This document shows positions 1-64,000 of a stretch of 64,000 nt of DNA, in pieces (position 1 is the first letter of the stretch; each line of letters opens with the position of its first letter). Source of the stretch: Flavobacteriaceae bacterium (GTDB taxonomy: Bacteria; Bacteroidota; Bacteroidia; Flavobacteriales; Flavobacteriaceae); NCBI GenBank assembly GCA_029243385.1, contig JAQWSC010000002.1, forward strand, positions 62,001 through 126,000, read 5' to 3'. Below the pieces are notes generated by a model. That model was given only the letters and a program-made list of their open reading frames with translations, searched no databases and was not told where the DNA came from. The translations under genes were made by a program, and so were the position numbers.

Positions 1-2
1 CC

Positions 3-47
3 GAAGAGTACGCTTTTTTGTTTGATTTGGAGGAAATACACGACTAA
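3..47 (+). other. Possible 3' end of an upstream gene
   Basis: The frame starting at base 3 stays open from the window edge and ends in TAA at 45-47. It gives a short acidic tail ending EEYAFLFDLEEIHD. This could be the C-terminus of a gene that lies mostly outside the window. Fourteen codons are too few to name it, and an open frame this short can occur by chance. Confidence 0.35.
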
Positions 48-60
48 TTATTGATTTTTT

Positions 61-91
61 TTTGTTGAGAAAAGTGTTTTTACTAAATTCG
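61..91 (+). promoter_or_regulatory. Candidate promoter for the capA-capB pair
   Basis: TTTG at 61-64, a 19-nt spacer and TAAATTCG at 84-91 fit the Bacteroidota promoter layout (TTTG or TTG, 17-23 nt, TAnnTTTG) with one mismatch in the second box. A start site near 95 would leave a leader of about 33 nt before the ATG at 129, longer than for most genes here. Confidence 0.45.
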
Positions 92-128
92 TAGGCGTAA
101 GTAACCCCAAAAATTACTTAACCACTTT

Positions 129-1169
129 ATGAAACATCACAACCAAGTTTCAGGGAATGTCCTTGAGCTTATAGGCAACACACCGCTTATTAGTGTTCCT
201 TCTATCACAGAACAATTTCTAGGTTCCTATTATACAAAATTCGAAGCCTTTAACCCCGGTCACTCAACCAAAGACCGAATTGCTTTATACATTATTGAAA
301 AGGCAGAAGAGGCAGGTATTTTAAAGCCGGGCGATACCATTATTGAAACCACCTCAGGAAATACGGGTTTTAGTTTGGCAATGGTCAGTGTTATTAAAGG
401 GTACGAATGTATTTTAGCATTGACTTCCAAGTCGTCTCCAGACAAGATAGACATGTTACGCGCTATGGGTGCTAAGGTATATGTGTGTCCTGCACATGTT
501 ACTGCAGACGATCCACGATCTTACTATCAAGTAGCCAAGCGTTTGCACGAACAAATCAAAGGGTCGTTGTATATCAATCAATACTTTAACGAGTTCAACA
601 CAGAAGCGCACTACAAAACAACCGGTCCCGAAATTTGGGAACAAACCCAAGGAAAAATAACCCATTTGGTAGCCAGTAGTGGAACCGGTGGAACGCTTTC
701 GGGTGTGGGACGCTATTTGAAAGAACAAAATCCAGCTATCAAAATCATTGGAGTGGATGCGTATGGTTCGGTTTTAAAAAAATTCCACGAAACCCAAGAA
801 TTTGACGAAAGTGAAATTTACCCCTATCGCATAGAAGGTTTGGGTAAAAATTTGATTCCAACCACCACCGATTTTGAGGTGATTGACCATTTTGAAAAAG
901 TAACAGACGAAGCTAGCGCCCATTCGGCACGAGAAATTGCCAAAAAAGATGGATTGTTTGTAGGCTATACTTCCGGAGCAACATTCCAGGCGGTAAAGCA
1001 ACTTTCTAGGAAACAGTTTTTTGATAAAAACAGCCAAGTAGTCATGATTTTTTGTGATCACGGTTCGCGGTATATGAGTAAAATTTACTCCGATACTTGG
1101 ATGCGCAAACAAGGTTTTTTTGACAGTACCAATTTGGAAGAAGAAAAGACCATTGAATATATTAAATAA
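129..1169 (+). CDS. capA: PLP-dependent cysteate synthase-like protein (CBS/cysteine synthase family, CapA-like)
   Basis: A fold-type II PLP enzyme of 346 aa. GNTPL is near residue 17, the PLP lysine is in the stretch GHSTKDR, TSGNTG follows near 76, and the phosphate-binding loop is SSGTGGT near 184. It resembles the catalytic core of cystathionine beta-synthase, with no CBS regulatory domain. The next gene, 36 nt on, is an acyl-CoA:amino-acid acyltransferase of the AONS family. In Capnocytophaga, CapA (a CBS relative) makes cysteate from O-phosphoserine and sulfite, and CapB condenses it with an acyl-CoA to start the sulfonolipid capnine. The pairing here makes that role the best inference. 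From the protein alone it could equally be called a cysteine or cystathionine synthase. Confidence 0.75.
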
Positions 1170-1205
1170 CCCATTTCACACCTATTTCAATATTGAAAAT
1201 TACCT

Positions 1206-2456
1206 ATGATGCAAGATTTATTTGATAAAATAAGAAATGACAAAGGCCCTTTAGGAAAATGGGCTGCTGTAGCCGAAGGATACTACGTGTTTCCAAAATT
1301 AGAAGGTCCTATTTCACACCGAATGGGTTTTCGAGGAAAGGAAGTTATTGTATGGAGTGTAAATGATTATTTGGGGTTGGCAAATCACCCAGAAGTTCGT
1401 AAAGCCGATACAACGGCTGCCTCAAAGTACGGTTCGGCCTATCCTATGGGCGCGCGAATGATGTCGGGACATACCGATTTGCACGAACAACTCGAACACG
1501 AACTGGCCGCATTTTCCCAAAAAGAAGCCGCCTATGTGCTTAATTTTGGATATCAGGGCGTACTCTCCATTATCGATACCTTGGTCAACAAACACGATGT
1601 GATTGTCTATGATGTCGATGCTCATGCTTGTATTGTTGACGGCGTTCGATTGCATATGGGCAAGCGATTTACGTATCGACACAACGATGTCAAAAGCTTG
1701 GAAAAAAACTTGGAACGCGCTACTCGGACTGCTGAACAGTCGGGTGGAGGGATTTTGGTAATTTCCGAAGGTGTTTTTGGAATGCGCGGCGAACAAGGCA
1801 AACTGAAAGAAATTGTTGCCCTTAAAAAGAAATTCAACTTTCGGTTGATGGTCGATGATGCCCACGGTTTTGGAACGCTCGGTAGTACCGGTGCAGGAGC
1901 AGGAGAGGAGCAAGGAGTACAAAAAGATATAGATGTGTATTTTGCCACTTTTGCCAAGGCCATGGCCAGTACTGGCGCCTTTGTTTCTGGAGATACAGAA
2001 ATTGTAGAATACCTCAAATACAACATGCGTTCGCAAATGTTTGCCAAGTCTTTGCAAATGCAATTGGTAAGCGGCGCCCTAAAACGCCTCGAACTGCTTC
2101 GCAACCACCCCGAGCTTCGAACGCAACTTTGGAAAAACGTAAAAGCACTGCAAAGCGGCCTTCAGTCGCAAGGTTTTGATATAGGCACCACACAAAGTTG
2201 TGTGACCCCTGTGTATTTGAAAGGAAGCATTCCTGAGGCCTTGGTGTTGGTCAAAGATTTGCGGGAAAATCACCGTATATTTTGCTCCATTGTGGTGTAC
2301 CCAGTGATTCCAAAAGGATTGATCTTGTTGCGACTGATTCCTACCGCCTCGCACACAGCGAAGGATATCGAAGAAACCCTTACGGCTTTTTCAACCGTTC
2401 GAGAACGCCTTAATAGCGGAGTGTACAAACGAATGTCTGAGGGAGTTGCGGTTTAA
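1206..2456 (+). CDS. capB: Cysteate C-fatty acyltransferase-like protein (alpha-oxoamine synthase family, CapB-like)
   Basis: A fold-type I PLP enzyme of 416 aa in the family of serine palmitoyltransferase, 2-amino-3-ketobutyrate CoA ligase and AONS. Visible landmarks are NDYLGLANHPEV near residue 56, the DDAHGFGTLG stretch, and ATFAKAMASTGAF, where the lysine should carry PLP. The pair with the upstream CBS-like gene suggests that it condenses cysteate with a long-chain acyl-CoA to 3-ketocapnine, the first committed step of sulfonolipids linked to gliding. A serine palmitoyltransferase role is the main alternative. No reductase gene (CapC type) is adjacent. ATG at 1206 and 1209 are both possible starts. 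Confidence 0.75.
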   Translation: MMQDLFDKIRNDKGPLGKWAAVAEGYYVFPKLEGPISHRMGFRGKEVIVWSVNDYLGLANHPEVRKADTTAASKYGSAYPMGARMMSGHTDLHEQLEHELAAFSQKEAAYVLNFGYQGVLSIIDTLVNKHDVIVYDVDAHACIVDGVRLHMGKRFTYRHNDVKSLEKNLERATRTAEQSGGGILVISEGVFGMRGEQGKLKEIVALKKKFNFRLMVDDAHGFGTLGSTGAGAGEEQGVQKDIDVYFATFAKAMASTGAFVSGDTEIVEYLKYNMRSQMFAKSLQMQLVSGALKRLELLRNHPELRTQLWKNVKALQSGLQSQGFDIGTTQSCVTPVYLKGSIPEALVLVKDLRENHRIFCSIVVYPVIPKGLILLRLIPTASHTAKDIEETLTAFSTVRERLNSGVYKRMSEGVAV

Positions 2457-2539
2457 ATTATGTGAATTTTTAGTTCGTCATTCTAGTTCAATTGTTTTGT
2501 AATTAGTTACACTTAACGATTCGTTTTCAAAAAAAGATG

Positions 2540-2547
2540 TATTTTTG
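2540..2547 (+). promoter_or_regulatory. Promoter -7 box upstream of pyrR
   Basis: TATTTTTG is a perfect TAnnTTTG box that ends 17 nt before the ATG at 2565. No clear TTG sits at the expected distance upstream. The leader after the box is too short for a folded pyrimidine attenuator. Confidence 0.5.
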
Positions 2548-2564
2548 TAGCTAAATCAAGCGTG

Positions 2565-3104
2565 ATGAGCCAAAAAGTATTACTAAACGCTACCGAAATT
2601 ACGATCATTCTCAATCGGTTGGCTTGTCAGTTGATAGAAACTCATTTAGACTTTTCCAATACAGTATTAGTAGGCCTTCAGCCCCGAGGAATTTATGTTG
2701 CCAAACGTTTGGCGGCATTGCTTACCGAAGAATACGGCATCAAAAACTTACAATTGGGTTATTTGGACATTACCTTTTTTAGGGACGATTTCCGAAGAGG
2801 CGATAAAGTACTCAATGCCAGTAAAAACGAAATGGAAGTTGCTGTGGAAGACAAAAAAGTAGTCCTCATCGATGACGTGCTTTATACCGGACGTAGCATT
2901 CGAGCGGCGCTTACTGCCATTCAATCCTACGGTCGGCCTTCAGAAATTGAACTATTAACCCTAATCGATCGAAGATTTTCAAGACATCTGCCCATTCAAC
3001 CCAATTACCGGGGACGGCAAGTCGATGTGATCAAAAACGAAAAAGTAATTGTTTCTTGGAAAGAAGTCGATGGTAAGGACGTAATATATATGGTAAACAA
3101 ATAA
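2565..3104 (+). CDS. pyrR: PyrR bifunctional protein / uracil phosphoribosyltransferase
   Basis: A type I phosphoribosyltransferase of 179 aa. The PRPP-binding loop reads VVLIDDVLYTGRSIRAAL. An early GLQPRGIYVAKRL segment and a late GRQVDVIKNEKV stretch match the PyrR family, which combines weak uracil phosphoribosyltransferase activity with pyr regulation in some phyla. ATG at 2565 is preferred to GTG at 2562 because it gives the usual MSQKVLLN start. It lies 4 nt before pyrB, so the two are probably co-transcribed. I see no PyrR-type RNA attenuator in the leader, so its regulatory role here is unproven. Confidence 0.9.
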   Translation: MSQKVLLNATEITIILNRLACQLIETHLDFSNTVLVGLQPRGIYVAKRLAALLTEEYGIKNLQLGYLDITFFRDDFRRGDKVLNASKNEMEVAVEDKKVVLIDDVLYTGRSIRAALTAIQSYGRPSEIELLTLIDRRFSRHLPIQPNYRGRQVDVIKNEKVIVSWKEVDGKDVIYMVNK

Positions 3105-3108
3105 TTCA

Positions 3109-4035
3109 ATGAGCCAACTCAGTGTAAAACATCTTTTGGGAATCAAATACCTGCAACCTGCAGACATTGAATTGATTTTTGAAACGGCTGATCATTTCAA
3201 AGAGGTTATCAATCGAACCATCAAAAAAGTGCCTTCGCTGCGCGACGTTACCATTGCCAATTTGTTTTTTGAAAACAGTACACGTACCAAGTTATCTTTC
3301 GAATTGGCCCAAAAACGACTCTCTGCGGATGTCATCAACTTTTCGGTGGGTCAGTCTTCGGTCAAAAAAGGGGAGACGCTAATTGATACGGTCAACAATA
3401 TTTTATCCATGAAAGTCGATATGGTGGTCATGCGACATCCCAATCCAGGAGCCAGTGTGTTTTTGGCAAACAATGTGAACTCGTGTATTATTAATGCCGG
3501 AGACGGTACGCATGAGCATCCAACACAAGCCTTGCTCGACACTTATTCGATTCGAGAACGTTTGGGAGATGTGGCTGGAAAAAAAGTCGTAATCGTAGGA
3601 GATATATTGCACTCGCGTGTGGCGCTTTCAAACATCTTTGCTCTTCAAAAATTGGGGGCAGAAGTAAAAGTTTGCGGTCCCAAATCGTTGCTACCCAAAC
3701 ATATCGAAGCAGTGGGCGTGGGCATAGAAACCGATTTGCGTAAGGCGCTCAACTGGTGCGATGTAGCCAATATGCTTCGAGTCCAAAACGAACGAATGGA
3801 TGCTAGTTATTTTCCTTCCACTCGAGAATATTCGCAACAGTTTGGAATTGACATGCCTCTTTTGGACTCTTTGGACAAACAAATTGTGATTATGCATCCC
3901 GGTCCTATCAATCGCGGAGTGGAAATTACCAGCGATGTCGCTGACTCCGATCATGCGATTATTTTAGATCAGGTCGAAAATGGCGTAGCCATTCGTATGG
4001 CAGTTATGTATTTATTAGCCTCAAAAATTCAGTAA
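3109..4035 (+). CDS. pyrB: Aspartate carbamoyltransferase catalytic subunit
   Basis: A 308-aa protein catalysing carbamoyl phosphate plus aspartate to carbamoyl aspartate, the first committed step of pyrimidine synthesis. The carbamoyl-phosphate motif is FENSTRTKLSFE near residue 53. HPTQALLDTYSI and MHPGPINRG are also intact. No regulatory subunit PyrI is adjacent. It follows pyrR by 4 nt and precedes a small STAS-like gene by 3 nt, so the three form one transcription unit. Confidence 0.95.
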   Translation: MSQLSVKHLLGIKYLQPADIELIFETADHFKEVINRTIKKVPSLRDVTIANLFFENSTRTKLSFELAQKRLSADVINFSVGQSSVKKGETLIDTVNNILSMKVDMVVMRHPNPGASVFLANNVNSCIINAGDGTHEHPTQALLDTYSIRERLGDVAGKKVVIVGDILHSRVALSNIFALQKLGAEVKVCGPKSLLPKHIEAVGVGIETDLRKALNWCDVANMLRVQNERMDASYFPSTREYSQQFGIDMPLLDSLDKQIVIMHPGPINRGVEITSDVADSDHAIILDQVENGVAIRMAVMYLLASKIQ

Positions 4036-4038
4036 ATA

Positions 4039-4383
4039 ATGATTGTTCAAAATAAAGAAATTGCCACCGTAGTGGTTCAGGAAAGAAGCGATGGACGCTT
4101 GTATGACTTCCGAATAAAATTTAAAAAGGCTTACAAAGAATTTAACGCCAATAATATTGTTCTCGATATGTCCAATATCAGTCGCATAACACTCAAAGAT
4201 GTGATGGAGTTTCGAGAAATTTCAGAAATCCACAAAAAGCTAACTAAAAAGTCCTTTGTAATTGCCGTTGGAGCCAATCCTGCGTTTAAGTTACCAGAAG
4301 CCATTGTATGCGCCCCTACATTGCAAGAGGCCTTGGATTTGGTGGAAATGGAAGAAATTGAACGGGATCTAGGATTTTTGTAA
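4039..4383 (+). CDS. Small STAS-like protein of unknown function
   Basis: A 114-aa protein I cannot name with certainty. An early strand, then FKKAYKEFNANNIVLDMSNI, then a helix with FREISEIHKKL and a strand SFVIAVG look like the beta-alpha order of a STAS (anti-sigma antagonist) fold. The serine phosphorylated in true antagonists is not evident. It follows pyrB by 3 nt and precedes rnz across a 174-nt spacer. Co-transcription with pyrB suggests nothing firm about its role. Confidence 0.6.
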   Translation: MIVQNKEIATVVVQERSDGRLYDFRIKFKKAYKEFNANNIVLDMSNISRITLKDVMEFREISEIHKKLTKKSFVIAVGANPAFKLPEAIVCAPTLQEALDLVEMEEIERDLGFL

Positions 4384-4409
4384 TACCTTACGTCTTGTAA
4401 TATGTATTT

Positions 4410-4564
4410 ATGAAACGAACACTAACAAATTTTAAAAATACATTCACAAAAGAGAGTGTTTAAAATTTTTAATGATAGAATGAGTACAGCGAGTGGTTGC
4501 ACACGTTCTCAATTTTATAATTATCATAAAATCAATTAATTACTAAAATTTAAACGTGTGAAAA
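4410..4564 (+). repeat. Direct repeat copy 1 (leader of rnz)
   Basis: About 155 bp from ATGAAACGAA to just past the GTG start of rnz. It recurs at 6149-6304 with five substitutions and one single-base gap. The last 80 or so bases, including the start codon, are identical. The octamer CACACGTT (4500-4507) and its complement AACGTGTG (4553-4560) lie within the repeat, so the GTG could sit in a stem. No perfect TAnnTTTG box is present; TTG at 4497-4499 with TATAATTA at 4516-4523 is a weak promoter candidate. Confidence 0.9.
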
Positions 4565-5463
4565 TTACCATTTTGGGTTGTTTTTCAGCGACTCCACATT
4601 CCAATAAAAATCCCACAGCTCAATTGCTAGAAATGAGAGGGCATCATTTTTTGATTGATTGTGGCGAAGGAACGCAAGTACAAATTCGGAAGGCAAAAGC
4701 CAAATTTTCAGAAATCAAGCATATTTTTATTTCTCATTTGCACGGCGATCATTTTTTTGGTCTGGCAGGATTGATTTCATCCTTTCGTCTTTTAGGAAGA
4801 GAAGCTCCTTTGCATGTGTACGGCCCTAAAGGCATCAAAGAAGCCATTACCTTATTACTTAAACTAGGAAATTCTTGGACCAATTATCCATTGCATTTCC
4901 ATGAATTGACAGCCACATCGTCAGAAGTGATTTTTGAAGATGAGAAGCTATGGGTAAAAACCATTCCTTTGAATCATCGTGTCTATACCAATGGATTTTT
5001 ATTTGTTGAAAAAGAAAAGCCACGAAAATTAAATCCCCAAGCGGTGGAAGCATTGGAAATTGATAAAAGTCAGTATCACAACATCAAAGAAGGGAAAGAT
5101 GCTACCAATGCCTCGGGAGAACGAATATCCAACAAGCGCCTCACTTTGGATCCCGATCCACCTAAAAAGTATGCGTATTGCAGTGATACAGCGTACCATC
5201 CGTCCATAATTCCAATTATTGAACGTGCGACAGTACTTTATCACGAATCTACTTTTTTGGACAGTCATATTGAATTGGCAGCAAAAACCAAACATTCCAC
5301 CGCCAAACAAGCGGCTTCTATTGCGCAGCAAGCCCATGTTGGCACCCTGATTTTGGGACACTATTCTTCCCGCTATAAAAATTTGGAGGACTTTGTTACC
5401 GAAGCATCCTCAGTATTTAAAAACGTGCAATTGGGAGAAGACGGTAAGGTGTTTTCGTTTTAA
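4558..5463 (+). CDS. rnz: Ribonuclease Z (tRNA 3' endonuclease)
   Basis: A 301-aa metallo-beta-lactamase-fold nuclease that trims tRNA precursors at the 3' side. The metal motif FISHLHGDHFFG is near residue 60. YCSDTAYH and the late histidine motif LGHYSSRYK complete the Zn site. The product starts MKITILGCFSATPHS, typical of RNase Z, which fixes GTG at 4558 as the start. That GTG is the end of the direct repeat, so translation begins from duplicated DNA. Confidence 0.95.
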   Translation: MKITILGCFSATPHSNKNPTAQLLEMRGHHFLIDCGEGTQVQIRKAKAKFSEIKHIFISHLHGDHFFGLAGLISSFRLLGREAPLHVYGPKGIKEAITLLLKLGNSWTNYPLHFHELTATSSEVIFEDEKLWVKTIPLNHRVYTNGFLFVEKEKPRKLNPQAVEALEIDKSQYHNIKEGKDATNASGERISNKRLTLDPDPPKKYAYCSDTAYHPSIIPIIERATVLYHESTFLDSHIELAAKTKHSTAKQAASIAQQAHVGTLILGHYSSRYKNLEDFVTEASSVFKNVQLGEDGKVFSF

Positions 5464-5507
5464 TTACGTTTCAAAATACGTAACTTGCAGTTTCAAACAC
5501 ATTCGCT

Positions 5508-6152
5508 ATGAATAGAGATTTAGGAGCCTATCGAAAAAGCTACGAACAACAAGCCCTTTCTGAGGATAAAATGCCTTCACATCCTGTTGATTTTTTTGAA
5601 CAGTGGTTTAAGGAGGTTCAAAGCGAGGGTGGTATTGAAGAAGTGAACGCAATGACCCTTGCTACGGTCAACGCCCAAGCTCAGCCTCAAGCTCGTATTG
5701 TTTTGCTGAAAAGTTTTTCAAAAGAGGGTTTTGTGTTTTACACCAATTACGAAAGTAACAAAGCACGTTCTATGGAAGCCAACGAAGCGGTGAGTTTGTC
5801 TTTTTTCTGGCCCAATCTGGAACGGCAAGTGATTGTTTCAGGAACGGTTTCTAAAGTTCCTGCCGCCGTGTCAGATGCGTATTTTGCTTCGCGGCCAAAG
5901 GGTAGTCAACTCGGGGCATGGGTTTCCCAACAAAGCCAAGTGATTGCTTCATCTCAACAACTTTTAGATCGATTAGAAGCCTTAGAGAAAAAATACGAAA
6001 ACAAGCCTGTCAAGCGTCCTGCGCACTGGGGTGGCTATGTTGTGGCTCCGCAACGTATCGAATTTTGGCAAGGACGTCCCAATCGCCTTCACGACCGAGT
6101 GCGTTACCGAACTGACAATGGGAATTGGATCAAAGAACGTTTGTCACCATGA
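5508..6152 (+). CDS. pdxH: Pyridoxamine/pyridoxine 5'-phosphate oxidase
   Basis: A 214-aa FMN-dependent oxidase that makes pyridoxal 5'-phosphate. It starts MNRDLGAYRKSYEQQAL and contains ARIVLLKSF, FYTNYESNKAR, RPKGSQLGAWVSQQS and the C-terminal RLHDRVRYR segment, all typical of PdxH. The length is standard. Its stop codon TGA at 6150-6152 is the first part of the second repeat copy, so the repeat boundary coincides with the gene end. Confidence 0.95.
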   Translation: MNRDLGAYRKSYEQQALSEDKMPSHPVDFFEQWFKEVQSEGGIEEVNAMTLATVNAQAQPQARIVLLKSFSKEGFVFYTNYESNKARSMEANEAVSLSFFWPNLERQVIVSGTVSKVPAAVSDAYFASRPKGSQLGAWVSQQSQVIASSQQLLDRLEALEKKYENKPVKRPAHWGGYVVAPQRIEFWQGRPNRLHDRVRYRTDNGNWIKERLSP

Positions 6153-6304
6153 AACGAATAGTAACAAATTTTAAAAAATACATTCACAAAAGAGAATGTT
6201 TAAAATTTTTAATGAGAGAACGAGTACAGCGAGTGGTTGCACACGTTCTCAATTTTATAATTATCATAAAATCAATTAATTACTAAAATTTAAACGTGTG
6301 AAAA
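6149..6304 (+). repeat. Direct repeat copy 2 (leader of sixA)
   Basis: A near-copy of 4410-4564 in the same orientation. It begins at the pdxH stop and ends just after the GTG start of sixA. The inverted octamers CACACGTT (6240-6247) and AACGTGTG (6293-6300) are kept. The two copies enclose rnz and pdxH, so recombination between them would delete both genes. Confidence 0.9.
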
Positions 6305-6780
6305 AATTGGTTTTGGTACGTCATGCAAAATCCTCTTGGGAAGGGAATTACTCAGACAGAGAACGCCCTATCAAGTCCAGAGGAATACGCGATGCGTATT
6401 TGACGGCCAATGCATTGCATGAAAAAGCATTTTCATGGGATGCAATCTATACCAGTCCAGCCAAACGAGCCTACGAAACGGCGCTCATTTTTGTGGAAGT
6501 ATTGAAATGCGACCCCGATGCCTTAACAATAGAAGAAGCTTTGTATGATTTTGACGGAAGGGCTCTCAAAGAGTTTGTTTGTTCTTTGCCCGATCATCAT
6601 AATTCGGTGCTTGTTTTTGGTCATAATCACGCGCTTACTGCTCTTGCTAATCACTGGGGAGGGTTTGTGACCGACAACGTTCCCACGTCTGGAATTGTAA
6701 TTCTTGATTTTGATGTATCTTTGTGGTCAACAATAGAATCTGCAAACGCTCAATGCCTATTTCCAAAACAGTTCCGTTAA
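6298..6780 (+). CDS. sixA: SixA-like phosphohistidine phosphatase (histidine phosphatase superfamily)
   Basis: A 160-aa single-domain protein. LVRHAKSSW near residue 5 holds the catalytic histidine, AYETALIF follows, and VFGHNHALTAL near residue 101 holds the second histidine. SixA removes phosphate from phosphohistidine in HPt or NPr proteins. It starts at the GTG that ends the repeat. The next gene, ppk, starts inside its 3' end, which couples the phosphatase to polyphosphate metabolism. Its substrate here is unknown. Confidence 0.85.
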   Translation: MKKLVLVRHAKSSWEGNYSDRERPIKSRGIRDAYLTANALHEKAFSWDAIYTSPAKRAYETALIFVEVLKCDPDALTIEEALYDFDGRALKEFVCSLPDHHNSVLVFGHNHALTALANHWGGFVTDNVPTSGIVILDFDVSLWSTIESANAQCLFPKQFR

Positions 6781-8861
6781 CGTCCAATTCACCTCGCTTT
6801 GTAAATCGTGAAATCAGTTGGTTGGATTTTAATGCCCGAGTTCTTCAAGAAGCCCAAGACGATTGCGTTCCATTAATTGAAAGGCTTCGTTTTATAGGGA
6901 TTTTTTCAAACAATTTGGACGAGTTTTACAAGGTGCGCTACGCAACAGTAAAACGCATTGCCCTGAGTGAAAAATCGGGACGAAAAGCCTTTGGTGGTCA
7001 AACGGCACAAGATTTATTGAACGAAATTACTCAAAAAACAATTGCACTTCAGAAAGAAAGCTTGAAAACTCTAGAGTCGATTCAAACGCTTTTAAAAAAA
7101 GAAAACGTTTTTTTTATTAATGAAAAACAAATTACTTCCAAGCAAGCTGATTTTTTACACGATTATTTTATTCATACCATAAGCCCTGCATTGTCAACAA
7201 TAGTTTTGGACGACAGCAATCAGTTTCCTCATTTAAAAGATCGATTTGCTTTTTTGGCCATTCGTATGGAGATTGAGCAAGACAACGAACAAACTCAACA
7301 ATATGCGCTGATTGAAATTCCCGAAACCATTAGTCGTTTTGTGGTATTGCCTTCCGAAGACACTACCCAACAAGTAATGCTTATCGACGATGTGATTCGA
7401 TTTCATCTGAATTCAATTTTCAGTATTTTCAAACACCGACATATTGAGGCACACATGATTAAAATTACACGCGATGCCGAATTGGACATTGACGATGATT
7501 TGAGCAAAAGCTATGTAGAAAAAATTGCAGAAAGCGTGAATGACCGTTTGGACGGAGATCCTGTACGTTTTGTGTACGATCAAGAAATTAATAAAGAAAC
7601 GTTGCATTTTTTGTTGTCCAAAATGGGGGTCAATCCCAATACCGATAGTCTCATACCTGGCGGGCGATATCACAACCGTCGAGACTATGTGGGTTTTCCC
7701 AGTTTGGGAAGAAAAGAACTGCTCTATCCTACCATTGAGCCGTTGCCTATTGAGGGGTTGAGTTTGGAGGAACGTTTGTTTGACCGTATTTTACAAAAAG
7801 ATTTTTTACAATACACTCCTTATCATACGTTTTCGTATGTGGTTAAGTTTTTACAAGAGGCGGCATTGGATCCGAAGGTAAAGCATATTTATATTACCAT
7901 TTACCGTCTCTCCAAAATATCAAATGTGGCAAATGCACTGATCAATGCAGCTAAATCGGGTAAAAAGGTTACGGTTCAAATTGAGTTGCAAGCTCGTTTT
8001 GATGAGCGTGCTAACATTCGCTACGCAGAACAAATGAAAGCAGAGGGAGTGCAGCTAGTTTTTGGTGTTCCCGGTCTAAAAGTACATAGTAAAGTGTGTG
8101 TTGTAGAACGCTTGGAAAACAAAAAAATAAAACGGTACGGCTTTATCAGTACAGGAAATTTCAATGAATCTACGGCACGAATTTATACAGATTACACCTT
8201 GTTTACTGCCAATCAATCGATATTGAAAGAAGTAGCCAAAGTGTTTCAATTTTTCAACACACCTTACAAAAACTACAAATACAAACACCTTATAGTATCT
8301 CCTCATAGCACAGAAAAGGAGTTTAAAAAACACATTCAGAAAGAGATTGACAACGCTTCCAAAGGAAAATCAGCTTCCATTCGAATTAAAATCAACAACC
8401 TAACCAGTTACCGAATGATAGAAGCCCTTTATGCCGCAAGCCAGGCCGGTGTAAACATACAAATGATTGTTCGTGGGGTATGTTGTTTGATTCCTGGAGT
8501 AAAGGGGATGAGTGAAAATATTGAAGTTATCAGTGTGGTTGACAAGTTTTTGGAACATACACGACTGCTTATTTTTGAAAATGATGGCAATCCCAATGTA
8601 TATATTTCCTCTGCCGATTGGATGACACGCAATATCGAAAATAGGGTAGAAGTGTCTTGTCCTATTTATGACCCAAGCAGTAAACAAGAATTGATAGATA
8701 CGTTTGGTATTTGTTGGTCTGAAACTGTAAAAGCGCGTCAGATCAACACAGTAAACATCAATCAATACCGTGCTGGGAAAAAAACCGAGGTGCGTTCTCA
8801 ATTTGCCACCTATGACTATTACAAACAACGAATGCTTTACCTAAATCCCGACGCCTCTTGA
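6753..8861 (+). CDS. ppk: Polyphosphate kinase 1
   Basis: A 702-aa enzyme that polymerises the gamma phosphate of ATP into polyphosphate. FVNREISWLDFNARVL opens the N domain. The phosphorylated histidine is H445 (VHSKVCVV) and the second conserved histidine is H602 (EHTRLLIF). ATG at 6753 overlaps sixA by 28 nt; a GTG at 6723 would add ten residues. Its stop overlaps the TTG start of the exopolyphosphatase gene, so synthesis and breakdown enzymes are translationally coupled. Confidence 0.95.
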   Translation: MPISKTVPLTSNSPRFVNREISWLDFNARVLQEAQDDCVPLIERLRFIGIFSNNLDEFYKVRYATVKRIALSEKSGRKAFGGQTAQDLLNEITQKTIALQKESLKTLESIQTLLKKENVFFINEKQITSKQADFLHDYFIHTISPALSTIVLDDSNQFPHLKDRFAFLAIRMEIEQDNEQTQQYALIEIPETISRFVVLPSEDTTQQVMLIDDVIRFHLNSIFSIFKHRHIEAHMIKITRDAELDIDDDLSKSYVEKIAESVNDRLDGDPVRFVYDQEINKETLHFLLSKMGVNPNTDSLIPGGRYHNRRDYVGFPSLGRKELLYPTIEPLPIEGLSLEERLFDRILQKDFLQYTPYHTFSYVVKFLQEAALDPKVKHIYITIYRLSKISNVANALINAAKSGKKVTVQIELQARFDERANIRYAEQMKAEGVQLVFGVPGLKVHSKVCVVERLENKKIKRYGFISTGNFNESTARIYTDYTLFTANQSILKEVAKVFQFFNTPYKNYKYKHLIVSPHSTEKEFKKHIQKEIDNASKGKSASIRIKINNLTSYRMIEALYAASQAGVNIQMIVRGVCCLIPGVKGMSENIEVISVVDKFLEHTRLLIFENDGNPNVYISSADWMTRNIENRVEVSCPIYDPSSKQELIDTFGICWSETVKARQINTVNINQYRAGKKTEVRSQFATYDYYKQRMLYLNPDAS

Positions 8862-9757
8862 AACTTAAAAAAGTAGCAGCTATTGATGTTGGTTCCAATG
8901 CGGTTCGTTTGTTGATTTCAAATGTCGTTATCAATAAGGGTAAAAAACCCACGTTTACTAAAAACGCAATGATTCGTGTGCCCATTCGATTGGGACAAGA
9001 CTCTTTTACGGTTGGTGAAATTTCTAAAAGAAATCGACATCGAATGATTGATGCTATGAAAGCCTTTCGTTTGTTGCTCAAGATTCATAATGTGGATACG
9101 TATATGGCTTGTGGTACTTCAGCGCTTCGTGAGGCCAACAACAGTCAGAAATTGGTTAAAAAAATCAAAAAAGAAACGGGAATTAAAATTGATATTATCG
9201 ATGGTCGGCGAGAAGCTGAAATTATAGCTTCTTCCGAATTGTACGATCTAATGAAACCCGACAAAGCCTATTTGTATGTTGATGTAGGAGGTGGAAGCAC
9301 TGAGCTTACCGTTTTTTCAAAAGGTTCCATTTTGACTTCCAAGTCGTTTAAAATCGGAACGGTGCGTTTGCTCAACAAAATGGTTTCTGAGGCTGTTTGG
9401 AGTCAACTTCGTTTGTGGATAAGCAAGCATACCCATGCATTGGAAAATTTAGCGGTGGTTGGTTCGGGTGGAAATATCAACAAACTGTTTAAGTTGTCGG
9501 GAAAGAAATACGGAACGCCTTTGACTTATATTTACATGAACGATCAATACGAGTTGCTCAATAAGATGTCTTACGATACGATGATTTCGGATTTGCACCT
9601 CAATCCCGATCGTGCGGATGTGATTGTTCCTGCCACGCGAATCTACCTTATGGCTATGAAATACAGCGGTGCTGCTCACATTCACGTTCCTAAAATTGGT
9701 CTGGCTGATGGAATGGTAAAGCTGCTCTATAAAGAAAAAAGCACCAAAAAATCATAA
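8858..9757 (+). CDS. ppx: Exopolyphosphatase (Ppx/GppA family)
   Basis: A 299-aa ASKHA-fold phosphatase. AIDVGSNAVRLL near residue 8 is the first phosphate motif, DVGGGSTELTVF near residue 146 the second, and AVVGSGGNINKL near 199 the third. It probably degrades polyphosphate or pppGpp. The TTG start at 8858 overlaps the ppk stop (TTGA). It is the short form without the C-terminal HD domain. The gene ends at a strong terminator. Confidence 0.9.
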   Translation: MKLKKVAAIDVGSNAVRLLISNVVINKGKKPTFTKNAMIRVPIRLGQDSFTVGEISKRNRHRMIDAMKAFRLLLKIHNVDTYMACGTSALREANNSQKLVKKIKKETGIKIDIIDGRREAEIIASSELYDLMKPDKAYLYVDVGGGSTELTVFSKGSILTSKSFKIGTVRLLNKMVSEAVWSQLRLWISKHTHALENLAVVGSGGNINKLFKLSGKKYGTPLTYIYMNDQYELLNKMSYDTMISDLHLNPDRADVIVPATRIYLMAMKYSGAAHIHVPKIGLADGMVKLLYKEKSTKKS

Positions 9758-9790
9758 AAAAATGCCAATCAAACGATTGGCATTTTTGTT
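9756..9790. terminator. Bidirectional intrinsic terminator
   Basis: Stem AATGCCAATC (9761-9770) pairs with GATTGGCATT (9775-9784) around a 4-nt loop, flanked by an A-run and a T-run. It can serve both ppx (plus) and the hydrolase remnant (minus). Confidence 0.9.
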
Positions 9791-9808
9791 TTTAAAAGAA
9801 ACTCGGGA

Positions 9809-10636
9809 TTATAATTTCTGAATTTTCAATAAAATCTCGGCTAGTTTTTGTGGCTGTGAAAAATTGGGTGTGTGACTTGACGCCAAACTGAATGATTTTG
9901 CTACCTGATCTTTGTACATCGCTCGTTGCACTTCAATTGGAATCGCCCGATCCTCTGTACACTCGATGTAGTATTTGGGAACACTTCCAAAGTTTGCATC
10001 CGTAATTTCCAGTTCATAAGACAAAGGCGCAGCAGGCTCAGGAACAATATAGGGTTTGGCAGCTGCAAAGGCTTCGGTAGGAATATCGTGTGCAAAGGCA
10101 TTTTGAATTTCTTCTTCCTTTACCAAGGCATAGGTTTGATCTTCTGATAAATAAAAATTCTCAACAGCTTTGGAGCCTTCCACTCCCTGCACTGCTTTGA
10201 AAAACGAACCGCCATTGGGTAATAAAAAGGCAGTAAGATAGACCAGTTTGCTTACTTTTTTGGGTCGTAGTTCTGCCACGCGGCTAAAGGTAATGCCGTT
10301 AAAACTATGGCCTACCAAAATCACGGGATCTTTTTGTTTATCAAGAATATCGGTAATGGTTTTTATATAGTTATCCATAGTGATTTCTGCGGGAGATGTT
10401 TTGTCGCTTCCGTGGCCAGGCAAGTCAGGGGTAATGACTGTATGCCCTTTTTCAGTCAACGTTTTGGCGGTTTATTCCCACTGCCAAGCTCCGAGCCAAG
10501 CTGAGTGAACCAACACAAACGTTTGTTGGGTTTTTTTTGTTGATTTCTCACCTTTTTTTGGAGAACAATTGCAACTAGTTATTGCTAATGCTATTGCAAG
10601 GGTAAAGAAAAAGGTAAATTTGAAGGGTGTTTTCAT
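9809..10636 (-). pseudogene. Alpha/beta-hydrolase lipoprotein interrupted by one stop codon
   Basis: Read from ATG at 10636, the frame encodes a lipoprotein signal with lipobox ITSC (Cys22), then the fold start FVLVHSAWLGAWQWE, then TAA at 10474-10472 (codon 55). The same frame continues with TAKTLTEKGHTVITPDLPGHG, the nucleophile elbow GHSFNG and a late SSHTP histidine to a normal end. A single base change (probably AAA to TAA) thus breaks an otherwise intact gene of about 275 codons. Restart at the ATG near 10459 would give a 216-aa product without signal or first strands. Recent inactivation, or a sequence error, fits best. Confidence 0.8.
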
Positions 10637-10953
10637 GATGGTAAAGATTTAGTGAATAAATGGTGTGTGCTACAACAATGTTTGATATTGAAAGAAGTAG
10701 CGTAAGGTTGTCTTAAAAAAAAATTGGTAAATGAGCCTTGAAGAATGTAGTTGTTCATGAGTAAAAAGCGATTTGGGATGCGTTTTTAACAGTGTAAAAT
10801 TACTAAAAAAATCAAAAAATACAAGTTCTTTTTTTGCCAATTTATTCCTTGAAGATGTCAACAAACTTCTGTGTTGTATTGTTAATTACTTTGTAGATGG
10901 AGCGTTTTATTTTTTTAGGTGATGTGCTATCTTAGCAATCGCACAAATTTTTT
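10637..10953. other. Intergenic region between hydrolase remnant and parE
   Basis: 317 bp, AT-rich, between divergent genes. I see no RNA gene or repeat. TATCTTAG at 10928-10935 is a one-mismatch -7 box 18 nt before the parE ATG, the usual spacing in this window. Confidence 0.5.
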
Positions 10954-12813
10954 ATGACACAAGCAACGCAATATACCGAAGACAATATTCGATCCCTCGA
11001 TTGGAAAGAGCATATCCGTATGCGTCCCGGAATGTATATTGGAAAGTTGGGCGACGGCTCTTCCTCTGACGATGGGATTTATATTTTACTCAAAGAAGTC
11101 ATTGACAACTGTATCGATGAGTTTGTTATGGGAGCTGGTAAAACCATTGAAATTTCTATCAGAGATCAGCAGGTTACGGTTCGCGATTACGGACGAGGGA
11201 TTCCCTTGGGGAAAGTGGTGGACGTGGTTTCCAAAATGAATACGGGAGGAAAATACGATTCACGTGCCTTTAAAAAATCGGTAGGACTCAACGGTGTTGG
11301 AACCAAAGCAGTCAACGCATTGTCCACTCAATTTCGAGTAGAATCTACTCGAGAAGGTCAATCCAAAAGTGCCACTTTTGAACAAGGTGTTTTGGTCGAT
11401 GATGCTGCCGTAGAAACGTCCTCTCGTCGCAAAGGAACTAAGGTCAGCTTTGTTCCAGACGAAAGCATCTTTAAAAACTTTAAGTACCGAAGTGAGTATG
11501 TACAAAAAATGCTCATGAACTATGTTTACCTCAATCCCGGTTTGACCATTGTTTTTAATGGAGAAAAATTTCATTCTGAAAATGGGCTGCGGGATTTGTT
11601 GGAAGATAACAACAATGCCGATGATTTGTTGTACCCGATCATTCATTTAAAAGGAAACGATATAGAGGTTGCTTTAACGCACAGTAAAACACAATACAGC
11701 GAAGAATATCACTCGTTTGTAAACGGTCAGCACACCACACAAGGAGGAACGCATCAAGCGGCCTTTCGGGAAGCTATTGTAAAAACGATTCGTGATTTTT
11801 ATGGCAAACAATATGACCCTTCTGACATTCGTAAGTCCATCATCTCCGCAATCAGTATCAAAGTGATGGAACCCGTGTTTGAATCCCAAACCAAAACCAA
11901 ATTGGGCTCAACAGATATGGGAGGTGAGTTGCCAACAGTGCGTTCGTATATTCTTGATTTTGTAGGAAAATATCTAGACAACTACCTTCATAAGAACACA
12001 GAAACCGCAGACAAAATACAGCGTAAAATTTTACAAGCCGAGCGCGAACGCAAAGAGTTGTCTGGAATTCGAAAACTGGCAAAAGAACGTGCTAAAAAAG
12101 CTAGTTTACACAATAAAAAACTAAGGGATTGTCGCATTCACTTGGGCGATCAAAAAAAGGAACGTCATCTAGAAACTACGCTTTTTATTACCGAAGGAGA
12201 TTCAGCAAGTGGGTCGATTACCAAATCCCGTGATGTCAATACACAAGCGGTGTTTAGTCTTAAAGGAAAACCTTTGAACTCTTACGGTCTTACCAAAAAG
12301 ATTGTGTACGAAAACGAAGAATTTAATTTGCTTCAAGCGGCGCTTAATATAGAGGAAAGCATGGAGGATCTGCGATACAACAACATTGTAATTGCAACCG
12401 ATGCCGATGTGGACGGTATGCACATTCGATTGTTGCTCATCACGTTCTTTTTGCAGTTTTTTCCAGAAGTTATCAAAGAAGGTCATTTGTATATTTTACA
12501 AACGCCTTTGTTTCGAGTACGCAACAAAAAGGAAACCATTTACTGTTATTCCGATCAGGAGCGTGTAGATGCGATTGAAAAACTAACAGGAAAACCTGAA
12601 ATCACACGATTCAAAGGTTTGGGAGAGATTTCACCCGATGAATTCAAGCACTTTATTGGTGACGATATGCGCTTGGATCCTGTTATGCTCGATAAAAGCA
12701 TGCTTATTGAGGATTTGTTGTCGTTTTATATGGGAAAAAATACTCCCAAACGACAAGAATTCATCATTGACAATCTAAAAGTTGAACTCGATAGAATAGA
12801 ATCAGAATCATGA
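10954..12813 (+). CDS. parE: DNA topoisomerase IV subunit B
   Basis: A 619-aa GHKL ATPase subunit. GRGIPLG and [13 protein letters not shown] are the ATP-binding motifs. EGDSASGSI and [10 protein letters not shown] form the TOPRIM metal site. It lacks the insert that makes many GyrB proteins about 800 aa. It overlaps the downstream A subunit by 4 nt (ATGA), which supports a ParE/ParC pair for decatenation. Confidence 0.92.
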
Positions 12814-15449
12814 GTGAGGAAATTCAAGATCAAGAATTTATAGACGATCACCAAGAAGATGCTTTGATTCGCGTGAGCGGAATGTACAAGGATTGGTTTT
12901 TGGACTATGCTTCCTATGTGATTTTGGAACGTGCCGTTCCAGCTATCGAAGATGGATTCAAACCCGTTCAGCGTCGTATCCTTCACTCCATGAAGGATTT
13001 GGACGACGGAAGATACAACAAGGTTGCTAATATAGTCGGACATACCATGCAATACCACCCGCACGGTGATGCCAGTATTGGGGATGCTATGGTTCAGGTT
13101 GGACAAAAAGATTTGTTGATTGACACTCAAGGAAACTGGGGAAACATCTTAACCGGTGACAGAGCTGCTGCCCCTCGATACATTGAGGCACGTCTGTCCA
13201 AATTTGCTTTGGAAGTTGTTTTCAGTCCTAAAATTACGGATTGGCAGCTATCGTATGACGGTCGAAAAAAAGAACCGATCAATTTACCTGTCAAGTTTCC
13301 CTTGTTGTTAAATCAAGGAGCAGAGGGGATAGCCGTAGGTTTATCAACCAAAATATTGCCTCATAACTTCATAGAACTCATCAACGCTTCGGTAAATCAC
13401 TTAAAAGGAAAACGGTTTACCATTTATCCTGACTTTCCCACGGCAGGTATTATAGATATCTCCAATTACAACGATGGAATGCGTGGTGGTAAAGTGCGTG
13501 TTCGTGCCAAAATTTCTCAACGAGATAAGAAGACACTGGTTATCAACCAAATTCCTTACTCTACGAACACATCTTCGTTGATTGATTCTATTTTAAAGGC
13601 AAACGATAAAGGGAAAATTAAAATCAAACGTATTGAGGACAATACCGCTGCCGATGTGGAAATATTGGTGCATTTGCCTGCTGGAATTTCTCCAGATAAA
13701 ACCATAGATGCGCTCTATGCATTTACAGCTTGTGAGTCTTCTATATCGCCTTTGGGTTGTGTCATTGAAGACAACAAACCTTTGTTTGTAGGTGTTTCTG
13801 AAATGCTGAGACGCTCCACAGATCACACGGTTGAATTGCTTACCAAAGAGTTGGAATACCAACTGCAAGAGCTTGAAAACCAATGGCATTTCTCTTCTTT
13901 GGAACGTATTTTTATTGAAAATAGAATTTATCGAGATATTGAAGAAGTTGCTACTTGGGAGGGTGTTATTGAGGCAATTCAAAAGGGATTGAGCCCCTTT
14001 ACTTCAGCACTTAAGCGAGAAGTTACAGTAGAAGATATCGCTCGATTGACTGAAATTCGAATCAAACGAATTTCTAAGTTTGATATTGATAAAGCACAGC
14101 AAAAAATCGAAGCTCTTGAGGGTGAAATCGAACAAGTCAAGCATTCGTTAGCGAATATCATTGAGTTTGCGATTACGTATTTTACAAAACTCAAAACCGA
14201 TTACGGAAAGGGTCGTGAGCGTAAAACTGAAATCAAAACTTTTGACGATGTAGATGCTCGAAAAGTAGTGATTCGAAATACCAAGCTTTATGTAAATCGT
14301 GAAGAAGGGTTTGTGGGAACATCGCTTCGAAAAGATGAGTACGTGACAGACTGCTCCGATATCGATGATATCATTGTTTTTACTGAAGAAGGAAAAATGA
14401 TGGTAACAAAAGTGGATACCAAAACTTTTGTAGGAAAAAACATTCTTCATCTAGCGGTGTTTAAGAAAAAGGATACACGAACTATCTACAACATGATTTA
14501 TAGAGATGGAAAGTCAGGTACATCCTATATAAAACGTTTTGCGGTTACGGGTGTAACTCGCGACAAGGAATATGGTTTGACACAAGGAAACCCAGGATCA
14601 AAAGTATTGTATTTTTCTGCCAATCCTAACGGTGAGGCTGAAATAGTTTCCATTAATTTACGACAATCCGGTTCGATTAAAAAATTGAAATGGGATTTGG
14701 ACTTCGCTGATTTAGATATCAAAGGACGTGGAGTGAAAGGGAATATTGTAACCAAATACAGAGTAAATCGCATAGAGCTCAAAGAAGCAGGGGTTTCCAC
14801 TTTAAAGCCTCGTAAAATATGGTTCGATGAGTCAGTACAACGATTGAATGTTGACGGAAGGGGCACATTGGTGGGTGCTTTTCGAGGAGATGATAAGTTA
14901 CTGATTATTCAGCAAAATGGAACGTTGAAAACAGTTACCCCAGATTTGAGCATGCATTTCCCAGAAGACATGATTGTTATGGAACAATGGGAGCCTAAAA
15001 AGCCTCTTTCAGTTATTTATTTCGACGGTGAAAAAGAACGCTATTATGTCAAGCGATTCCTGGTAGAAAATGCCAATAAGGAAGAAACGATTGTTAGAGA
15101 CCATTCCTCGGTTCGTTTGGAGCTAGTTTCCACTGACTGGAAACCGCAAGTTGAATTGGTGTTTGCCAAACCTAGAGGAAAAGAGCCACGACCCAATCAG
15201 CAAGTAGTCTTAGAAGAATTTATTGATGTCAAAGGAATCAAAGCCTTGGGAAATCAGCTTACACCCTATAAAGTCAAGACGATTAATAATTTGGAGCCCA
15301 TTCCTTACGATCCGCCGCCGCCCACAGCTACTCCCGATATCGAAGTCAATTCCGAGGAGGTTCAGGCTGATTCATCTGCTAAAGAGGTGTCCTCTTCGAA
15401 TTCAGACAATTCTTCTGATGGAGAAGGTCAGATTAGTATGGAGCTTTAA
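12810..15449 (+). CDS. parC: DNA topoisomerase IV subunit A
   Basis: An 879-aa breakage-reunion subunit. The catalytic tyrosine is Y124 in [23 protein letters not shown] and [10 protein letters not shown] follow as in the GyrA/ParC core. The C-terminal part is a beta-pinwheel-like repeat region; instead of the GyrA box it has KGRGVKGN near residue 635, which argues for ParC. The last 45 residues are Ser-, Glu- and Asp-rich and probably disordered. Confidence 0.9.
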
Positions 15450-15544
15450 GCGTTCTTTTTTCTTCTCATATTGAGAAATTCTACAAACAAAGAAAAGGAG
15501 GTTAATAGCGCTGAAAATCGCTTCTGAGCCAAACAATAAATCCA

Positions 15545-15922
15545 TTAATCACTAATTTTAACGGCTACACCGCGTTGTTTGTTTTTAGTATCGCCCACCA
15601 ACGAATATTCAAAAGTATATTGATTGTCGTTGGTGCTAAGAATTTTCATTTGAATGGATTTCTTATCGAATAGGGATTGGGGATTGAGTTTTTGAACGAT
15701 ACATTCGCAATCGCTTACCCATCTTACAGAAGCACTGTCGGTTATCCCTTTGAAAGTATCAATTTCCAGTGTCTTGGTTCTTTTAAAAGTTGAGGTAATT
15801 GTATCCTTTCCAATAATGGAAGTGAACTCAAAAGTCCCTGTCTGAAATTTTTCACAATCTCTTTCTGTAGAATAACAGCCGACAAATCCTATGAATAGAA
15901 GTGAATAAAGAAAAATTCGCAT
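15545..15922 (-). CDS. Small putative lipoprotein of unknown function
   Basis: A 125-aa protein. A hydrophobic leader ends in the lipobox FVGC (Cys16), so it should be lipid-anchored. Two more cysteines occur in VSDCECIV. The rest is strand-rich. Its start lies one base after the stop of the HTH gene on the same strand, so the two are probably one operon. I do not recognise the family. Confidence 0.7.
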   Translation of the reverse strand: MRIFLYSLLFIGFVGCYSTERDCEKFQTGTFEFTSIIGKDTITSTFKRTKTLEIDTFKGITDSASVRWVSDCECIVQKLNPQSLFDKKSIQMKILSTNDNQYTFEYSLVGDTKNKQRGVAVKISD

Positions 15923-15923
15923 A

Positions 15924-16337
15924 TTATTTTTTAGGCAAATTTAAAGATTTTTGTTCTTTAAAATGCTGAAAAGTTCCATCGCTTCTTAAAATAAGTACCT
16001 GATCAATTTCAGTAGAGGTTTGGGAGTGGATTTCTGTTGGTGTCGTTTCGGGTGTAATTGTTGGAGTTTCTTTGGGAATTTCTTTTTTTCTAGCAATGGA
16101 AGAAGCAGGAATTGAATCAGCAGCTTCGATTTCTCCATGACCGTGAAGCAACCAATCCGAAGATAGGGTAGGGAATGCCTTCAGTGTTTTTAAAACAAAA
16201 TCCAAACTGGGTTTGTTTCTTCCAGACAATATGTGGGAAATACTGGATCGCTGCACACCAATTTGATCAGCAAAGGAAGCGCTGGAAAGTTGATAAAATG
16301 CGATTAATTTATGAATGCGTAGGGCTATTTCTTTCAT
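15924..16337 (-). CDS. XRE-family helix-turn-helix transcriptional regulator
   Basis: A 137-aa protein. Residues 1-65 form a Cro/CI-type HTH: SASFADQIGVQRSSISHILSG is followed by NKPSLDFVLKTLKAF. A Thr/Pro-rich linker covers about 75-115. The C-terminus ILRSDGTFQHFKE is a short strand pair often seen in flavobacterial regulators of this type. A perfect palindrome lies directly before the start codon and contains a TACATTTG -7 box on the minus strand. This suggests that it represses itself. It is divergent from the M14 peptidase gene. Confidence 0.85.
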   Translation of the reverse strand: MKEIALRIHKLIAFYQLSSASFADQIGVQRSSISHILSGRNKPSLDFVLKTLKAFPTLSSDWLLHGHGEIEAADSIPASSIARKKEIPKETPTITPETTPTEIHSQTSTEIDQVLILRSDGTFQHFKEQKSLNLPKK

Positions 16338-16636
16338 GTTTACAAATGTAAAAAAATTAAACGAAAATCAACTACAAACATGTGTTTTTAAGTGAAAAAC
16401 TACAAATAGTGCTTGTAAACAACCCTAATATAAATAAACTAAATTTTAGATTACTACACTTATATATATGATTTATAGTAAATTAACATAAATTATTAGA
16501 ATTAAAACAACTTTTGTGAATCCAATACGCAATTTGAAGGTCATTTTCAGAGGATTTGTTTACAATATTAAATCCAGTATTGTTTACAAATGTAAATATT
16601 ACATTGTTTACTTTTGTAACCTTAAAAGTTAAAATT
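16338..16636. promoter_or_regulatory. Shared control region with repeated TGTTTACAA operators
   Basis: The palindrome TTTACAAATGTAAA occurs twice, at 16339-16352 (next to the HTH start) and 16583-16596. The nonamer TGTTTACAA begins at 16337, 16557 and 16581, and the variant TGTTTACTT at 16605. The last three are spaced exactly 24 bp apart. A complementary half site (TTGTAAACA) lies near 16413. TACTTTTG at 16609-16616, within the last unit, is a perfect -7 box for the plus-strand gene; TACATTTG on the minus strand (16350-16343) serves the HTH gene. Sites and promoters overlap, as expected for repression. Confidence 0.75.
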
Positions 16637-17767
16637 GTGAGAGAGTATCCCTTTGTTTTGAGTTATCCCGAATTTGCAGCAACTTCCTTATCAAGAAGAT
16701 ACCTTCCCTATGATGCTATCAAAAAACTCACTTCAATTTACAGTGCCAAAAAAATTGGCGAAAGTGTTTTAGGTACTTCAATTGAACTCATTGAGATGGG
16801 CAAGGGTGAAATAAAGGTCTTTATGTGGTCACAAATGCACGGGAATGAATCTACAACTACCAAAGCGGTATTTGATATGCTATCTTATTTAACGCATTTA
16901 GGAAGAAATAGCGCCATCTTAACACACTGCACTTTGTATGTTATCCCCATGCTCAATCCAGATGGTTCGGGCGCTTATACGCGCTTAAATGCAAACCAAG
17001 TTGACTTAAACCGTGATGCAATTGCGTTGAGTCAGCCTGAAAGTAGGGTATTGCGGGAAACTTTTGACCAAATTCAACCTGATTTTTGTTTTAATCTTCA
17101 TGATCAACGAACCATTTTTGGCGCTGGGAGTACTGGAAGGCCCGCAACGGTATCATTTTTGGCGCCTGCTGCGAATCCGCAAGCCACAATAACACCCTCA
17201 AGGAAGGTAGCTATGGCTCTTATTGCCGCTATGAATGAGGTTTTACAGCTTGAAATCCCAAATCAAGTAGGTCGCTTTGATGACAGTTACAACGCCAATT
17301 GTGTGGGAGATACATTTCAAACCCTTGGTGTTCCTACAATATTGTTTGAATCGGGGCACTACCCAGGCGACTATCATAGAGAGCAAACCCGACGCTTAAT
17401 CTGTACTTCGCTTTTGGTTGCACTCACACGAATTGCTTCTTCAAGCTACAATGTATCTGATGAATTGTATGCTAAGATTCCCGAAAATCAACAAAATTTT
17501 GTGGATCTAATCGTTACCAATGTGCCTATAATTTTTGACGGAAGTAAAACGAGAGCGGCTGTTGCTATTCAATATCAAGAAACACTTGAAAACAATGAGG
17601 TTGTTTGGATACCAAAATACCGAGCCATCGGTGATCTTTCATCCTTTTTTGCACATACTACCTTGGATTTTGATTCCCTAGCCGATGTCCACGATCACGA
17701 GTTTGTTTATAATTTAAACACTATCGCTCCAGATTGTTTTAATTTTAACATTTTAAAGCAAAATTAA
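16637..17767 (+). CDS. M14-family zinc carboxypeptidase-like protein
   Basis: A 376-aa protein if GTG at 16637 is the start. Zn ligands H68 and E71 (HGNES) and H155 (NLHDQ), and the catalytic glutamate E238 (LFESGHYPGD), are all present. NPDGSGAYTRLN is the usual arginine-region motif. No signal peptide or transmembrane segment is visible, so it probably acts in the cytoplasm, perhaps on peptidoglycan-derived peptides as MpaA does. The -7 box at 16609-16616 rules out the upstream ATG at 16556, which would precede transcription. Confidence 0.8.
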   Translation: MREYPFVLSYPEFAATSLSRRYLPYDAIKKLTSIYSAKKIGESVLGTSIELIEMGKGEIKVFMWSQMHGNESTTTKAVFDMLSYLTHLGRNSAILTHCTLYVIPMLNPDGSGAYTRLNANQVDLNRDAIALSQPESRVLRETFDQIQPDFCFNLHDQRTIFGAGSTGRPATVSFLAPAANPQATITPSRKVAMALIAAMNEVLQLEIPNQVGRFDDSYNANCVGDTFQTLGVPTILFESGHYPGDYHREQTRRLICTSLLVALTRIASSSYNVSDELYAKIPENQQNFVDLIVTNVPIIFDGSKTRAAVAIQYQETLENNEVVWIPKYRAIGDLSSFFAHTTLDFDSLADVHDHEFVYNLNTIAPDCFNFNILKQN

Positions 17768-17861
17768 GGATTCGTTTAATTTTTTTCTTTAAAATTTGTA
17801 TTTCACTGCATTATTTTTAGTTTTTTTTTGTTTTCTTTGCAAAAAAAATAATTAACAGAAG

Positions 17862-18341
17862 ATGGGGAAATTTAAATTAGATGAAATTGATCACCAAATC
17901 TTAGACATTTTAATTGATAACACAAGAACTGCTTTTACAGACATTGCCAAGAAGTTGTTAATATCCGCAGGTACTGTACATGTTCGTGTTAAAAAAATGG
18001 AAGATGCGGGTATAATTAAAGGGTCATCACTGACTTTGGATTACAAAAAATTGGGCTATACATTTATCGCTTATGTAGGGATATACCTTGAAAAAACACA
18101 TCAAACGAAATTTGTGTTGGAGCGCCTTAAGGACATTCCGTTTGTAACCGTAGGGCATATTACTACTGGAAAATTCAATATTTTTTGTAAGATTCGTGCT
18201 AAAAGTACTGAAAATGCAAAAGAAATTATCTTCATGATCGATGATATTGACGGTGTATCCAGGACAGAAACCATGATTTCTCTTGAGGAAAGCATCAACG
18301 ATAAGCGTCGCCTAATGCACCATATTTTTACTGAAATTTAA
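17862..18341 (+). CDS. Lrp/AsnC-family transcriptional regulator
   Basis: A 159-aa protein. An N-terminal winged HTH (LDEIDHQILDILIDNTRTAFTD, then LLISAGTVHVRVKKMEDAGII) is followed by a RAM ligand-binding domain with VGHITTGKFNIFCKI. It should bind DNA as an oligomer and respond to an amino acid. It is followed by ppc in the same direction, with a small hairpin between. Whether it controls ppc cannot be told from sequence. Confidence 0.88.
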   Translation: MGKFKLDEIDHQILDILIDNTRTAFTDIAKKLLISAGTVHVRVKKMEDAGIIKGSSLTLDYKKLGYTFIAYVGIYLEKTHQTKFVLERLKDIPFVTVGHITTGKFNIFCKIRAKSTENAKEIIFMIDDIDGVSRTETMISLEESINDKRRLMHHIFTEI

Positions 18342-18358
18342 TTAAATATTACTAAACA

Positions 18359-18376
18359 AACCCTTCCGAAAGGGTT
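18359..18376 (+). other. Small hairpin between lrp-like gene and ppc
   Basis: AACCCTT pairs with AAGGGTT around a 4-nt loop, 20 nt before the preferred ppc ATG. No T-run follows, so it is not a standard terminator. It may affect ppc translation or mRNA ends. Confidence 0.4.
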
Positions 18377-18395
18377 GGACTACAATTATTATTCT

Positions 18396-20981
18396 ATGAC
18401 ATCCAATACCTCTTTGAATCGATTCAATGAATCGGTTTTATCAAAATTTAATATTTACAACAGTATTTTTTCAACATTACCCTACAAGAATATTTCCAAT
18501 ACGGCTGTAATGTTGCCCTTATTTTCTAGAATTTGTTCTGAAGGATATCAAAACGGTTTGAACCCAAGCGAAATTGTCAAACAATTCTTCGACCAATTTT
18601 TAAACGATGCATCTGAGGAAGATAAGGTGACATTGTTGTTTCAGTTTATTCAATATATCGAACGCCAAGTAGTTTTGTTTGATGCCATTGAAGATGCTGG
18701 ATTCTCGGAAGTAAATAATTTAAAAGGAAGAGGAACACTTAAAAACTTCAAGGAAGAAGCCAAAGCAAGAGGTGAGTTGAAAAAACTCGAAAAACACCTT
18801 AAACACCTCAAAGTTCGCCCGGTACTAACGGCACACCCTACACAGTTTTACCCAGGCTCAGTTTTAGGAATTATTACCGATTTGGCTGACTCGATCAAGA
18901 ACAATGATTTGCCAACTATAAAGGAATTGTTGTCACAGCTTGGTAAAACACCGTTTTTTAAACAAAAAAAACCGACCCCATTTGATGAGGCTACCAGTTT
19001 GATTTGGTATTTGGAAAACGTATTTTATTTTGCAGTTAGTAATATTCAAAATTATATAAAACACAATATTTCGTCTTCAATCACAGACAATAATGAGATT
19101 GTAAATCTTGGATTTTGGCCGGGTGGTGATCGTGATGGAAATCCTTTTGTTACTACAGAAATCACTATTAAGACAGCTCAAAAACTAAGGAGCACGCTCA
19201 TAAAAAACTATTACAGAGATGCTCGAAGACTTCGAAGAAGGCTTACGTTTCGAAATGTAGAACCCTTAATTGTTGAGATTGAAACCAAATTGTATCGAAG
19301 TATTTTTCAGACGACCGAAACACCTAAAATTAGTTTGGAAGAACTGAAAGAAAAATTACAAACCATCAAAGATCTTTTAATTAACGATCACCATTCGTTG
19401 TTTTTAGATGACATTGAAGAATTCATTGGGCGTGTAGAAGTGTTTGGATATCATTTTGCCTCTCTTGATATCCGTCAAGATTCTAGAGTGCATCATGCTG
19501 CGTTTTCACAACTCCTTACCGATGCTAAAAATAGTGGGGTAAACGTGATGAAAAAAGAGTACGACACCATGACTGATAAAGAAAAAATGAAGGTGTTACC
19601 TTCTTTGGTCGGAGACCTTTCTTTGGATCTATTTTCAGATGAATTGGTAAAGAAAACTTTGGGTTCTATTCGAGCTATGAAGCAAATTCAACGATCTAAT
19701 GGGGAAAAAGGATGTAACCGCTATATCATTAGTAACAATCAAACGGCACTGAATGTTTTAGAAGTGTTTGCTATGATTCGATTGAGTGATTGGGAAGTTC
19801 CTACTGTAGATATTGCTCCTTTGTTTGAAACGGTTCCTGATTTAGAAGTTGCTCCCGAAGTAATGGATGCAATATATTCGGATCCTACTTACAGAGCGCA
19901 TTTGGAACGAAGAGGCAACAGACAAACTATCATGCTTGGATTTTCAGATGGTACTAAAGACGGTGGATATTTGATGGCCAACTGGAGTATTTATAAAGCC
20001 AAGGAAAATCTTTCGCGAATATCACGAAAACACGGTATCAAAGTGTTGTTTTTTGACGGACGCGGCGGACCACCAGCGCGTGGAGGTGGAAACACACACC
20101 AGTTTTACGCATCGCTTGGAAGTACCATTGAATCCGATGAAATCCAGTTGACTGTTCAAGGCCAAACGATTAGTTCGAATTTTGGAACTGTTGATTCTTG
20201 TCAGTACAATTTAGAGCAGCTATTGAGTTCAGGTATTACCAATAAGGTATTTAGCAACGATCGTGAGAGCTTGTCTAAGGAAGATCGAAAAACAATGGAT
20301 AAACTGGCTAAAATCAGTTACCAAGTATATTCAGACTTTAAGTCACATCCGTGCTTTATTCCTTATTTGGAGCGAATGAGTACGCTGAAATATTACGCAA
20401 AAACAAACATTGGAAGTCGCCCTTCCAAACGAGGTAAATCGGATGGATTGAATTTTTCTGATTTAAGAGCCATTCCTTTTGTTGGTAGTTGGAGTCAGCT
20501 CAAACAAAATGTTCCTGGTTTTTATGGAGTAGGTTCTGCTTTGCAAGAATTTGTAGATGCAGGAAAATTCAAAGAAGTCAAGTCGTTGTATCAAAATTCT
20601 GCATTTTTCAGGACGTTGCTTTCCAACAGTATGATGAGCTTGACCAAATCTTTTTTCAAGCTTACGGCTTACATGCAAAACGATCCTGAGTTTGGAGAGT
20701 TTTGGAAATTGATTTACGCAGAATACAAATTGACAAAGTCACTTCTTTTGCGTTTGTCAGGATACAGTACACTTATGGAAGATCAGCCTGCGGGTAAGGC
20801 TTCTATTATGGTTCGGGAAAATATTGTTTTGCCATTGCTTACGATACAGCAATATGCGTTGCAAACAATCCAGAAAATGGAGTCTGAAGGAGGACATACC
20901 CAAAAAGAATTGTTGGTTTATGAAAAAATGGTCACACGATCACTCTTTGGTAATATTAATGCCAGTAGAAACTCGGCTTAA
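18396..20981 (+). CDS. ppc: Phosphoenolpyruvate carboxylase, atypical motifs
   Basis: An 861-aa enzyme adding bicarbonate to PEP to give oxaloacetate. H147 sits in LTAHPTQ, where most PEPCs have HPTE. FWPGGDRDGNPFVT is intact. The glycine loop reads FDGRGGPPARGGG, where most have FHGRGG, so D554 replaces a conserved histidine. The C-terminus NASRNSA replaces the usual RNTG. The frame is long and undamaged, so this looks like a divergent lineage, not decay. ATG at 18396 is preferred to TTG at 18375, which lies inside the hairpin. The beta-carbonic anhydrase encoded next, convergently, could supply bicarbonate. Confidence 0.9.
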   Translation: MTSNTSLNRFNESVLSKFNIYNSIFSTLPYKNISNTAVMLPLFSRICSEGYQNGLNPSEIVKQFFDQFLNDASEEDKVTLLFQFIQYIERQVVLFDAIEDAGFSEVNNLKGRGTLKNFKEEAKARGELKKLEKHLKHLKVRPVLTAHPTQFYPGSVLGIITDLADSIKNNDLPTIKELLSQLGKTPFFKQKKPTPFDEATSLIWYLENVFYFAVSNIQNYIKHNISSSITDNNEIVNLGFWPGGDRDGNPFVTTEITIKTAQKLRSTLIKNYYRDARRLRRRLTFRNVEPLIVEIETKLYRSIFQTTETPKISLEELKEKLQTIKDLLINDHHSLFLDDIEEFIGRVEVFGYHFASLDIRQDSRVHHAAFSQLLTDAKNSGVNVMKKEYDTMTDKEKMKVLPSLVGDLSLDLFSDELVKKTLGSIRAMKQIQRSNGEKGCNRYIISNNQTALNVLEVFAMIRLSDWEVPTVDIAPLFETVPDLEVAPEVMDAIYSDPTYRAHLERRGNRQTIMLGFSDGTKDGGYLMANWSIYKAKENLSRISRKHGIKVLFFDGRGGPPARGGGNTHQFYASLGSTIESDEIQLTVQGQTISSNFGTVDSCQYNLEQLLSSGITNKVFSNDRESLSKEDRKTMDKLAKISYQVYSDFKSHPCFIPYLERMSTLKYYAKTNIGSRPSKRGKSDGLNFSDLRAIPFVGSWSQLKQNVPGFYGVGSALQEFVDAGKFKEVKSLYQNSAFFRTLLSNSMMSLTKSFFKLTAYMQNDPEFGEFWKLIYAEYKLTKSLLLRLSGYSTLMEDQPAGKASIMVRENIVLPLLTIQQYALQTIQKMESEGGHTQKELLVYEKMVTRSLFGNINASRNSA

Positions 20982-20983
20982 TT

Positions 20984-21556
20984 TTATAACACGACAATTT
21001 TACCGCTTGTAAGATCAAATACCCAAGGATGTATTTTCAACTCTTTTTGGTCAACGGCTGTCTTGATAAGCTTATTTTCTAAAGCGTTATTGACTTGCTC
21101 GAGCACATTCAACTCAACAAAACGTTTGAGTTGATCATGGGGATTTTCAATACCATCAATTTCTTGCTTATGCTTGTTGTGAACAGCTTTTAAGTGTGAA
21201 AGCCATGGATTGAGCTTTCCAAAGTCATTGCCTGATAGAGCTGCCTGGATTCCGCCACAACCGTAATGTCCACAAACTATGATGTGGTTTACTTTCAAAT
21301 GACCAACAGCATATTCAATAACCGACTGAACGCTGGTGTCATCTGTACCTATAACGTTGGCAATATTACGATGAACAAAAATATCGCCTGGCGCTGCACC
21401 CATAAACAATTCTGGAGAAACACGGCTGTCTGAACACCCTATGTATAGCGCCTCAGGGGTTTGTCCTTTGGATAGATTTTCAAAATAGGATGCTTCGTTG
21501 TCAAGATAATTTTTGACCCAATCAGCGTTGTTTTTTAGAAATTGTTCGAGTTTCAT
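20984..21556 (-). CDS. can: Beta-class carbonic anhydrase
   Basis: A 190-aa protein interconverting CO2 and bicarbonate. Zn ligands C41 and H97 with C100, and the D43-R45 dyad, are seen in GCSDSRVSPE and CGHYGCGG. No signal peptide is present, so it is cytoplasmic. Its 3' end lies 2 nt from the ppc stop. It also precedes no other gene closely on its strand except as the downstream neighbour of aroB (15 nt), so both may be co-transcribed. Confidence 0.93.
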   Translation of the reverse strand: MKLEQFLKNNADWVKNYLDNEASYFENLSKGQTPEALYIGCSDSRVSPELFMGAAPGDIFVHRNIANVIGTDDTSVQSVIEYAVGHLKVNHIIVCGHYGCGGIQAALSGNDFGKLNPWLSHLKAVHNKHKQEIDGIENPHDQLKRFVELNVLEQVNNALENKLIKTAVDQKELKIHPWVFDLTSGKIVVL

Positions 21557-21571
21557 AGTGTATGATAATTT

Positions 21572-22636
21572 TTAATCTAAATAAAATTGAAATGCTTTGT
21601 AGATAAGTTCGTTATCTACGGTAATGTCTATATCGTGAACGCCTATGTCTTTTAAAAGTATGAAATTGATGCTGCCGTGGGCGTTCTTTTTGTCATACTT
21701 CATTAATTCGATAATGGGCGCAATGTCCGAAGTGGCAATGTCAACCTTGGGGTAAATGGCATGCATTACAGATTTAATATCCAACATATACTCTTTTGAA
21801 AAACCGCACAAGTGATGCGACAGATAACCTGCAAGTACCATCCCAATGGCTATGGCTTCACCATGAAGCAGCTTTTTTTTAGAAGGGTGACTTAAAAAAT
21901 GAGACTCAATAGCATGACCCAGTGTATGGCCAAAGTTGAGCGTTTTTCGTATGGAATCTTCTCTGGGGTCTTCAGTGACTACCTTATTTTTTATTTCAAT
22001 AGAACGATGAATAAGAGGCAACAGCTCTCCTGAATGAATGGATTTGTAATCTTTTAAGGTATTCCAATAATTCAAATCTGCAATGAGTCCGTGTTTGAGC
22101 ATTTCAGCATATCCACTTCGAACCTCTTCATCGGGAAGAGTAGATAAGTAATTCGGGTCAACCAATACCATCTGTGGTTCGCTAATAACACCGATTTGAT
22201 TTTTCAAGTTGCCCAAATCCACTCCAGTTTTTCCACCCACCGAAGCATCTACCATTGACAAAAGGGTCGTAGGGATATTTACATAATCGATTCCTCTTTT
22301 GAATGTGCAGGCAACAAAACCTCCCAAGTCGGTAACAACCCCTCCGCCCAAATTCATCAGCAAGCTTTTTCTGTCGGCTCCCAATTCAGACAAAGCTTCC
22401 CAAACGCCCATACAGGTATCAAGATGTTTGTGTTCTTCGCCAGCCTCAATTTCAATGATTTCAATGGCGACACGCTCTAATTGTTCTAAAAAAACAGAAA
22501 GACAATGTTCGTGTGTGTTTGTGTCAACCAATACAAATAGCTTTGAGTACTGTTTGTTTTTTAACAGTGCATTGAGCGATTCGTAGCCTTTTGATTCGAA
22601 GTGAACAAAAGAATAATGGGATTGTATAGATTTCAT
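21572..22636 (-). CDS. aroB: 3-dehydroquinate synthase
   Basis: A 354-aa NAD-dependent enzyme that closes the DAHP ring in the shikimate pathway. NLGGGVVTDLGGFVA, YVNIPTTLLSMVDASVGGKTGVD, and the metal-site stretch LNFGHTLGHAIE are all present. A perfect TATTTTTG -7 box on the minus strand (22661-22654) lies 17 nt before the ATG. Another shikimate gene, aroC, lies 35 kb away in this window, so the pathway is not clustered. Confidence 0.95.
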   Translation of the reverse strand: MKSIQSHYSFVHFESKGYESLNALLKNKQYSKLFVLVDTNTHEHCLSVFLEQLERVAIEIIEIEAGEEHKHLDTCMGVWEALSELGADRKSLLMNLGGGVVTDLGGFVACTFKRGIDYVNIPTTLLSMVDASVGGKTGVDLGNLKNQIGVISEPQMVLVDPNYLSTLPDEEVRSGYAEMLKHGLIADLNYWNTLKDYKSIHSGELLPLIHRSIEIKNKVVTEDPREDSIRKTLNFGHTLGHAIESHFLSHPSKKKLLHGEAIAIGMVLAGYLSHHLCGFSKEYMLDIKSVMHAIYPKVDIATSDIAPIIELMKYDKKNAHGSINFILLKDIGVHDIDITVDNELIYKAFQFYLD

Positions 22637-22653
22637 TGAATTGGATTACGTGA

Positions 22654-22661
22654 CAAAAATA
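22654..22661 (-). promoter_or_regulatory. Promoter -7 box for aroB
   Basis: TATTTTTG on the minus strand, ending 17 nt before the aroB ATG. No clear TTG is seen at the expected upstream distance. Confidence 0.5.
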
Positions 22662-22685
22662 ACATCTTTTTTATGAAATTCTATG

Positions 22686-22693
22686 TACATTTA
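22686..22693 (+). promoter_or_regulatory. Candidate -7 box for proline dehydrogenase gene
   Basis: TACATTTA matches TAnnTTTG with one mismatch and ends 18 nt before the ATG at 22712, the usual spacing in this window. Confidence 0.4.
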
Positions 22694-22711
22694 TTTATTA
22701 AATAGTCTTTG

Positions 22712-23881
22712 ATGAAACTGCTTTTTGATAATACAGAAAATGCTTTTTCTTTAAAAAGTGACGCTGAGCTTGAGCGAGCTTATTTTTTATTCAAACTAAT
22801 CGCCAACGAACCCTTGGTACGAATAGGTACTGCGGTCACTAATTTTGCCTTAAAAGCCCATTTGCCTGTTGAGGGCTTAATTCGAGCTACTGTTTTCGAT
22901 CATTTTTGTGGAGGTACTTCCGAAGCGGATTGTCTTTCTGTTATTGATAAAATGCATCAAAAAGGAGTGAGCTCTGTGCTCGATTATTCTGTAGAAGGAG
23001 CAGAGGAGGAGCTAGTGTACGATGAATGTTTTGAGCGCGTAGGTGCTCTTTTGGAATTTGTAAAGGCAAAGAAATCCATTCCGTTTGCGGTATTTAAACC
23101 AACCGGATACGGACGCATTTCGCTCTATGAAAAAGTAAGTCAAAACCAACCATTGAACGATTCAGAATCACATGAGTGGAATCGGGTAAAACGCCGTTTT
23201 ACAGCTACGTGTAAAAAAGCCAACGAGCTAGGAGTCATGTTACTTATTGATGCAGAAGAAAGTTGGATTCAGCCCGCTGTAGATGATTTGACAGAACAAA
23301 TGATGGCACTTTACAATCGCGATCGCACCCTTGTTTTCAACACCTTTCAAATGTACCGCTGGGATCGATTGGAATACATGAAAAACGCCCTCCAAAGAGC
23401 CCATAAAAAAGGTTATTACGTAGGCGTAAAGTTAGTGAGAGGCGCCTATATGGAAAAGGAAAACGAACGTGCAAAGTCTATGGGGTATCCATCTCCTATT
23501 TGTGAATCTAAAGTAGCAACGGATGCTAATTATAACGCTGGAATTGACTTTTGTATGGAGCATTTGGAACGACTTGACTTTTTTGCAGGTACGCACAATG
23601 AAGCTTCAACGCACTATGTTTTACAAAAAATGAAAACAATGAACTTGCCCAACAACGATCCGCGCATTTGGTTTGGGCAACTTTATGGGATGAGTGACCA
23701 TATTAGTTATAATTTATCCACAAAGGGATATCAGGTGGCAAAATATTTGCCGTTTGGTCCCGTGAAGGATGTGATGCCTTATTTGATTCGCAGGGCAGAA
23801 GAGAATACATCAGTGGCTGGGCAAACCAACAGGGAGCTGGAATTGATTCGCACTGAGCGAAAGCGACGAAAAATCAACTAA
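22712..23881 (+). CDS. Proline dehydrogenase
   Basis: A 389-aa FAD enzyme oxidising proline to pyrroline-5-carboxylate. The TIM-barrel motifs LLIDAEES, MYRWDRLEY, KLVRGAYMEKE, GTHNEAS, FGQLYGMSDH and LPFGPVKDVMPYLIRRAEEN are all present. It is a stand-alone enzyme, not a PutA fusion; no P5C dehydrogenase gene is adjacent. ATG at 22712 is preferred to TTG at 22709. Its stop overlaps the stop of the minus-strand gene in a shared CTAA. Confidence 0.92.
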   Translation: MKLLFDNTENAFSLKSDAELERAYFLFKLIANEPLVRIGTAVTNFALKAHLPVEGLIRATVFDHFCGGTSEADCLSVIDKMHQKGVSSVLDYSVEGAEEELVYDECFERVGALLEFVKAKKSIPFAVFKPTGYGRISLYEKVSQNQPLNDSESHEWNRVKRRFTATCKKANELGVMLLIDAEESWIQPAVDDLTEQMMALYNRDRTLVFNTFQMYRWDRLEYMKNALQRAHKKGYYVGVKLVRGAYMEKENERAKSMGYPSPICESKVATDANYNAGIDFCMEHLERLDFFAGTHNEASTHYVLQKMKTMNLPNNDPRIWFGQLYGMSDHISYNLSTKGYQVAKYLPFGPVKDVMPYLIRRAEENTSVAGQTNRELELIRTERKRRKIN

Positions 23882-24231
23882 TCCGTTTTTTTGCGTAGGT
23901 TTTGAAAGGTGGCAGTTTCAACACAATTTATAACTTCAAAGCTATAAGGGTCTGATTCTATCCAATACGTATTGCAGTCGCTATCATCCACCGTACTTTT
24001 TGAGAATACGACGTTGGCCTTTTTCATAAGGTTTAAAAATACAGAATCCTCTGTTATTGGTAAGGAGAAATATTCGCCAACAACGCGTTCTTTTTTTGAA
24101 ATATTACTCAATACGCGTGCATCGGGGGCATAGTTACATTGTGTTTTTTTGCCACTTAAAAAGAACGCTAAAAAAATAATTCCAAGCGCAAAACCGCCCA
24201 AGTAATAACCAAATCGTTGCCAAATGTTCAT
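23878..24231 (-). CDS. Small membrane-anchored protein of unknown function
   Basis: A 117-aa protein with one transmembrane helix at about residues 9-26 (YYLGGFALGIIFLAFFLSG) and a soluble part rich in charged residues. Four cysteines are scattered in the soluble part. It overlaps the 3' end of tsaE by 4 nt, so it is co-translated with it. I do not recognise the family. Confidence 0.65.
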   Translation of the reverse strand: MNIWQRFGYYLGGFALGIIFLAFFLSGKKTQCNYAPDARVLSNISKKERVVGEYFSLPITEDSVFLNLMKKANVVFSKSTVDDSDCNTYWIESDPYSFEVINCVETATFQNLRKKTD

Positions 24232-24638
24232 GATTGTGTGTTTGATATAATAAGCGTTCGTTTTGTATGCGAATCGATCTGAATATCGATTGTGCAGTGG
24301 TTACTGGGTATCAACGAAGGAATTTGTTCGGGCCACTCCACAAAACAATACGATCCCGAGTCAAAATACTCTTCTACTCCAAAGTCCAAGGCTTCCGATT
24401 CGTTATTCAAACGATACATATCAAAATGATATACTGGAAGGCTGGGCGTTTTGTATTCGTTTACTAGCGAAAACGTTGGACTGCTAATAACGTCTTCAAC
24501 TCCCAATTGTTTGGCCAGAGATTTGATAAGGGTGGTTTTTCCGGCACCTAGGGTTCCTTTGAACAATACAACTGGATGCAACAAATGTGGGATGATATCC
24601 GCAGCTATTTGGTCTATTTTGCTCAAATCGTATTGCAT
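24228..24638 (-). CDS. tsaE: tRNA threonylcarbamoyladenosine biosynthesis protein TsaE
   Basis: A 136-aa P-loop ATPase needed with TsaB and TsaD for the t6A modification of tRNA. Walker A is FKGTLGAGKTT near residue 26. SPTFSLVNEY, HFDMYRL and FVEWPEQI follow as in the family. ATG at 24638 is preferred: a perfect TATTTTTG -7 box (minus strand, 24663-24656) lies 17 nt upstream, so a start at 24689 would precede transcription. Confidence 0.93.
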   Translation of the reverse strand: MQYDLSKIDQIAADIIPHLLHPVVLFKGTLGAGKTTLIKSLAKQLGVEDVISSPTFSLVNEYKTPSLPVYHFDMYRLNNESEALDFGVEEYFDSGSYCFVEWPEQIPSLIPSNHCTIDIQIDSHTKRTLIISNTQS

Positions 24639-24655
24639 ATTGTATGCTTTTCGTG

Positions 24656-24663
24656 CAAAAATA
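24656..24663 (-). promoter_or_regulatory. Promoter -7 box for tsaE
   Basis: TATTTTTG on the minus strand with TTG 20 nt further upstream (24686-24684). It lies 17 nt before the tsaE ATG. Confidence 0.55.
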
Positions 24664-24692
24664 GGATTCCTGTTACAATGGAGCAACAAATT

Positions 24693-26015
24693 TCAATCTC
24701 TTTTCAGTCCCAATTTATGTCCCGATAGAGCGTAGTATAAAATAATACAATAACAAGGAATCAGAATCCAATAACTATCGGTTGAGGCAATAGCAATGGC
24801 CTCTGATTCGTTCATTCCGGTTTGCATAAGTTCCCATTTGTAATTGTCCACCAATCTGCCATATAGAAGAGGAATAAGGGCTCCTCCAGAAATAGCCATG
24901 ATGAGTAGGGCGGAGGCAGTTTTGGTAAATTTACCCAATCCTTCTAACGTTAATGGCCAAACCGCTGGCCATACCAAAGCGTTGGCAATTCCCAGAGCGG
25001 CTACAAAAAACACGGAGGTATATCCGCTTGTTATTAGAATGCACACCGAAAAAACAATTCCAAGCAGTGCACTGATTTTTAAGGCTGTACTTTGACTGAT
25101 GTATTTCGGGATAAGAACGACCCCCAGCGCATAGGAAGCTACCATAGCCATTAGCGTAAACATCGTAAAATATTTGGCTTCATCGGCGGGAAAGCCTAGC
25201 GAAATTCCGTAAGCTATTACAGTATCTCCAGCGATTACTTCGGCGCCCACATAAACAAACAAAGTCAAAACACCCAACCACAAATGTGGAAATTGAAAAA
25301 TGCTTGTCTTTTGTGTTTTTCCAAGGATTTTTTCATCAATGGGTTCGGCCTCTACATGAGGCAAAGGCGCTTTTCGAATGAGAATCCCTAGCAATACCAA
25401 TACAACAGTCATAATAATGTATGGGTTAACAACACTGTCAGCCATAGCATCCAATAAAAGGGATTGTTCACTGGCAGAAAGCCCGCTCATTTTTTCTTTT
25501 GTATTCTCAATGCCTGTCAAAAGAAGGGCTCCAAAAATAACAGAACCCAAGGCTCCCGCAATTTTGTTGGCGATCCCCATAATGGCAATGCGCTTGGCAG
25601 CACTTTCTATCGGCCCCAAAATAGTAATGTATGGATTTGAAGCTGTTTGCAACAGCGTCATTCCCGTTCCTTGAATAAAAATAGCCGTTAAAAACACCCA
25701 GTAGGTTCTTACCTCTGCGGCGGGAATAAATAAAATAGCTCCCAAAGCCATAATAATCAACCCCAAAGACATTCCTTTTCGGTATCCGATTTTTTTGATA
25801 ATATAAGAAGCAGGCAAAGCCATCACGACAAACGAAATGTAGGAAGCCGATGCCACCAAATACGATTGCGCATCTGTCAATTCATTGATTGTTTTCATAA
25901 ACGGAATCAATGCACCATTGATCCAGGTTACAAAACCGAAAATAAAGAACAACCCAGCGATGATGGATATAGGCACAAAATTGTTTGTGTCAGATTTGTT
26001 GTTTCTACTACTCAT
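24693..26015 (-). CDS. Sugar transporter of the major facilitator superfamily (FucP/GluP-like)
   Basis: A 440-aa membrane protein with about 12 hydrophobic segments. The first, SIIAGLFFIFGFVTWINGALIPFMK, is the hallmark of the FucP-type fucose/glucose/galactose:H+ symporters, and GTGMTLLQTASNPYITILGP is the matching motif later on. The sugar cannot be fixed from sequence. ATG at 26015 is preferred to a start at 26057, which would overlap porX. It lies 19 nt after the porX stop on the same strand, so it may be co-transcribed with porX. Confidence 0.88.
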   Translation of the reverse strand: MSSRNNKSDTNNFVPISIIAGLFFIFGFVTWINGALIPFMKTINELTDAQSYLVASASYISFVVMALPASYIIKKIGYRKGMSLGLIIMALGAILFIPAAEVRTYWVFLTAIFIQGTGMTLLQTASNPYITILGPIESAAKRIAIMGIANKIAGALGSVIFGALLLTGIENTKEKMSGLSASEQSLLLDAMADSVVNPYIIMTVVLVLLGILIRKAPLPHVEAEPIDEKILGKTQKTSIFQFPHLWLGVLTLFVYVGAEVIAGDTVIAYGISLGFPADEAKYFTMFTLMAMVASYALGVVLIPKYISQSTALKISALLGIVFSVCILITSGYTSVFFVAALGIANALVWPAVWPLTLEGLGKFTKTASALLIMAISGGALIPLLYGRLVDNYKWELMQTGMNESEAIAIASTDSYWILIPCYCIILYYALSGHKLGLKRD

Positions 26016-26034
26016 TAGTCCGTTTATTATAATT

Positions 26035-27582
26035 TTATTTTGGAGATAACACAACAAATGGAATGATCATTTCTTCAATCGAAATTCCTCCATGCTGGTA
26101 GGTGTTTTTAAAATAGTTTACAAATTTATTGTAATTGTTTGGGTAAGTGAGGTAGTAGCTTTCTTTGGCAAATACAAACGAACTGGTCATATTGATAGTG
26201 GGTAAATAAAAATCCGAAGGATTTGTGACAGCCAGTACATCGCGAGCTTCGTAATTCAGTCGTTTGCCTGTTTTGTATCGCAAATTTTGACTGCTTTCTC
26301 GGTCACCAATAATTTTGGATGGGTTTTTTACATTAATGGTTCCGTGATCTGTGGTAATCATGAGTTGAAAACCCAAATTTTGTGCATGTTGTATAATCTC
26401 GTACAAAGGTGAATTCTTAAACCAGCTCAAAGTCAACGACCGATAAGCTTTGTCGGTAGAAGCCAACTCTTTGATTACTTCCATTTCTGTTTTAGCATGT
26501 GAAACCATATCCACAAAGTTGTAAACAATTACCGTCAAATCGTTGGTCTTTTGAGTTTCGAGAGTTTCTGCTAATTTTTTTCCGTTTTTAAGCTGTGTGA
26601 TTTTGTGATATTGAAATGAAATGTCTTTGTTTAGACGGCTAAGTTGGGCTTCCAAAAACGAGGCTTCATGCAAGTTTTTTCCGCCTTCGTCGGTGTCGTT
26701 TTTCCACCAATCGGGATGTTGTTTTTCCATTTCAGAAGGCATTAAGCCCGAAAACATGGAGTTTCGTGCATATTGCGTAGCCGTAGGAAGGATGCTGCTG
26801 TAAGCCATTTCTTTTTGTTTTGTGTAATGTTGCTCAATTACAGGTTCTATCACTTTCCATTGATCGTAACGAAGGTTGTCTATAACCAAAAGGAGCGTGG
26901 GTGTTTCCTTGCCGATTTTGGGAAAAACCTCGTTTTTAAAAAGTGTATGGGAAAATTCAATTCCGTTTGAATCTTCAATCAGATCAGCATAATTTTTTTC
27001 GATAAACTTTCCAAACTGAATGTTTGCTTCTGCTTTTTGACTGCTCAAAATTTCAAGCATTTGGGAATCTTCTACGTTTTCGAGTTCCAATTCCCAATAC
27101 AATAGTTTCTCATAGAGTTCCATCCATCCTTCATAGCTATTAATGGATGACATGTCCATAGCAATTGTTCGAAACTCTTGCTGATACCCCAGGGTTGCTT
27201 TTTCTGACACCAATCTCGAATGATCGAGGTTTTTTTTGAGCGATAATAAAATTTGATTGGGATTGACAGGCTTGATTAGATAATCCGATATTTTACCGCC
27301 GATGGCTTCTTCCATAATATTTTCTTCCTCACTTTTTGTAATCATCACAATGGGAAGGGTTGGTTGCTTTATTTTTATTTGAGAAAGCGTTTCCAGTCCT
27401 GAAATACCTGGCATGTTTTCGTCCAACAATACAATGTCAAAATGTTTTTGCGACACCAAACTCAGTGCTTCAGCACCGCTATTGCAAGAATGAACCGTAT
27501 ATCCGCGTTGTTCAAGAAACAAAATATGAGGCTTTAAATAATCTATCTCGTCATCAACCCACAGAACATGAAATCCTTTCAT
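26035..27582 (-). CDS. porX: PorX-type response regulator with PglZ/alkaline-phosphatase-like domain
   Basis: A 515-aa protein. Residues 1-120 are a receiver domain with D10-D11, phosphoacceptor D54 (LLDENMPG) and K103. Residues from about 200 form a PglZ-type alkaline-phosphatase-superfamily domain with LLLVIDNLRYDQW, TATQYARNSMFSG and TTDHGT as metal and nucleophile motifs. This architecture matches PorX, which controls the type IX secretion system with the sensor PorY. No sensor kinase or secretion gene is adjacent in the window. Confidence 0.92.
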   Translation of the reverse strand: MKGFHVLWVDDEIDYLKPHILFLEQRGYTVHSCNSGAEALSLVSQKHFDIVLLDENMPGISGLETLSQIKIKQPTLPIVMITKSEEENIMEEAIGGKISDYLIKPVNPNQILLSLKKNLDHSRLVSEKATLGYQQEFRTIAMDMSSINSYEGWMELYEKLLYWELELENVEDSQMLEILSSQKAEANIQFGKFIEKNYADLIEDSNGIEFSHTLFKNEVFPKIGKETPTLLLVIDNLRYDQWKVIEPVIEQHYTKQKEMAYSSILPTATQYARNSMFSGLMPSEMEKQHPDWWKNDTDEGGKNLHEASFLEAQLSRLNKDISFQYHKITQLKNGKKLAETLETQKTNDLTVIVYNFVDMVSHAKTEMEVIKELASTDKAYRSLTLSWFKNSPLYEIIQHAQNLGFQLMITTDHGTINVKNPSKIIGDRESSQNLRYKTGKRLNYEARDVLAVTNPSDFYLPTINMTSSFVFAKESYYLTYPNNYNKFVNYFKNTYQHGGISIEEMIIPFVVLSPK

Positions 27583-27624
27583 AAGTGCTTTTACTAAAAA
27601 TTATTTTGACTCGCTCTATATGCG

Positions 27625-27632
27625 TATCTTTG
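27625..27632 (+). promoter_or_regulatory. Promoter -7 box for the HD hydrolase run
   Basis: TATCTTTG is a perfect match, 17 nt before the TTG start at 27650. TTG at 27606-27608 is 16 nt upstream, slightly short. It may drive the whole lpx run. Confidence 0.5.
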
Positions 27633-27649
27633 AAATCTAACATTTACAA

Positions 27650-28888
27650 TTGATTCGATTGAATACAAGTAACAAACATAAGATTCTTAACGACCCAATT
27701 TACGGTTTTATTTCAATTCCCGATCCACTAATTTTCGATTTATTAGAAGATCCTCATTTTCAGCGTTTAAGAAGGATCTCTCAAATGGGATTGTCTTATT
27801 TGGTGTATCCTGGGGCACATCATACGCGTTTTCACCACGCTTTGGGCTGCATGCACTTGATGACCAAGGCGGTTGATGTACTGCGAATAAAAGGTATAGA
27901 AATCAGTGATCAAGAACGTCAGGGGCTTCAAATAGCTATTTTATTGCACGATATTGGCCACGGACCTTTTTCCCATGCTATGGAACAAAGCATTGTTGAA
28001 GGTATTCACCATGAAAAACTATCGTTGATGTTCATGGAGTCTTTAAATAAAAAATACAACGGCTCTTTGGACTTGGCAATCGCGCTTTTTTCTGGAAATT
28101 ATCATCGTAAATTTTTCAACCAATTGATTGCTAGTCAATTGGATATGGATCGATTGGATTATCTTAAAAGAGACAGTTTTTATACAGGTGTTGCCGAAGG
28201 GTCTATCAATTCGGAGCGAATGATTAGCATGCTGCACGTACAAAACGACACATTGGTAATTGAAAAGAAAGGAATCTATTCTGTTGAAAAGTTTTTAGTA
28301 GCAAGGCGTTTGATGTATTGGCAAGTGTATTTGCACAAAACCAGCTTTGCTGCCGAAGGTGTCATTATTCGGGTCTTGAAACGCGCCAAGGAATTGGTGC
28401 AATCGGGCATCCAATTGCCTTGTAGTGATGCATTGGCTTATTTTTTAAGTCATAAAATTGGACCACACAATTTTGATGAAGATACATTGCATCTATTTTC
28501 TCAATTGGACGATTATGATGTTGTCTCTGCGTTAAAGAGTTGGCAATCTCACACAGACTTTGTGCTATCAAGTCTTTCTAAAATGATTATCAACCGGCAG
28601 CTTCCTCAAATTAAAATACAAGCGAAACCTTTCAAAGATTCGGACCTTGTTGCCAAAAAGAAATCCCTAATGCAGTCAAACCAATTGACAATGCACGAAG
28701 CCTCCTATTTTGTTTTTGATGGGATTATGGAAAACGTAGCTTATGATAAAAACAAACCTCCTATTTTCATTCTTTCAAAATCAAAAAAAATGACGGATGT
28801 GATTGATGCTTCCGATCAATTGAATTTGCACGCGCTTTCAAAAGCTGTTCAAAAGTATTTTGTCTGTTATCCCAAAGGGATTCTTTAA
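27650..28888 (+). CDS. HD-domain phosphohydrolase (dNTPase/SAMHD1-like)
   Basis: A 412-aa protein. [24 protein letters not shown] at the start, then [25 protein letters not shown] and [12 protein letters not shown] give the H...HD...D metal set of HD phosphohydrolases related to dGTPases and SAMHD1. The substrate is unknown. The TTG start at 27650 follows a short leader from the promoter box. It is 20 nt upstream of lpxD; the pairing with lipid A genes is common in flavobacteria as I recall it. Confidence 0.85.
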
Positions 28889-28896
28889 TTTTTTCA

Positions 28897-28904
28897 TACT
28901 TTTG
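28897..28904 (+). promoter_or_regulatory. Candidate -7 box directly before lpxD
   Basis: TACTTTTG ends only 4 nt before the lpxD ATG at 28909. If used, the transcript would be nearly leaderless. No TTG lies at the expected distance, so it may be a chance match. Confidence 0.3.
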
Positions 28905-28908
28905 CACG

Positions 28909-29928
28909 ATGAAATTAACAGCTTCTCAAATTGCGGAAATCACTGGCGGTTCCATAGAAGGAGATTCTAAAGCAACAGTTTCTAAACTTTCAAAAATTGA
29001 AGAAGGTGAAAAAGACTCGCTGTCTTTTCTTTCCAATCCAAAATACACTCCCTATATCTACAAGACAAGATCTTCTATTGTGCTGGTTAACAATGACTTG
29101 ATTCTTGATCAACAAATCAAACCTACTTTGATTCGAGTTGTAAATTCTTACGAAGCTTTTTCCAAGTTGTTGGATTTCTATCAACAAATGAAATCTGAAA
29201 AAGAGGGTATAGAAACTCCTTCGTTTATTTCTGAAGGAGCTACTCATGGAAAAAAATTGTACTTGGGTGCTTTTTCGTATATCAATGCGGGTTGCAAGAT
29301 TGGCAATAACGTAAAAATTTATCCTCAAGTTTATATTGGAGACAATGTAACCATTGGAGATAACACGATTGTTTTTTCTGGGGCTAAAATTCATTCCGAT
29401 TCCGTAATAGGATCAGATTGCATCATACACAGCAATGTCATTATAGGATCTGATGGATTTGGATTTAGTCCTTCTAGCGAAGGAAATTACACCAAGGTTC
29501 CACAAACAGGAAATGTTATCATTGAAGATCATGTTGAAATAGGAGCTGGAACAACGATCGATCGAGCTACTTTAGGTGCAACCATTATTCGAAGAGGTGT
29601 TAAGCTGGATAATTTAATTCAAATAGCGCACAATGTTGAAGTAGGGGAGCACAGTGTTATTGCCGCTCAAGCAGGAATTGCAGGGTCCTCAAAAATTGGA
29701 AGACATTGTATGATAGGTGGTCAAGCCGGTATTGCTGGACATCTAGTCATTGGAGATCGAGTTCAAATTCAGGGGCAATCTGGAGTACTCAAGAATCTTA
29801 AAGACGATTCGGTAGTGCAAGGAACTCCAGCAATTGATTTTAAGCGATATAGCAAATCCTATGTTCATTTTAGAAATCTTACTACTCATATAAACGAGTT
29901 AAATCAACTTAAGAAAAAATCACAATAA
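28909..29928 (+). CDS. lpxD: UDP-3-O-acylglucosamine N-acyltransferase
   Basis: A 339-aa left-handed beta-helix enzyme adding the N-linked acyl chain in lipid A synthesis. An N-terminal uridine-binding domain (about 1-100) precedes repeated hexapeptides ([19 protein letters not shown]). The catalytic histidine lies in [10 protein letters not shown]. It is 2 nt upstream of lpxC/fabZ, in one operon with lpxA. Confidence 0.95.
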
Positions 29929-29930
29929 AT

Positions 29931-31325
29931 ATGGCAAAGCAAAGAACTATTTCAAAAGTTGTATCGCTTTCAGGTGTGGGAATTCACACAGGAAAAAATG
30001 TAACAATGACTTTCAAGCCTGCTCCCATTAACCACGGATATGCTTTTTGTAGAACGGATTTGGAAGAACAACCTATTATTGAAGCGGACGCTCAATATGT
30101 TGTAAATACGCAGCGTGGAACCAACTTGGAAAAAAATGGCATCAAAATACAAACTTCAGAACACGTTTTGGCTGCTTTGGTTGGACTTGAAGTTGATAAT
30201 GTGCTCATTGAAATTGATGCAGCAGAGCCGCCTATTATGGATGGATCCTCAAAGTTTTTTGTTGAAGCGATTGAAAAAGCGGGCGTTGAAGAACAAGATG
30301 CTGATCGGGAGGAATATATAGTCAAAGAAGTAATCACATACGTGGACGAACAATCGGGAAGTGAAATTACAATTATTCCCTCGGATCAATACGAAATTAC
30401 TGCCATGGTTGACTTTGGTACCAAAGTATTGGGAACTCAAAACGCCAACCTTAAAAAGTTGAGTGATTTCAAAAAAGAAATTTCTGACGCAAGAACCTTT
30501 AGTTTTTTGCACGAACTCGAAATGTTGCTTGAAAATGGCTTGATTAAAGGAGGTGATTTAAATAACGCCATTGTTTATGTAGATAAAGAGTTGTCTGACA
30601 AAACCATGGATCGATTGAAAAAAGCCTTCAATAAAGATAAATTGTCGGTTACTTCCAATGGAATTTTAGACAATCTTACGCTTCATCATCCAAACGAAGC
30701 TGCTCGACACAAATTGCTTGATATCATTGGAGATTTGGCGCTAATTGGAACTCGAATTCGTGGAAAAATCATTGCAAATAAGCCAGGACATTACATAAAC
30801 ACTCAGTTTGCTAAAAAAATGGCAAACATTATAAAGCAAGAAAAAAGAAATAAAATCCCTGAATTTGACCTCAATGCCCAGCCGGCAATGGATGTAAATC
30901 AAATCATGGATATTTTACCACACCGTCCTCCTTTTTTATTAGTAGATAAAATACTCGAAATTTCTGACAAACACGTAGTTGGAATGAAGAATGTGACTAT
31001 GAACGAACCTTTTTTTGTGGGACACTTCCCAGGAGCACCAGTGATGCCTGGAGTTTTACAAATAGAAGCCATGGCACAAGCGGGAGGAGTATTGGTTTTA
31101 AATACTGTTTCTGATCCACAAAACTACCTCACTTTTTTTATAAAAATTGACAATGTGAAATTCAAGCATCCCGTAGTTCCTGGAGATACTTTGGTTTTCA
31201 AAATGGAACTAAAGTCGCCTATTCGTAGAGGAATTTGTCATATGCAAGCCTTTGCTTATGCCAATGGTAAACTCACTACAGAAGCTGAGCTGATGGCTCA
31301 AATCGTAAAACGAAAAGATATTTAA
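29931..31325 (+). CDS. lpxC/fabZ: Bifunctional UDP-3-O-acyl-GlcNAc deacetylase / 3-hydroxyacyl-ACP dehydratase
   Basis: A 464-aa fusion. Residues 1 to about 305 are LpxC: SGVGIHTGKN, SEHVLAALVGLEVDN and HKLLDIIGD give Zn ligands of the deacetylase. Residues from about 320 are FabZ with a hot-dog fold: LPHRPPFLLVDKI and GHFPGAPVMPGVLQIEAMAQ hold its catalytic His and Glu. The fusion is typical of Bacteroidota and couples lipid A entry to fatty-acid elongation. It sits between lpxD and lpxA with gaps of 2 nt. Confidence 0.96.
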   Translation: MAKQRTISKVVSLSGVGIHTGKNVTMTFKPAPINHGYAFCRTDLEEQPIIEADAQYVVNTQRGTNLEKNGIKIQTSEHVLAALVGLEVDNVLIEIDAAEPPIMDGSSKFFVEAIEKAGVEEQDADREEYIVKEVITYVDEQSGSEITIIPSDQYEITAMVDFGTKVLGTQNANLKKLSDFKKEISDARTFSFLHELEMLLENGLIKGGDLNNAIVYVDKELSDKTMDRLKKAFNKDKLSVTSNGILDNLTLHHPNEAARHKLLDIIGDLALIGTRIRGKIIANKPGHYINTQFAKKMANIIKQEKRNKIPEFDLNAQPAMDVNQIMDILPHRPPFLLVDKILEISDKHVVGMKNVTMNEPFFVGHFPGAPVMPGVLQIEAMAQAGGVLVLNTVSDPQNYLTFFIKIDNVKFKHPVVPGDTLVFKMELKSPIRRGICHMQAFAYANGKLTTEAELMAQIVKRKDI

Positions 31326-31327
31326 CT

Positions 31328-32110
31328 ATGAATCAACCTTTAGCTTATGTTCATCCTGGGGCAAAAATTGCCAAAAACGTGGTGATTGAACCCTTTGCCA
31401 ATATCGAAAACAATGTTGTTATTGGGGAAGGTACTTGGATTGGATCCAATGTGACCATCATGGAGGGCGCCCGAATAGGAAAAAATTGTTCTATTTTTCC
31501 AGGATCTGTCATAGCTGCGGTTCCTCAAGATTTAAAATTTGATGGAGAAGATACAACGGCTGAAATTGGAGACAATACCACCATTCGTGAGTGCGTAACC
31601 ATCAATCGTGGAACGACTTCTAGAATGAAAACCAAAATAGGTTCCAATTGTTTGATAATGGCTTATTCTCATATTGCTCACGATTGTTTTGTGGGTGATT
31701 ATTGCATTTTTTCGAACAACAGTACGCTAGCGGGACATATCAACATTGGCGACCATGTTATTTTAGCTGGTATGACTGCAGTTCATCAATTTTGCTCCAT
31801 AGGAAACCACGCATTTGTCGCTGGAGGTTCTTTGGTACGAAAAGATGTCCCTCCTTTTGTAAAAGCAGCGCGAGAGCCTATATCTTATGTGGGGATCAAT
31901 TCTGTAGGTCTTAGAAGAAGAGGGTTTGATTCCGACAAAATTCGTCAAATTCAGAACATTTATCGAATATTATATCAAAAATCGTACAACAACACACAGG
32001 CAACTGTTATCATTGAGGCTGAAATGGAAGCAACTCCTGAGCGTGACGAAATTTTACAGTTTATCAAAGATTCCCAACGAGGCATCATGAAAGGATATTT
32101 TAAAAACTAA
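31328..32110 (+). CDS. lpxA: Acyl-ACP--UDP-N-acetylglucosamine O-acyltransferase
   Basis: A 260-aa hexapeptide-repeat enzyme starting lipid A synthesis. It begins with YVHPGAKIAKNVVIEPFANI, has TTIRECVTINRGT, and the catalytic histidine in YSHIAHDCFVGD. The C-terminus is helical. Length is standard. It is 2 nt after lpxC/fabZ and 3 nt before efp. Confidence 0.95.
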   Translation: MNQPLAYVHPGAKIAKNVVIEPFANIENNVVIGEGTWIGSNVTIMEGARIGKNCSIFPGSVIAAVPQDLKFDGEDTTAEIGDNTTIRECVTINRGTTSRMKTKIGSNCLIMAYSHIAHDCFVGDYCIFSNNSTLAGHINIGDHVILAGMTAVHQFCSIGNHAFVAGGSLVRKDVPPFVKAAREPISYVGINSVGLRRRGFDSDKIRQIQNIYRILYQKSYNNTQATVIIEAEMEATPERDEILQFIKDSQRGIMKGYFKN

Positions 32111-32113
32111 ACT

Positions 32114-32680
32114 ATGGCTACATCTTCAGACATTCGAAAAGGGTTGTGCATTAAGTATAACAACGATATTTATAAAATTGTGGAATTTCTTCATGTAAAG
32201 CCTGGTAAAGGTCCAGCCTTTGTTCGCACAAAACTTAAAAGTGTCACCTCAGGAAAAGTGATTGATAACACATTTTCCGCAGGTCACAAAATTGAAGACG
32301 TTCGAGTGGAAACTCATAAGTTTCAATACCTATACAACGAAGGGGATACGTATCATTTTATGAATACTGCTGATTACAATCAAATATCCGTCGAAAAAAA
32401 CATTCTCGATACTCCAGAATTGATTAAAGAAGGTGAAATTGTAACCATTCTTATCAATACAGAAGATGGAATGCCTTTGTCTGTAGATATGCCTATTAGC
32501 GTGATTCTTGAAGTCACAGAAACAGAACCTGGGCTTAAGGGAAATACAGCAACAAATGCTACAAAACCCGCTGTTGTTGAAACGGGCGCAAAAATTAATG
32601 TACCTCTATTTATCAACGAAGGCGACAAAATTAAAGTAGAAACTGAAAAAGGAACTTATCAAGAACGCGTTAAAGAATAA
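32114..32680 (+). CDS. efp: Elongation factor P
   Basis: A 188-aa three-domain factor that relieves ribosome stalling at polyproline. The modifiable lysine is K32 in HVKPGKGPAFVRTK. The C-terminal GDKIKVETEKGTYQERV motif is intact. No EpmA/EpmB or EarP gene is adjacent, so its modification is unclear. Co-transcription after lpxA is conserved in the group. Confidence 0.95.
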   Translation: MATSSDIRKGLCIKYNNDIYKIVEFLHVKPGKGPAFVRTKLKSVTSGKVIDNTFSAGHKIEDVRVETHKFQYLYNEGDTYHFMNTADYNQISVEKNILDTPELIKEGEIVTILINTEDGMPLSVDMPISVILEVTETEPGLKGNTATNATKPAVVETGAKINVPLFINEGDKIKVETEKGTYQERVKE

Positions 32681-32713
32681 TTTTTAAGCGTTTATAAAAT
32701 CAATTCATCATAA

Positions 32714-33586
32714 ATGAGTGTATTAGTAAATAAAGATTCAAAAATCATTGTACAAGGCTTCACAGGAAGCGAAGGTACGTTTCATGCTGAGCAAATGATT
32801 GCTTATAAAACCAATGTTGTTGGAGGTGTAACACCCGGAAAAGGAGGGCAAACACACCTAGACCTTCCCGTATTCAATACCGTTTCTGAGGCGGTAGCCA
32901 AAGTAGGTGCCAATACAACTATTATTTTTGTTCCTCCTGCTTTTGCTGCCGATGCGATTATGGAAGCGGCTGATGCTGGAATCAAAGTTATCATTACAAT
33001 TACAGAAGGAATTCCTGTCGCCGATATGATTAAGGTTAGCAACTACATCAAAAACAAAGATTGTCGCCTAGTCGGTCCCAACTGCCCAGGAGTCATTACT
33101 CCAGACGAGGCCAAAGTTGGAATCATGCCCGGATTTGTTTTCAAAAAAGGTTCTGTGGGAATAGTTTCAAAATCAGGAACATTGACCTACGAAGCTGCTG
33201 ATCAAGTAGTTCGCAAAGGACTTGGAATCACTACAGCTATTGGAATTGGAGGAGATCCTATCATTGGAACCACAACTAAAGAGGCCGTTCAATTACTTAT
33301 GGATGACCCAGAAACAGAATGTATTGTTATGATTGGAGAAATCGGGGGTGAGCTTGAAGCCGATGCTGCCAAATGGGTCCAATCTGATGGAAACCGAAAA
33401 CCTGTGGTCGGTTTTATTGCAGGAGAAACCGCTCCCAAAGGAAGAACTATGGGACACGCAGGTGCCATTGTAGGTGGTACTGAAGACACGGCAGAAGCCA
33501 AAAAGAGAATCATGCGAGAATGCGGATTGCACGTTGTTGATTCTCCTGCAGAAATAGGAAAAAAAGTTGCAGAAGTTTTATCATAA
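32714..33586 (+). CDS. sucD: Succinyl-CoA synthetase alpha subunit
   Basis: A 290-aa TCA-cycle enzyme subunit. It begins VNKDSKIIVQGFTGSEGTFH, has GPNCPGVITP and the phosphohistidine loop GHAGAIVGG near residue 245. The beta subunit gene sucC is not in the window, so the two subunits are encoded apart. It lies 33 nt after efp. Confidence 0.95.
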   Translation: MSVLVNKDSKIIVQGFTGSEGTFHAEQMIAYKTNVVGGVTPGKGGQTHLDLPVFNTVSEAVAKVGANTTIIFVPPAFAADAIMEAADAGIKVIITITEGIPVADMIKVSNYIKNKDCRLVGPNCPGVITPDEAKVGIMPGFVFKKGSVGIVSKSGTLTYEAADQVVRKGLGITTAIGIGGDPIIGTTTKEAVQLLMDDPETECIVMIGEIGGELEADAAKWVQSDGNRKPVVGFIAGETAPKGRTMGHAGAIVGGTEDTAEAKKRIMRECGLHVVDSPAEIGKKVAEVLS

Positions 33587-33609
33587 TTAATACCTAAATC
33601 AACAAAAAA

Positions 33610-34356
33610 ATGAAATTATTAGAAGGGAAAGTTGCAATTATTACTGGTGCCAGTAGAGGAATTGGTAGAGGAATTGCTACTGTTTTCGCTCAACACGGCG
33701 CCCATGTTGCTTTTACTTACAGCTCCTCTGTAGAGGCTGCTCAAGCGCTTGAAAAAGAACTCAATGCACTCGGAACAAAAGCCAAAGGGTACAAAAGTAA
33801 TGCGGCTAGCTTTGAAGAGTCACAAAAACTAGTAGATCAAGTGGTTGAAGACTTTGGAACTGTAGATGTGCTTATCAACAATGCAGGAATTACCAAGGAC
33901 AATTTATTAATGCGAATAACAGAAGAAGATTTTGATAAGGTTATTGAAGTCAATCTTAAATCGGTTTTTAACATGACCAAAGCAGTACAACGTACCATGT
34001 TAAAGCAACGCAAGGGAAGTATCATCAATATGAGTTCTGTTGTGGGTGTTAAAGGAAATGCCGGTCAGTCCAATTACGCGGCTTCTAAAGCAGGTATTAT
34101 TGGTTTTTCAAAATCAATTGCTTTAGAGTTAGGATCGAGAAATATTCGTTCCAATGTCATAGCTCCTGGATTTATAGAAACAGAGATGACGGCTAAATTG
34201 CCTGAAGATGTTATAAAAGAATGGCGTCAAGGAATTCCTTTAAAACGAGGAGGAACTGCCGAAGATGTCGCCAACGTTTGTTTGTTTTTAGCAACAGATT
34301 TATCAGCCTATGTTACGGGACAGGTAATTCATGTTGATGGAGGAATGCTCACTTAA
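33610..34356 (+). CDS. fabG: 3-oxoacyl-ACP reductase
   Basis: A 248-aa short-chain dehydrogenase reducing 3-oxoacyl-ACP in fatty-acid synthesis. NADPH motif TGASRGIGRGIA near residue 12, NNAG, the catalytic serine in INMSSVVG and YAASKAG are present. It ends YVTGQVIHVDGGM as FabG proteins do. Its place in the run with lpx genes and FabZ fits acyl-chain supply. Confidence 0.93.
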   Translation: MKLLEGKVAIITGASRGIGRGIATVFAQHGAHVAFTYSSSVEAAQALEKELNALGTKAKGYKSNAASFEESQKLVDQVVEDFGTVDVLINNAGITKDNLLMRITEEDFDKVIEVNLKSVFNMTKAVQRTMLKQRKGSIINMSSVVGVKGNAGQSNYAASKAGIIGFSKSIALELGSRNIRSNVIAPGFIETEMTAKLPEDVIKEWRQGIPLKRGGTAEDVANVCLFLATDLSAYVTGQVIHVDGGMLT

Positions 34357-34371
34357 TTAAAAAAAAAGAAT

Positions 34372-35190
34372 ATGCAAAATTTACCTAAAATTGGAATGCC
34401 TATCGCAGTGATAGCATTCGTACTACTAATTTTTATCATCAAATCATCCGTTAACATCGGTTATGGAGAAGCTGGTGTGTTGTTCCGAACATTTTCTGGG
34501 GGTGTGGTTACTGACGAAAAACCCTTGGGAGAAGGATTTCATATCATTGCTCCATGGAATAAGGTATACATTTACAATACCAAACAACAAGAAGTTTTTG
34601 AAGGAAAAATGCAAGTTTTGTCATCCAACGGTCTTGAAATTTCTCTAGATGTATCGGTATTGTACCAACCCAAATACGATGAATTGGGATTGTTGCACCA
34701 AACCAAAGGGGAGAACTATTTAAACATAGTCATTGTTCCCGAAATACGCGCGGTTGCTCGTAGTGTTGTAGGACGCTATACTCCCGAACAATTGTACTCT
34801 ACCAAACGTGATGCAATCCAAAATGAAATTTTTGAAGAAACTCGAAAAAAAGTAGAAAGTCAGCACATACAAATCAATGCAGTTTTGGTTCGAGACGTTA
34901 CACTTCCTTTGGCTATCAAACAAGCTATCGAACGAAAGTTGGGTCAAGAACAAGAATCGTTGGAATATGAATTCCGATTGGTAAAAGCACGTAAAGAAGC
35001 TGAAAAAATCATTATTGATGCAGAAGGTAAGGCTACGGCCAACCGCATTCTTAATGCTTCTTTATCCGATCGTATTCTTAAAGAAAAAGGTATTGAAGCA
35101 ACTTTAAAACTTGCAGAATCCCCCAATGCAAAGGTAGTTGTTGTCGGTAGTGGAAAAGACGGACTCCCTATAATATTAGGAAATCAATAA
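34372..35190 (+). CDS. Prohibitin-like SPFH/band 7 membrane protein
   Basis: A 272-aa protein. One N-terminal transmembrane helix (about residues 7-25) is followed by an SPFH domain (VPEIRAVARSVVGRYTPEQLYSTKR) and a coiled-coil segment rich in Lys and Glu. It resembles prohibitins, which form large membrane rings and affect membrane proteases. Its role here is unknown. It is the last gene of the run and ends 3 nt before a strong terminator. Confidence 0.88.
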   Translation: MQNLPKIGMPIAVIAFVLLIFIIKSSVNIGYGEAGVLFRTFSGGVVTDEKPLGEGFHIIAPWNKVYIYNTKQQEVFEGKMQVLSSNGLEISLDVSVLYQPKYDELGLLHQTKGENYLNIVIVPEIRAVARSVVGRYTPEQLYSTKRDAIQNEIFEETRKKVESQHIQINAVLVRDVTLPLAIKQAIERKLGQEQESLEYEFRLVKARKEAEKIIIDAEGKATANRILNASLSDRILKEKGIEATLKLAESPNAKVVVVGSGKDGLPIILGNQ

Positions 35191-35193
35191 ATT

Positions 35194-35222
35194 AAAAAAC
35201 CCGCTTCGGCGGGTTTTTTTTG
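35194..35222. terminator. Bidirectional intrinsic terminator with UUCG loop
   Basis: CCCGC (35200-35204), TTCG loop and GCGGG (35209-35213), flanked by A6 and T8. It ends the plus-strand run and can also stop the minus-strand gene whose 3' end is at 35237. Confidence 0.95.
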
Positions 35223-35236
35223 TGATTCTTTGCTAA

Positions 35237-35764
35237 TTATTTGCTGTTGAGTTCCTTTGCGCTTTCAACCCATTTCTTAATTCGATGAATGGGAGTAGAG
35301 AGTGTTTCATTGAGCGTAGATATTTCCTCAATATTTAATTGAGACAATTGCTCATAATTAACCACACCCATAGCATTGAGTTGTTCCTCAATTAATGAAT
35401 CCAGTTCGGTTATTTTTGTCAAATCGTCTTTGTGAGTAGGTTTTTCTGCGTCTTCCTTTTTGTCCAGATCCAACGTAAACTGATTGTTAGAGGAGTCCTT
35501 GGCAAGAACTCCAAATCGATCACGCGTTCTTTTAGCCCTAATAACCGTTAAGTTTTCTTCCAAGTTGATAGAATCGTTATGTGCTCTAAAGGTCTGTTTT
35601 AATCGTTGATTTTCGTTTTGAAAACGCTTTACTTCATCGGATATTTTTTTGGTATTTAATAGCTTGGAATAAAACCAGGCGATAACAAATACTCCAATGA
35701 TAATGATAAAGAGTATCAAATACTCTAAAAAACTTTGTGGTAAAAGGGATTCATTGTGTTGCAT
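35237..35764 (-). CDS. Membrane-anchored protein with C-terminal HhH-like segment
   Basis: A 175-aa protein. A transmembrane helix at about residues 12-34 is followed by a coiled coil (EVKRFQNENQRLKQTF). The last 55 residues (LNAMGVVNYEQLSQLN, then a helix ending in IKKWVESAKEL) look like the helix-hairpin-helix module found at the end of several flavobacterial membrane proteins. The function is unknown. It is 23 nt downstream of an OmpA-like gene on the same strand, probably one operon. Confidence 0.65.
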   Translation of the reverse strand: MQHNESLLPQSFLEYLILFIIIIGVFVIAWFYSKLLNTKKISDEVKRFQNENQRLKQTFRAHNDSINLEENLTVIRAKRTRDRFGVLAKDSSNNQFTLDLDKKEDAEKPTHKDDLTKITELDSLIEEQLNAMGVVNYEQLSQLNIEEISTLNETLSTPIHRIKKWVESAKELNSK

Positions 35765-35787
35765 AATTAAATATTTGGGGGATAATT

Positions 35788-36351
35788 TTACTTTATTATA
35801 AGTTCTATTCTTCTGTTTTTTCTTCGTCCTTCAATAGAGCTGTTGGTGTCTAAGGGCTCTGTTTCTCCTTTAGCGATTGCTATAATTTGATTTTCCTCGA
35901 TTCCTAAATCAATAAAATACTTTTTTAATGTATTGGCTCGTTGTTGACTTACCCAGATATTTACTTCGTCGTCACCTGTACTGTCTGTATGTCCTAAAAT
36001 GTGCAACATTTTATTGGGGTTGTTGGTCAAATGAGCTTGTATTTTTTTGGCGTACGTTCTAAAATCTTCGTCAGGGGTAAAATCGGTCAGGTTAAACCCA
36101 GTATTTATTGTTCTGGGCTCCAATGTATATTGATTGGTTGTCGTGGAATTAGAGAGTGAATCAATAGTTTGAACAACTTTTGTTGAATCAATTACTGCTT
36201 CGTTTGTTTTTGTTTCAGTTGCACTCTGTTTAATGGGAGTAGCAATCTGATGTTGAGCAGCACGATTTTTTTTCACAAAACTTGTGTAAAAATACAATCC
36301 ACCACTAATCCAAATGGTAAGCGATAAAATGGCAGCAATTTTAATTTTCAT
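35788..36351 (-). CDS. OmpA-family peptidoglycan-binding protein
   Basis: A 187-aa protein. A single N-terminal hydrophobic segment (about 5-23) anchors or exports it. A low-complexity linker follows. Residues from about 95 form an OmpA/MotB domain with LGHTDSTGDDEVNIWVSQQRANTLKKYF and a final GRRKNRRIELIIK, which should bind diaminopimelate in peptidoglycan. A TAAATTTG box (minus strand, 36389-36382) lies 30 nt upstream. Confidence 0.85.
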   Translation of the reverse strand: MKIKIAAILSLTIWISGGLYFYTSFVKKNRAAQHQIATPIKQSATETKTNEAVIDSTKVVQTIDSLSNSTTTNQYTLEPRTINTGFNLTDFTPDEDFRTYAKKIQAHLTNNPNKMLHILGHTDSTGDDEVNIWVSQQRANTLKKYFIDLGIEENQIIAIAKGETEPLDTNSSIEGRRKNRRIELIIK

Positions 36352-36527
36352 TTAAAAGTATTTTGTTTTTTGGATTCCCTCCAAATTTACAAAAGATTTT
36401 GTTTAATATAACTAACTTATAATCAATATATTAACTTATTTTTTTATAATTATAACAAAAAAATGATTCCATTTTTAGTGTTTGTTTTTCGAGATAATAA
36501 AAAAAATAATGATATTTGCAGATAATT
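36352..36527. promoter_or_regulatory. Divergent spacer with his promoter candidate
   Basis: An AT-rich stretch. GATATTTG at 36511-36518 is a one-mismatch -7 box 9 nt before the His leader ATG. TAAATTTG on the minus strand at 36389-36382 may serve the OmpA-like gene. Nothing else is visible. Confidence 0.4.
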
Positions 36528-36584
36528 ATGACAAAAACAAACAACCATATCCATCACTCTAGTAGTTTCGCTCAAGCGAGGTGA
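36528..36584 (+). CDS. hisL: His operon leader peptide
   Basis: An 18-codon frame encoding MTKTNNHIHHSSSFAQAR, with His codons at positions 7, 9 and 10 (36546-36557). It lies 84 nt upstream of hisG and directly before a terminator. The segment CTCAAGCG near its stop can pair with the terminator's 5' arm. A ribosome stalled at the His codons would leave that segment free. A short peptide with three His codons in ten, in front of hisG, is hard to explain otherwise. Confidence 0.85.
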   Translation: MTKTNNHIHHSSSFAQAR

Positions 36585-36640
36585 GAGGATATAGTGTACC
36601 ATATTCAGACCCGTTTGAGAATGATCAAGCGGGTTTTTTT
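36571..36640 (+). terminator. His operon attenuator (terminator / antiterminator)
   Basis: Terminator: CCCGTTTGA (36610-36618) pairs with TCAAGCGGG (36625-36633), followed by T7. Antiterminator: CTCAAGCG (36571-36578) pairs with CGTTTGAG (36612-36619), one G-U pair. The two structures share the same strand and exclude each other. The heptamer TCAAGCG occurs in both competing arms. Confidence 0.85.
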
Positions 36641-36668
36641 ATATAAAAACACATGAATTAAATTAATT

Positions 36669-37526
36669 ATGACAACTCTAAACATAGCTATTCAAAAATC
36701 GGGAAGACTGAATGAAGATTCGTTAAAACTTCTAAAATCTTGTGGAATTTCTATTGAAAACGGTAAAGACCAACTCAAAGCTTCTGCACGAAATTTCCCG
36801 ATGAATGTATTCTATCTAAGAAACGGTGACATTCCACAGTATTTAAGAGACGGTGTTATTGATATTGCCATTATTGGCGAAAACCTTTTAGTAGAGAAAG
36901 GACAAGACATTGTAATTGAAGAGCGGCTGGGATTTTCCAAATGCCGTGTTTCTTTAGCGGTTCCAAATCGAATGGAATACAATTCTTTGGAAGATTTAAA
37001 CCATAAAAAAATTGCGACTTCTTATCCCAATACAATTCAATCGTTTTTAAACCAAAAAGGGATTCAATCGGAATTGCACATTATCAACGGTTCGGTAGAA
37101 ATTGCTCCCAACATTGGATTGGCAGACGCTATTTGTGATATTGTTTCGAGTGGAAGCACCCTTTTTAAGAACAATTTAAAGGAGGTGGAAACAATTTTAA
37201 CTTCTGAGGCTGTATTGGCGTCATCGCCCGAAATGACTTCAGAGAAAAAGCAGCTTCTAGACAAACTCTTATTTCGTATTAAATCCGTTCTCAATGCCAA
37301 AAATTCCAAATATATTTTGCTCAATGCTCCCAATGATAAAGTCGAACAAATAGGAAATATTCTCCCTGTTTTAAAAAGCCTTACTGTGTTGCCTTTGGCA
37401 CAAGCGGGTTGGAGTTCCATTCATTCAGTGATTGATGAGCAACGTTTTTGGGAAGTTATTGACGAACTTAAGGCTGCGGGTGCTGAAGATATTTTGGTAT
37501 GTCCTATTGAAAAAATGGTGTTGTAA
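36669..37526 (+). CDS. hisG: ATP phosphoribosyltransferase, long form
   Basis: A 285-aa enzyme for the first step of histidine synthesis. IAIQKSGRLNEDSLKLL at the start, GLADAICDIVSSGSTL near residue 150 for PRPP binding. The C-terminal part (about 215-285) is the ACT-like regulatory domain of the long form, so no HisZ is needed and histidine feedback is expected. It overlaps hisD by one base. Confidence 0.96.
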   Translation: MTTLNIAIQKSGRLNEDSLKLLKSCGISIENGKDQLKASARNFPMNVFYLRNGDIPQYLRDGVIDIAIIGENLLVEKGQDIVIEERLGFSKCRVSLAVPNRMEYNSLEDLNHKKIATSYPNTIQSFLNQKGIQSELHIINGSVEIAPNIGLADAICDIVSSGSTLFKNNLKEVETILTSEAVLASSPEMTSEKKQLLDKLLFRIKSVLNAKNSKYILLNAPNDKVEQIGNILPVLKSLTVLPLAQAGWSSIHSVIDEQRFWEVIDELKAAGAEDILVCPIEKMVL

Positions 37527-38812
37527 TGAAAGTAATTAAATTTCCTTCTCGAAGCGACTGGGCAAAAATACTGGCGAGACCTACACCAACTTTTGAGACC
37601 ATTGAACCATTGGTAGACGAAGTTTTTGATAAGGTCAAATCGCAAGGCGATTCTGCTGTAAGAGATTATACCGCTCAATTTGACGGTTTAAATCTTAATT
37701 CATTTCAAGTCACGCAAGCTGAAATTGATGCAGCAAGTAGCTTCGTAGATAGTGAGCTAAAGAAAGCCATTCAAGTTGCCTATGACAATATATCTCAATT
37801 TCACCAAGCCCAAAAAACAGCTCCTGTTTCTGTAGAAACTCGTCCAGGCGTACAATGTTGGCAAGAAAAACGCCCTATTCAAAAAGTAGGGTTGTACATT
37901 CCGGGTGGAACAGCCCCTTTGTTTTCTACGGTATTGATGTTGGCTATCCCTGCCAAAATAGCAGGTTGTAAAGAAATTGTTCTTTGCTCACCGCCTAATA
38001 ACAAAGGGGAAATAGCATCCGAAATTTTATGGACTGCTCAATTATGCGGTGTCAATCGAATATTCAAAGTAGGAGGTATTCAAGCCATTGCGGCGATGAC
38101 ATTTGGAACACAAACCATTCCAAACGTTTATAAAATATTAGGTCCAGGCAATCAGTTTGTTACGGTTGCCAAGCAAAAAGCTACGCAGTTCAGTGTTGCT
38201 ATTGATATGCCCGCAGGTCCCAGTGAGTTACTTGTGGTAGCTGACGATAGTGCTGTGGCTTCTTACGTTGCTTCTGACCTGCTTTCTCAGGCCGAACACG
38301 GAGCTGACAGCCAAGTGATTTTGGTAACGACTTCTCAAACCCTTTTATTGGAGGTACAGTCCGAAATCCAAAAGCAACTGTCATTGCTTTCGCGAAGTGA
38401 AATTGCTTCTAAGGCTATGCTCAATTCCAAATTGATTTTGGTAGAAAATGAAAACGAAGCCCTTGAATTGATTGACGAATACGGGCCAGAACACTATATC
38501 ATCTGTATGAATAACGAAAAGAAGTTTGTGGATAGTATTCAAAATGCAGGTTCAGTATTTATTGGAAATTACACTCCCGAGAGTGCTGGTGATTACGCAT
38601 CAGGAACCAATCATACACTACCAACAAATGGATATGCAAAGCAGTACAGCGGAGTCAATTTAGACAGCTTTACCAAGGCAATTACTTTTCAGAAAATTTC
38701 AAAAAATGGAATTTTGCAATTAGGAAAAACCATTGAGTTGATGGCTGCTGCTGAAGGACTGGATGCGCACAAAAATGCGGTTTCCATTCGACTAAACGAT
38801 TTAAACAAATAA
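37526..38812 (+). CDS. hisD: Histidinol dehydrogenase
   Basis: A 428-aa NAD- and Zn-dependent enzyme for the last two steps of histidine synthesis. GLYIPGGTAPLFSTVLMLAIPAKIAG, GPGNQFVTVAK, the catalytic SQAEHGADSQVILV, GPEHYI and YASGTNHTLPT are all present. Confidence 0.96.
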   Translation: MKVIKFPSRSDWAKILARPTPTFETIEPLVDEVFDKVKSQGDSAVRDYTAQFDGLNLNSFQVTQAEIDAASSFVDSELKKAIQVAYDNISQFHQAQKTAPVSVETRPGVQCWQEKRPIQKVGLYIPGGTAPLFSTVLMLAIPAKIAGCKEIVLCSPPNNKGEIASEILWTAQLCGVNRIFKVGGIQAIAAMTFGTQTIPNVYKILGPGNQFVTVAKQKATQFSVAIDMPAGPSELLVVADDSAVASYVASDLLSQAEHGADSQVILVTTSQTLLLEVQSEIQKQLSLLSRSEIASKAMLNSKLILVENENEALELIDEYGPEHYIICMNNEKKFVDSIQNAGSVFIGNYTPESAGDYASGTNHTLPTNGYAKQYSGVNLDSFTKAITFQKISKNGILQLGKTIELMAAAEGLDAHKNAVSIRLNDLNK

Positions 38813-38845
38813 ACTCCGATTCCTAAAAAGAAAGGACCACGACCA

Positions 38846-39898
38846 ATGAAAACGAATTTTAATCTTTCCAAATGGGTGCGAACCAATGTTTTGAATCTCA
38901 AGGCATATTCTTCTGCGCGTGACGAATTTTCAGATCCACGCGCTGAAATGACCTTTTTGGACGCCAATGAGAATCCGTTCGATAACGGAATCAATCGCTA
39001 TCCCGATCCGCAACAAAAAGTTCTAAAAGCTGCTTTGGCTTCTTTAAAAGGCGTTGACCCTCAACAAATTTTGTTAGGGAATGGCAGCGATGAAGTCTTG
39101 GATTTGATTTTTAGAGTGTTTTGTGAACCCAATCAAGATGAAGTCATCACACTACCTCCTACCTATGGAATGTACAGCGTTTTGGCAAATACCAATGCCG
39201 TAGCCAACATTGAAGTTCCCTTGACCGAAAATTTTCAACCCAATGTATCGGCAATCTTAAAAAAGGTCACCCCCAAAACCAAAGCACTCCTTTTATGCTC
39301 TCCCAACAACCCTTCAGGAAACTCTTTCGATGCAGACGTACTGCAGGCATTGATTTCTCAATTTCCAGGAATTGTTGTTGTAGATGAAGCCTATATTGAT
39401 TTTTCAAGTCAGCAGAGTTTGTTGACCAACCTCAATGACTTTCCCAATCTGATCGTCACACAAACCTTTTCAAAGGCCTATGGCATGGCTGGAATCCGTT
39501 TGGGAGCTTGTTATGCCAGCATCGATATCATTGCGCTACTCAACCGCATTAAGCCTCCTTATAATATCAACGTGCTTACCCAACAACGCGCCTTGGAAGG
39601 TTTGGCAAACCAACGTCACATTCAAGCTCAAGTCGAAACTCTTTTGCAGGAACGCAATCGAATTCAAAAAGCGTTGGAATCCGTTTCGATTGTTGAGAAA
39701 ATATATCCTTCCGATGCCAATTTTATTTTGGCAAAAGTTGATGATGCTGCCTTGCGTTACCAACAGCTCATTGAAAAAGAAATAGTAACTCGCAATCGCA
39801 GTAATCAATTGCTATGTAATGAGTGTTTGCGTTTTACGGTCGGAACTCCTGAAGAAAATGACCGCCTCATTGAGGCTTTAAATACATTGTCATGTTAA
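38846..39898 (+). CDS. hisC: Histidinol-phosphate aminotransferase
   Basis: A 350-aa fold-type I PLP aminotransferase. [35 protein letters not shown], and the PLP lysine in [16 protein letters not shown] are present. Its 3' end overlaps hisB by 7 nt. Confidence 0.95.
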
Positions 39899-41025
39899 AA
39901 AAAGTATTATTTATTGATCGCGATGGAACACTGGCTTTGGAGCCAGAAAACTATCAGCTGGATGATTTTTCAAAATTGTCTTTTTACCCAAAAGTGTTTA
40001 CCTATTTAGGAAAAATCGCCAAAGAACTGGATTTCGAATTGGTTATGGTAACCAATCAAGACGGTTTGGGAACGGATAGCTTTCCGGAAGACACGTTTTG
40101 GCCTGTTCAAAATTTTCTGATTGAATCGTTTCAAAACGAAGGAATTGTTTTTAATGATATTCTCATTGATCGTAGCTTTCCACAGGACAACGCTCCAACT
40201 CGCAAGCCTCGAACAGGAATGATGACAGCTTATTTGGATACTTCTCAATACGATTTGGAAAACTCCTACGTGATTGGAGATCGTGTAACAGATATTGAAT
40301 TGGCCAAAAACATAGGAGCCAAAGGAATTTTTATTGGCAACGATACGACTCTAGGAGCTTCTGAAACATCGGGAGATCCGTTACAGAAAACTACAGTCCT
40401 TTCGACCACCGATTGGGAAGAAATATATACCTTTTTAAAACTCGCCAGTCGCACAGCTACATTAAAGCGCACCACGCACGAAACCGATATTGAAATCGAG
40501 TTGAATTTGGATGGAACAGCCAACAGTCAAATTGATACAGGCATTGCTTTTTTTGACCACATGCTCGATCAATTGGCACGTCACGGACAAATGGATTTAA
40601 ACATCCGTGTTCAAGGTGATTTGGAGGTTGATGAACACCACACCATTGAAGACACTGCCATTGCTTTGGGAGAAACTTTTGCAGCTGCCTTGGGAAACAA
40701 GCTCGGAATTGAACGTTACGGGTTTTGCTTACCCATGGATGATTGTTTGGCACAAGTATCTATTGACTTTGGTGGAAGAAACTGGTTGGTCTGGGAAACA
40801 GAATTTAAACGTGAAATGGTAGGTAAAATGCCTACGGAAATGTTTATGCACTTTTTCAAATCCTTTACAGATGGCGCCAAGGCCAATTTGAATATCAAAG
40901 CCGAAGGCGTCAACGAACACCACAAAATAGAAGCTATTTTTAAGGCCTTTGCCAAAGCCATTAAAGCGGCCGTAAAGCGTGATACCGAAAAAATGATATT
41001 ACCCTCTACCAAAGGAATGTTGTAA
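39892..41025 (+). CDS. hisB: Bifunctional histidinol-phosphatase / imidazoleglycerol-phosphate dehydratase
   Basis: A 377-aa fusion. Residues 1 to about 165 are a HAD phosphatase with nucleophile motif FIDRDGTLA and [17 protein letters not shown]. Residues from about 185 are the dehydratase with [22 protein letters not shown] and the metal motif [10 protein letters not shown]. It performs two separate steps of the pathway. Confidence 0.96.
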
Positions 41026-41027
41026 AG

Positions 41028-41612
41028 ATGAAGACAGTCATTATTGATTACGGAGCAGGAAATATTCAAAGCATTCAGTTTGCCTTTGCTCGATTGGGTA
41101 TAGATGCTGTATTGTCGAGTGATTCAAATGAAATTGTTGCAGCAGATCGTGTGATTTTCCCTGGAGTAGGGGAAGCCAGCAGTGCCATGTCAAAACTCAA
41201 GGATTCAGGCTTAGACGCCTTGATTCCAACGCTCAAACAACCCGTACTGGGAATTTGTTTGGGAATGCAACTGATGTGTAACTACTCCGAAGAAGGCGAT
41301 ACGCAAGGTCTTGGTATTTTTGATGTTGACGTAAAGCGATTCACTTCGGCGGTAAAAGTTCCGCAAATGGGATGGAACGCTTTGACCCAACTAAAATCTT
41401 CGTTTTTTAGTCACACTACTGACAATGCCTATGTGTATTTGGTACACAGTTATTATGCTCCTTTGTGTGATCAAACTGTGGCACAAACCACCTATGAAGT
41501 TGCTTACAGTGCTGCTTTGCAAAAAGACAATTTTACCGGTGTTCAATTTCACCCCGAAAAGAGTGGGGAAGTCGGCGCTCAGTTATTAACTAATTTTTTA
41601 AATCAATCCTAA
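41028..41612 (+). CDS. hisH: Imidazole glycerol phosphate synthase, glutamine amidotransferase subunit
   Basis: A 194-aa class I amidotransferase. Nucleophile Cys in [10 protein letters not shown], and the His-Glu pair in QFHPEKSG. It feeds ammonia to HisF. One base overlaps hisA. Confidence 0.96.
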
Positions 41613-42334
41613 TGAGAATTATTCCCGCCATTGATTTGATAGACGGTCAGTGCGTTCGCTTGTCCAAAGGCGACTACGCCACCAAAAAAATATACAACGA
41701 AAATCCGTTGGAAGTTGCCAAGCAATTTGAAGATCACGGAATTGAATATTTACACTTGGTAGATTTGGACGGAGCCAAGTCCCAACACATAGTCAATCAC
41801 AAAATATTGGAAACACTAGCTACCAAAACCCAATTAAAGATTGATTTTGGCGGTGGTCTTAAAACCGACGATGATTTGCGGATTGCCTTTGAATGCGGAG
41901 CTTCTCAAATTACAGGAGGAAGTATAGCCGTCAAAAACCCAGTTTTGTTTACCCATTGGATCGAACAATACGGATCGGATCGTATTATTTTGGGTGCCGA
42001 TGCACAGCATGAGAAAATAGCTATCAACGGATGGCAGGAAGCTTCTGAGCTCGAACTGATTCCTTTTGTACAGGACTATCAACAAAAAGGCATCCAATAC
42101 GTTATTTGTACCGATATTAGTAAGGACGGAATGCTAGAAGGGCCTTCTTTTGCGTTGTACCAGCGTATGTTAGAAAGCAGTCCAGATTTGAAATTAATTG
42201 CCTCTGGTGGCATAGCATCCTTTGACGAGCTTCCTCGTTTGGCCGAAATGGGCTGTGAGGGCACTATCATTGGAAAAGCCATATACGAAAACAGAATCTC
42301 ATTGAAACAACTCGAACAATACATAGTACAATAA
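41612..42334 (+). CDS. hisA: Phosphoribosylformimino-5-aminoimidazole carboxamide ribotide isomerase
   Basis: A 240-aa TIM barrel. [22 protein letters not shown] with the catalytic Asp near residue 8, [18 protein letters not shown] and [11 protein letters not shown] are typical. Confidence 0.96.
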
Positions 42335-42335
42335 A

Positions 42336-43091
42336 ATGCTAACTAAACGAATCATACCGTGTTTGGACGTTAAAGATGGGCGTACTGTCAAAGGAGTCAA
42401 TTTTGTCAATCTTCGCGATGCAGGCGACCCAGTGGAGTTGGCAGCAGCCTATGCGCTAAATGGCGCCGATGAGTTGGTTTTTTTGGACATTTCGGCCTCC
42501 GAAGAAAAACGAAAAACCCTTGCCGACATGGTCTATCGTGTGGCCGAGCAAATCAATATACCCTTTACCGTAGGGGGAGGAATTGCATCGGTAGAAGACG
42601 TGGATATATTGCTCAAAAACGGAGCAGACAAGGTCTCTATCAATTCGTCGGCAGTCAAAAATCCCGGTTTGATCAACGAACTCGCTGCCAAATTTGGCAG
42701 TCAGTGCATCGTCGTTGCTATTGACGCCAAGCAAATTGACGGTCAATGGAAAGTGCATTTGGTAGGAGGGAAGGTTCCTACGGACATTGACTTGTTTGAT
42801 TGGGCCAAAGAAGTGGCTCAGCGAGGAGCAGGCGAAATTTTGTTTACATCGATGGATCACGATGGAACCAAAAATGGATTTGCTAACAATGCATTGGCAA
42901 CCATCTCTACGAGCGTCAATATTCCTGTTATTGCGTCGGGCGGAGCTGGGAAAATTCCCCACTTTGTTGACACATTTGTCTCAGGAAAGGCCGATGCCGC
43001 ATTGGCAGCCAGTATTTTTCATTTTAAAGAAATAGAAATTAACGCTTTGAAAAAAGCCTTACATTCGCAACAAATACCGATTCGATTATGA
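42336..43091 (+). CDS. hisF: Imidazole glycerol phosphate synthase, cyclase subunit
   Basis: A 251-aa TIM barrel partner of His[43 protein letters not shown] and [11 protein letters not shown] carry the two catalytic aspartates. It overlaps hisIE by 4 nt. Confidence 0.96.
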
Positions 43092-43681
43092 CACCAAATT
43101 TTGATAAAAACCCCGACGGATTGCTACCCGCCATTGTACAAGATGCTACAACACAAAAAGTGTTGATGCTTGGTTATATGAATGCCGATGCTTTGCAAAA
43201 AACCCAAGAATCAGGAAAGGTTACTTTTTACAGTCGCTCTAAAAATCGACTGTGGACCAAAGGCGAAGAGAGCGGTCATTTTTTAATCTGTAAAGACATC
43301 CAACTCGATTGTGACAACGATGCTTTCTTGATTCAAGCCCAGCCGCAAGGGCCTACGTGTCACCAAGGAACGGATACTTGTTGGGGTGAATCCAATACTG
43401 CCAATTACGGTTTTTTATCTGAATTGGAAGCTGTGATAGCCCAGCGAACTACCGAAAAACCTGAAGACAGCTATGTAGCTTCTTTGTTCGAAAAAGGGAT
43501 CAATAAAATTGCTCAAAAAGTAGGCGAGGAAGCTGTTGAAGTCGTTATTGAAGCCAAAGACAATAACGATCAGTTGTTTTTGGATGAATCGGCCGATTTG
43601 CTGTTTCACTATTTGATGCTGTTGCGTGCCAAAGGCTATTCGTTGGACGCTGTTGTTGATGTACTGAAAAAAAGACATTAA
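43088..43681 (+). CDS. hisIE: Bifunctional phosphoribosyl-AMP cyclohydrolase / phosphoribosyl-ATP pyrophosphatase
   Basis: A 197-aa fusion. HisI part: [28 protein letters not shown] and DCDNDAFL with the Zn cysteines. HisE part from about residue 110: [20 protein letters not shown]. It is the last gene of the operon, which therefore holds every enzyme activity of the pathway. Confidence 0.96.
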
Positions 43682-43734
43682 TTTTTTTGTTTCTATGTTT
43701 TTTATAAATTTAGGGCAACCTAAATCTTATCATC

Positions 43735-44550
43735 ATGGAAAATGCAGAAATATGGTTCAACAAAGGTGTGGACTTTGTAGTTGAATTTGGCCCTAAAATA
43801 GTTGGGGCTATCCTTGTTTATATTGTGGGAAACTGGGTGCTGAAAAAAGTAATAAAAGGCACTGATCTCCTCATGCGTAAAAGCAAATACGACCCTACGT
43901 TACACAGGTTTTTATTGAATTTGTTGGGCTGGGTTTTCAAAGCGATTTTACTGATTGTGGTCATTTCCATCCTAGGTATTGACATCACGGCATTTGCTGC
44001 AGTAATTGCCGCTGCTGGATTGGCTATTGGTCTGTCGTTGCAAGGTTCGCTTGGAAACTTTGCGGGTGGAGTCCTCATTATGGTCTTTAAACCCTATAAA
44101 TTGGAGGATTTGATAGAAGCCCAAGGAGTGATTGGACATGTAAAGGAAATTGATATTTTTACAACCAAACTTGTAACTCCTGACAACAAACAAGTAATTA
44201 TCCCAAACGGTGCATTAGCCAACGGCAATATAACCAACTACACATCAGAAGGCAAGATTCGTGTTGATGCTGTGGTGGGTGTGGGTTATGACGAAGACAT
44301 CAAAGCAACCAAAAAGGTATTAATGGATGTGCTTACAAAACATCCCAAGGTTTTGAAACAGCCCGAGCCTTCAGTGAATGTTCATGAACTGGCGGACAGT
44401 TCGGTAAATTTTGCGGTAAGAACCTATTGCAAGCCCGAAGATTATTGGGAGGTGTATTTTGCAACCTACGAACGGGCAAAACTAGCCCTTGACCAAGCCA
44501 ATATTGAAATTCCATATCCACATACTGTGGAAATTCATAAACAGGGGTAA
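43735..44550 (+). CDS. mscS: Small-conductance mechanosensitive channel (MscS family)
   Basis: A 271-aa membrane protein. Three transmembrane helices lie in about residues 15-105, with the pore helix AAAGLAIGLSLQGSLGNFAGGVLIMVFKP. The soluble beta domain has VTPDNKQVIIPNGALANGNITNYT. It releases solutes on hypo-osmotic shock. It is transcribed separately from the his operon in all likelihood; TAAATTTA at 43705-43712 is a one-mismatch -7 box. Confidence 0.93.
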   Translation: MENAEIWFNKGVDFVVEFGPKIVGAILVYIVGNWVLKKVIKGTDLLMRKSKYDPTLHRFLLNLLGWVFKAILLIVVISILGIDITAFAAVIAAAGLAIGLSLQGSLGNFAGGVLIMVFKPYKLEDLIEAQGVIGHVKEIDIFTTKLVTPDNKQVIIPNGALANGNITNYTSEGKIRVDAVVGVGYDEDIKATKKVLMDVLTKHPKVLKQPEPSVNVHELADSSVNFAVRTYCKPEDYWEVYFATYERAKLALDQANIEIPYPHTVEIHKQG

Positions 44551-44703
44551 AAGACAACAAATACTATCAGTATTATAAGCTCTGCTCAGAATAGGATGGT
44601 GATCAAATGGTTCATTGAATTAGCTGTAAGCCAATGGATATAGACCAAAAATAATTTGCAACCAGCACGTACAATTGATTTGAATCGTTTAATTTTGAAA
44701 TCG

Positions 44704-44711
44704 TATCTTTA
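44704..44711 (+). promoter_or_regulatory. Candidate -7 box directly before the DUF2461 gene
   Basis: TATCTTTA (one mismatch) lies 21 nt after TTTG at 44679-44682 and 4 nt before the ATG at 44716. A transcript from here would be nearly leaderless. Confidence 0.4.
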
Positions 44712-44715
44712 AAAC

Positions 44716-45384
44716 ATGCGATTACCTTCTGAAATTTTTTCATTTTTTAGAGCCTTGTCCCAAAACAACAATCGGGAGTGGTTTGCCGAACACAAACCGG
44801 AGTTTAAGGACTTGGAAGCCCAAGTAAAAGGTTTTGGAAATGCACTGTCCGATCGATTGAATATTCACGACAGCATTGATCGGTTCAAGCTGTTTCGGAT
44901 TTATAGGGATGTACGCTTTTCCAAAAACAAAACCCCTTACAAAACCCATTTTGGATTGACCTGGCATCGAACCAAACCGGCGTTGCGAGGTGGGTATTAT
45001 TTGCATTTGGCTCCTAACCATAATTTTTTGGCGTGTGGGTTTTGGGATCCCAATCCGGCTGATTTGCTGCGTATTCGTAAAGAATTTGAATTTGACGCCG
45101 ATGCGTTTCGAAGCCTAATTTCGGCTCCAGACTTTAAAAACCTGTGGGGTTCGCTGGAAGGAAATACATTAAAAACGGCTCCTAGAGGATTTGACAAGCA
45201 CCATCCCGATGTGGATTTGTTGCGTTTTAAACAGTTGATTTTCAGTATTTCTTATACCGATAAGGAAGTAGCAGCTGCGGATTTTATAGAACGGGTTGAT
45301 CATGCCTTGCAAGAGGTGCGTCCGTTTGTGGATTATATGTCTGAAGTCCTGACCACCGATCTTAACGGTGCGTCGCTGTTGTAA
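44716..45384 (+). CDS. DUF2461 family protein
   Basis: A 222-aa protein matching the widespread DUF2461/TIGR02453 family: FFRALSQNNNREWFAEHKPEF, FRIYRDVRFSKNKTPYKTHFG and YYLHLAPN are its hallmark segments. The function is not known. No signal peptide. Its stop is 4 nt from the convergent neighbour's stop. Confidence 0.85.
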   Translation: MRLPSEIFSFFRALSQNNNREWFAEHKPEFKDLEAQVKGFGNALSDRLNIHDSIDRFKLFRIYRDVRFSKNKTPYKTHFGLTWHRTKPALRGGYYLHLAPNHNFLACGFWDPNPADLLRIRKEFEFDADAFRSLISAPDFKNLWGSLEGNTLKTAPRGFDKHHPDVDLLRFKQLIFSISYTDKEVAAADFIERVDHALQEVRPFVDYMSEVLTTDLNGASLL

Positions 45385-45388
45385 GTTT

Positions 45389-45808
45389 TTAAGCAGTTTT
45401 TTCGAGCGTATCGGAAGGAACCAACAGTTGTAACTGATCTTGCAGTCGGGTAATGACCATGTTCATCATGCGTTTGTTGAGTTTGGAAGAATTTTGACAA
45501 TATTCCGTGTACTCCGTTACCGTAAATGCTCCCAAAAGCATGCCTTTGAGTGTGTTTCTAAATTTTTGGTCTTTGTGAATTGCCGTTTCGATGTATTGGA
45601 GTTTTTTTTCGGTTCCCAAATCAAAAAACACGTTTTTGTGCTTGATGGCATAGTTGATAAACGCAGCCAATAACAGCGGGTTTTGCAGTTTGAGTACCGG
45701 ACGCAGGGTTTGGTTTTGAAACCGCTCCTTGGAACGCATGCTGTCAAAGGTTTTGAGCTTTTTTAGTTCGGGACGTATGCGGAGAATGTCGTGGTGACGG
45801 TCGTTCAT
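45389..45808 (-). CDS. Conserved-looking hypothetical protein
   Basis: A 139-aa basic, mostly helical protein without signal peptide or membrane segment. I do not recognise it. TATTTTTA (minus strand, 45831-45824) is a one-mismatch -7 box 15 nt before the ATG, the usual spacing here, which supports that it is a real gene. Confidence 0.6.
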   Translation of the reverse strand: MNDRHHDILRIRPELKKLKTFDSMRSKERFQNQTLRPVLKLQNPLLLAAFINYAIKHKNVFFDLGTEKKLQYIETAIHKDQKFRNTLKGMLLGAFTVTEYTEYCQNSSKLNKRMMNMVITRLQDQLQLLVPSDTLEKTA

Positions 45809-45982
45809 AACTGCTATTTTGTATAAAAATAATAGTTAAAACACCATTCGAAAAGCACTTTTGGAGAATGTTATCAAGAGGTTGTTGACAATGTGGTATT
45901 GTTTTTTAAACAAATCCCAACTTGAAAGAAACTGTGTTATAAACCGAACGAATCTTTGTTGATTTTATAAGTGCTGTGCTGA

Positions 45983-46300
45983 CTACCAATACTGGTCATT
46001 GGGGCTAATCAATTGCAGGGCACTGATATTCAAGTCAATTTTCTCTGCAACAAATAAGGTCTCTCCTTTAAAAGGAGCCTCGTTGATTACTTTAAGTTTG
46101 TTGAGGGTAATTTGAGTTTTGGGAAAATTGGATAAAAAATTCAATTGAATGTCATCAAAAGAAACTTCGGCCGTTAAATGATTGTTTACCCATTCAATTG
46201 TTTTTTCTTTGATGGTGTCTTTAAAGAAAAACGGAATACTCAGAAGAACTACAAATAAGGGGAAAATAACGCCTAACAAGCGAATTATTTTTTTAAACAT
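45983..46300 (-). pseudogene. Truncated AsmA-like gene (N-terminal stump)
   Basis: A 105-aa frame. An N-terminal transmembrane segment (about 9-26) and WVNNHLTAEVSFDDIQLNFLSNFPKTQITLNKLKVINEAPF match the start of AsmA-like proteins, which usually exceed 800 aa. The frame stops soon after this module, and the next 170 bp downstream show no homologous-looking continuation in any minus frame. It is probably the remnant of a larger gene. A short functional version is possible. Confidence 0.6.
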
Positions 46301-46365
46301 AAGAGGGAATTTAAGTAGGTTTTAAAATGTAAAATTAAAGTAAAATAGTGCTTTGACGAAGTATA

Positions 46366-47223
46366 TTATAATAAATTTAAGACTTTTTGAATCATCAAAT
46401 CTACCACCGCGTTGGGTTGTTCGGAAAAGGTGCCTAATTTTCGATTAGCGATGATGGCATTGACAGACAAGGCCTGATGTCCCATAATGGCTGCTAGTCC
46501 ATATATACCGGCTGTTTCCATTTCCAAATTGGAAATTTTTTTCCCTAAAAAATCAAAAGACTCTAATTGTTGATTCCAGTCGGGATATTGAGTGTCCATG
46601 CGAATGCGACGTCCTTGGGGACCGTAAAACCCCGGATGCGTCGCTGTAATTCCTTGAACAAAACCTTCCGTTGAAAATCGATTGAGAAGTTCTTTGTTTG
46701 CCGAAATCACATAAGGGGTATTGAGGTGTTCGTTCAATCCAAGTTGCTCTTGCAAAGCTCGAGCAAAAGGAATGTCAAGGTGTTCTTCGCAAGGGTAGAA
46801 GTGGAGCAGGTTGTCAAAACCAATTGCGGTCTTGCTCAACAGCAAACTGCCCAAAGGTATGTTTGATTGAGAGGCTCCCGAAGTTCCCAATCGAATGATT
46901 CGTAGGGAAGTAAGCTCCTTTTTAGGTATAAGAGTTGTAAGATTCACATTGACCAACGCATCGAGTTCGGTCAACACAATGTCGATATTGTCGGTTCCCA
47001 TTCCCGTAGAAATAATGGTTATACGCTGCCCATTGTAGGTTCCTGTGTGCGTGCATAGTTCTCTTGTCTGTTTTTGCACTTCAAGGGTTTCAAAATACTT
47101 GGAAATTTTTGGAACACGATCGGGATCCCCAACAGTGAGGATGGTATGTCCGATTTCGTGGGGAAGCAGTCCTAAGTGGTACACACTACCGTCGGGGTTT
47201 AAAATAAGTTCTGAAGAAGCCAT
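46366..47223 (-). CDS. Nucleoside phosphorylase (uridine phosphorylase-like)
   Basis: A 285-aa protein. LTVGDPDRVPKIS near residue 31 is the phosphate-binding segment, STGMGTDNIDIVLTEL and RLGTSGA follow, and NLEMETAGIYGLA holds the ribose-binding residues. The base preference (uridine or purine) cannot be read safely. ATG at 47223 is 10 nt after the upstream gene's stop and is preferred to GTG at 47241, which overlaps it. Confidence 0.85.
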   Translation of the reverse strand: MASSELILNPDGSVYHLGLLPHEIGHTILTVGDPDRVPKISKYFETLEVQKQTRELCTHTGTYNGQRITIISTGMGTDNIDIVLTELDALVNVNLTTLIPKKELTSLRIIRLGTSGASQSNIPLGSLLLSKTAIGFDNLLHFYPCEEHLDIPFARALQEQLGLNEHLNTPYVISANKELLNRFSTEGFVQGITATHPGFYGPQGRRIRMDTQYPDWNQQLESFDFLGKKISNLEMETAGIYGLAAIMGHQALSVNAIIANRKLGTFSEQPNAVVDLMIQKVLNLL

Positions 47224-47233
47224 ACGTTTTGTT

Positions 47234-47557
47234 TTATCCACCTACACGTTTCACAATATGCCCTTTGTCTTGAAGCAACTGAATGATCTTGTCACGCATA
47301 TTTCCTTGAATGATAATTTCAAAATCTTTCACCGATCCGCCAACACCACATTGGGTTTTAAGGTGTTTTCCAAGGGCTTTTAATTCGTCATTGCTTCCCT
47401 CAAACCCCTTGATGACCGTTACGGTTTTCCCACCGCGTCCTTTGTTGCTAAAATGAGCTTCCAATTGCTGAATGCGTTGCTCTTTGGGAACTTCATAGGT
47501 GCCTTCTGCCTCAGGAAACAGTTTTTTTAAATCTTCAAGACTGTTGAGTTTTGCCAT
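47234..47557 (-). CDS. yciH: SUI1/YciH-family translation initiation factor-like protein
   Basis: A 107-aa protein with an eIF1-like domain in the second half: [11 protein letters not shown], then [23 protein letters not shown] and [11 protein letters not shown]. Bacterial YciH proteins resemble eIF1 and affect start-codon choice. Its start touches the stop of the 2OG oxygenase gene, so the two are translationally coupled. Confidence 0.92.
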
Positions 47558-48508
47558 TTATTTTTTCAATAATCCAAGTTCGTACAATCGTTGTGTTAAA
47601 AATTCGCCTGCAGTAATGTCTTTAAATTGTTTGGGATACTCAGAAGACATACAGTTATCCAACACATTGAGTTTCATTGAACTCACAGGGTGCATAAAAA
47701 ACGGAATCGAGTACCGCGAACTGCCCCACATTTCTTTGGGTGGATTGACCACACGATGAATGGTAGATTTTAATTGATTATTGGTATGCCGTGAAAGCAT
47801 ATCACCCACATTGATAACCAATTCATCGGGTTCGGCAATCGCATCAAGCCATTCGCCTTTGTTATTTTTAACTTGCAAGCCTTTTCCTTGTGCTCCCATC
47901 AAAAGAGTAATCAAATTGATGTCTCCGTGAGCCGCTGCACGAACCGCATCTTTGGGTTCGGAAGTAATAGGAGGGTAGTGAATAGGACGCAAAATACTGT
48001 TTCCATCTCTAATAAATTCATCAAAATACGTTTCAGAAAGTCCTAAGTGAAGTGCAAGAGCCCGTAAAACATACATCCCTGTTTTTTCCAACGCCTTGTA
48101 AACCTCTTTTCCTACTACATTGAATTCTGGAAGTTCTTCAACGTCAACATTGTCTGGATAAATTTCATCCAGTGAATCGGGGTCATCTACATACTGTCCA
48201 AAATGCCAAAATTCTTTTAAATCGCCTTCTTTGCGACCTTTGGCATGTTCTTTGCCAAAGGAAGTGTATCCGCGTTGACCGCCCAAACCTTCTATTTCGT
48301 ATTTCTTTTTTACATCAGTTGGTAAATCAAAAAACGCTTTTATCTGATCGTACAATTTTTCCACCATTTCAGTAGGCAAAAAATGACCTTTAAGGGCTAC
48401 AAAACCAATGTTTTCATATGCATTGCCCAAATTTTTTATAAATTGTTGGCGCTTCTGAGAATCATCGGATAAAAAATTACTTAAATCAACGCTTGGAATG
48501 TTTTTCAT
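47558..48508 (-). CDS. Isopenicillin N synthase-type 2-oxoglutarate/Fe(II) oxygenase
   Basis: A 316-aa protein. An N-terminal DIOX_N-type region begins IPSVDLSNFLSD. The iron ligands are H194 and D196 (AAHGDINL) and H251 (IHRVV); the cosubstrate motif RYS is at 265-267. Its substrate is unknown. ATG at 48508 is preferred; a perfect TATTTTTG box (minus strand, 48531-48524) lies 15 nt upstream, with TTG 21 nt further. Confidence 0.88.
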   Translation of the reverse strand: MKNIPSVDLSNFLSDDSQKRQQFIKNLGNAYENIGFVALKGHFLPTEMVEKLYDQIKAFFDLPTDVKKKYEIEGLGGQRGYTSFGKEHAKGRKEGDLKEFWHFGQYVDDPDSLDEIYPDNVDVEELPEFNVVGKEVYKALEKTGMYVLRALALHLGLSETYFDEFIRDGNSILRPIHYPPITSEPKDAVRAAAHGDINLITLLMGAQGKGLQVKNNKGEWLDAIAEPDELVINVGDMLSRHTNNQLKSTIHRVVNPPKEMWGSSRYSIPFFMHPVSSMKLNVLDNCMSSEYPKQFKDITAGEFLTQRLYELGLLKK

Positions 48509-48523
48509 GAATTTGATTTTAAA

Positions 48524-48531
48524 CAAAAATA
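48524..48531 (-). promoter_or_regulatory. Promoter -7 box for 2OG oxygenase-yciH unit
   Basis: TATTTTTG on the minus strand, TTG at 48555-48553 with a 21-nt spacer, 15 nt before the ATG. Both boxes are good. Confidence 0.6.
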
Positions 48532-48535
48532 ACAA

Positions 48536-49654
48536 TTATCCCTGTAACATTTCAATTGGATTTGAGTAGGGGAGAGCAAAGGCTTCTGCAACACCTTTGT
48601 AAGTAACATTTCCTAATGCAATATTGAGTCCTTTTTGCAAAGAACTGTCTATCAAACAGGCAGTTTTCCAACCCTGATTGGCAATTCGAATGGCCTGAGG
48701 CAAAGTAGCGTTGGTTAGCGCTTCTGTCGCGGTTTGTGGAACGGCTCCAGGCATATTGGCTACGCTGTAATGGAGAATATCATCCACCAAATAGGTAGGG
48801 TTTTCATGAGTGGTTGGGTGCGTGGTTTCAAAACATCCCCCTTGGTCTACGGCTACATCAACCATCACGGTGCCAGGCTTCATATTGGACAACATCTTTT
48901 TAGTGATTAGCTTGGGAGCTTTGGCACCGGGAATTAAAACCGCTCCAATGATGAGATGTGCCGTACGAATGGCTTTTTCAATATTGTAGGTGTTTGAATA
49001 TGCAGTAGTTACATTAGCTGGTAAAAGGTCATCCAAAACGCGCAAGCGACTTAAGTTGATATCAAATAGCGTAACATTAGCACCCAAACCTGCTGCCATT
49101 TTTGCGGCTTGCGTACCCACAACACCGCCTCCCAAAACAATTACATTGGCCGGAGGAACACCTGGAACACCGCCCAACAGAATTCCAGCTCCTTTTTGAG
49201 GTTTTTCCAAGTATTTTGCCCCTTGTTGAGTGGCCATGCGTCCAGCTACTTCTGACATGGGAGTCAATAAAGGAAGGCTTTTGTCGTCATTTTCTATGGT
49301 TTCGTAAGCGATGCACACGGCTTTTTGCTCAATCATAGCCTTTGTAAGCGATTCCGAAGCAGCAAAATGAAAAAATGTATATAGAATTTGCCCTTCTTGA
49401 ATCAAATCGTATTCTTCAGCTAAGGGTTCTTTGACTTTAATAATCATTTCGGATTTATTGTAAATGTCTTCGATATGAGAAACAATCTGTGCACCGATCT
49501 TGGTATAATCACTGTCTGAATAACCGCTTCCTAATCCAGCACCTGACTGAACAAATACCGAATGTCCGTGAATGATTAATGATTGAACGCCCGCAGGAGT
49601 CATCCCTATACGGTATTCGTTTTTTTTTAGCTCTTTTGGTATTCCGATATTCAT
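48536..49654 (-). CDS. ald: Alanine dehydrogenase
   Basis: A 372-aa NAD-dependent enzyme interconverting alanine and pyruvate plus ammonia. MNIGIPKELKKNEYRIGMTPAGV, the catalytic Lys in MIIKVKEPL, VIVLGGGVVGTQAAKMAAGLGANVTLFD for NAD and VDQGGCFETTHPTTH are all present. The upstream region holds TATAA-TACG-TTATA (49673-49686), an imperfect palindrome that could be an operator, possibly for an Lrp-type regulator; this is inference. Confidence 0.94.
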   Translation of the reverse strand: MNIGIPKELKKNEYRIGMTPAGVQSLIIHGHSVFVQSGAGLGSGYSDSDYTKIGAQIVSHIEDIYNKSEMIIKVKEPLAEEYDLIQEGQILYTFFHFAASESLTKAMIEQKAVCIAYETIENDDKSLPLLTPMSEVAGRMATQQGAKYLEKPQKGAGILLGGVPGVPPANVIVLGGGVVGTQAAKMAAGLGANVTLFDINLSRLRVLDDLLPANVTTAYSNTYNIEKAIRTAHLIIGAVLIPGAKAPKLITKKMLSNMKPGTVMVDVAVDQGGCFETTHPTTHENPTYLVDDILHYSVANMPGAVPQTATEALTNATLPQAIRIANQGWKTACLIDSSLQKGLNIALGNVTYKGVAEAFALPYSNPIEMLQG

Positions 49655-49840
49655 TTTTATAACATTAATAGGTATAATACGTTATAAAAGTAACATTTTA
49701 TTGATCAATCCACCTATTTATTATAAATAAATATAAAATATAAGAAAACTTCTATTTAACATAATATAAATTATAAGGCTAATAGAATTGATAATTTAAA
49801 ATAACTTTACAAAAAAAAATAAATTAAGTTGTTATTATAT

Positions 49841-51076
49841 ATGGATAATAATTTCAGTCATGCTTTTACTAATAGAGCGTTGCTTTTGCAAGAACAGTTT
49901 ATTTGTGACTGGATTTCAGATATTGAAAAGTTGATTGAGCAAAAAACTTCTTTTGGCATACTCAATGCATCTATTTCAAAACAATTCAAACTTGACAAAG
50001 CACTTACTGATTTTAAAAATGCATATCCACTGCACCTTGAAGAAAATGGTTTTAATTTAATTTGTTTTACTGCAGGATCTAATGGACGATTCAAAGCCAT
50101 TGTAAGATCCTATGAAAGTTGGGTAAATAGTTTTAAAATTCAACAAGAAATAATACAATATCCATCCAATACAAAAAGTCTGATTGTGGGGGACTGTTCC
50201 CATTCCTTGCACTTTTTTGGGCTTTTGGAAAGTTTGTATAGAAATGTTGAACCTATAGTGTTAGCGTCATTTTCAACAAAAAAGTTCTTTGCCGCCTGCA
50301 ACAAAGAGCTTCCTCAGCTACTATACATTACTCCGGTGCATTTGGGGTTGTTGTTACGGCATTTCAATGCGTTTGACGTTGCTCCTGTTCTCTCAATACG
50401 CTATTTGGTTGTAGGAGGTGCTACGATCAATTCTTCAACACTCAAAAAAGTGCAACTCATGTTTCCTAATGCTACCATTCACGAGTTTTTTGGAGCTACG
50501 GAAACAAGTTATATTTCGATAAAAACGCCCAACTGTCCTCTGGGTTCGGTTGGAAAAATATGTCCCGGGGTAACGGTTCGTATTATGGATTCTGAGCATA
50601 AATTAGTGCCTGTTGGAAATGTGGGGAATATTTGGGTTAAAAGTAACCAATTGTTTCGTCGGACTGTGATGGGCGAAGACGCTACTTTATGTGATGATAA
50701 CGGGTTTATTCACATTGGTGATATGGGATATGTCGATAAAAACAATCATCTGTATTACGTTGGAAGGAACAATCACCAAGTAACTATTGCCGGTAAAAAT
50801 ATACTCCTAACTCCTATTGAAAAATGCATCCAAAATCATCTACAAACCCCTGAAGTTGCTGTAATTTCCGTAACCGATGCTTTGAAAGAAAACCGCCTTT
50901 CAATTCTTACATCTTTAACATTAACCAAAGAGCATCAGCGGGCACTACTTTTGGAAGTGCGAAAGGAATTTGGTGCGCTTGCTACTCCAAAAACCATTGT
51001 TTCGATACCTTCGTGGCCTTTATTAGCTTCTGGAAAAACAAATCGTACATTTCTACAAAAACTCGTTTCTCCATGA
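49841..51076 (+). CDS. Compact AMP-forming acyl-CoA ligase-like protein
   Basis: A 411-aa adenylate-forming enzyme, shorter than the usual 500-550 aa because the N-terminal part is cut down. The ATP loop TAGSNGRFK is at 77-85, GATETS at 218-223, GDMGYVD and GRNNHQVTIAGKNI follow, and the catalytic lysine is K399 in SGKTNR. So it should be active. The acid it activates is unknown. It overlaps the downstream thiolase-like gene by 4 nt (ATGA). The TTG at 49829 is an alternative start; TAACTTTA at 49802-49809 would be 19 nt before it. Confidence 0.85.
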   Translation: MDNNFSHAFTNRALLLQEQFICDWISDIEKLIEQKTSFGILNASISKQFKLDKALTDFKNAYPLHLEENGFNLICFTAGSNGRFKAIVRSYESWVNSFKIQQEIIQYPSNTKSLIVGDCSHSLHFFGLLESLYRNVEPIVLASFSTKKFFAACNKELPQLLYITPVHLGLLLRHFNAFDVAPVLSIRYLVVGGATINSSTLKKVQLMFPNATIHEFFGATETSYISIKTPNCPLGSVGKICPGVTVRIMDSEHKLVPVGNVGNIWVKSNQLFRRTVMGEDATLCDDNGFIHIGDMGYVDKNNHLYYVGRNNHQVTIAGKNILLTPIEKCIQNHLQTPEVAVISVTDALKENRLSILTSLTLTKEHQRALLLEVRKEFGALATPKTIVSIPSWPLLASGKTNRTFLQKLVSP

Positions 51077-52215
51077 AAGCCTCACCCGTTTATATTGTAG
51101 CAGCCTCAAGAACAGCTGTCATTCCAAGCGGTGGTGCTTTTAAAAACCTTACCTACGAACAGTTGGCAGTTCCCCCTATTTTGGAATGCATCCGACAGGC
51201 TGGTTTACAAAAGGATGATGTTGACGAATTGATTGTATCCAACGCTTTGGGAGCTGGAGGAAATCCCGCAAGAGTTGTGACGTTGGCTGCGGGTCTTCCG
51301 GATTCTATAGCTGGATTGTCTATTGATAGGCAATGCGTGGGCGGCCTGGACGCTATTTTGCTAGGCAAGGCGCTCATTGCTTCTGGAAAGACCCATGTAG
51401 TTGTAGTGGGTGGAACAGAATCGCACTCATTGCGACCCAAGCGATATTTTAAATCCGATTGGAAAAGCGATCCTGAATTCAACGAACAAGCGCGTTTTAC
51501 TCCATGGCCTGAAAACGACCCCTTAATGCATGATGCTGCAAGCAATTTGGCCAATCAATTTTCTATTGGCAAGAAGTTGCAAGACCAATGGACGGCTGAC
51601 AGTCATTCCAAAGCAATGGCTTCAAGAGAAATTCTTAAAAATGAAATCGTTTGCCCTAAAAATACAAATGCTGAATACGACCCTTATTCCAGAGCATTGA
51701 CGCAAAAACATTTTCAGCGTTCTAAAGAAATTTCTGATGCTATTACAGCCATAAATACCAGTGTATCTGCTGACGGTGCCGCGTTTGTAGTTTTGGTTTC
51801 TGAAAAAATCAAAAGAAAACTAGCGATTCCTTATACACTTCGACTGATTGACGGACATACTTTAGGAGGAAATCCTACCCTACCCGCTTTGGCTCCTGTT
51901 GCTGCAATCAATCAATTATTAGCCAAAAACCATTTAATACCCGATGACCTTGTTTTAATTGAATTGATGGAGGCTTATGCAGCTCAAGCTATTGTTTGTG
52001 TAAACAAATCCAATCTTCCCAAAGAACGTATTAACGTCTCAGGCGGATCGCTTTCTCGTGGGCATCCCATTGGCGCCTCAGGAACGGTACTTATGGTTCG
52101 ATTATTTTATGAGTTTACAAACAAAAGTGGACTCGGACTTGCTGCTATTGCTGGTGCTGGAGGGTTAGCCACTGCCCTACTGGTTGAAAAAGAAGCGAAA
52201 GCTACCAATCAATAG
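51073..52215 (+). CDS. Degenerate thiolase-like protein
   Basis: A 380-aa protein of the thiolase superfamily. The nucleophile C88 is kept (RQCVGG), but the usual CxS is CVG. The NEAF motif reads MEAY (300-303). GHP is intact (H331 in RGHPIGASG). The CxG motif that carries the second catalytic cysteine reads AGA (360-362). So acid-base catalysis by Cys is lost. It may be a condensing or transferring enzyme that does not perform the standard reversible thiolysis. It forms a two-gene unit with the AMP ligase, similar to yhfS/yhfT of Bacillus or vraA/vraB of Staphylococcus. Confidence 0.85.
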   Translation: MKASPVYIVAASRTAVIPSGGAFKNLTYEQLAVPPILECIRQAGLQKDDVDELIVSNALGAGGNPARVVTLAAGLPDSIAGLSIDRQCVGGLDAILLGKALIASGKTHVVVVGGTESHSLRPKRYFKSDWKSDPEFNEQARFTPWPENDPLMHDAASNLANQFSIGKKLQDQWTADSHSKAMASREILKNEIVCPKNTNAEYDPYSRALTQKHFQRSKEISDAITAINTSVSADGAAFVVLVSEKIKRKLAIPYTLRLIDGHTLGGNPTLPALAPVAAINQLLAKNHLIPDDLVLIELMEAYAAQAIVCVNKSNLPKERINVSGGSLSRGHPIGASGTVLMVRLFYEFTNKSGLGLAAIAGAGGLATALLVEKEAKATNQ

Positions 52216-52867
52216 GCTTTTTGCCTTTGGATTCTAAAAATCTATTACACTGACTAAAATGTTTGTTTCCAAACCAATATCCTCTATTGGCACTTAAGGG
52301 TGATGGGTGTCCAGATGTCAATATTTGGTGTTTTCCGTTATCGATTTTGGCTCCTTTCTTTTTGGCATACCCGCCCCAAAGCAAAAAAACAACCTCCGAC
52401 TTTTTAGAAGAAATGGTTTCGATTACACTATCTGTAAATGTCTCCCACCCTTTATTTTGATGACTTCCCGCTTGATCTGCACGCACGGTCAAGGTGGCGT
52501 TTAACAACAAAACTCCTTGTTGGGCCCAACGCATCAAATCTCCGCTTTTTGGATATGGAACTTGAATATCGTTTTCTATTTCTTTAAAAATATTAATTAA
52601 TGAAGGTGGGTGTGGCGTGGGATCATGAACAGAAAAACACAAACCATTGGCTTGATTGGGACCATGATATGGGTCTTGACCAATAATTACCACTTGAACA
52701 GCGTCAAAAGGACACGCATTCAAGGCTGCAAAAACTTGATTTCCTGGAGGGTAACACCTATGTTGATGATATTCGTTTTTTACAAAGGCTGCCAATTGTT
52801 GAAAATAAGCTTCTTCAAAGGTAGCCTGTAAGAGCTTTTTCCAGGATGGGTGCAATTGAACGTTCAT
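52202..52867 (-). CDS. ung: Uracil-DNA glycosylase
   Basis: A 221-aa repair enzyme removing uracil from DNA. The catalytic motif VVIIGQDPYHGPNQANGLCFSV is followed by LLLNATLTVRADQAGSH and the late HPSPLSANRG. ATG at 52867 is preferred to 52924. Its last 14 bases overlap the thiolase 3' end on the other strand. Confidence 0.95.
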   Translation of the reverse strand: MNVQLHPSWKKLLQATFEEAYFQQLAAFVKNEYHQHRCYPPGNQVFAALNACPFDAVQVVIIGQDPYHGPNQANGLCFSVHDPTPHPPSLINIFKEIENDIQVPYPKSGDLMRWAQQGVLLLNATLTVRADQAGSHQNKGWETFTDSVIETISSKKSEVVFLLWGGYAKKKGAKIDNGKHQILTSGHPSPLSANRGYWFGNKHFSQCNRFLESKGKKPIDW

Positions 52868-52886
52868 TGAAAATAATGTACTTTTG
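52856..52886 (+). promoter_or_regulatory. Promoter for mutS2
   Basis: TTG (52856-52858), 20-nt spacer and TACTTTTG (52879-52886) form a good two-part promoter. It lies partly inside the first codons of ung on the other strand. It implies that mutS2 starts downstream of about 52890. Confidence 0.6.
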
Positions 52887-52905
52887 TTGGGTAAATTTAA
52901 GAAAA

Positions 52906-55074
52906 TTGCTGACAAAAAAATCATTAGAAGATTTAGAGTTTCAAACAGTTCTTCATCAACTAAGTACTCATTGTGTAACCGAACTGGGAGTTGAACGGAT
53001 TCGTGCTTTGCATCCTATGGTGGATTATGACGCTATCACAAACGCATTGTCTCATACTGCAGAATACAAGTCTTCATTTGAAAATGACAATCGCATTCCC
53101 AATCATGGTTTTGAAGCAATTGCCCATGAGTTATCGCTTCTGGGTATTGAAAACAGTCAGTTGGAATTGGATGGTTTTCGCCGTTGCAAGTCACTAGTAG
53201 AAACCACTAAAATCATTACCAAATTCTTTAAAAAATTCAAAGAGTACTATCCAACGTTGTATCAAATTTTTGAAGAAGTCGATGTAGTTTCGGAAATCCC
53301 AAAAGAAATCAATGGGGTTATTGATCGATTTGGCGCAATTAAAGATCGGGCTTCCGATGAACTGTATCAAATTCGAAAACAAATGGGTTCAGTGCGTTCT
53401 AAAATTGGACAAAGTTTTGGCAGCGCTTTGAACACCTATCATTCTGCAGGTTTTTTGGATGAAATCAAAGAGTCTATCATTGACAACCGGCGCGTATTGA
53501 CCGTGAAAGCCATGTATCGTAGAAAGGTCAAAGGAGCTATTATGGGAAGCTCTAAAACAGGTAGTATTGTTTATATAGAGCCCGAAGCAACATTAAAATA
53601 CAGCCGAGAATTACAAAACCTTGAATATGAGGAAACCGAGGAAATCACAAGAATATTAAAGGAATTAACAGATTTTTTACGTCCGTATCGTTCGTTTTTG
53701 GCAACCTACCAAGAAGTTTTAACTGTTTTGGATACCATATCTGCCAAAGCCTTGTATGCAAAAAGAACCCATTCGGTTTTGCCGCTTTTGAATACCAATC
53801 AACAATTGTATTTGAGAAATGCATACCACCCACTTCTTTTTTTAGCCAACGAATCGAAAGGAGAAAAAACATTTCCCCAAACCATTGAGCTAAAAAATGA
53901 CAATCGGATTATCATCATTTCAGGCCCCAATGCAGGAGGAAAAAGCATTACTTTAAAAACCATTGGTCTTTTGCAATTAATGCTTCAAAGCGGTTTGTTG
54001 GTTCCAGTACACGAACGAAGCAATATGTGCGTTTTTCAAAAAATTCTAACCGACATAGGAGACAATCAATCCATTGAAAATCATTTAAGTACCTACAGTT
54101 ATCGTTTGAAAAACATGAATCGCTTTCTCAAAAAGTGCGATTCCCAAACTTTGTTTTTAATTGATGAATTTGGAACCGGTTCGGATCCTGAGTTGGGGGG
54201 CGCTTTGGCTGAAATATTTTTGGAAGTTTTTTACGAACGGCAGTCGTTTGGCGTAATTACCACGCATTACGCCAATCTTAAGTTATTGGCCACCGAGCTA
54301 CCTCATATGACCAATGCCAATATGGAGTTTGACAATAAAAGCTTACAGCCTACTTTCAATCTGGTTTTGGGAGAGGCAGGAAGTTCGTTTACCTTTGAGG
54401 TGGCCCAAAAAAACGGGATTCCATTCAGACTCATCAACCAAGCCAAAAAGAAAATTGAAAAAGGAAAAGTTCGCTTCGATGCCTCTATTGCTAAAATGCA
54501 GAAAGAACGCAGCCAATTAAGTAAGACATCAAAATCACTAAAAGCCGAAGAGATTAAGGCGCAAGTAGAAACCGAGCGCTTGGAAGTGTTGAATGATAAA
54601 ATGAAAAAGAAGTTGATTAGTTATCAGGAATTGTTTGATAACAACCAGCGCATGATTGTACTTGGAAACAAAATCAATGATGCGGCTGAGCAGTACTTTT
54701 TGGATGGAAAAAAGCGACCCCTTGTTGCTGAGTTGTTACGCCTTGTAGAAACTGAAAATTCAAAACGAAAACGACTTTCAGTAAAGAAGCATAAAGAAGC
54801 CAAAGCGACCAAGAAAAAGGTTGAAAAAGAGGTTTTGGAAAAAGTAGTAAAAGTCAGAAAGGAAAAGAAAATCAACAAAGCCGAAGCTCAAAAAAAGGAA
54901 GCAAACAAACCTCGCCCTATTTTTAAAGTAGGTGACCGTGTTCGGATGTTTGACGGAAAATCGGTGGGAAGTATCGATGTTATTGAAAAAAACAAAGCGG
55001 TGGTTAATTACGGGATTTTCACTACTCAAATCAATCTTGAAGCTTTAGAACTGGTCGAAGCTATCAAAAAATGA
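52906..55074 (+). CDS. mutS2: MutS2-type ATPase without a visible Smr domain
   Basis: A 722-aa protein from TTG at 52906, just after the promoter; ATG at 52846 or 52876 would precede transcription. LEDLEFQTVLHQLSTHC opens the core. Walker A is GPNAGGKSITL, Walker B IDEFGTGSDPELGGAL, and HYANLK follows. A long Lys/Glu-rich coil and a small beta domain (FKVGDRVRMFDGKSVGSI) end the protein. The C-terminal Smr nuclease module of many MutS2 proteins is not seen. MutS2 acts on recombination intermediates or collided ribosomes. Confidence 0.9.
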   Translation: MLTKKSLEDLEFQTVLHQLSTHCVTELGVERIRALHPMVDYDAITNALSHTAEYKSSFENDNRIPNHGFEAIAHELSLLGIENSQLELDGFRRCKSLVETTKIITKFFKKFKEYYPTLYQIFEEVDVVSEIPKEINGVIDRFGAIKDRASDELYQIRKQMGSVRSKIGQSFGSALNTYHSAGFLDEIKESIIDNRRVLTVKAMYRRKVKGAIMGSSKTGSIVYIEPEATLKYSRELQNLEYEETEEITRILKELTDFLRPYRSFLATYQEVLTVLDTISAKALYAKRTHSVLPLLNTNQQLYLRNAYHPLLFLANESKGEKTFPQTIELKNDNRIIIISGPNAGGKSITLKTIGLLQLMLQSGLLVPVHERSNMCVFQKILTDIGDNQSIENHLSTYSYRLKNMNRFLKKCDSQTLFLIDEFGTGSDPELGGALAEIFLEVFYERQSFGVITTHYANLKLLATELPHMTNANMEFDNKSLQPTFNLVLGEAGSSFTFEVAQKNGIPFRLINQAKKKIEKGKVRFDASIAKMQKERSQLSKTSKSLKAEEIKAQVETERLEVLNDKMKKKLISYQELFDNNQRMIVLGNKINDAAEQYFLDGKKRPLVAELLRLVETENSKRKRLSVKKHKEAKATKKKVEKEVLEKVVKVRKEKKINKAEAQKKEANKPRPIFKVGDRVRMFDGKSVGSIDVIEKNKAVVNYGIFTTQINLEALELVEAIKK

Positions 55075-55481
55075 TGTTTAAAAGCAGTTACATTGTATTT
55101 TACGACGGTCATTGTGTTCTTTGTAACCGAGTAGTCCGATGGATTCTTAAACACGATCAAAAAGACGTTTTTCGCTTTGCGCCTCTTCAAGGCGCTACTT
55201 CCAACGCGTTTTTCAAAGAAAGAAATTTTGATGGTGTTGACTTGGATACCGTTATTTTATGGAGGCCCGAAAAGGCTTATTGGACACAGTCTACGGCATT
55301 TTTTGAAATCATAAAAAAGTTGGGTGGAGCTTGGCGGTTGCTACTATTTTTTTCATTTTTTCCAAAAAAAATAACAGATTGGGGATATACTATCATCGCT
55401 AAAAATCGCATGGAATGGTTTGGGCAATACGACCACTGCCCTATTCCTGAACCTCATTTAAAACATAAATTTTTAGACTGA
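55071..55481 (+). CDS. DCC-family (DUF393) thiol-disulfide oxidoreductase-like protein
   Basis: A 136-aa protein. YDGHCVLCNRVVRWILKHD near residue 10 has the DxxCxxC motif that names the family. FRFAPLQG and the late GYTIIAKNRMEWFG are also typical. It may act as a thioredoxin-like protein; the function is unproven. ATG overlaps the mutS2 stop (ATGA). Confidence 0.87.
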   Translation: MMFKSSYIVFYDGHCVLCNRVVRWILKHDQKDVFRFAPLQGATSNAFFKERNFDGVDLDTVILWRPEKAYWTQSTAFFEIIKKLGGAWRLLLFFSFFPKKITDWGYTIIAKNRMEWFGQYDHCPIPEPHLKHKFLD

Positions 55482-55482
55482 T

Positions 55483-56787
55483 CTATTTTTGGTAGTGATC
55501 GTCCCAATGTTTTTCAACAGGTTTGTCTTTAAGCTTTCCGACTGACTTGGCTACTATCATTGAAACGGCCGCATCACCTGTTACGTTTACTGAAGTTCGG
55601 CACATATCTAACGGGCGATCTACGGCAAATATGAGTGCCAATCCAGCTTCAGGGATTCCTGCTTGTGCAAGAACAATCACTAACATTACCATTCCTGCTC
55701 CAGGAACAGCTGCCGATCCAATAGAGGCTAATGTGGCGGTGGCTATAATCCCCAGTTGTGCACCTAGCGTAAGATCGATTCCAAAGGCTTGTGCTATAAA
55801 AACAGCTGCAACGGCTTGATACAAGCTAGTTCCATCCATATTGATTGTAGCGCCAATAGGCAAAACAAAACTGCTCACTTCCTCCTCGACCCCTAAGTGC
55901 TCTTGAACCCGTTCCATCGTTACTGGTAAGGTGGCTGCGCTAGAACTGGTTGAAAAAGCGAGTAGCTGAGCGGGTGAAATACCGTTGATAAAAAAACGAG
56001 GTGCTTTTTTAGTGATAATTTTTACTAATAAAACATAAATCAATACCATTATTAGCAATCCGATAATTACAGTAATAGCGTACATTCCCAATGCTTTGAA
56101 TAAGTCAGCGCTTGGAGCCTCCACAACCAATGCGGCTAGCAATGCAAACACTCCATAAGGAGCAGCTAACATAATCAGGTCGATGAGTTTTAGAATAACT
56201 TCGTTGAAGGCGTCAAAAAACTCCTTGACTGGTTTTGCTTTTTTTTCTGGAATTAATATCAAACCAATCCCAAAAAAAACAGCAAAAAAGATCACTTGAA
56301 GCATGTTTCGGTTATCGGTTGTTGCTTTAAAAATATTAGAAGGTACCAAATCAACCAATGCTTGAAGCGGTCCAGCATCTTTTTGGGCATCCGCTGCCAT
56401 TTTCTTTTCAGCCGCATTGTCGGCATAGGCCAACACCAATTCTTCTCGGGTTTCTTCACTAATACTGGTGCCGGGTTGTAGTGTGTTTACCGCAACCAAT
56501 CCTGTAGTAACTGCCAAAAGTGTTGTTGTAATATAAAGGCCAATTGTGCGACCTCCCATTTTGGAAAGTCTTGAAATATCTTTTAAATCAGAGACTCCTT
56601 TGATTAAAGACGCTAAAATCAACGGAACAGCTATCAGCTTAAGGGCATTGATAAAAATAGTTCCAAAAGGTTTGATCCAATCGGAAATAAATGATTTACC
56701 AAAATCAAATTGAACCATAAGAAGCGCAAAAAACACTCCCGCAAACATTCCGATTAAAATTTGCCAATGCAAGGATACTTTTTTCAT
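55483..56787 (-). CDS. Dicarboxylate/amino-acid:cation symporter (DAACS family)
   Basis: A 434-aa transporter of the GltP/DctA type with about eight membrane spans and two hairpins. LAFSTSSSAATLP is the first hairpin motif; GATINMDGTSLYQ and the late VDRPLDMCRTSVNVTGD are the substrate and sodium sites. The Arg in DMCRTSVN is seen in dicarboxylate or acidic amino-acid carriers. An extra loop of 20-40 residues near residue 115-160 is Lys/Asp-rich. Confidence 0.92.
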   Translation of the reverse strand: MKKVSLHWQILIGMFAGVFFALLMVQFDFGKSFISDWIKPFGTIFINALKLIAVPLILASLIKGVSDLKDISRLSKMGGRTIGLYITTTLLAVTTGLVAVNTLQPGTSISEETREELVLAYADNAAEKKMAADAQKDAGPLQALVDLVPSNIFKATTDNRNMLQVIFFAVFFGIGLILIPEKKAKPVKEFFDAFNEVILKLIDLIMLAAPYGVFALLAALVVEAPSADLFKALGMYAITVIIGLLIMVLIYVLLVKIITKKAPRFFINGISPAQLLAFSTSSSAATLPVTMERVQEHLGVEEEVSSFVLPIGATINMDGTSLYQAVAAVFIAQAFGIDLTLGAQLGIIATATLASIGSAAVPGAGMVMLVIVLAQAGIPEAGLALIFAVDRPLDMCRTSVNVTGDAAVSMIVAKSVGKLKDKPVEKHWDDHYQK

Positions 56788-56830
56788 AGTTACTGATTTG
56801 CTGGTTGATATGTTATGTAAAAAACGCTGT

Positions 56831-57895
56831 TTACAGCTTAACCGACCGATTCAACAGAAAAAAATCAGCTAAAACAAGTGCTGCCATTGCTTCTACAATA
56901 GGAACTGCTCTTGGGACTACACAAGGATCGTGCCTTCCTTTTCCCTGCATTTCCACTTTCTGACCGTCTTTTGTAATGGTTTCTTGCTTTTGCATAATGG
57001 TAGCAACAGGCTTGAAAGCAACATTAAAATAAATATCCATTCCGTTGCTTATTCCACCTTGAATACCACCCGATCGATTGCTTTGCGTGGTTCCATCGCT
57101 GTTGTATGGATCGTTGTGATCGCTTCCTTTCATTTTGGACCCTTCGAAGCCACTTCCGTATTCAAATCCTTTGACTGCATTGATCGAAAGCATCGCCTTT
57201 CCGAGTTCTGCGTGCAATTTGTCAAATACAGGTTCTCCTAGTCCAACATGTACATTTTGAATCACACAAGTTACGATTCCTCCTACGGTATCTCCTTCTT
57301 TACGAATTTGCTTGATGTAGTTTTCCATTTCTACAGCTGCCTCCAGATCGGGGCAACGTACAGGATTTTTTTCAATATTTGAAAAATCCAGCGACTGATA
57401 GTCTTTATCAAGCTTAATTGGTCCCACCCCAGAAACAAAGGCATTGAAAGTAATCTCAGGCATCATTTGCTTTGCGATGGCTCCTGCTACTACACGGCAT
57501 GAAGTTTCTCTTGCTGAACTTCGACCGCCGCCTCGATAATCGCGTACGCCGTATTTTTGATCGTACACATAATCAGCGTGAGAAGGTCGATACGTTTCCT
57601 TAATGTGGGAATAGTCCTTGGATTTTTGATTGGTGTTATGAATAGCAAAACCAATTGGAGTTCCAGTTGTTTGCCCTTCGAATATACCCGAATAAAAAGT
57701 GACTTCGTCGGGCTCTTTTCGTTGTGTTACAATGGAGGATTGTCCGGGTTTTCTACGATTCATTTCATTTTGAATCGCTTCAAAATCAAGTGTTATGCCC
57801 GAGGGGCATCCGTCAATAACTCCGCCAAGAGCACTTCCATGAGACTCACCAAATGTGATTAATTTAAAAAGTTTTCCGTACGTATTTCCTGCCAT
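56831..57895 (-). CDS. aroC: Chorismate synthase
   Basis: A 354-aa FMN-dependent enzyme ending the shikimate pathway. [32 protein letters not shown] and the late [20 protein letters not shown] are signature segments. TATTTTTG on the minus strand (57920-57913) is a perfect -7 box 17 nt before the ATG. Confidence 0.96.
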
Positions 57896-57912
57896 GTATT
57901 GCTAATTTTCCT

Positions 57913-57920
57913 CAAAAATA
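57913..57920 (-). promoter_or_regulatory. Promoter -7 box for aroC
   Basis: TATTTTTG on the minus strand, 17 nt before the aroC ATG. No clear TTG upstream. Confidence 0.5.
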
Positions 57921-57967
57921 AGGCGATTCTCTATGATAAAAAAAGGTTTGGCTTATTTTACGCCATT

Positions 57968-60868
57968 TTAAAGCAGCGCATCAAACAATATTTCTACTGG
58001 ATGCACTGCCTTTTTGTGAGTTCCATCTTTGATTTGATGCCTACAACTAGTACCATTTGCCACTATGACGGTTGAATCGGACAGTTGTTTAACTGCAGGA
58101 AATAAAACATCTTCTCCGATCTGCATGCTGACATCATAATGTTCTTTTTCATAACCAAACGAACCCGCCATTCCACAACAGCCCGATGGGATTTGTGTGG
58201 CTTCGTAGTAAGTGGGTACATTTAAAATTGTTAACGTATCATTTGGGTTTCCTAGTGCTTTTTGATGGCAATGTGCATGGAAACTTATTTTTTTGGAGGT
58301 TTTCGTAAAGGAGGATTCAGTAATCCTACCTGATTTGATTTCTGATGCAATAAATTCATCAATTAAATAGGTGTTTTTCGCCAATTGCTTTGCTGCTTTT
58401 TGATCAGAAGCCAATTTTGGATACTCGTCCCTAAATGATAGTATAGATGAAGGTTCAATGCCTACCAAAGGTGTATCGCTGTCAATAAGATCTTTAAATC
58501 GATTGACATTGGTGTTTGCTAATTTTTTAGCATCCTTGAGAAACCCCTTAGAAAGTTGACTTCGACCGCTATCTACAAACGGCATATGATAAACTTTGTA
58601 TCCCAATCGCGTCAATAATTGAAATGCTTTTCGACCCAAGTCAGATTCTAAATAATTTGTAAATTCATCGATAAATAAATACACTTTTTTATTGTATTTA
58701 AACTCTTGTTTTTCAAGTTTTTGAAGTATATTTTCTAAAGTTTTATTTGAAATTAATGGAAGAGACCTTTTGGAATGAATTCCCAGTGATTTTTTAATCA
58801 AATTACGAGTTACATTATTTGAAAAAAAGAAATTAGTTAGCGAAGGAAATGCACTTCCCAAGGCGTTGAATCGAGCATTGAAACCAACGATATAATCGCG
58901 TAGTCTTCTTCGATTGCTTTGGTAATATTGATATAAGAACTCGGCTTTAAAACTAGCAACATCTACATTGCTTGGACATTCGCTTGCACAAGCTTTGCAG
59001 CTTAAACACAAATCAAAAACCTCTTTCAGTTCTCGGTGATTGAATCGGTTGGTATTTTTTTGATACAAAAACTCTCGTAACGCATTGGCTCTTCCTCGAG
59101 TAGTGTCTTTTTCGCTTCGTGTGGCTCTGTAGCTTGGACACATAGTGCCTCCACTAATTTTGAGGCAATCCCCAGAACCGTTGCATTGTTCAGTAGCTCG
59201 AACGATTCCCATGGAATTTGAAAAATCAAGAAGCGTATCTATTTCGGGTGTTTTTTGTCCAATTGGAGCGCGAAACGATTCGTCCATTTGTGGAGCTTCT
59301 ATAATTTTTCCTGGATTGAAGATGTTGTTTGGGTCAAATAACCTTTTAATACTCTTTAAAAGCTCATAGTTCTTTGCGCCTACCATCATGGGAATGAATT
59401 CAGACCGAACAATACCATCGCCATGTTCACCGCTCAATGAACCCTTAAATTTTTTCACAAGCTGTGCAACTTCGGTAGTAATTTGACGAAACAACACTAC
59501 ATCCTTTTTGTCTTTTAAGTTAAGAATAGGTCGTAAATGCAATTCTCCTGCACCTGCGTGGGCGTAATAAACAGCTTTTTGATTGAATTTTTCCATTAGC
59601 TTGGAAAATGCATCAATAAAAGAATCCAAATCTGCAAGGCTAACGGCAGTGTCTTCGATACAAGCGACTGCTTTTTGATCTCCCACCATATTTCCAAGCA
59701 ATCCTAATCCCGCTTTTCGCAATTCCATGGCTTGTCCAATTTGAGAACCACTTAAAACAGGCGTTGCATAGCTAGTATTTAGATTTGTTAGCGTTTTTAA
59801 TACGCTATTCACATCTTCATCAAGCCTTTCGAGCGTTGCTGCTGCCACTTCTAGCAGAAGGAGTGCTTTGGGGTCTCCCTTAACAAAAAACCGATTGGCG
59901 AGTTGTTGTTTGTTGTTTAGAGTGCAGTCTAATATTGTTTTGTCCATCATCTCGCAAGTTTGGAGCGAATGCTTCATTACGGGTGCTACAGTTGACAAAC
60001 ACGATTTGATGCTGTCAAAATGAGCTACTACCATTTTTCTGTGAGGTGGTGGTAATTCGTCCAATTGCAAGGTTATGGAAGTCGTAAAAGCTAAGGTTCC
60101 TTCACTCCCAGTGAGTAATGGACACAACGAAAAAAGAGGTCCTTTGTCAAAAATCGGAGCTCTCTTTATCAACTCATCGACTGCATATCCTGTGTTTCTT
60201 CGATGAATTGAGGGTTTTGGAAATTCTTTGTTAATTTCATTCTGAAGGTTGGTGTCTGAAAGTTTCGTTAATAGGTCACGGTAAATTTTTCCTTCCAGTG
60301 TGCTTAACTGTTGTTTAGCTTCCAGTGCGTCGGAAGTTAGTTCAGAAAAAACCACTTCGCTCCCATCCGATAAAATAGCATCTAGAGAAATAACTTTATC
60401 ACGAGTAACTCCATACTGAATTGATGTTGTTCCAGAAGAATTGTTACCCACCATCCCTCCTATCATACATCGATTGGAAGTAGAAGTGTTGGGACCAAAA
60501 AACAGTCCAAAAGGCTGTAAATAGTGATTCAATTCGTCCCTAATCACTCCAGGCTGCACGGTAACGGTTTTATTTTTTTTGTCCAAAGCAAGAATTTCAC
60601 AGAAATGCTTAGATACATCAACCACAATTCCGTCTCCAACGCATTGACCTGCCAAGGAAGTACCCGCAGTTCTAGGAATGAGTCCTACTTGATGCTCTTG
60701 AGCAAAACGGATGATTTTTTTTACATCTGATTTTGACTTTGGAAACGAAACCGCAAGAGGTAACTTTTTATAAACCGATGCATCTGTTGCATAGAGCGCC
60801 TTTGAAAGAGCATCCCATTTTATGGATCCTTCAAGTTGTCTGTCAAGAATTTGAAAGCTATTTTTCAT
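57968..60868 (-). CDS. FAD-binding and Fe-S oxidase (GlcD/GlpC fusion type)
   Basis: A 966-aa fusion. Residues about 35-215 form a PCMH-type FAD domain (GLIPRTAGTSLAGQCVGDGIVVD). The FAD-oxidase C-terminal domain spans about 250-510 with SGEHGDGIVRSEF. A cysteine-rich 4Fe-4S segment (CNGSGDCLKISGGTMCPSYR and CLSCKACASECPSNVD) lies at about 590-680. Two CCG-type domains follow (HCHQKALG, GCCGMAGSFGYE). Such proteins oxidise D-lactate, glycolate or other 2-hydroxyacids into the quinone pool. ATG at 60868 is preferred; a TATTTTTG box lies 15 nt upstream. Confidence 0.88.
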   Translation of the reverse strand: MKNSFQILDRQLEGSIKWDALSKALYATDASVYKKLPLAVSFPKSKSDVKKIIRFAQEHQVGLIPRTAGTSLAGQCVGDGIVVDVSKHFCEILALDKKNKTVTVQPGVIRDELNHYLQPFGLFFGPNTSTSNRCMIGGMVGNNSSGTTSIQYGVTRDKVISLDAILSDGSEVVFSELTSDALEAKQQLSTLEGKIYRDLLTKLSDTNLQNEINKEFPKPSIHRRNTGYAVDELIKRAPIFDKGPLFSLCPLLTGSEGTLAFTTSITLQLDELPPPHRKMVVAHFDSIKSCLSTVAPVMKHSLQTCEMMDKTILDCTLNNKQQLANRFFVKGDPKALLLLEVAAATLERLDEDVNSVLKTLTNLNTSYATPVLSGSQIGQAMELRKAGLGLLGNMVGDQKAVACIEDTAVSLADLDSFIDAFSKLMEKFNQKAVYYAHAGAGELHLRPILNLKDKKDVVLFRQITTEVAQLVKKFKGSLSGEHGDGIVRSEFIPMMVGAKNYELLKSIKRLFDPNNIFNPGKIIEAPQMDESFRAPIGQKTPEIDTLLDFSNSMGIVRATEQCNGSGDCLKISGGTMCPSYRATRSEKDTTRGRANALREFLYQKNTNRFNHRELKEVFDLCLSCKACASECPSNVDVASFKAEFLYQYYQSNRRRLRDYIVGFNARFNALGSAFPSLTNFFFSNNVTRNLIKKSLGIHSKRSLPLISNKTLENILQKLEKQEFKYNKKVYLFIDEFTNYLESDLGRKAFQLLTRLGYKVYHMPFVDSGRSQLSKGFLKDAKKLANTNVNRFKDLIDSDTPLVGIEPSSILSFRDEYPKLASDQKAAKQLAKNTYLIDEFIASEIKSGRITESSFTKTSKKISFHAHCHQKALGNPNDTLTILNVPTYYEATQIPSGCCGMAGSFGYEKEHYDVSMQIGEDVLFPAVKQLSDSTVIVANGTSCRHQIKDGTHKKAVHPVEILFDALL

Positions 60869-60883
60869 CGATATGTATCCACC

Positions 60884-60914
60884 CAAAAATAACATATTAA
60901 GTACCAAAAAACAA
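60884..60914 (-). promoter_or_regulatory. Promoter for the GlcD/GlpC-type gene
   Basis: On the minus strand TTG (60914-60912), a 20-nt spacer and TATTTTTG (60891-60884), ending 15 nt before the ATG. Both parts fit well. Confidence 0.6.
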
Positions 60915-60982
60915 TATATGTTCTATTTTACATTTAAAAAAGGATTCTGTACATTTACTCCGCAATTAAAAAACCCTTTTCA

Positions 60983-62113
60983 ATGAAAAAATATTTCGTT
61001 TATTTCTTACTGATTACTGTTTTCACTCAATGCTCACAATCCACCGCCTACAAAGTTGATGGCACAGTAGATATGGACGATGCTTCGCAAATTTTTCTTA
61101 TCAAAGTTGGTGAAGACAGTCGTCCCCAACCTTTAGATACGCTTGAAGTAATGGATGGTAAATTTTCTTTTTCTGGAGAAATTGATATACCTGAAATGCA
61201 TTATTTGTTTTTTGATGGACAACGTGGAAACCTTCCTTTTGTTCTAGAAAGTGGCAACATCACTATCAGTGCTTATAAAGACAGCCTTCGCTCTTCTAAG
61301 GTAAGTGGAACTGCCTCTAATAAGGATTTTGCAGCCTATTTGAAAGGGGCAAAAAAGTTTGGAGAAGATTTGAGTAAAATTCAAATGGAAATGCGAAACC
61401 CAGCAATTTCGGGCGATTCTTTGGCTATTTCGGATCTTAAGGAACAATTTGATGCGATGATTGATAAACTTACTCAATACGAACTCGATTTTGTTACCAA
61501 TGAGTCGGATTCCTATATTTCTTCTTTGATTTTAGAGCGAATGCTTATGAATAAGTCTATAGAATTCGAAGAAGCTGCGGCTTTGTACGCTTCGTTTTCT
61601 GACTTGGTTAAAAAAACAAAATCCGCTCAAAATATTAATAACATCCTTAACCCGGAAGCGAACGAACCAGAAACTCCAAAGAAATTGGGAGTTGGAAGTA
61701 TTGCTCCCGATTTCTCAGCTCCCAATCCAGCAGGGCAACAAGTTTCTTTGAAACAAGTTGCTAGCTCAGGAAAAATCACTGTGATTGATTTTTGGGCTTC
61801 ATGGTGCAAGCCTTGTCGTGTTGAAAACCCAGCTATTGTTGCGATGTATGAAAAATTTAGTCATAAAGGACTAACGATCATAGGTGTCTCTTTGGATAAA
61901 GATGCAAATAAGTGGAAAGAAGCCATAGAGGATGATCATCTTACGTGGTCGCAAGTTTCTAATCTTAAGTACTGGCAAGACCCCATTGCACGGTTGTACG
62001 ATGTTAATTCCATTCCTAGAACATTCATCGTTGACCAGAACCTTACGATTTTATCTTCGGGTCTTCGTGGTGCACAATTGGAAGAAAAAGTTGAGGAGTT
62101 ACTTGCGCTCTAA
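60983..62113 (+). CDS. TlpA-like thioredoxin-family lipoprotein
   Basis: A 376-aa protein. The leader ends in FTQC (Cys17), a lipobox. Residues about 20-115 match the DUF4369 module (VDGTVDMDDASQIFLIKV). A helical middle part follows. The last 140 residues form an AhpC/TlpA thioredoxin domain with IDFWASWCKPCRVE. It should act as a periplasmic disulfide reductase. Its stop is shared with the rhomboid stop (CTAA). Confidence 0.9.
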   Translation: MKKYFVYFLLITVFTQCSQSTAYKVDGTVDMDDASQIFLIKVGEDSRPQPLDTLEVMDGKFSFSGEIDIPEMHYLFFDGQRGNLPFVLESGNITISAYKDSLRSSKVSGTASNKDFAAYLKGAKKFGEDLSKIQMEMRNPAISGDSLAISDLKEQFDAMIDKLTQYELDFVTNESDSYISSLILERMLMNKSIEFEEAAALYASFSDLVKKTKSAQNINNILNPEANEPETPKKLGVGSIAPDFSAPNPAGQQVSLKQVASSGKITVIDFWASWCKPCRVENPAIVAMYEKFSHKGLTIIGVSLDKDANKWKEAIEDDHLTWSQVSNLKYWQDPIARLYDVNSIPRTFIVDQNLTILSSGLRGAQLEEKVEELLAL

Positions 62114-62760
62114 AGTTTATCTTTTTTGATAAGAAAAGCCATTAAAACAATAGGGATAGCCAATAAACCAACCATTACGGGCTGTTGAATTACGAGCGAT
62201 GGTTGCATAAATAAAGTGACTATAAACCCTGCTGCTGCTCCACCAAAATGGGCAGTGTGACCAATATTACCTGATTGTTTTTTCATCCCATAAATTGAGT
62301 ACAACAAATACCCTACTCCAAAAACAATTCCTGGTATAGGAATGGGAATAAAAAACAAGTATAAATTCATAGAGGGATTGAGCAAAATAGCAGCATATAC
62401 AACGCCTGAAACAGCACCACTAGCTCCGACCGCTGAATAATACCCTTGATTTTGATGATAGATATAGGTAAATTGATTTCCTACATACAAGCAAACAAGA
62501 TAGAGGATTAAAAACAAAAGGATCCCTAAATTGTAAAGAACAATATCGGCAAATATATATAAGGCAAACATATTGAACAACAAATGCGAAAAATCGACAT
62601 GTAAAAATCCGGCGGTCCATAGCCGTTTTTTATCTCCACTTCTCACAGCATTTACCTGGAATTTATAACGATTAAAAAATCCTTCGTTTTCGAACCCTCT
62701 AAAAGAAACGAGAACATTAATTCCAATAATCAATAAAAGGATGGGATGAATTGCTTCCAA
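62110..62760 (-). CDS. Rhomboid-family intramembrane serine protease
   Basis: A protein of about 216 aa with six or seven transmembrane segments. The catalytic serine is in VGASGAVSG and the histidine in HTAHFGGAAAG. Early HVDFSHLLFNMFAL is also typical. Start choice is uncertain: TTG at 62781 gives 223 aa, but a minus-strand -7 box covers 62786-62779, so TTG at 62760, 18 nt downstream, fits better. Substrates are unknown. Confidence 0.85.
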   Translation of the reverse strand: MEAIHPILLLIIGINVLVSFRGFENEGFFNRYKFQVNAVRSGDKKRLWTAGFLHVDFSHLLFNMFALYIFADIVLYNLGILLFLILYLVCLYVGNQFTYIYHQNQGYYSAVGASGAVSGVVYAAILLNPSMNLYLFFIPIPIPGIVFGVGYLLYSIYGMKKQSGNIGHTAHFGGAAAGFIVTLFMQPSLVIQQPVMVGLLAIPIVLMAFLIKKDKL

Positions 62761-62778
62761 TGTGGGCTTTTTTGCTGG

Positions 62779-62795
62779 CAAATATACTATATTTG
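62779..62795. promoter_or_regulatory. Palindromic back-to-back promoter
   Basis: CAAATATA-C-TATATTTG is a perfect 17-bp palindrome. Each arm is a perfect TAnnTTTG box, one for each strand. The plus arm ends 18 nt before the acyltransferase ATG; the minus arm ends 18 nt before TTG at 62760. No good -33 TTG was found at standard distance on either side. Confidence 0.6.
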
Positions 62796-62813
62796 TTGAA
62801 ATTTTTTACATAT

Positions 62814-63695
62814 ATGCAGCGCATTGCGTTTTATACAATATATCCATTTTTACTTTTGATTTCGCTACTTCCTTTCAAAGTCATGTACGTGTTTTCCGAT
62901 GTACTTTGCTTTTTGATGTATAGAGTTGTTAAGTACCGAAAACGAACCGTTCGGCAAAACATACGGTTGGCTGGAGTTGCCAAAAACCCAAAGCATGCAA
63001 AAGCTATTGAAAAAGAATTTTACCAGCATTTTTGTGATTTGTTTTTAGAAATGATCAAATCCATTACGATTTCAGAGGATGCAATCAAAAAACGTTTTGT
63101 TGTTAAAAACAAAGCGCTTTTGGAGCGCTATGGAAAAGAAGGGAAAAGCATTATAGTTATGTGTGGTCACTATGCGAGTTACGAATGGTTGTTGTCCATT
63201 ACTTATCATATGCCACACGATGGATTTGGTGTTTACTCGCCGCTTTCCAATCCTTATTTTGATCGAATGGTTCAAAAGATTCGACGCAAACACGGAGCAT
63301 ACCTTATACCTCGAAATAAAGTTCGTGAAGCATTGCAAAACCACCATGATAATTCAGTTTTAGCCACATACGGTTTTGCAGGCGACCAATCTCCTCAAAT
63401 GCGTCCAAAAAACTATTGGCAACGTTTTTTTGGCATTAAAGTTCCTGTTTTTACGGGTGGAGAGCGATTGGCTAAAGAATTCAACTTACCCGTTGTTTTT
63501 GCTAAGTTAGAGAAGAAAAAGCGTGGTTTTTACGAAGCTACTATTGAACCTTTAGCAGAAAACCCAAACGATTTTACGGATTACGAAATTACCGACGAAT
63601 TTCTTCGAAGAATTGAAGCGCAAGTAAAAGCAAATCCTGCGCATTATTTGTGGACCCACAACCGATTTAAGCACAAAGACAAAGCTCCGGAATAG
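62814..63695 (+). CDS. Lipid A biosynthesis acyltransferase (LpxL/HtrB-like)
   Basis: A 293-aa membrane-associated enzyme. An N-terminal hydrophobic helix (about 5-35) precedes an LPLAT domain. The catalytic motif is HYASYE in VMCGHYASYEW (HX4E), then GFAGDQSP and LPVVFAKLEKKKRGFYEA as in the family. It probably adds secondary acyl chains to lipid A, or to aminolipids. ATG at 62814 fits the promoter; an upstream start at 62751 would precede it. Confidence 0.88.
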   Translation: MQRIAFYTIYPFLLLISLLPFKVMYVFSDVLCFLMYRVVKYRKRTVRQNIRLAGVAKNPKHAKAIEKEFYQHFCDLFLEMIKSITISEDAIKKRFVVKNKALLERYGKEGKSIIVMCGHYASYEWLLSITYHMPHDGFGVYSPLSNPYFDRMVQKIRRKHGAYLIPRNKVREALQNHHDNSVLATYGFAGDQSPQMRPKNYWQRFFGIKVPVFTGGERLAKEFNLPVVFAKLEKKKRGFYEATIEPLAENPNDFTDYEITDEFLRRIEAQVKANPAHYLWTHNRFKHKDKAPE

Positions 63696-63702
63696 TCTTT
63701 TT

Positions 63703-64000
63703 TTAAAGACTTAAAATCTCGTTGCGAAAGCGGTTAGCTAATTCTGTTGCTTCTGACTGCGACTTGGCTTCGGTATAAACCCGTATTATGGGTTCTGTGT
63801 TAGATTTTCGAAGGTGAACCCATTGATTTTCAAAATCTATTTTAACACCATCAATGGTAGAAATATTTTCTGATTTGTACGTTTTTGCTATAGCTTCCAA
63901 TGCTTGACCGGCTTGTATACCAGGAGTCAATTCAATTTTTTGCTTGCTCATAAAGTAATTGGGATAAGAAGCTCTTAATTCACTAACCAATCCTTTTTGT
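63703..64000 (-). CDS. Phosphoglucosamine/phosphomannomutase C-terminal part
   Basis: The frame is open to the window edge, so only about 99 C-terminal residues are seen. DGVKIDFENQWVHLRKSNTEPIIRVYTEA is the phosphate-binding domain 4 motif (RxSNTEP) of alpha-D-phosphohexomutases. GlmM and phosphomannomutase cannot be told apart without the active-site and sugar-binding parts outside the window. Its stop is 7 nt from the acyltransferase stop. Confidence 0.85.
   Translation of the reverse strand, partial: QKGLVSELRASYPNYFMSKQKIELTPGIQAGQALEAIAKTYKSENISTIDGVKIDFENQWVHLRKSNTEPIIRVYTEAKSQSEATELANRFRNEILSL

Follow-up and report, generated by a model that had tools for sequence, protein, structure and literature searches.

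A probable ribosome-mediated histidine attenuator in front of hisG in Flavobacteriaceae

In the 64,000-nucleotide stretch of a Flavobacteriaceae genome analysed here (the window), a short open reading frame rich in histidine codons precedes hisG, which raises the question of whether this leader controls the transcription of the his genes behind it. Attenuators can be recognized by end-product codons clustered in a short leader ORF, an intrinsic terminator between the leader and the first structural gene, an antiterminator that excludes this terminator and shows covariation, and a spacing at which a stalled ribosome frees the antiterminator arm while a finishing ribosome covers it. From the sequence and its comparison with relatives, we assign a probability of about 93% to the reading that the leader is a ribosome-mediated transcription attenuator sensing charged His-tRNA. 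Such a switch would very probably restrict histidine synthesis to times of shortage. Judged by the comparative signs, the element is real and functional. Its parts are the following:

36528-36584, plus strand: leader ORF MTKTNNHIHHSSSFAQAR with 18 codons, from ATG 36528 to TGA 36584, kept in relatives
36546-36548, 36552-36554 and 36555-36557, plus strand: His codons of the leader
36541-36558, plus strand: arm A of a protecting hairpin, over the His codons, its pairing supported by swap and covariation tests in relatives
36571-36582, plus strand: 5' arm x of the antiterminator, CTCAAGCGAGGT, within the last four leader codons
36580-36597, plus strand: arm B of the protecting hairpin, reaching over the stop codon and 13 nt further, its pairing supported by the same tests
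36609-36619, plus strand: shared arm D, ACCCGTTTGAG, with x (antiterminator) or 36625-36634 (terminator) as partner
36607-36618 and 36625-36636, plus strand: stem of the intrinsic terminator found by the terminator scan (12 pairs, loop of 6), with T7 at 36634-36640

A preliminary description of this DNA had proposed an 18-codon leader with three His codons within four, a terminator with T7 after it, and an alternative pairing that overlaps the 5' arm of the terminator, and all three were borne out. The leader ORF has the proposed density of three His in four codons; in shuffled versions of the upstream region of the window, the chance of an ORF of at most 30 amino acids with this density was 3 in 1000. 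The terminator was the single terminator-like site that the scan found in 36300-36800, compared with 0.2 +/- 0.6 in shuffles, and it lies between the leader and the first structural gene. The alternative pairing, proposed for CTCAAGCG (36571-36578) with CGTTTGAG (36612-36619), is longer than described, as CTCAAGCG-A-GGT can pair with ACC-CGTTTGAG, which extends it to 36571-36582 with 36609-36619. This pairing of x with D and the terminator are mutually exclusive. The 126-nt leader of the window has a folding energy of -33.4 kcal/mol (z -4.3), which none of 200 shuffles reached, and the predicted energies of the antiterminator and terminator states are -17.5 and -15.0 kcal/mol, with means of -18.2 and -14.7 in 159 upstream regions of the family. 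A comparison of 36480-36700 with plasmid records gave no match.

As the pairings A:B and x:D cross, x is located in the loop of A:B, and the following course of events can be proposed. RNA polymerase would initiate a short way before the leader ORF, with a ribosome trailing it. With ample His-tRNA, the ribosome would reach the stop codon and cover x, whereupon D would pair with its 3' partner, the terminator would form and the his operon would stay untranscribed. With scarce His-tRNA, the ribosome would stall on the His codons with its leading edge just before x; the stalled ribosome would break A:B, x would pair with newly made D, and the terminator would be prevented. If no ribosome loads, x would stay enclosed by A:B, and the terminator would likewise form. 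Leader translation, the start site, stalling and the histidine response enter this scheme as predictions.

A search of 397 family genomes found hisG in 334. We assembled 170 loci, comprising the best 30, 80 named loci (including Maribacter, Kordia, Zobellia, Muricauda, Aquimarina and uncultured Flavobacteriaceae, with family membership taken from titles) and 60 further stretches; removal of exact duplicates left 160 upstream regions, in which near relatives are over-represented. The preliminary description had named relatives without His codons or without both pairings as evidence against an attenuator; the comparison did not refute it. Leader and terminator were found together in 159 of the 160 regions, and both pairings were predicted in nearly all. 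L071 showed no leader ORF in the 180 nt before its contig end. The 159 regions represent 146 distinct leaders, since in some cases regions of one genome have a leader in common, and the terminator was recognized in 159/159 by a regular-expression pattern that was devised after the first sequences had been inspected. At least three His in four codons were present in 136 of the 146 distinct leaders and two in the other 10, among them the nearest relative (L002), whose HLIHH holds three His in five codons. Short ORFs (at most 30 amino acids) with three His in four codons occurred in 54 of 62 real non-redundant regions versus 4 of 1240 shuffled ones, and all 14 of 14 further family members had an upstream ORF with at least three His in five codons. 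Typical leader peptides of the family are MRNKNTHHHFYTCPQAR and MTFIQTHHHFHICSQAK.

A structured leader with a terminator in front of a biosynthetic operon could in principle also be a his-specific RNA element that senses its ligand without translation, such as a T-box or a metabolite riboswitch, with the His-rich ORF being incidental. The window, however, gave no Rfam match at the gathering score, and with the cut-off relaxed to E 10 nothing but sRNA matches below threshold came up. In the two central His codons, C and A at the first and second positions are retained in 44-45 of 47 sequences, while T and C exchange more at the third; in addition, the distance from these codons to x is fixed. 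We give this explanation a very small chance, and the identification as a T-box or riboswitch was rejected as no such covariance model matched.

The spacing of the elements speaks for the attenuator. Counted from the first base of the last His codon, x lies 17 nt away in 125 of the 143 distinct leaders that could be measured, and the stop is 10 nt from x in 133 of these 143 (x was found by pattern in 143 of the 146; the other three have a stop inside x). The distance from the stop to the terminator, in contrast, varies between 29 and 45 nt (155 of 159 regions). The distance that depends on the ribosome is thus the constrained one. A ribosome reaches about 15 nt beyond the first base in its P site. 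With this footprint, a ribosome with the last His codon in its A site would reach about 36567, just short of x at 36571, and a ribosome at the stop would be expected to cover x and part of B. The geometry proposed in the preliminary description, in which stalling opens the arm and finishing covers it, therefore fits the spacing. The arrangement as such is not the enteric one: here the antiterminator arm occupies the final four codons and is enclosed by the protecting hairpin, in its loop.

Selection on x at the RNA level is also apparent from exceptional leaders. In three of them (L094, L119 and L144), x-like nucleotides are read in another frame, so that the peptides end in SNEL or SNEM; in four (L023, L025, L040 and L077), a stop codon lies within x; and in L018, x follows the stop. 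As the x nucleotides are kept despite the changed frame or stop, the conserved QAR end of the peptide reflects the RNA and not the peptide. This bears on the view that the hairpin merely terminates transcription from upstream and that the leader codes for a small peptide which is made for a function of its own. Leader peptides are indeed alike among relatives, but the retention of the QAR nucleotides in other frames or across stops argues for a function in the RNA, and the two ORFs next upstream of the leader (35237-35764 and 35788-36351) are on the minus strand. We consider this view highly improbable.

We examined both pairings by folding, swapping of arms and covariation. A:B with at least 6 pairs was part of the minimum-energy fold without ribosome in 146 of 146 distinct family leaders, and x:D with at least 6 pairs was part of it in 144 of 146 when a ribosome was simulated on the His codons. 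The mean A:B duplex energy in 62 sequences was -13.3 kcal/mol for native and -10.4 for swapped arms, with none of 2000 permutations as low. Covariation of A:B was analysed in the 46 of 62 non-redundant sequences with modal spacing, without gaps and anchored on x. In the best register, the last His codon together with the two codons after it pairs with the last base of x, the stop codon and the bases that follow. Pair -11/+11 changed between UA (22) and CG (13 of 46), which none of 1000 shuffles equalled; pair -13/+13 was equalled by 4 of 1000, and most other pairs were individually non-significant. One alignment comprised 60 of the 62 sequences, all but L018 and L038. The consensus fold of the MAFFT alignment missed A:B over the His codons, in our opinion because indels in the His codons shift the arm. 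As x and D are nearly invariant within the family, hardly any x:D covariation is to be found there, and evidence of this type has to come from other families.

From other families of the phylum, we analysed 66 stretches upstream of hisG, 34 in the same class and 32 in other classes. An ORF with three His in five codons was present in 34/34 of the same class (versus 18/680 shuffles) and in 26/32 of other classes (versus 9/640 shuffles); it was absent in the remaining 6/32. Terminator-like hairpins of any strength within 95 nt were found in 29/34 and 20/32 regions, respectively. As the finder misses some terminators (L175) and accepts weak ones, the x:D tests were limited to hairpins of -9 kcal/mol or better, which 32 of the 66 loci possess; together with six loci of the window's family, these 32 formed the swap set. 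Native x:D duplexes had a mean of -13.3 and swapped ones of -8.4 (-8.1 for partners from another family and -11.7 from the same family), and none of 5000 permutations was as low. Runs of at least 8 pairs were found in 19 of 32 native combinations versus 16% of 884 swaps between families, whereas runs of at least 6 pairs discriminate poorly (30 of 32 native versus 72% of such swaps). The stem sequences differ between families, and the antiterminator and terminator arms change jointly, as in TTAGACGG/CCGTCTGA (family f2), GGTAGGCC/GGCTTACC (f4) and GTGTCGG/CCGGCAC (f16). This pattern fits a compensatory change of x with D and with D's terminator partner, and the support of the antiterminator by covariation comes from this comparison between families, in particular from the energy swap and the runs of 8 pairs; some GC-rich cases (L225 and L183) look like chance pairings.

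With a covariance model built from the family leader, 76 of 295 genomes in the class gave matches at E 0.001, the window's family included, and many of these were weak. We retrieved the 15 strongest matches from families other than f2 and that of the window. Those with at least 54 bits, 10 in 9 families, all directly precede hisG, compared with 2 of the 5 weaker ones; matches below about 45 bits are often not his leaders. In one locus of another class (L205 from genome G538, family f34), the leader is Flavobacteriaceae-like, and its HisG is 65% identical to that of the window, compared with 46-48% for the f34 relatives listed; a transfer of the his operon along with its attenuator is possible.

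Families f23 (L231-L240, L243 and L244) and f3 (L200-L204) have His-rich leader ORFs before hisG in 17 of 17 loci, with up to 10 His. None of these 17 ORFs is followed by a hairpin that reaches -9 kcal/mol, and these leaders possibly exert Rho-dependent or translational control. Together with the six loci of other classes that have no such ORF, they indicate that the phylum does not share one uniform mechanism. For the window itself, translational control would mean that the leader ribosome governs access to the hisG start by reinitiation or sequestering. In Bacteroidetes, leader ORFs are reported to peak at 11-14 bp upstream of genes (PMC4833913), which would speak for it, as would the f3 and f23 leaders without clear terminator. 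The leader stop of the window, however, is 84 nt from hisG with the intrinsic terminator and its T7 in between, and the shared arm D is part of that terminator and not of the hisG start region, which makes translational control very unlikely here.

The promoter and operon features around the leader are:

36511-36518, plus strand: element GATATTTG resembling the sigma-A -7 box, matching TAnnTTTG at 5 of its 6 fixed positions
36523-36527, plus strand: predicted 5-nt 5' UTR of the leader, by eye without Shine-Dalgarno-like sequence
36669-43681, plus strand: predicted regulated operon hisG-hisD-hisC-hisB-hisH-hisA-hisF-hisIE

The transcription start is predicted near 36523. A TAnnTTTG-like box (at least 5 of 6 positions) within 35 nt of the start codon was present in 60 of 62 non-redundant leaders versus 38% of shuffles. 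It was offset from the start codon by 7 nt in 32% and by 8 nt in 18%, with a smaller group at 17-22 nt; the picker favours the box closest to the start codon on ties, and the offset profile gives the same peak. According to the promoter data in the Flavobacterium psychrophilum transcriptome study (PMC9723704), the sigma-A box is at -12 to -5, the median 5' UTR is 24 nt and 5.5% of the mRNAs are leaderless. With this box position, the offsets translate into a predicted leader UTR of about 3-5 nt in most cases and of 13-18 nt in others. All eight his genes, each named by NCBIfam, are on one strand with the hisG start at 36669, shortly beyond the 36528-36640 of the preliminary description, and as they are closely spaced, they probably form one transcript.

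Further leaders occur in the same genome. Before trpE (at 9905 of contig C11), MKNNNTHIGWWKLRNALSQ and a terminator (L251/L260) match RF01692 with 51.2 bits; by eye, a 10-nt stretch at the stop complements the loop and 3' arm of this terminator and not its 5' arm. On contig C2, MKRKIHIVISIVGY with Ile/Val codons (L259) is followed by a T-rich terminator and a gene that we take, from its sequence, to be ilvD. A TAnnTTTG box ends 4 nt before the ATG of this leader, and the ilvD message may for this reason be leaderless. Before an aspartate kinase gene (at 21493 of contig C14), MKNGLTALFSNLIFAMSTIIITPFGV with Thr/Ile codons (L254) is followed by a hairpin, weak as judged by eye, and T5. The conservation of the his leader, its nearly leaderless promoter and the trp, Thr/Ile and Ile/Val leaders that accompany it in this 1.7-Mb genome suggest that attenuation is one of the main routes of amino-acid control here.

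Taken together, ORF, terminator, conservation and fixed spacing are directly supported, as are the alternative pairings at the level of prediction and covariation. We consider it rather likely that they represent a widespread and probably old histidine attenuator of Bacteroidota that is built for translation without Shine-Dalgarno sites: with the leader ORF only about 0-18 nt (mostly 3-5) from the 5' end of the transcript, the first ribosome would load as the RNA emerges, the 17-nt spacing would record a close coupling of transcription and translation in the phylum, and the stems would have been rewritten in each family with the architecture unchanged. The attenuator thereby offers a genetically simple assay of transcription-translation coupling in Bacteroidota, a subject on which our search brought up no dedicated paper among the matches listed, as judged from their entries. 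It also puts on offer a his leader family that Rfam 15 does not recognize.

Leader peptides as such are not new to these bacteria. Bacteroid-trp (RF01692), included in a table of PMC2864571, is likewise a peptide leader RNA of Bacteroidota, but it senses Trp; its model matched neither the his leader of the window nor those of L005, L010, L180, L184 and L226. In F. psychrophilum, also a member of Flavobacteriaceae, transcriptome data had revealed structured 5' regions and clues to leader-peptide attenuation before amino-acid operons in 2021, with neither a named his leader nor a comparative test in the passages concerned (PMC9723704). Short ORFs reminiscent of leader peptides are mentioned for 5' UTRs of B. 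thetaiotaomicron (PMC7366714), and a paper on Bacteroidota his genes describes attenuation, in the passage concerned, for enterics (PMC8305728). Our literature search found no paper on a his attenuator of Bacteroidota; Lopatovskaya 2010 and Vitreschak 2004 may already list some. The novelty of the element for Bacteroidota is weaker than the preliminary description had put it, given RF01692 in the same genome and the F. psychrophilum study. Outside Proteobacteria, His-codon leader peptides are known before hisZ/hisS of bacilli, a different phylum with different genes, whose authors stated in 2010 that they knew of no earlier leader peptide system outside Proteobacteria and Actinobacteria (PMC2965389).

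The closest known counterpart is the his attenuator of Escherichia coli and Salmonella, with which the leader of the window shares the His-codon ORF, the terminator, the alternative antiterminator and the position before hisG. The enteric leader, which we take to be RF00514, has a run of seven His codons. The Rfam model of the enteric his leader did not match the window at the gathering score, nor was a match up to E 10 listed in 36400-36720. In comparison to the enteric leader, that of the window has fewer His codons, its antiterminator arm falls in the last codons, where the protecting hairpin loops around it, and it combines a very short predicted 5' UTR (mostly 3-5 nt) with no Shine-Dalgarno-like site by eye. 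The kind of attenuator is therefore a known one, also in Bacteroidota, and what the window adds is a his member with a geometry of its own from a thinly documented phylum.
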